From the NCBI GenBank assembly GCA_022564935.1, contig JADFKM010000039.1, positions 1 through 19,465 of the forward strand: a DNA stretch of 19,465 bases, given 5' to 3'. This document shows positions 1-19,465 of this stretch, in pieces. The DNA is from Candidatus Dadabacteria bacterium. Lineage in GTDB: Bacteria; Desulfobacterota_D; UBA1144; Nemesobacterales; JADFKM01. Made by a program: the position numbers and the translations under genes. Position 1 is the first letter of the stretch. Each line of letters begins with the position of its first letter. The notes under the pieces are model-generated. The model was given only the letters and a program-made list of their open reading frames with translations. It made no database searches and was not told where the DNA came from.

Positions 1-347
1 AATTCCGCACCGAGCGCGCGGGCCGCGCAGGCCGAGAGAATTCCTTCGCGAATCCCGCCGGTACCCATCATTGCGTCGATCCCTGAATTGGGCAATGCGG
101 AGAGCAAGGACCCCGCAACGTCACCGGCTGGGAACGACGTCACCTCGGCGCCCAATTCCCGGATCTGGTCGATCAGCGCGCGATGTCGCGGTTTCTCCAG
201 AACGAAGATCGCCAGTTCTGCGATCTCCTTCCCGAGCACCTTGCCGAGAGCCGCGAGGAGGTAAGGCTTCTGCGGCGCGAGCCCAACGGTTTCGAGACGA
301 AGGTTTTCCCCATGATAGAACGGCCCATCACAGTACCAGAGCCCCAT
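1..347 (-). CDS. glpX: GlpX-type class II fructose-1,6-bisphosphatase, internal/C-terminal fragment
   Basis: This minus-strand frame stays open from an ATG at 347 to the window edge and is missing from the usual list of complete genes because it has no stop inside the window. It reads a clear GlpX segment: a stretch ending in LEKPRHRALIDQIRELGAEV, then FPAGDVAGSLLSALPNSGID, then MGTGGIREG and SACAARALGAE. These match the family's PRH, GDVA and GxGGxxEG motifs. The family is about 320-340 residues; here the metal-binding N-terminal half is missing and the C-terminus is cut by the edge. GlpX hydrolyses fructose-1,6-bisphosphate in gluconeogenesis. GC over 1-300 is about 64% by hand count against about 50% for 601-900. 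The N-terminal residues encoded by about 300-347 do not look like GlpX, so the true homology probably ends there. Family assignment is secure; whether it belongs to this genome is doubtful. Confidence 0.85.
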   Translation of the reverse strand, partial: MGLWYCDGPFYHGENLRLETVGLAPQKPYLLAALGKVLGKEIAELAIFVLEKPRHRALIDQIRELGAEVTSFPAGDVAGSLLSALPNSGIDAMMGTGGIREGILSACAARALGAE

Positions 348-350
348 TCA
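300..350. other. Head-to-head junction of two truncated genes (chimera or rearrangement point)
   Basis: GlpX homology on the minus strand stops around 265-330. Amidohydrolase homology on the plus strand begins around 345. Each protein lacks its N-terminal half exactly at this place, and base composition changes here. No transposase, direct repeat or inverted repeat is visible at the join. The simplest reading is a mis-joined contig end; a real inversion or deletion breakpoint is the alternative. Confidence 0.7.
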
Positions 351-887
351 AGCCCGTACCGCTATCTGGAAAATCTCGGTTTCTTCGACGGCACAAAATC
401 CACCCTCGTGCACGCGGTGCATGTATCCCCGGAGGAGCTCCGTGACATTGCGCAGCGCGACATCGGGGTCGTCCTCTGCCCGAGGAGCAACTTCTTCCTC
501 AAAGTGGGAGAGCCGCCTGTACGCCATATCGCGAGACTCAAGAGGGTGGGCATAGGGACCGACGGCCTTTCGAGCAACTACAACCTTGACATGCTCGAGG
601 AAATGAGGTTCCTGCACCTGATATCGGCAAAGCGGCTAAATCAGGACGCAGCCTACTTCACCGTATATGCGGCCACACTGGGCGGCGCGAGGGCGCTTTT
701 CATAGAAGACAGAACGGGAAGCATCGAGGTAGGCAAGGAAGCAGACCTCATATTCCTTGATACCCTGTTCCCCTCAAAAGACCCCTACCATTCGGTAATC
801 TCATCCGATAGAGGGGACGTAAAACTGGTCATGGTCAGGGGAGAGATAATCTATTCAAGAAAACAACACCGCAAAAGCTCTGCATAG
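345..887 (+). CDS. Amidohydrolase, C-terminal half; probable aminodeoxyfutalosine deaminase (MqnX-like)
   Basis: The recognisable part starts at HSSPYRYLENLGFF and runs to the stop. It has the C-terminal-half metal and catalytic signatures of the amidohydrolase superfamily: LVHAVH near 406-423, LCPRSNFFLKVG, and GIGTDGLSSN with the metal-ligand Asp codon at 561. It ends with the usual GSIEVGKEADLIFLD segment. The N-terminal HxH motif is absent because the gene is cut near 345 by the glpX junction; full-length members are about 400-430 residues. MqnX deaminates 6-amino-6-deoxyfutalosine in menaquinone synthesis. That role is suggested by the subfamily pattern (SSN after the Asp) and by mqnA and mqnD lying 1-3 kb away, but related amidohydrolases such as methylthioadenosine/S-adenosylhomocysteine deaminases cannot be excluded. 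An in-frame ATG at 183 is inside the antisense glpX region and is not a credible start. Confidence 0.75.
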   Translation, partial: HSSPYRYLENLGFFDGTKSTLVHAVHVSPEELRDIAQRDIGVVLCPRSNFFLKVGEPPVRHIARLKRVGIGTDGLSSNYNLDMLEEMRFLHLISAKRLNQDAAYFTVYAATLGGARALFIEDRTGSIEVGKEADLIFLDTLFPSKDPYHSVISSDRGDVKLVMVRGEIIYSRKQHRKSSA

Positions 888-894
888 GCAATTT

Positions 895-1935
895 ATGAAG
901 CTCTTCGTTTACGGCACCCTCCAGGAGGGCGAGCCCTTAAATACGTACCTTCGCGGAAGCAAACTGCTCACAACTCTCGAAGTCCCCGGAGCCCTGTATG
1001 ACACTGGAATGGGTTATCCTGCCGCCACGTTCGAGCCCGGTGCAAGCTCCACGGTCACTGGAGAGCTCTTCTATCTTCACGACGGCGCGCAGGACAGGCT
1101 CAAAACGCTCGATAAAATAGAAGGCGCAGCACATGCACTGTTCAGGAGGAAGATAATCACCCACGGAGACCACTCGTTCTTCGCCTACGAAGCCTCAAAG
1201 GCCCTCGCGCCCCATCACGGAGAGCGCCGCGTTATCTCAACCGGAAGCTGGAGGAGGCACGCCTCTACGGCCAAAACAGAGCCCGCGCGGTTCGCCCTCG
1301 AGTTTGCCGCCTCAGAGAGTCTGCGCTACAAAGAGCTCCCCCCGCAGGGGTGGGACGCCCAAGTGTACCTGCGAGGGGACGTGCCCGTTCTCCTAACAGC
1401 CCCCCATGCCACAAGACACCGGCGGATGGAAAAGGTCAAATACCAGGACAGGTTCACGGGCCCCCTCGCCCTGATAGTCCATTGCCTCACGGGGTGCCAC
1501 ACGCTTTACACACACTGGGCCTCCGAAAGAGACCCCAACTACTACGACGACGCCCCCTTTAAACGGAGGCTTGCCGAAGTGGTGGGTGCCCACGAAATAA
1601 AGCTCGTTATAGACCTGCACGGCACGGTCAATAAATCAGAGCCCGACATCTATCCGGGGGTCGGCGTTGAAAGCGAGTTCCTTCTGGGACGGGAGCAGTG
1701 GCTCGAAATACTAAACAGCTCCTTAAAGGAGGCAAACCTCACCTCAGGCGGCACGAACGTATTCAAGGCCTCCGTGCAGGACACAGTAACAAAATACAGC
1801 GCAAGGAGCCTAGGTGTTCCGGCCATGCAGCTTGAGATACACGAGAGGCTCAGACATCCTGAAAGCCGCCCGGAGGGATTCGATACACTGGTTCGGCTCC
1901 TGGCAAGCTACATCGAATCACTGGACGATTTGTAA
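895..1935 (+). CDS. Fusion protein: gamma-glutamylcyclotransferase-like domain + N-formylglutamate-amidohydrolase-like domain
   Basis: A single 346-residue frame carries two enzyme-like domains. Residues 1-105 resemble the GGCT/AIG2/YtfP family: VYGTL at 5-9, a GELFYL strand, and LDKIEG with E76 where the family's catalytic glutamate sits. Residues 160-346 resemble the N-formylglutamate amidohydrolase (HutG-like) fold: TAPHAT at 168-173, DPNYYDDAPFK at 213-223, IDLHGT at 239-244 and MQLEIHE at 311-317, giving candidate metal/catalytic residues H171, H242 and E314. About 50 linker residues join them. GGCT enzymes release 5-oxoproline from gamma-glutamyl compounds; formylglutamate amidohydrolases cleave an N-acyl group from glutamate. 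A linked role in acylated-glutamate turnover is inference. No signal peptide is seen, so it is probably cytoplasmic. The ATG lies 7 bases after the amidohydrolase stop, so the two genes are likely co-transcribed; no strong ribosome binding site is visible. Confidence 0.8.
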   Translation: MKLFVYGTLQEGEPLNTYLRGSKLLTTLEVPGALYDTGMGYPAATFEPGASSTVTGELFYLHDGAQDRLKTLDKIEGAAHALFRRKIITHGDHSFFAYEASKALAPHHGERRVISTGSWRRHASTAKTEPARFALEFAASESLRYKELPPQGWDAQVYLRGDVPVLLTAPHATRHRRMEKVKYQDRFTGPLALIVHCLTGCHTLYTHWASERDPNYYDDAPFKRRLAEVVGAHEIKLVIDLHGTVNKSEPDIYPGVGVESEFLLGREQWLEILNSSLKEANLTSGGTNVFKASVQDTVTKYSARSLGVPAMQLEIHERLRHPESRPEGFDTLVRLLASYIESLDDL

Positions 1936-1988
1936 TACCGCCGAGAATAGCTGCTCCGGCCCCTAACACACTCCCCCCCGACGGAGAC

Positions 1989-2822
1989 TCAACCGTCGAG
2001 AATATCCAGCCTAGCTTTTTCCCCTATGATGCCCCTCTCGTAGGCGCGCTCAAAGAGCAGCTCAAGCGCTTTCCTTCCCCTATCGCCGAGACCCCTGGTG
2101 AGGTCGTTTACGTACATAAGGACGAACTCCTCGCACTGAGAGCGGGACAGCCCCCTTCCGTACTTGAGCGCATATTCCAGGGCCCGCTCCTTGTGAGCCA
2201 GCCCGTAATCGATGCTTTCTTTGTGAACCCTCAATATCTCATTCTGCAAATCCTCACTAATGTCCCGCCTCACGGCGTTCACGCCAAGGGGCATCGGCAG
2301 CGGGGTATCGGCTGCCCAAAGCTCCCCGAGGTCGAGCGCCTTCACGAGACCCGCATCCCCGTAGGTAAGCTGCCCCTCGTGTATTAGCAGCCCAGCGTCA
2401 ACCTCCCCGTCGCTTACGGCGTCCATAATCTCATCGAAGGGAAGCTCAACGGCGCTGAAGTCCTGCGCATAGAGCAGCAGCAACAGATATGCCGTAGTGA
2501 GCTTCCCCGGGATTGCGACCCTCTTGTCCCGCAGGTCCTCCAGGTTTTTTTTTGAAACCACTATCGGGCCGTACCCCTCGCCCATGCTGGCCCCGCAGTC
2601 CAGTATCCTGTACCGCCCCTGCACATGGAGGTAGGAATGGGCGCTCAGGGCGGTCATCTCGAGCTCCCCCTCAAGAGCCCTGCGGTTAAGGCTCTGTATA
2701 TCCTCTATAACGTGAACGAACTCTATACTGTCAGAACCCACCTTGCCGCTCGCTATTCCGTAGAACATAAAAGCGTCGTCGGGGTCGGGGCTGTGCCCGA
2801 GGCGCATCGTGACCTTGCTCAA
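1989..2822 (-). CDS. mqnD: MqnD, 1,4-dihydroxy-6-naphthoate synthase
   Basis: MqnD converts cyclic dehypoxanthinyl futalosine to 1,4-dihydroxy-6-naphthoate in the futalosine route to menaquinone. The 277-residue protein opens with the diagnostic LGHSPDPDDAFMFYGI segment, followed by ALSAHSYLHV, EGYGPIVVSKK and KRVAIPGKLTTAYLLLLL, matching the family's periplasmic-binding-protein-like fold and usual length. The start is a TTG: AAGGAG lies 9 bases upstream of it, whereas the next ATG at 2807 has only a weak AAGG in front. It lies 45 bases downstream of mqnA and is the third gene of a dgt-mqnA-mqnD unit. It converges with the fusion gene ending at 1935; the 53-base gap shows no clear terminator. 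Confidence 0.95.
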   Translation of the reverse strand: MSKVTMRLGHSPDPDDAFMFYGIASGKVGSDSIEFVHVIEDIQSLNRRALEGELEMTALSAHSYLHVQGRYRILDCGASMGEGYGPIVVSKKNLEDLRDKRVAIPGKLTTAYLLLLLYAQDFSAVELPFDEIMDAVSDGEVDAGLLIHEGQLTYGDAGLVKALDLGELWAADTPLPMPLGVNAVRRDISEDLQNEILRVHKESIDYGLAHKERALEYALKYGRGLSRSQCEEFVLMYVNDLTRGLGDRGRKALELLFERAYERGIIGEKARLDILDG

Positions 2823-2867
2823 TTCCTTGATCTCCTTATCAACACAGGGATTTAATTCCGCGGCGGC

Positions 2868-3677
2868 TCACGCTTCCGGGCCGTCGTATAGCTTAAGCTC
2901 AAAATCGCCGCCGGGGTGCTCCCCAAGCTCACCCATGTAGGCGGCGAACCTCTTAATGCCCTCAAGCTCTTGTGTTCCCAGCCCGTACCTGATCCTTTCG
3001 GTAATGTAGCGCAGACACACCTCTTCGCTCAAACCTATCTTCGGCGACTCGATCATGGCTATTTTCTCGGCCATTTTCATCCCAACGGATTTCGCTTCAA
3101 GGAGCGCATCGACGCCGCTTCCCAGGTCCACCCCTGGGTTTACCGCATAGACTCCGTAAACGAAGGGGAGTCCCGTCTGCTCCGTCCAAATCTCTCCGAG
3201 GTCATAGACCCTGCAGCCCTCCGGGGGGAAGTGTCTATTCTTAAGGCCCGAATTCCCTATGAACATGCACGCCTCGACTCCCTCCACCACTCCGGCCTCG
3301 ACGTCAGCCCGTATATACTCAGGGCGTGTTTTTATGAACATTTCCATTATCACCCTGAGGAGGCCGGCAGAGCTCTGAGACCTCCTGTCCACGGCCACCG
3401 TCTTGATTTCAGCCAGCTCCACCTTCGAGAGCAGCACGACGCTGTCCACAGGGCCGAGCGAAGAGATCGAAACGCCGGGAACGACGGTGCAGGCGCGCTT
3501 ATTTATCAGCTCGGCCACCGGAACGAGCCCAAGGTCTATCTCACCGTCCTCGAGCATACGGGAAAGCTCCGCAGGCGGGGCGGAAATTATCTCAAAATCG
3601 TGCTTCACGATGTTCTGCTCAAGCGGGAGCACAAGGGGCTTTACATTCAGGAACGGCACAGAGCCCAGTCGGATCAA
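2868..3677 (-). CDS. mqnA: MqnA, chorismate dehydratase
   Basis: MqnA removes water from chorismate to give 3-[(1-carboxyvinyl)oxy]benzoate, the first step of the futalosine menaquinone pathway. The 269-residue protein starts with GSVPFLNVKPL, continues with APPAELSRMLEDGEIDLGLVPVAE, and has the DRRSQSSAGLLR and IGNSGL segments expected of this binding-protein-like family. The initiation codon is TTG at 3677, with GGAG 8 bases upstream; no better ATG fits the conserved N-terminus. It lies 56 bases after dgt and 45 bases before mqnD. MqnB and MqnC are not in the window, so the pathway genes are at least partly dispersed. Confidence 0.95.
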   Translation of the reverse strand: MIRLGSVPFLNVKPLVLPLEQNIVKHDFEIISAPPAELSRMLEDGEIDLGLVPVAELINKRACTVVPGVSISSLGPVDSVVLLSKVELAEIKTVAVDRRSQSSAGLLRVIMEMFIKTRPEYIRADVEAGVVEGVEACMFIGNSGLKNRHFPPEGCRVYDLGEIWTEQTGLPFVYGVYAVNPGVDLGSGVDALLEAKSVGMKMAEKIAMIESPKIGLSEEVCLRYITERIRYGLGTQELEGIKRFAAYMGELGEHPGGDFELKLYDGPEA

Positions 3678-3733
3678 GTTTCTATCTCCATCTCAGTTTC
3701 GAATTCCTCAGCCCCCGCACGGGCCGAAGCTCC

Positions 3734-4783
3734 CTACAGGGCTGAAATCTCTCCGTGCCAACTCTCGGGTAAGAAAATCTTCTTATACACAGCCAGCGCG
3801 TAGGAATCGGTCATCCCCGCTATGAAGTCGCAAACGCTTCTCTCCAGGTCTCCATCCCCACTGCTGTCTTTGCCGTATAAATCCCAGAACTCCTCAGGGT
3901 TATCGCACAGGTAGCCGTACAGCTCTGTTAAAATCTTTTGAGCTTTCAAGGAGTTTGCCCTTATTTTCTCGTTCATGTAAACCGTATTAAACAGGTAGTT
4001 CCGCAGCTCGACCATCGCCTCTTCGACCTCTGCGGATATGGCTACCCTGCCCTCACCTGTGCTCATCGTAGCGTCGATGATGTCGGTAACCATTATGTTA
4101 ATACGCTCTCTGCTCGTAGCGCCCAGCACGCTCACGCATCCTGCCGGCAGGTCATCCGTGGTGATTATCCCCGACCTTATGGCGTCGTCGGTATCGTGAT
4201 TGGCGTATGCCACCAGGTCGGATATCCTGACCACCTGCCCCTCCATAGTGGCAGGGCAGTACTCGGGGTTGTCTATAGTGCCCATGCCCTTCGAATGCTT
4301 TGCAATACCGTCCCTTACCTCATAGGTGAGATTGAGGCCCTTGCCGCCTCCCTCCAGCTCATCGACAACGCGCAGGCTGTGGACGACGTGCTTGAAGCCC
4401 CCTGGGTAGACCTCGTTAAGTGTGGCCTCGCCCGCATGGCCGAAAGGGGTGTGGCCGAGGTCGTGGCCAAGGGCTATGGCTTCGGTCAGGTCCTCATTCA
4501 GCCTGAGGGCTTTGGATATGGTTCGGGCAATCTGAGAGACCTCAATCACATGGGTGAGCCTCGTCCTGTAGTGGTCTCCGGTAGGGGCTAGAAACACCTG
4601 TGTTTTATGCTTCAGCCTTCTGAACGATTTGGAATGTATTATTCGATCCCTGTCCCTCTGAAAGGCGGGCCTGATGGGACACGGCTCTTCGTACCTCACC
4701 CGCCCCTTTGTGTTGCGGCTCAGCATGGCAAAGGGTGAAAGCACCTTTGCCTCAAGCTCCTCAAGCTCCTCTCTAATGGTCAA
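3734..4783 (-). CDS. dgt: Deoxyguanosinetriphosphate triphosphohydrolase-like HD protein
   Basis: This is a 349-residue member of the dGTPase-like HD family, which hydrolyses dNTPs to nucleosides and triphosphate. The N-terminal RDRDRIIHSKSFRRLKHKTQ segment and TRLTHVIEV (H78) lead to the core HDLGHTPFGHAGE motif with H107 and D108. A further metal-ligand Asp is likely in the DLVAYANHDTDD region, which is the usual arrangement. The start is TTG at 4783, with GGAG 8 bases upstream. It is the first gene of the dgt-mqnA-mqnD unit, with a candidate promoter at 4820-4847. Length and motifs are those of the shorter 'dGTPase-like' group rather than the long E. coli Dgt, so the true dNTP preference is unknown. 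Confidence 0.92.
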   Translation of the reverse strand: MTIREELEELEAKVLSPFAMLSRNTKGRVRYEEPCPIRPAFQRDRDRIIHSKSFRRLKHKTQVFLAPTGDHYRTRLTHVIEVSQIARTISKALRLNEDLTEAIALGHDLGHTPFGHAGEATLNEVYPGGFKHVVHSLRVVDELEGGGKGLNLTYEVRDGIAKHSKGMGTIDNPEYCPATMEGQVVRISDLVAYANHDTDDAIRSGIITTDDLPAGCVSVLGATSRERINIMVTDIIDATMSTGEGRVAISAEVEEAMVELRNYLFNTVYMNEKIRANSLKAQKILTELYGYLCDNPEEFWDLYGKDSSGDGDLERSVCDFIAGMTDSYALAVYKKIFLPESWHGEISAL

Positions 4784-4819
4784 ACCGTCCGCTCCTATGC
4801 AAAATTAAGCCGCCAGCCG

Positions 4820-4847
4820 TATATAAATCCTCTACGTTAAAACTCAA
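4820..4847 (-). promoter_or_regulatory. Candidate sigma70 promoter for dgt-mqnA-mqnD
   Basis: Read on the minus strand, TTGAGT (4847-4842) and TATATA (4825-4820) are separated by 16 bases. This predicts a start site about 30 bases upstream of the dgt TTG codon. The match is fair, not strong. Confidence 0.45.
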
Positions 4848-4922
4848 ACCAACAAATAACACTGCACCGCCGCCGGGAGCCCATGGGGTTACAGACATCC
4901 GTCCTCCCGTTCCTCTGTGTCT

Positions 4923-5681
4923 TCAGACCCTGATTTCGATTCCCTTCCCCCGCAGATACCTCTTTGCCTCATCGATAGTGTACTCGCCGTAGTGGAAAAT
5001 AGAGGCGACAAGCACCGCATGAGCCCCTCCCTCGGTCAAACCGTCGAACAGATGCTCGAGGTTTCCCGCTCCACCCGAAGCGATTACCGGAATCCCCACG
5101 GCCTCAGATACCCGCTTTGTGAGCTCAAGGTCGTAGCCTGACTTTGTGCCGTCCATATCCATGCTCGTGAGCAGTATCTCGCCCGCCATATTGTTCTCCA
5201 TCCTCTGTGCCCACTGAAGCGCGTCGATGCCCGTAGGGTTCCTGCCCCCGTGGGTGTAAACCTCCCAGCCGTCCCCTTCCCTTCTCCTCGCGTCAATGGC
5301 CACGACTATGCACTGGCTTCCAAACCTCTCGGCCGCCTGCTCGACGAACTCCGGGTTCTTTACGGCTGCTGTATTGATTGCCACCTTGTCGGCCCCGGCG
5401 AGAAGTAGCCTTCTGATATCGTCCAAAGTGCGGACTCCCCCCCCGACCGTAAGGGGAACAAACACCTCAGAGGCTACTTTCTCGACCACGCCGATCATTA
5501 TATCCCTGCCTTCATGCGAGGCCGTAATGTCGAGAAACGTTATCTCGTCCGCCCCGGCTTCGCTGTAATGCCTGGCGATGTCCACAGGGTCTCCCGCGTC
5601 TCGGAGGTCGACAAACTTCACGCCTTTTACAACGCGCCCGTCCTTAACGTCAAGGCATGGTATCAGCCTTTTTGCCAGCAT
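4923..5681 (-). CDS. hisF: HisF, imidazole glycerol phosphate synthase cyclase subunit
   Basis: HisF uses ammonia supplied by HisH to convert PRFAR to imidazole glycerol phosphate and AICAR. The 252-residue (beta/alpha)8 protein has the catalytic pair D11 (in IPCLDV) and D130 (in VVAIDAR), plus the phosphate-binding [11 protein letters not shown] and [11 protein letters not shown] loops. It is full length. The ATG at 5681 lies inside the 3' end of hisA (32-base overlap), so it is probably translationally coupled to hisA. The partner hisH is not in the window, nor are the other his genes, which means the his operon is at least partly split in this genome. Confidence 0.97.
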
Positions 5682-6402
5682 CGGAAAACCTCTCTATCGC
5701 CTCCTTGAGATCAATGGCTCCGGTATAAATCGACCTTCCAAGAATTACCCCCGCCAGTCCGAACGGCTCCAGTGGTTGGAGCGCCTCCAAATCATCCATT
5801 GTCCCAACCCCGCCTGAGGCAACCACCGGAACGGGAGAGCTTCGCACAAAGCTCTCGATAGAGCCAGCCCTCACGCCCTCGAGCGTACCGTCACGGTCGA
5901 TGTCGGTGTGTATTACCACGGAAACGCCAACCGAGCTCAGGCCATCGAGAAAGTCCGCAGCGTTGATTTCCAATACCTCCGTCCACCCCTTAACTGCGAT
6001 CTTGCCGCCGCTTGTATCGAGGCCGAGGGCTATTTTGCCCGGGTAGGCTGCGCACGCCTCCCTAAGAAACTCCCTGTCGCCAATGGCGGCCGTGCCGAGA
6101 ACGACCCTGCCGAGGCCCTCCTCAATGTATTTGCCGACAGTCTCAATATCCCTGACGCCCCCCCCTACCTGAACGGGGGCGGAAATCGAGCGGGCAATAG
6201 AGCAGACCAGATCGAAATTCCTCGGCTCTCCGGCAAAGGCGCCGTCCAGATCAACGACATGCACGAGCCCGGCTCCGGCTCCCTCCCACCTACAGGCTAC
6301 ATCCACAGGGTCGAGAGAAAACACGGTCTCTGTTCCCTCCCTGCCCTTAACAAGCCTCACGCACTTTCCACCTTTCAAATCGATAGCGGGTATTATAAGC
6401 AC
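5650..6402 (-). CDS. hisA: HisA, phosphoribosylformimino-5-aminoimidazole carboxamide ribotide isomerase
   Basis: HisA catalyses the Amadori isomerisation of ProFAR to PRFAR, the step just before HisF. The 250-residue protein begins [18 protein letters not shown] and has both catalytic aspartates in canonical positions, D8 and D129 (GLDTSGG), with the [11 protein letters not shown] and [11 protein letters not shown] phosphate-binding loops and the [11 protein letters not shown] motif. The start codon is GTG, which follows directly on the TAA stop of the upstream lipoprotein gene with no gap. There is no clear independent ribosome binding site, so coupling to the lipoprotein gene is likely. 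It overlaps hisF by 32 bases. Confidence 0.97.
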
Positions 6403-7071
6403 TTATCCACTCTCAATGAACACTCTCAGTCTATCCACTACGGTCGTTACTCCCTCAAGCGCGAGCTCACGGGCCGTAATCCACCTGCCCCTTCTCTTCA
6501 GGAACTTTCCAACCTCGGCTACGTTTCCCAGGAGCGAGCGCTGGGTCTCGGAGAAATAGTCTTCCCAGATCACCTTTCCCCCTGAGCATTCGAGCAGTTG
6601 TACCCTGAAGGTGACAAAAGCGGGGGAGCTGACTCCCAACTCTCCGCCCTGCCGCTTCCTGAACGTTACCACCTTGCCTAGGAGAGCACTCTGGGCGCCC
6701 AAGGCCCTGCACACCCTGAGCGCGTCCCCCTTGTAGTGTATGGACGCACGGCTCCGGCCTGCGACAATTTTATACCGCACGGAAGAGTCTTCAAAGGGCA
6801 GTACCCGAACGCTTCGAATCTTGGAGAGCATCTGCTCATAAAACGCGCTCGTTACGAACTCCTCAGGAGGCCCCTTCGGCTCTATCCCCCCCTCATAGGG
6901 CTGCAGCGCGCCTGGGCCGGAAATAAAGGGGATAAGGACGATATTCTTCACGGGATAGGGCGCCCAATGACCTCTGACCCCCCTTTCTACCATTGCCCGT
7001 GGCTGCATCGACGCAGTGCATGAGAGCATGAGAGCCACCAGTCCGAGCAGCAAAACTCTCAATAATCTCAT
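6403..7071 (-). CDS. Putative outer-membrane lipoprotein upstream of hisA
   Basis: A start at 7071 gives a 222-residue protein with a typical lipoprotein signal: basic MRLLR, a hydrophobic LLLGLVALM core and a lipobox ending LSC with Cys18 as the lipidated residue. The mature part begins with a VKNIVLIPF strand and has an ALGAQSALLGKV segment and a KVIWEDYF segment. That pattern recalls the GNA1162/LpoB/CsgG-type lipoproteins with an alpha/beta domain; I cannot assign it to a named family with confidence. An upstream in-frame ATG at 7119 would put 16 residues before the signal peptide, which is less likely. Its stop abuts the hisA start, so it probably leads a three-gene transcript with hisA-hisF. 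No functional link to histidine synthesis is evident. Confidence 0.75.
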   Translation of the reverse strand: MRLLRVLLLGLVALMLSCTASMQPRAMVERGVRGHWAPYPVKNIVLIPFISGPGALQPYEGGIEPKGPPEEFVTSAFYEQMLSKIRSVRVLPFEDSSVRYKIVAGRSRASIHYKGDALRVCRALGAQSALLGKVVTFRKRQGGELGVSSPAFVTFRVQLLECSGGKVIWEDYFSETQRSLLGNVAEVGKFLKRRGRWITARELALEGVTTVVDRLRVFIESG

Positions 7072-7178
7072 AGTTATACTATACAGTAATATCGGGTTTA
7101 TTAAAGAAGGATTATTCAAGTAAATCCCCCGGTCTCAGACGAACCCCGGCGCTCGTTTTTTATGGTATCCTACCCCGG

Positions 7179-8135
7179 ATGTCGGAGAAACATAGCGCCC
7201 TTGTAGAGAGGATGATAGGGGGCGACCGGACGGCGCTGGCAAAGCTGATAACCATCGTTGAGGGCAGCCGCAGGGACGCAAGCGGTATACTTAAAATGCT
7301 TGGCCCCGCCAGTCCCGGCTCCTATGCCCTAGGGATAACCGGCCCTCCGGGAGGGGGCAAAAGCACGCTGCTCAACAGGCTCACGTCAGCGCTCAGGGGT
7401 AAAGACAAGAAAGTAGGAATAATTGCAGTCGACCCTACGAGCCCATTTACCGGCGGCGCGGTGCTCGGGGACAGGATAAGGATGCTCGGACACTCAGGGG
7501 ACAGTAGCGTCTTCATAAGGAGCCTCGGCTCAAGAGGAACCCACGGCGGCCTTTCCAGGGCCACGGGTGATATAATGAAGCTCTACGGCGCATTCGGAAT
7601 GGACTACGCAGTTATCGAAACTGTAGGGGTGGGTCAAACGGAGCTCGACATCATTGAGCTTGCCGACACGGTGTGTGTAGTGCTTGTGCCCGAAGCCGGT
7701 GACGGCATACAGGCGATGAAGGCGGGGCTGATGGAGATAGGCGATATATTTGTAGTGAACAAGGCCGACAGACAGGGCGCCCAAAGACTCTCGGTTGAGC
7801 TCCGACACTCGCTCTCACTGGTTAAAAGTCCCGGGAGCTGGGAGCCCCCGGTGCTCCTCACAACAGCCGACCGGGGAGAGGGGACAGAGGAGCTCCTCGA
7901 GGCGATAGAAAAACACGCCGACTTTCAGACGAACTCAGGCGAACTGAAAGTAAAAAGGAACCGGAGACTGGAAAAAGAGTTCCTACACATCTTGATGGAC
8001 ACAGTTACCGATGAGATCGAGTCGAGCTTTGAGGAGCCGGAGCTCAGTGAGATTCTCATAAGGGTGAAATCCGGAGAGCTAAACCCATACGAAGGCGCCG
8101 ATGTGGCGATAAAGAAAATGTTTCGCAAACCCTGA
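7179..8135 (+). CDS. meaB: MeaB/ArgK-family GTPase, methylmalonyl-CoA mutase chaperone
   Basis: MeaB is a G3E-type GTPase that gates cofactor loading and protects adenosylcobalamin-dependent methylmalonyl-CoA mutase. The 318-residue protein has the Walker A sequence GPPGGGKST at 55-63, a base-switch region IIAVDPTSPFTGGAVLGDRIRM (split here across 81-102), the switch motif ETVGVGQTE at 147-155 and the guanine-specificity motif NKAD at 194-197. Length and motif order fit the family. The ATG at 7179 has no good ribosome binding site. Methylmalonyl-CoA epimerase is encoded 6 kb away (14541), which supports a propionate/methylmalonyl-CoA pathway in this organism; the mutase itself is not here. 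Confidence 0.95.
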   Translation: MSEKHSALVERMIGGDRTALAKLITIVEGSRRDASGILKMLGPASPGSYALGITGPPGGGKSTLLNRLTSALRGKDKKVGIIAVDPTSPFTGGAVLGDRIRMLGHSGDSSVFIRSLGSRGTHGGLSRATGDIMKLYGAFGMDYAVIETVGVGQTELDIIELADTVCVVLVPEAGDGIQAMKAGLMEIGDIFVVNKADRQGAQRLSVELRHSLSLVKSPGSWEPPVLLTTADRGEGTEELLEAIEKHADFQTNSGELKVKRNRRLEKEFLHILMDTVTDEIESSFEEPELSEILIRVKSGELNPYEGADVAIKKMFRKP

Positions 8136-8137
8136 CT

Positions 8138-8151
8138 CCCTACCCGTAGGG
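8138..8151 (+). terminator. Short hairpin just after meaB
   Basis: CCCTAC and GTAGGG form a perfect 6-bp inverted repeat around two bases, starting three bases after the meaB stop. No T-run follows, so it is a weak terminator or only a processing/stability hairpin. Confidence 0.3.
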
Positions 8152-8189
8152 TTACTTCTGCCCACGAACTCGCACTCACCGCCAGTGTC

Positions 8190-8218
8190 TTGAATAGAAA
8201 ACCCCTCTTCGGTAGAAT
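8190..8218 (+). promoter_or_regulatory. Candidate sigma70 promoter for pcm
   Basis: TTGAAT (8190-8195) and TAGAAT (8213-8218) are separated by 17 bases, predicting a start site near 8225 and a leader of about 60 bases before pcm. The -10 matches consensus at five of six positions. Confidence 0.55.
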
Positions 8219-8284
8219 TTACATTATACATTGAAATCGTTAGTTTTTCATAAGCAGCCCGGTGTAGATATCGCAAGGGGATAG

Positions 8285-9013
8285 ATGGAACTTTCTGCTC
8301 TGAAATCAGTTTTCCTTTTCCTGTCTTTATTTATGATGACAAGCGAGTACGAACCCCAAAGAAGCGAAATGGAACTGGCCGAAAAGCGGTGGGAAATGGT
8401 CGAGAAGCAGCTCACCGCCCGCGGGATAAGGGACTCGTTAGTAATTAAGGCTTTCCTCGATGTGCCCCGGCACAAATTTGTCCCCAAAGAGTTCATCGAC
8501 TCGGCTTACTTCGACTCCCCTCTTCCTATCGGAAAGGAGCAAACAATCTCCCAGCCCTACATAGTCGCCCTGATGACGGAGCTATTGGAGCTGAAGGGAC
8601 CCGAAAGAGTGCTTGAGGTCGGCACGGGCTCAGGGTATCAGGCCGCCATTCTGGCAGAGATCGGCTGCGAAGTGTATACGATAGAAATAATCGAGAAGCT
8701 GTCTTGGGCAGCCAGGGAAAATCTCAAACCCTTCGGGTATAACAACGTCCATTTCAAGGTAGGTGACGGACACAGAGGATGGGAAGAGCACTCGCCCTTC
8801 GACGCAATCGTGGTCACGGCAGCCCCCGACCAAATCCCTCACTCACTGGTGAGCCAGTTAAAGACCGGAGGGAAGATGGTGATCCCCGTGGGAGATATAA
8901 ACCAAGACCTCCTCCTCATAACCAAGAAAGAATTGGGGCTTGACATAAAAACAATCACGCCCGTGAGGTTCGTCCCAATGACAGGAGATGCTCGGCAGAG
9001 TGGAGCAGAGTGA
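8285..9013 (+). CDS. pcm: Protein-L-isoaspartate O-methyltransferase, possibly exported
   Basis: PCMT methylates isoaspartyl residues with S-adenosylmethionine so that damaged proteins can be repaired. The 242-residue protein has the family's RGIRD and VPRHKFVP segments, TISQPYIVALM at 87-97, and the SAM-binding EVGTGSGYQ at 111-119, followed by the post-I acidic YTIEI strand and DAIVVTAAP. The ATG at 8285 is preceded by AGGGG at suitable spacing. This start adds about 30 residues before the catalytic domain, including a hydrophobic stretch SVFLFLSLFMM (8-18) that looks like a signal peptide or anchor. The cleavage site is not obvious. A later start at Met29 (8369) would give a normal cytoplasmic enzyme. 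The stop overlaps the GTG of a small downstream ORF. Confidence 0.93.
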   Translation: MELSALKSVFLFLSLFMMTSEYEPQRSEMELAEKRWEMVEKQLTARGIRDSLVIKAFLDVPRHKFVPKEFIDSAYFDSPLPIGKEQTISQPYIVALMTELLELKGPERVLEVGTGSGYQAAILAEIGCEVYTIEIIEKLSWAARENLKPFGYNNVHFKVGDGHRGWEEHSPFDAIVVTAAPDQIPHSLVSQLKTGGKMVIPVGDINQDLLLITKKELGLDIKTITPVRFVPMTGDARQSGAE

Positions 9014-9243
9014 CCGAAATTGCTCCAGAGCGGTTTAAAATCCTGCCGCAGGAACGCGGGAGGAAAAATCTAGTCAAATCAATCTTCAAAGCCGTTCATG
9101 ACTATAAACAAAACGAGCCGACGACGCCGGGCAAAAAAAGTACCCGCGTCGGCAAGCTCGCTAAATTCCACCCTCTAGTTGCCGCCGCAGGCAAAGTACC
9201 CGCGGTCAGGACTTCTAATCAAAGGTTAACAAACGTCGAATAA
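9010..9243 (+). CDS. Small basic hypothetical protein overlapping the end of pcm
   Basis: A 77-residue frame starts with GTG overlapping the pcm stop in a GTGA arrangement, with GGAG four bases before the start. The protein is rich in lysine and arginine, has no hydrophobic segment and no recognised motif. The region also holds two copies of AAGTACCCGCG about 60 bases apart. It could be a real coupled gene or simply an open stretch between two convergent genes; its stop lies only 8 bases from the end of the LysM gene. Confidence 0.35.
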   Translation: MTEIAPERFKILPQERGRKNLVKSIFKAVHDYKQNEPTTPGKKSTRVGKLAKFHPLVAAAGKVPAVRTSNQRLTNVE

Positions 9244-9251
9244 ACAACTCA

Positions 9252-10250
9252 CTATATCTGGAGCTCAAGGCTCACGATATCGCCTATTTCAATCTGCCTC
9301 GAACTCTCGATTATAATGCCCGTTGCGGTCTCAAGGTTCACGCTCAGGGTAACCAGTTTACCGACGTAGGCTCCAGGAATTGACACCATCTTTCCCTGGT
9401 CAGGATCATAGGACCGGCGCGGATATTTATAAATAGAGAAAACGTGGCCGGGGATGACGTCGTCATCCTCTCCGAGATCGATGTAAACCACATCGCCCTT
9501 CCCGGTCAAACTGGTGCTCTTAAACGATTCCACTATCACACCGTCGGCTCTCTTGGTGCCTTTTTTCATGACCACTTCCTTGACGAACGGTTTGATGGGC
9601 CTAATCTTGGCTCCGCGTGTGATTTCTCTGAGAGAGTTGTTAATGGTCGAGACGGACAGTTTTTTATCAAGCACCTCATCAACCTCAAGCTCTCCCAGAA
9701 TGGCTACCTTATATCCGACCTTTTTACCCGTAAGGGGATGAAACACCAGCTTTCCCGTCCGGTATATCGTGAACTTGTCCCCTTTGGTTACCCCGTCCTT
9801 GAATCCTACGTTCGTGAACACGGTATCACCCTTTCCGAGCAATATTTTTGGGGGCTCGGAGGTGAGCACGGAGCCCATATTCTCCCACTCATCGGGAGAA
9901 ATAAACCCCTCGTGACCACCGAGAGAATAATAATACACCGGTGGCGGCGGTTCGGGCGTGGTAACGTCCATCAATCTAGACTCCGGAGTTATTTTAACTA
10001 TAGGAAGCATGCTTCCTTTCAAGTTGAGCACTTCTCCGGGAAAAATCAGGTGCGGGTTATCTATGAACGGATTTAATTCCCAAAGCCTCGGCCAAAGCAG
10101 AGGATTGTCAAAGAAACGTTTTGAAATCTTCCATAGAGAATCCCCGGGTCGAACGACATATATTGTTTCTCCACCCTTAGGCTCGGGGAGCATCTGGGCG
10201 GATGCCATCCCTCCAATGAAAATGACGGTAAGGAGTATAAGCGTCCTCAT
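9252..10250 (-). CDS. Secreted LysM-domain protein
   Basis: The 332-residue protein has a signal peptide (MRTLILLTVIFIGGMASA, cleavage probably after residue 18). A LysM domain follows at about 30-78: YVVRPGDSLWKISKRFF, then LWELNPFIDNPHLIFPGEVL. LysM binds peptidoglycan glycan chains. The C-terminal ~230 residues are predicted strand-rich, with repeated phrases such as KGDTVFTNVG, KGDKFTIYRTG, GELEVDEV and KGDVVYIDLG, typical of the beta-barrel-like C-terminal regions of LysM proteins of unknown function in Gram-negative genomes. The ATG at 10250 is well supported by AAAGGAGG 9 bases upstream. It is divergent from rng across an AT-rich spacer and is probably periplasmic. Confidence 0.88.
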   Translation of the reverse strand: MRTLILLTVIFIGGMASAQMLPEPKGGETIYVVRPGDSLWKISKRFFDNPLLWPRLWELNPFIDNPHLIFPGEVLNLKGSMLPIVKITPESRLMDVTTPEPPPPVYYYSLGGHEGFISPDEWENMGSVLTSEPPKILLGKGDTVFTNVGFKDGVTKGDKFTIYRTGKLVFHPLTGKKVGYKVAILGELEVDEVLDKKLSVSTINNSLREITRGAKIRPIKPFVKEVVMKKGTKRADGVIVESFKSTSLTGKGDVVYIDLGEDDDVIPGHVFSIYKYPRRSYDPDQGKMVSIPGAYVGKLVTLSVNLETATGIIIESSRQIEIGDIVSLELQI

Positions 10251-10373
10251 ACTTCGAGTCCTCCTTTAAGTTTGTCTCATAACTAGTCTACTACAAAATA
10301 TTAATTTAGCAAATATGTAAAAAAATCAACCGTTTTTTTATTGTTTCCACTTCTCTCCACACCCCCTAGAGCA

Positions 10374-10401
10374 TTGATAAGCTGAACCTATAGTCTATAC
10401 T
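10374..10401 (+). promoter_or_regulatory. Sigma70-type promoter for rng
   Basis: TTGATA (10374-10379) and TATACT (10396-10401) are separated by 16 bases; the -10 matches at five of six positions. The A-tract and T-tract around 10318-10340, flanking TCAACCG, could act as an UP element or bend. The predicted start site near 10408 rules out the in-frame TTG at 10406 as the rng start. Confidence 0.6.
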
Positions 10402-10447
10402 TATTTTGGTCGAGGAGTTGGAGCCAAAGTTCCTCAGTAACCATCTG

Positions 10448-11938
10448 ATGGAAAACCAAATTATCATAAACACCACATTCAACGAAACCAGAGTCGCACT
10501 AGGCGAAAACGGGACAATAACCGAAATATACGTTGAAAGACAATCTCATCCCCGCACGGTAGGGAACATTTATAAGGGTAGGGTCGATAAAATAGTTCCC
10601 GGAATGCAGGCCGCTTTCATCGAAATGGGTCTTGAAAAATCCGGCTTCATCTCCGTGGAAGACGTAACGGAAGATTCGTTTTTGGACTTTTTCCTGGGCG
10701 CTGAAGATGAGGACTCAGGAGAGAATGACTGGAAACAGCCCATCATTCAGGACATACTCCGTGAGGGCCAGGAACTGCTGGTGCAGATTATCAAAGAACC
10801 CACAGGAGCAAAGGGGCCGAAGCTCTCATCCAACATAGCGCTGCCCGGCAAATACCTAGTACTCCTAGGCACGGTGGATATAGTGGGAATTTCCAGAAGG
10901 ATCTATAAGGACGAAGAAAGACAAAGGCTGAGCGAAATTTTATCCGCTTCAAAGCCCCCGGGCACGGGCTTAATAGCAAGAACCGCAAGCGTTGGGGTAG
11001 GGGAAGGGGAGATACTGGATGAACTGGAATATTTAAAAACCCTCTGGGAGGAGATCAAATCGAAGTCGGAGAATCAAAAAGCCCCGTCGTTTCTATATAG
11101 GGAACCGAAACTGTGCATAAGGGCGGTGCGCGATCTTCTAACCCAAGATGTAAAAACAGTCGTGATGGATTCCAAAGAGGTGTACGACGAGCTCCAAACC
11201 TACCTTAAGGAAAATTTCAACGGAGTTGACGTGAAACTGAAGCTCTACGAAGACCCTACCCCCATATTCACACACTTCGGAGTCGATTCCGAGTTAGAAA
11301 AGATAGCTGAGAAAAAGGTATGGCTGAAATCGGGGGGCTACCTCATTATAGACATCGCCGAAGCCCTCACCGTAATAGACGTAAACACGGGTAAGTACCT
11401 GAAGGGTAAAAACCAGGACGATACCATTTTCGACATCAACCTCGAAGCCGCCCAAGAGATTGCCAGGCAGATAAGGCTCCGAAACCTGGTCGGAATAATA
11501 GTTATAGATTTCATCGACATGAAGGATTCCTCAAAAAGGAAGGAAGTATACAACACCTTCACCAAAGCCTTGAAGAGGGATAAAGCACGCTCGGTTGTAC
11601 TGGAAATGTCTCTATTCGGGGTTGTCCAGCTTACACGTCAAAGGATAAGAGAAAACCTCCTGAGTACTATTGCCGAGCCCTGTGAGCAGTGCGCGGGCAC
11701 TGGTTACGTAAAATCTGTAGAGACATCTATATATGAGATAATCCGCGCTCTAAAAAGCCGGCTCGAAAGTATGGCGGGCAAGAAAATCACTGTGGCTGCG
11801 AGCAAGACCATTTTGCAGACCCTGCAAAGCTTGGAAGGCGAAAATCTCAGACGTCTCGAAGCCGAAAGTGACGTTGAAATTCTCTCCGAAGAGCTGCGGA
11901 ACCCGGGCAATCACCTCTATGAGATAAGGGGGGAATAG
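10448..11938 (+). CDS. rng: Ribonuclease G (RNase E/G family)
   Basis: RNase G cleaves single-stranded A/U-rich RNA and matures the 5' end of 16S rRNA. From the ATG at 10448 the 496-residue protein begins MENQIIINTTFNETRVA, aligning with the start of E. coli RNase G. Order of parts: S1 domain (about 38-120, NIYKGRVDKIVPGMQAAFIE), the catalytic DNase-I-like region with D311 (DVNTGK) and D354 (VIDFIDMK), and the Zn-link CEQC at 412-415 within CAGTGY. Length is typical of RNase G, and there is no RNase E-like C-terminal scaffold. An in-frame TTG at 10406 would lie at or before the predicted transcription start and is rejected. No good ribosome binding site precedes 10448. An acidic insertion (GAEDEDSGENDW, about 84-95) sits inside the S1 domain. 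Confidence 0.96.
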   Translation: MENQIIINTTFNETRVALGENGTITEIYVERQSHPRTVGNIYKGRVDKIVPGMQAAFIEMGLEKSGFISVEDVTEDSFLDFFLGAEDEDSGENDWKQPIIQDILREGQELLVQIIKEPTGAKGPKLSSNIALPGKYLVLLGTVDIVGISRRIYKDEERQRLSEILSASKPPGTGLIARTASVGVGEGEILDELEYLKTLWEEIKSKSENQKAPSFLYREPKLCIRAVRDLLTQDVKTVVMDSKEVYDELQTYLKENFNGVDVKLKLYEDPTPIFTHFGVDSELEKIAEKKVWLKSGGYLIIDIAEALTVIDVNTGKYLKGKNQDDTIFDINLEAAQEIARQIRLRNLVGIIVIDFIDMKDSSKRKEVYNTFTKALKRDKARSVVLEMSLFGVVQLTRQRIRENLLSTIAEPCEQCAGTGYVKSVETSIYEIIRALKSRLESMAGKKITVAASKTILQTLQSLEGENLRRLEAESDVEILSEELRNPGNHLYEIRGE

Positions 11939-11940
11939 CT

Positions 11941-11987
11941 GGGGAGCTTTATCGCCAACCGCAACCTCCCCACAAGTGAGCGGGGAG
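11941..11987 (+). repeat. Three-part complementary element just after rng
   Basis: GGGGAG (11941-11946), CTCCCC (11966-11971) and GGGGAG (11982-11987) follow the rng stop. The middle block can pair with either flank, giving two mutually exclusive hairpins with loops of 19 and 10 bases. There is no T-run, so it is not a classical terminator. Confidence 0.45.
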
Positions 11988-12087
11988 TCGGAATCACCTA
12001 TCGAATAGACTGCCCGCGGCCCCCTGCAGACAAATACAATCGATGAGTAGCGTTTCTTCCATACGAGTCTTTTTACGCAAATAATCG

Positions 12088-12116
12088 TTGACAACACAGG
12101 TGTAGTAACTTACCTT
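12088..12116 (+). promoter_or_regulatory. Candidate promoter for the secreted Ig-like protein
   Basis: A consensus -35 TTGACA (12088-12093) is followed after 17 bases by TACCTT (12111-12116), a poor -10. The predicted leader to the gene at 12236 is about 110 bases and contains two hairpins. The rest of the 297-base gap after rng shows no gene. Confidence 0.4.
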
Positions 12117-12152
12117 TTTGGGGTAGAGAGTGGGAGAGGGGGGAAGAAACGG

Positions 12153-12185
12153 TATTGTCGGGTAACAATAACAGGTTGTTGAACC
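12153..12185 (+). promoter_or_regulatory. Two tandem hairpins in the leader of the secreted protein gene
   Basis: TATTGT-cgggta-ACAATA (12153-12170) and GGTT-gttg-AACC (12174-12185) are perfect inverted repeats lying 50-80 bases before the start codon. They do not match a riboswitch class I know. Confidence 0.35.
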
Positions 12186-12235
12186 GATATAGATACCTTA
12201 ACTTAAACCAGGTGCAATCCAAACGGTAGGTTAAA

Positions 12236-13054
12236 ATGAAAAATCTTCTGATACTTACAGTTAACGTAGTACTTTTTGTTGCGCTTGCCTGCGTCACTTT
12301 CGGCGCCGAACCCGAACTAAACAGAACCCTTAACCGACATTTTATCATAGCTCAAGGCGAAAACGACTACGACCTTGAAGAGGAGAACGAAGGGAGCGGA
12401 ACAATAATTGATTTAAGCGAAAACTCCCCTCCGCGCATCAGATCGATGACCGTCAATCTTGTATCGGAAACAAACCCCAGGGACGGGTTCAGGGCAACGG
12501 TCTATGCCGAAGACGCCGATGGAGACGAAATAACTATTCTGTATCAGTGGAGCTTGAACGGTGATGAATTGATCGGGGAAGAGAGCGATGAGCTGGATTG
12601 GCGTGAGGTGTTTAAGAAAGGCGACGAACTGACACTGCAAGCCATTCCGACTGACGGCTACAACGAAGGGGTATGGAAAGCTCAGGGCTCAATTAAGATC
12701 CCTAATACGCCGCCGAGGATAACATCCATACCGCAGGGGCGGATGGAGCGCGGCGTCTTCACATACGAGGTAGAAGCCGAAGACCTAGACAACGACGACA
12801 TCGAGTTCACCTTGAAAAATGCTCCAAAAGGCATGTCTGTTGAGCCTGCCACTGGTAAGATCACTTGGAATTTTTTGGAAAACAAAGCCACCGGAACCTA
12901 TAAAGTAACCGTAGCGGCAAGAGATAATGACGGCGGGTCGGCCACACAAGAGCTCACACTAACCATACCGGGCGGAGAAGGAGAAGAAGAAGCAACAGAA
13001 GAATTCGAAGAGCAAGAATTTGGCGGCGTTGAAGAAGAAGAATTCGAATTTTAA
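12236..13054 (+). CDS. Secreted two-domain Ig/cadherin-like protein with glutamate-rich tail
   Basis: The 272-residue protein begins with MKNLLILTVNVVLFVALACVTFG, a signal peptide that probably ends near residue 24. LAC is followed by V, so a lipobox with Cys19 is possible but not clear. Two beta-sandwich-like repeats follow. The first, about 62-158, contains AEDADGDEITILYQWSLNG, the style of PKD/Ig-like domains. The second, about 159-243, contains EAEDLDNDDIEF, APKGMSVEPATGKITW and VAARDNDGGSATQEL, the pattern of putative-Ig (He_PIG/dystroglycan-type) domains. The acidic DADGD and DLDNDD motifs could bind calcium. The last ~30 residues are mostly glutamate with EEF/EFE repeats and a terminal Phe. 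The start is preceded by GGTAGG five bases upstream. It is likely an envelope or extracellular adhesion or structural protein; no enzyme motif is seen. Confidence 0.8.
   Translation: MKNLLILTVNVVLFVALACVTFGAEPELNRTLNRHFIIAQGENDYDLEEENEGSGTIIDLSENSPPRIRSMTVNLVSETNPRDGFRATVYAEDADGDEITILYQWSLNGDELIGEESDELDWREVFKKGDELTLQAIPTDGYNEGVWKAQGSIKIPNTPPRITSIPQGRMERGVFTYEVEAEDLDNDDIEFTLKNAPKGMSVEPATGKITWNFLENKATGTYKVTVAARDNDGGSATQELTLTIPGGEGEEEATEEFEEQEFGGVEEEEFEF
12998..13048 (+). repeat. Direct repeat in the acidic tail coding region
   Basis: GAAGAATTCGAA occurs at 12998-13009 and again at 13037-13048, in the same reading frame, within a GAA-rich stretch. This suggests the glutamate tail can change length by replication slippage or recombination. 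Confidence 0.7.
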
Positions 13055-13500
13055 CTCCAGTAAGTTCAACCACCCGGAGGGGGAGTGAGGGGGGAATCTG
13101 AACCTATGAATGTAAACACTGTTTCAGTTGCTTTAACGCTGAGGCCCGAAGTAATTTCCGGAGTCTGAAAACAAGGGGACGTCGTCAAGAAAACGCATCC
13201 TGGAAGTGCGAGGCGCATAGGGCATGGGCAAACTGCCTTTAAAAGCCCCGGCGGCGACCCTGTCATTCTCACTTCAATCTACCGCTGCCCGATACCGACT
13301 GCCCTTCCTCCCTACTTTCATGTTAAAAAAACTCTTGTAAGCAGAAACACCAAGCAGTAGCGAGAATACCACACACAACCGAGGGGGTGGAAAAACACCG
13401 ATGCCAATGGGCACCCGTGTCCCCGGTACCCAAGCAAACGGCAAGCGGCGGAGCCGAGGGCAAGGGCCAGGGCGTGGTTCTTTCCCGTACATCCGTGCGG

Positions 13501-13524
13501 AAGCTCCTTATTCTCAATAAGCTT
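13501..13524 (+). repeat. Bulged hairpin
   Basis: CTTATT-ctc-AATAAG is a perfect 6-bp stem with a 3-base loop, and outer AAGC/GCTT can extend it with a bulge. No T-run follows. Confidence 0.4.
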
Positions 13525-13620
13525 GATCCTGCCGCCCTAACCCTATGACGGGTGTGCTCTGGTGGAGCAATCGTTCACCACTACGGCCTCGATGCCCGCA
13601 TGGGTTTGAGAGAGGACTGA

Positions 13621-13636
13621 ATCCAAACATTTGGAT
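13621..13636. repeat. 16-base inverted repeat
   Basis: ATCCAAA-CA-TTTGGAT is a perfect dyad with 7-base arms and a two-base centre. The small centre suits a protein-binding operator better than an RNA hairpin. The nearest gene start is about 370 bases downstream. Confidence 0.4.
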
Positions 13637-13947
13637 ATGCTTGCGCCTTAGTGCCTTGCGGGAACAATCACTGACACTAGCTCGTTTGCCCGTTTATCCC
13701 CGCTTATGTTTTAAAAGGGCCGTGAATCCATGTTCAATGAGCTAGAGAGTGTATATATCACATACAACGCTAAGCCGGTGCGCTTTAATATGTTCCCCGC
13801 TCCCGACATTGGGGCGTATACCATAAACTTCGCTCTCCCGCCGTTTTGCCCCTCAAGACCATAGAGTGTGCCGCTTCATCGATTGAATAATTAACCGATT
13901 TCGCACGAAAAACAGGGCGGAGTATATTCAGGTGCGCAAAGATACGA

Positions 13948-13953
13948 TATAAT
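13948..13953 (+). promoter_or_regulatory. Consensus -10 box before the thioesterase gene
   Basis: TATAAT matches the -10 consensus exactly, 57 bases before the ATG at 14010. No good -35 lies 16-18 bases upstream (ATTCAG/TATTCA), so the promoter may be weak or activator-dependent. Confidence 0.45.
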
Positions 13954-14009
13954 TATAGACCAGCCTCGTGAGTTCGCACATCATCTAGAACGTATAAATT
14001 GGAGGAAAG

Positions 14010-14423
14010 ATGAAGAACAAGCTTGAGCCGGGAATATTCATAGAAAAGAAGATCTTGACAACTCCCGAAATGGCCGCCTCCCGCTTTCACAAAAGCTCCC
14101 CGCGAGTGCTTTCCTCCCCCACGCTTCTCACGTTCTTACAGACCACTTGCGCCGACGCCCTAGAGCCGTTTCTAGACGAAAACGAGATGGCGGTTACCGT
14201 GAAGATAGAGATGAGCCACCTGGCCTCCACACCCATCGGAATGACCGTAACCATAAGGGCGGAAATCCTTAGAATCGACGGGAGAAGGATCTACTTCAGG
14301 GTCGAAGCGCTTGACGATATGGAAAAGATCGCCGAAGGCTTCAACGACATGTTCATTATAGATGAGGACAGGTTCGAAAGAGGGCTGAAGCGAAAGTCTC
14401 ATAAAGCGCTGGTCGAGAGTTAG
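14010..14423 (+). CDS. FlK-like hotdog-fold thioesterase
   Basis: The 137-residue protein aligns well with the fluoroacetyl-CoA thioesterase (FlK) family: SSPTLLTFLQTTCADALEPFL for the central helix, MSHLASTPIGMTVTIRAEI for the conserved H-A-TP-G segment, and GRRIYFRVEALDD. In FlK the catalytic residues are Thr42, Glu50 and His76. Here the matching positions, by equal spacing, are Ser36, Gln44 and His70, so the glutamate is replaced by glutamine. It is probably an acyl-CoA thioesterase or a binding relative rather than a fluoroacetyl-CoA hydrolase. GGAGG four bases before the ATG gives a strong ribosome binding site, and a TATAAT box lies 57 bases upstream. Methylmalonyl-CoA epimerase follows after 117 bases, so a shared CoA-ester role is plausible. 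Confidence 0.85.
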   Translation: MKNKLEPGIFIEKKILTTPEMAASRFHKSSPRVLSSPTLLTFLQTTCADALEPFLDENEMAVTVKIEMSHLASTPIGMTVTIRAEILRIDGRRIYFRVEALDDMEKIAEGFNDMFIIDEDRFERGLKRKSHKALVES

Positions 14424-14540
14424 ACGCACTGTAGAAAAAAAAAACTGCCTCCAATACGTTGCGCACTCTAAATTGAAAACAGCTCAGCAACGGACCGCGA
14501 GCTTACTTTGGGCAGCTCTAGAGAAGGAGACGATAGAGAA

Positions 14541-14972
14541 ATGACAAACGCAAACACCCGGAGTCTCTACCACATCGCAATAGCGGTAAACAACATCGAG
14601 GAGGCCGAAAAGCTATACGAAAGCGCACTTGGGCTGAAGGTAACGCACCGCGAAGTCATAGAAGACCAGGGCGTAAGGGCTTCTATGCTCGAGCCCGAAG
14701 GCGGAGGGACTGCGATCGAGCTGCTCGAGCCCCTGCACGAGAACTCCCCTATATCCAAATTCCTGGAAAAAAGGGGTGAAGGAATTCACCACATCGCCTT
14801 TCTGGTGGATGACCTAGTCTCGGCTCTGGAAGAGCTGAAAAAAGAGGGCGTCAGGCTGATAGACGAGTCCCCACGAGTGGGCGCTCACTACACGAGGGTC
14901 GCCTTCATACACCCAAAGGCCCTCAACGGGGTGTTGATTGAGCTCGCAGAAAAGGAGAAGAAGGACGGGTAA
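14541..14972 (+). CDS. mce: Methylmalonyl-CoA epimerase
   Basis: The epimerase interconverts (2R)- and (2S)-methylmalonyl-CoA so that it can enter the B12-dependent mutase. From the ATG at 14541 the 143-residue vicinal-oxygen-chelate protein has two repeats with the expected metal ligands: H11 (YHIAIAV), E60 (AIELLEPL), H84 (GIHHIAFLVDD) and E134 (VLIELAE). It also has the family's LEKRGEGIHHIAF and VAFIHPKALNGVLIEL segments. A GAGAAGGAG sequence lies 11 bases upstream. An in-frame TTG at 14508 would add 11 residues without homology. MeaB at 7179 serves the same pathway; neither mutase subunit is in the window. Confidence 0.95.
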   Translation: MTNANTRSLYHIAIAVNNIEEAEKLYESALGLKVTHREVIEDQGVRASMLEPEGGGTAIELLEPLHENSPISKFLEKRGEGIHHIAFLVDDLVSALEELKKEGVRLIDESPRVGAHYTRVAFIHPKALNGVLIELAEKEKKDG

Positions 14973-15133
14973 ACGGAGGCGACAGCTTCCCCCGCGTGAC
15001 GATACGCCCGGGCATTTTTGAACGGCAGACCTAATATCCGGGAATCTCCGACACACCGAAACAGCCTTGGAGAAATACAGCCGGGACAGTAAAACGAAAA
15101 ATCTAGCGCAGATCTAGTTAAGGGGTAAGTACG

Positions 15134-15379
15134 TTATTTGATCTCTTCTTTCTTAGGAGAAGTGTTCTTGGGCACCTTGAAAGGCGAGCCTTCGATCGCG
15201 CCCTGCTCCTCTTTGGGCGGGGTAACGTCAATCTCATCGGGCTCCTTCATAGAGCGTTTGAACCCCTTTATCCCCTTGCCCATAGCCGAGCCAAAATCGC
15301 CCAGCCTGCTCGGGCCGAACAGCAGGAGCAGAATCACAAGGATGATAACTAATTCCCAAACGCCTATGCCGCCAATCAT
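15134..15379 (-). CDS. tatA: TatA/E-type twin-arginine translocase subunit
   Basis: TatA forms the membrane-permeabilising part of the Tat system, which exports folded proteins. The 81-residue protein has one N-terminal membrane helix (VWELVIILVILLLLFG), the FG hinge, an amphipathic helix (SRLGDFGSAMGKGIKGFKRSM) and a charged, disordered tail rich in Lys, Glu and Pro. This is the TatA/TatE layout; tatB and tatC are not here. AAGGGG lies four bases before the ATG. It follows minE on the same strand after 190 bases with its own candidate promoter. Downstream, a weak ATCT-AGAT stem followed by T-rich sequence (15113-15093) may end the transcript. Confidence 0.92.
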   Translation of the reverse strand: MIGGIGVWELVIILVILLLLFGPSRLGDFGSAMGKGIKGFKRSMKEPDEIDVTPPKEEQGAIEGSPFKVPKNTSPKKEEIK

Positions 15380-15394
15380 AACACCCCTTAGAAA

Positions 15395-15422
15395 ACAATA
15401 CCAAAAAGCTGTGCAAAGTCAA
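15395..15422 (-). promoter_or_regulatory. Candidate promoter for tatA
   Basis: On the minus strand, TTGACT (15422-15417) and TATTGT (15400-15395) are 16 bases apart. The predicted start site lies about 9 bases before the tatA ATG, just ahead of its AAGGGG ribosome binding site, giving a very short leader. Confidence 0.5.
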
Positions 15423-15569
15423 CAGTACTTCGTTATCGGAAACTCAATTGCAGACGGGGTGTAAATGTATGTAAGTAGAGCTTAATTAGGGCTGAGTAAA
15501 CAAGGAATTTAGCCAGTTTGGTCGATGTATACGGAGTCTCATTCCGCTCGTCAGGAGCACAAGCTTCAT

Positions 15570-15860
15570 TCATCCACCCCTGGAATCGCTGAACGGGATG
15601 CTTATGAAAAGCTGATCCCTGTTCCCCTCGGATTTGATATCTATCACTATGCTGCTCGTGCTCAATTGGGGGTATTGGTTAAACAACAGAACGAGGTCCC
15701 TTTGCAGCTGGTCGGTAAAGTTCGAGGGGAGTCCCTTTCTCTCGTACGAAAGAACCATCATCAACCTTTCTTTTGCAATGCTAGCGGAACCTTTCTTTCT
15801 GAATAAATCAAATATAGACATTACTAAACCTTTCCTTCTGAATAAATCAAATATAGACAT
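15570..15860 (-). CDS. minE: MinE, cell-division topological specificity factor, with doubled N-terminal helix
   Basis: MinE binds MinD at the membrane, stimulates its ATPase and drives Min oscillation. The frame from 15860 gives 96 residues: MSIFDLFRRKGLV is followed directly by MSIFDLFRKKGSAS, then the MinD-binding SIAKERLMMVLSYER helix and the C-terminal dimerisation domain. A normal MinE has only one such N-terminal amphipathic membrane-targeting helix. The second Met (15821) has AAGG seven bases upstream, inside the first copy, and would give a standard 83-residue MinE. The first Met has no comparable site but lies 2 bases after the minD stop and could be reached by reinitiation. Either one or two isoforms may be made. 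It is the third gene of minC-minD-minE. Confidence 0.93.
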   Translation of the reverse strand: MSIFDLFRRKGLVMSIFDLFRKKGSASIAKERLMMVLSYERKGLPSNFTDQLQRDLVLLFNQYPQLSTSSIVIDIKSEGNRDQLFISIPFSDSRGG

Positions 15861-15867
15861 TACTAAC
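15790..15867. repeat. 39-bp tandem duplication at the minE 5' end
   Basis: Units 15790-15828 and 15829-15867 differ at two positions by direct comparison. The unit covers the minE start, its first nine codons and the bases between the minD stop and minE. Because 39 is a multiple of three, the duplication stays in frame. Confidence 0.95.
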
Positions 15868-16645
15868 CCCCGAATAGTCGGCTTAAGATTCCCTTTCGCT
15901 GTTCAAGCTCATCGAAGGGCACGTCTTCACCTTCGAGCCTTTTTGCAACATTTATCAGCGCCTTGGCAATTGGGGATTCCTCCTGCAGTACAATAGGCTC
16001 GCCCTTGTTGGTGAAGTGAATCATCCTATGGTCTTCGGGAATGATCCCGATCTTGGGTATGTGAAGTATCTCCTCGATGTCTTCGACCGAGAGCATCTCA
16101 CCCTTCTTCACCTGGTCTAATTTGATTCTGTTAACGACCAAACTGATATTGTCCTTGTCCATGGATTCCAGAAGACCTATGATCCTGTCGGCATCCCGCA
16201 CCGACGACACCTCGGGGTTTGCCACCACGAGCACCTCGGTTGCAGGGGCGGCAGCTAACTTGAACCCCTTTTCTATGCCGGCCGGGCTGTCGATAATGAT
16301 GTAGTCGAAACCGTCTTTTATCCCCTCGACCATCTTTGTGAAATCCTCCGGCGTAATGCTATCCTTGTCCCTTGTTTGCGCCGCGGGGAGCAGATACAGT
16401 TTTAGTCCGCGTTTGTCCTTTACAAACGCCTTCTCGGTCTGAACCCTGCCCTCTACGGCATCCACCACATCGTAAACGATCCTGTTTTCCAAACCGAGGA
16501 TCATGTCCAGATTCCTCAGTCCGATATCGGCGTCTATTGTTAATACCTTCCTGTCCAGAGAGGAGAGCGCCACGCCAATGTTAGCCGTAAGAGTAGTCTT
16601 TCCAACCCCTCCCTTGCCCGATGTCACCACAATAACCCTAGCCAT
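15863..16645 (-). CDS. minD: MinD, septum-site determining ATPase
   Basis: MinD is the membrane-associated ATPase that recruits MinC and is displaced by MinE. The 260-residue protein has the deviant Walker A motif GKGGVGKTT at 10-18 (K11 and K16), switch regions LTIDADIGLRNLDMILGLE and IIIDSPAGIE, and SLVVNRIK. It ends in the short amphipathic membrane-targeting helix KGILSRLFGG. AGGAG eight bases upstream supports the ATG at 16645. It is 18 bases downstream of minC, and its stop is 2 bases before the first minE ATG. Confidence 0.97.
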   Translation of the reverse strand: MARVIVVTSGKGGVGKTTLTANIGVALSSLDRKVLTIDADIGLRNLDMILGLENRIVYDVVDAVEGRVQTEKAFVKDKRGLKLYLLPAAQTRDKDSITPEDFTKMVEGIKDGFDYIIIDSPAGIEKGFKLAAAPATEVLVVANPEVSSVRDADRIIGLLESMDKDNISLVVNRIKLDQVKKGEMLSVEDIEEILHIPKIGIIPEDHRMIHFTNKGEPIVLQEESPIAKALINVAKRLEGEDVPFDELEQRKGILSRLFGG

Positions 16646-16663
16646 AATCTTTACTCCTGATGT

Positions 16664-17269
16664 TCATATTTTCTCTATAATTATCTGGCTTTCCTTAACG
16701 TAAGCCTTCTCGGGATACTCCGCGATGTCGGGCTCGTCGGGAGCGCGTGTAATGTAGCTACCAATTCTCAGCTGCTGCGGAATCAGCTTAAGCGCCATCA
16801 CGGTTACGGTTTCATCACCGCCTGCGCCTGCGTGAACTATCCCACGCAAGGTGCCCATTACTATGACATTTCCCGAGGCTATCACGTAAGAATCTGGGTT
16901 TACGTCCCCGATAACGAGTATGTCTCCGGTATGCTCAATCCTTTGTCCGCTTCTTACCTTTTTGTTTATTATTTTAAGGGACCTTTCCTTGATCGCGCTT
17001 AAGGCCGCCTTCGGTTTCCCGGCCCCTTTCCCATCCAAGGGTTTGTACCCCAAAAACCTGGCGTTGTGTCTACTTAGAACGTCTTCGATCTTCCTCTTAC
17101 CATCTTCATCAAGGTCCATGTCATCGTAACTGATTATCGCCATAGAGCCCTTGAGCACCGTCGAAGAGAGCTTTTCCTCGAGTTGGGAGATATTCTCCTG
17201 CAGGGATTGATCCCCATCAAGCTTCACCAGCAGCGCAGGAACGGTTATGCCCTTTATAATGATTCCCAT
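16664..17269 (-). CDS. minC: MinC, septum-site determining protein
   Basis: MinC inhibits FtsZ polymerisation away from midcell. The 201-residue protein has an N-terminal domain (1 to about 85, IIIKGITVPALLVKL onward) and a charged linker. The C-terminal beta-helix domain (about 105-180) carries GDILVIGDVNPDSYVIASGN and IVMGTLRGIVHAGA, the family signature. It is slightly shorter than E. coli MinC (231 residues). The ATG at 17269 has only a weak GGA upstream. It is the first gene of minCDE, with a candidate promoter 60-90 bases upstream. Confidence 0.95.
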   Translation of the reverse strand: MGIIIKGITVPALLVKLDGDQSLQENISQLEEKLSSTVLKGSMAIISYDDMDLDEDGKRKIEDVLSRHNARFLGYKPLDGKGAGKPKAALSAIKERSLKIINKKVRSGQRIEHTGDILVIGDVNPDSYVIASGNVIVMGTLRGIVHAGAGGDETVTVMALKLIPQQLRIGSYITRAPDEPDIAEYPEKAYVKESQIIIEKI

Positions 17270-17329
17270 AATTCCGGACGTTCAAAAGAAACCGTGCAGT
17301 GAAAAATTACCGTGCCTTGGGTAAGACAA

Positions 17330-17358
17330 ATTTAATCATACATTTTAGGTTAAAACAA
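17330..17358 (-). promoter_or_regulatory. Candidate promoter for minCDE
   Basis: On the minus strand TTGTTT (17358-17353) and TTAAAT (17335-17330) are 17 bases apart, predicting a leader of about 54 bases. The match is modest. The 319-base divergent gap (17270-17588) otherwise holds the palindrome at 17448, the opposite promoter at 17497 and no gene. Confidence 0.35.
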
Positions 17359-17447
17359 GGGCTAAATCCATTTTAGTCAGTCAACGGTAAAAAAGTTACG
17401 GAGCTACATAGCGATCAAACAATCTTTTAGGGCAAAAAACCCCAATT

Positions 17448-17461
17448 TTACTTATAAGTAA
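17448..17461. promoter_or_regulatory. 14-base perfect palindrome, operator-like
   Basis: TTACTTATAAGTAA is a complete dyad with no spacer in the AT-rich gap between minC and the DUF4242 gene, 36 bases upstream of the latter's -35 box. Such a site could bind a dimeric regulator. Chance occurrence in AT-rich sequence is possible. Confidence 0.4.
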
Positions 17462-17496
17462 TGAATTGTATATAAGATTCAATCACCATTCATGTA

Positions 17497-17525
17497 TTGA
17501 CTTTAAATTGTATTCGTCTTTTAGT
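17497..17525 (+). promoter_or_regulatory. Candidate promoter for the DUF4242-type gene
   Basis: TTGACT (17497-17502) and TTTAGT (17520-17525) are separated by 17 bases; the -35 is good and the -10 moderate. The predicted leader is about 57 bases. Confidence 0.45.
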
Positions 17526-17588
17526 TACGTTCGGGTTGTCTTGGTTTCAATTATGGGTGTAGAAAGGCTTTAAGGGAGGCATACAAGG

Positions 17589-17831
17589 ATGCCTTTAGAT
17601 ATGGACGTCCACAAGAACATGGAAGGGTTGACCGATGAAGACCTCAAAGAAGCCCACAAAATGAATCTTGAGGTACAAGCAAAGCACGGGGTAAAGCACC
17701 AAAAATATTGGTACAACAAAGAATCCGGCACCATATTCTGTCTTTGTGAAGCCCCGAGTAAAGAAGCAGCAGAGGCTTGTCACAGAGAAGCACATGGTAA
17801 CGTTCCAGACGAGATTATCGAGGTGCATTAA
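17589..17831 (+). CDS. Small DUF4242 (SCO4226-like, nickel-binding type) protein
   Basis: The 80-residue protein fits the DUF4242 family: MPLDMDVHKNMEGLTDEDLKEAH at the start, KYWYNKESGTIFCLCEAPSKEAA in the middle and ACHREAHGNVPDEIIEV at the end. Family members are small ferredoxin-like alpha/beta proteins; the Streptomyces member SCO4226 binds nickel. Here His residues at several positions and two Cys (in FCLCEAP) could bind metal. Its physiological role is not established. GGGAGG upstream of the ATG is a good ribosome binding site. It is a single-gene unit with its own promoter and a strong hairpin at its end. Confidence 0.85.
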   Translation: MPLDMDVHKNMEGLTDEDLKEAHKMNLEVQAKHGVKHQKYWYNKESGTIFCLCEAPSKEAAEACHREAHGNVPDEIIEVH

Positions 17832-17848
17832 GACGCTTAGCGTCTTAA
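17828..17848. terminator. Hairpin terminator shared by two convergent genes
   Basis: TTAAGACGC-tta-GCGTCTTAA is a perfect 9-bp stem with a 3-base loop. It includes the TAA stop of the DUF4242 gene and lies between convergent genes. The T-run on the plus side is interrupted (AAATGGTTTT), so termination strength is uncertain; on the minus side the stem itself ends in TTAA. Confidence 0.65.
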
Positions 17849-17916
17849 ATGGTTTTCATTGAAGCGTACATATCGACGCACCCTAACCGAAACGGCTGTC
17901 TACTACACCCCAGTGC

Positions 17917-19014
17917 TCATACCGTACGCTCCACCGCGGGCTGCTCCCGCGTTATGCAGTGCACGCAGCCCAGTCCCCAGACAAGGTCGACGCAATGTAC
18001 CCCGACCACTGAGTGTCCGGGAAACAGCTCCCCCAACACAGCGAGCGCCGCTCTGTCCGCGGGGTCGTTAAATGTGGGAACGAGCACTGCGTTGTTGCAT
18101 ATGTAGAAGTTAAGGTAGCTTGCCGGAAGCCTTACCCCCTCGAAATAAAGGGGCGCGGGCATGGGTAGGGTCACCACCTCCGCCTTAGAGCCGTCCTCTA
18201 ACCTCAAGTCTTCGAGCCGCTCCAGGTTCTCCCGGAGAGAAGCGTAGTTGGCGTCGGCGGGGCTCGCCTCAACAGCAGCTACGACAGTGCGGGGATTAAC
18301 GAACCTGCACACACCGTCGATGTGGCCGTTGGTGTCGTCCCCCGCAATTCCCCCCGCAAGCCAGAAGACGCCGCTCACCCCCAGGGAGTTCCTAAGCGCC
18401 TCCTCTACGTCAGTCTGTCCTAGGCCGGGGTTCCGCGCCTGAGTCGTGGTGTTAAGGAGGCACTGCTCGGTGCAAATTACCGTTCCGCGGCCGTTCACGT
18501 CAATGGCCCCTCCTTCAAGCACGAACCCCCTTTCACCCGACGAGGCGTTGAAAACGGCTAGACCGAGTGCTTCGGCCACAAGCTCGGGCACCGCGTCGTC
18601 GAGCTTCCAGTCCGGGTACCTAGCCCAGCCGTTGAATCGGAAGCGTGAGACGGCAACCTCCGGGCTTCCCTCCCCACGTCGGACGAACACGGGGCCGTAG
18701 TCTCTGACCCAGCTCCTATTGGTGGGAAAGCTGAAAAACTCCACTCTTGAAAGCTCGACCCCCGCGCGCCGCAGGACACCGCGCGCACGACTCTTGTGTG
18801 TAGGGAAATTGACCATTATGCGCACGGTCTCACCCGCCGCAATATGCTTCACCACCTCTGCGAAGACCCACTCCACCGCCCTGAGCTTCCCCGGCCAATC
18901 GCTTGTGCTATGCGGCCAGGCGAGCCAAGTGCTGTTATGGTGTTCCCATTCGGCGGGCATGGAGTAACCGAGCTCAAGCGGAGTCTTGGAGGTCTCACGG
19001 CTAACAGCGGTCAT
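17917..19014 (-). CDS. aguA: Agmatine deiminase
   Basis: AguA converts agmatine to N-carbamoylputrescine and ammonia. The 365-residue guanidino-group-modifying enzyme has MPAEWEHHNSTWLAWPH near the N-terminus, NRSWVRDYGPVF, VLEGGAIDVNGRGT, the catalytic-His region GDDTNGHIDG, and the C-terminal GLGCVHCITREQP with the nucleophile C353. These are all the family's active-site segments, at the expected length. Its ATG overlaps the aguB stop by four bases (ATGA), so translation is coupled to aguB, the enzyme of the next step. Confidence 0.96.
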   Translation of the reverse strand: MTAVSRETSKTPLELGYSMPAEWEHHNSTWLAWPHSTSDWPGKLRAVEWVFAEVVKHIAAGETVRIMVNFPTHKSRARGVLRRAGVELSRVEFFSFPTNRSWVRDYGPVFVRRGEGSPEVAVSRFRFNGWARYPDWKLDDAVPELVAEALGLAVFNASSGERGFVLEGGAIDVNGRGTVICTEQCLLNTTTQARNPGLGQTDVEEALRNSLGVSGVFWLAGGIAGDDTNGHIDGVCRFVNPRTVVAAVEASPADANYASLRENLERLEDLRLEDGSKAEVVTLPMPAPLYFEGVRLPASYLNFYICNNAVLVPTFNDPADRAALAVLGELFPGHSVVGVHCVDLVWGLGCVHCITREQPAVERTV

Positions 19015-19465
19015 GGCTTATCGTCCAGAATCCGGCGCTCGATACCGCCGTAGGCGTCCGTCCTGCGGTCTCTTAAGAACGGCCAATTGCGCCTTACGTC
19101 TTCGATGCGGGCCGGGTCTATCTCGGCGTATAAAATCTTCTCCCCGTCCTCAGGGGCTTCGTCAATGACTACGCCCTGCGGGTCGCACACGAAGGAGTGT
19201 CCCCAGAACTGTATCCCGTCTCCGTTGTCGGCAGGTGTCTCGCGCCCCACCCTGTTCACACATGCCACGTACACCGAGTTCGAGATGGCGTGTCCCCTCT
19301 GAACTGTTTTCCAGGAATCAAGCTGGGTCGAACCCTCGCTTTCCTTCTCTGCCGGGCACCAGCCTATGGCTGTGGGGTAGAAGATGACGCTCGCTCCGAG
19401 GAGCGCGGTGAGGCGGGCGGCTTCCGGGAACCACTGATCCCAGCACATGAGCACCCCTATGCGGC
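19011..19465 (-). CDS. aguB: N-carbamoylputrescine amidase, C-terminal part
   Basis: AguB, a nitrilase-superfamily amidase, hydrolyses N-carbamoylputrescine to putrescine, CO2 and ammonia. The visible ~151 residues start at RIGVLMCWDQWFPE, which contains the nucleophilic cysteine. They continue through AARLTALLGASVIFYPTAIG, RGHAISNSVYVACVNRVG, IQFWGHSFVCDPQG and the C-terminal RRNWPFLRDRR that is typical of AguB. The N-terminal half, with the catalytic Glu and Lys, lies beyond the window edge. The stop overlaps the aguA start in an ATGA arrangement, so aguB-aguA forms a two-step polyamine operon. Confidence 0.95.
   Translation of the reverse strand, partial: RIGVLMCWDQWFPEAARLTALLGASVIFYPTAIGWCPAEKESEGSTQLDSWKTVQRGHAISNSVYVACVNRVGRETPADNGDGIQFWGHSFVCDPQGVVIDEAPEDGEKILYAEIDPARIEDVRRNWPFLRDRRTDAYGGIERRILDDKP

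Follow-up and report, generated by a model that had tools for sequence, protein, structure and literature searches.

The closest described systems are the E. coli-type MinCDE system (MinE family PF03776) and an engineered variant of MinD. In E. coli, the membrane-targeting sequence (MTS) of MinE comprises residues 2-12 (PMC6803595, PMC5473585), with L3, L4, F6, F7 and L8 followed by R10, K11 and K12 (PMC5473585). The latent MinE dimer hides the MTS and frees it on meeting MinD (PMC6803595). Mutations in the MinE MTS, or its loss, lower the minimum wavelength of the Min pattern and increase ATPase stimulation (PMC5473585). A MinD carrying two copies of its MTS shows a raised membrane affinity and forms standing waves (PMC8155659). 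Translational coupling of minD and minE has been stated for E. coli (PMC2814086).

The window, which is the whole stretch of 19,465 nucleotides analysed here, resembles the E. coli-type system in the order minC-minD-minE, the MinE fold and its MinD-contact segment, the presence of one complete MTS directly before that segment, and an intact C-terminal membrane helix of MinD. It differs in an additional N-terminal unit of 13 residues in MinE, which contains a second MTS, and in a second in-frame start of minE with its own ribosome-binding-like site. Like the MinD-2xMTS protein, it has a Min membrane helix twice in succession; however, that construct is engineered, located at the C-terminus of MinD and joined by a GGS linker (PMC8155659), whereas the present case is natural, located in MinE and known from sequence. 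MinE is a known protein, and the doubled MTS start is a new variant, seen once.

The min locus and the repeat at the minE start

The genes minC, minD and minE adjoin in that order, all on the minus strand. The features of the locus are as follows.

15570..15860, minus strand: minE, 96-aa form, stop included; open reading frame matching Pfam MinE PF03776 and PDB MinE 3ku7; residues 1-13 are the extra unit
15570..15821, minus strand: minE, putative 83-aa form from the second start (ATG2), equivalent to the normal MinE of relatives, whose alignment starts at residue 14
15863..16645, minus strand: minD, intact, with the C-terminal membrane helix KGILSRLFGG
16664..17269, minus strand: minC, intact (MinC_C E=6e-33, MinC_N E=5e-5)
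15827..15865, minus strand: repeat unit copy 1, containing the minD stop TAG, TA, the first start (ATG1) and MSIFDLFRRKG-LV (extra MTS)
15788..15826, minus strand: repeat unit copy 2, containing ATG2 and MSIFDLFRKKG (ancestral MTS position), 38/39 identical to copy 1

The Pfam MinE profile matches residues 25-90 with E=1e-12 and 48.2 bits against a curated cut-off of 25, and the alignment with PDB MinE 3ku7 begins at residue 13 of the 96-aa protein. The family profile and the gene order thus agree with the original prediction, which had named the gene following minD as minE. Two further minus-strand ORFs were recognised by eye only: one at 17917-19014 resembling agmatine deiminase and, before it and close to the end of the contig, one at 19011-19454 resembling N-carbamoylputrescine amidase.

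A repeat finder and TRF agree on one two-copy direct repeat of 39 bp, 97% identical, at 15788-15826 and 15827-15865, the units of which lie head to tail and share 38 of 39 bases in the best register. Over the whole window, among self-matches at lags of 6-300 that allow one mismatch, the longest spans 40 bases (lag 39) and the second longest 14, so the repeat is not due to chance. The tandem duplication proposed earlier from the letters of the sequence is therefore borne out by both repeat searches and the self-match scan, but its span, given as 15790-15867, was two bases off; that register leaves two mismatches between the copies, as the prediction had it, and the register of 15788-15865 leaves one. 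This A/G difference changes codon 9 of the unit, which is AGG (Arg) in copy 1 and AAG (Lys) in copy 2. The repeat sequence occurs at a single place in the genome, and the idea of a repeat family with members elsewhere was rejected.

The repeated bases begin right after the Gly-Gly end of minD. ATG1 is located at 15860 and ATG2 at 15821, and two nucleotides separate ATG1 from the minD stop TAG (15865-15863). Since the unit equals 13 codons, the reading frame is preserved, and the minE frame directly past the minD stop reads MSIFDLFRRKG-LV-MSIFDLFRKKGSASIAKERL..., with MSIFDLFRRKG-LV-MSIFDLFRKKG as its doubled start. This upholds the proposal of two consecutive in-frame copies of MSIFDLFR(R/K)KG. 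The N-terminal MTS, composed of hydrophobic residues and a subsequent cationic cluster, is present twice in the 96-aa MinE. A single MTS at the extreme N-terminus is usual, though not defining, for the MinE family; the longest frame of the present gene contains two. Each copy has the hydrophobic residues I3, F4, L6 and F7 and the cationic residues R8, K/R9 and K10, matching the residue types of the E. coli MTS, and the recognition of the doubled segment as the membrane-targeting helix of MinE was correct (PMC6803595, PMC5473585).

Relatives and the age of the duplication

In the alignment with the window MinE, 16 relatives begin at residue 14; the relatives met in the searches likewise align only from there or slightly upstream. 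Because the relatives start there and the Pfam match starts at residue 25, residues 1-13 represent an addition. The closest sequences found, with identity up to 65%, are MinE proteins of Hydrogenothermaceae (Aquificota), for example L014, which have a similar start, MSIFDLFRKKK, but a single MTS where the window MinE has two. The window MinD groups with MinD of the same order and of Hydrogenothermaceae. As a side observation, neither protein of the window, MinE or MinD, is markedly closer to the same order than to Hydrogenothermaceae, and the occurrence of MinE in this order is patchy (8 of 43 genomes).

It had been suggested that relatives be searched for the same doubled start, and none was found in the same order, in two other phyla or in a scan across species. 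A search with the 96-aa protein did not find it in MinE of the seven other genomes of the order, all of them from other families. Nor was it present among the matches in 80 of the 84 genomes of one other phylum and 129 of the 136 genomes of a further one, these two phyla being Aquificota and one further MinE-rich phylum, with about 210 MinE together. All 17 relatives from the scan of 84,980 species, with one genome per species, have a single MTS, as does each of 20 loci read directly, most of them borderline and chosen mainly for alignments reaching furthest toward residue 1. For plasmid-borne MinE, the best 15 of 26 matching records align from residue 9 or later. In total, none of about 230 relatives has a doubled MTS, the systematic survey covering the same order, Aquificota and the one further MinE-rich phylum, and the scan of one genome per species adding the rest. 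Its being common to the order, or to Aquificota and the further phylum, was rejected, with no instance among the matches. The literature searched contained no published MinE with a doubled MTS, and the doubled start was seen in one genome only.

Two loci from two genomes of another phylum, L107 (G127:C2:3663000-3664100) and L108 (G126:C170:11900-12900), each carry two adjacent full-length minE genes, which is a duplication of the whole gene and not of the helix. In L018, a contig labelled Flavobacteriales, MinDE group with Persephonella; this is probably a mislabelled or contaminated bin.

In sampled stretches of the window's genome amounting to 815 kb, 13 tandem arrays with a period of at least 20 were found, and two of them, the minE repeat included, are two-copy arrays at 95% identity or more. 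With so few near-perfect arrays, a genome-wide habit of tandem duplication was rejected. Such a duplication is thus uncommon among the MinE examined and atypical for this genome.

The copies are nearly identical even at silent sites, which indicates a recent duplication, and the absence of the doubling from every relative examined suggests that it is private as well as recent. The single difference between the copies is too little for an informative test of selection. The Arg codon of copy 1 corresponds to Arg at this place in same-order relatives, so Lys in copy 2 may be the derived state, although the polarity is uncertain. The inferred ancestral sequence is ...GGGGGT/TAGTAATG...AAAGGTT/CCGCT..., with the 4-base GGTT at both ends of the unit, and the observed junction of the copies is AAAGGTT/TAGTAATG. 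Because GGTT stands at both ends, the duplication could have originated by slippage with one extra T; it could also have been a clean 39-bp event. An event of 38 bp would place a stop after copy 1.

Start sites and translation of minE

Both starts are preceded by Shine-Dalgarno-like sites, the energies being those of the duplex between the leader and the 16S tail, with the universal anti-Shine-Dalgarno sequence assumed.

15865..15872, minus strand: Shine-Dalgarno-like site of ATG1, CGGGGGTT, in the last minD codons; duplex -9.8 kcal/mol; GGGGG also in same-order relatives
15828..15839, minus strand: Shine-Dalgarno-like site of ATG2, AGAAGGAAAGGT, inside copy 1; duplex -7.7 kcal/mol

Ten other starts in the window, two of them at approximate start positions, gave values from 0 to -9.3 kcal/mol. 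The duplex of ATG2 would weaken to -4.4 kcal/mol if the letter of copy 2 were present instead. A ribosome site for the internal Met had been predicted within the first copy, and AAGGAAAGG indeed occurs in copy 1 upstream of ATG2. As both ATGs have such sites, both starts are credible, and the idea of two starts is plausible. RNA structure around the starts gave no signal (z = -0.26).

In same-order relatives, the minD stop lies a few nucleotides from the minE ATG, and GGGGG stands just before this ATG. Since the relatives keep the same arrangement of stop, GGGGG and ATG, ATG1 has the ancestral coupling context. Reinitiation would favour the nearest ATG, and the 96-aa form is therefore probably the main product; the normal 83-aa form is probably made too.

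The doubled helix and its possible effect on Min dynamics

For the 11 residues of either copy, the hydrophobic moment is 0.41 (Fauchere-Pliska scale) and the charge +2. When both copies are treated as one continuous helix, the moment drops to 0.13, and a single long amphipathic helix was rejected: the 13-residue spacing turns the face of the second copy by 220 degrees. Owing to this shift, the copies are expected to form two separate helices, interrupted at Gly-Leu-Val. The AlphaFold model, with a helix at residues 3-10, a separate one at 17-20 and the MinE fold from about residue 30, agrees with the two-helix reading, albeit at low confidence for residues 1-27.

The reading that we somewhat favour is that a recent 39-bp tandem duplication of the segment spanning the minD stop and the minE start, private to this lineage, yields a MinE with two MTS in series, which is made in a long and a short form, lingers longer on the membrane and lengthens the Min pattern. 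After terminating at the minD stop, ribosomes would most likely reinitiate 2 nt downstream at ATG1 and produce the 96-aa form with both MTS, and a smaller amount of 83-aa MinE would probably come from ATG2 by way of the AAGGAAAGG site in copy 1. In the long form, copy 2 would occupy the normal place beside the MinD-contact segment, so that the latent state could still conceal it and an encounter with MinD set it free. For copy 1, the closed MinE dimer offers no known binding site; this copy would presumably stay accessible as a short amphipathic helix of its own and would raise membrane affinity moderately. By analogy with the MinE MTS mutants and the engineered MinD-2xMTS, a MinE with two MTS should linger longer, and the Min pattern is expected to gain in wavelength or period. 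Such a pattern might be tolerable for division and perhaps near neutral.

The main rival is a real but inconsequential duplication, a transient near-neutral polymorphism in which the 83-aa MinE from ATG2 is the functional protein and copy 1 is a translated leader or a tolerated extension. We consider this a distinct but lesser possibility. It would fit the recency of the event, visible in the near identity of the copies, the occurrence of the doubling in no other genome examined, and the usable Shine-Dalgarno-like site of ATG2; furthermore, engineered MinE with N-terminal tags still makes patterns, with altered properties (PMC6922632, PMC8155659). However, an extra MTS is not an inert tag, and the coupling context of ATG1, kept by relatives, makes the long product hard to avoid. 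That the mixture of MinE with two and with one MTS, made from tandem starts, forms a natural Min oscillator selected to tune wavelength or period to cell size appears unlikely.

It is quite improbable that the second unit is an artefact added by the assembler from two strain variants with one real unit. The assembly (104 contigs, 88.6% complete) resembles a metagenome-style one, in which the single difference between the copies could be a strain variant. However, ordinary short reads are longer than the 78 bp of the two-copy repeat, and the tendency of assemblers is to collapse such short repeats rather than to create them. The preserved frame and the copy-specific difference within the 78 bp also argue against an artefact, as does the rarity of near-perfect two-copy repeats in the genome, which indicates no general fault. 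A true junction of GGTT instead of GGTTT would put TAG after MSIFDLFRRKG, leaving copy 1 as a short leader peptide and ATG2 as the start of MinE. This layout would follow from the simplest event, a 38-bp duplication through the 4-bp GGTT microhomology, from which the observed junction departs by one extra T. It is very improbable, because the sequence as given has three T, a run not prone to short-read error, and the 39-bp unit as observed already forms a clean tandem copy.

In vitro, the membrane helix of MinE determines the length scale of Min patterns. The membrane affinity of MinE has been probed so far mainly by loss-of-affinity mutants. If the doubled start is only a recent private duplication, it shows hardly more than that changes of this kind are tolerated by the Min system. 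A natural doubling of the MinE helix would be a ready-made gain-of-affinity variant, bearing on how membrane affinity tunes the selection of the division site.
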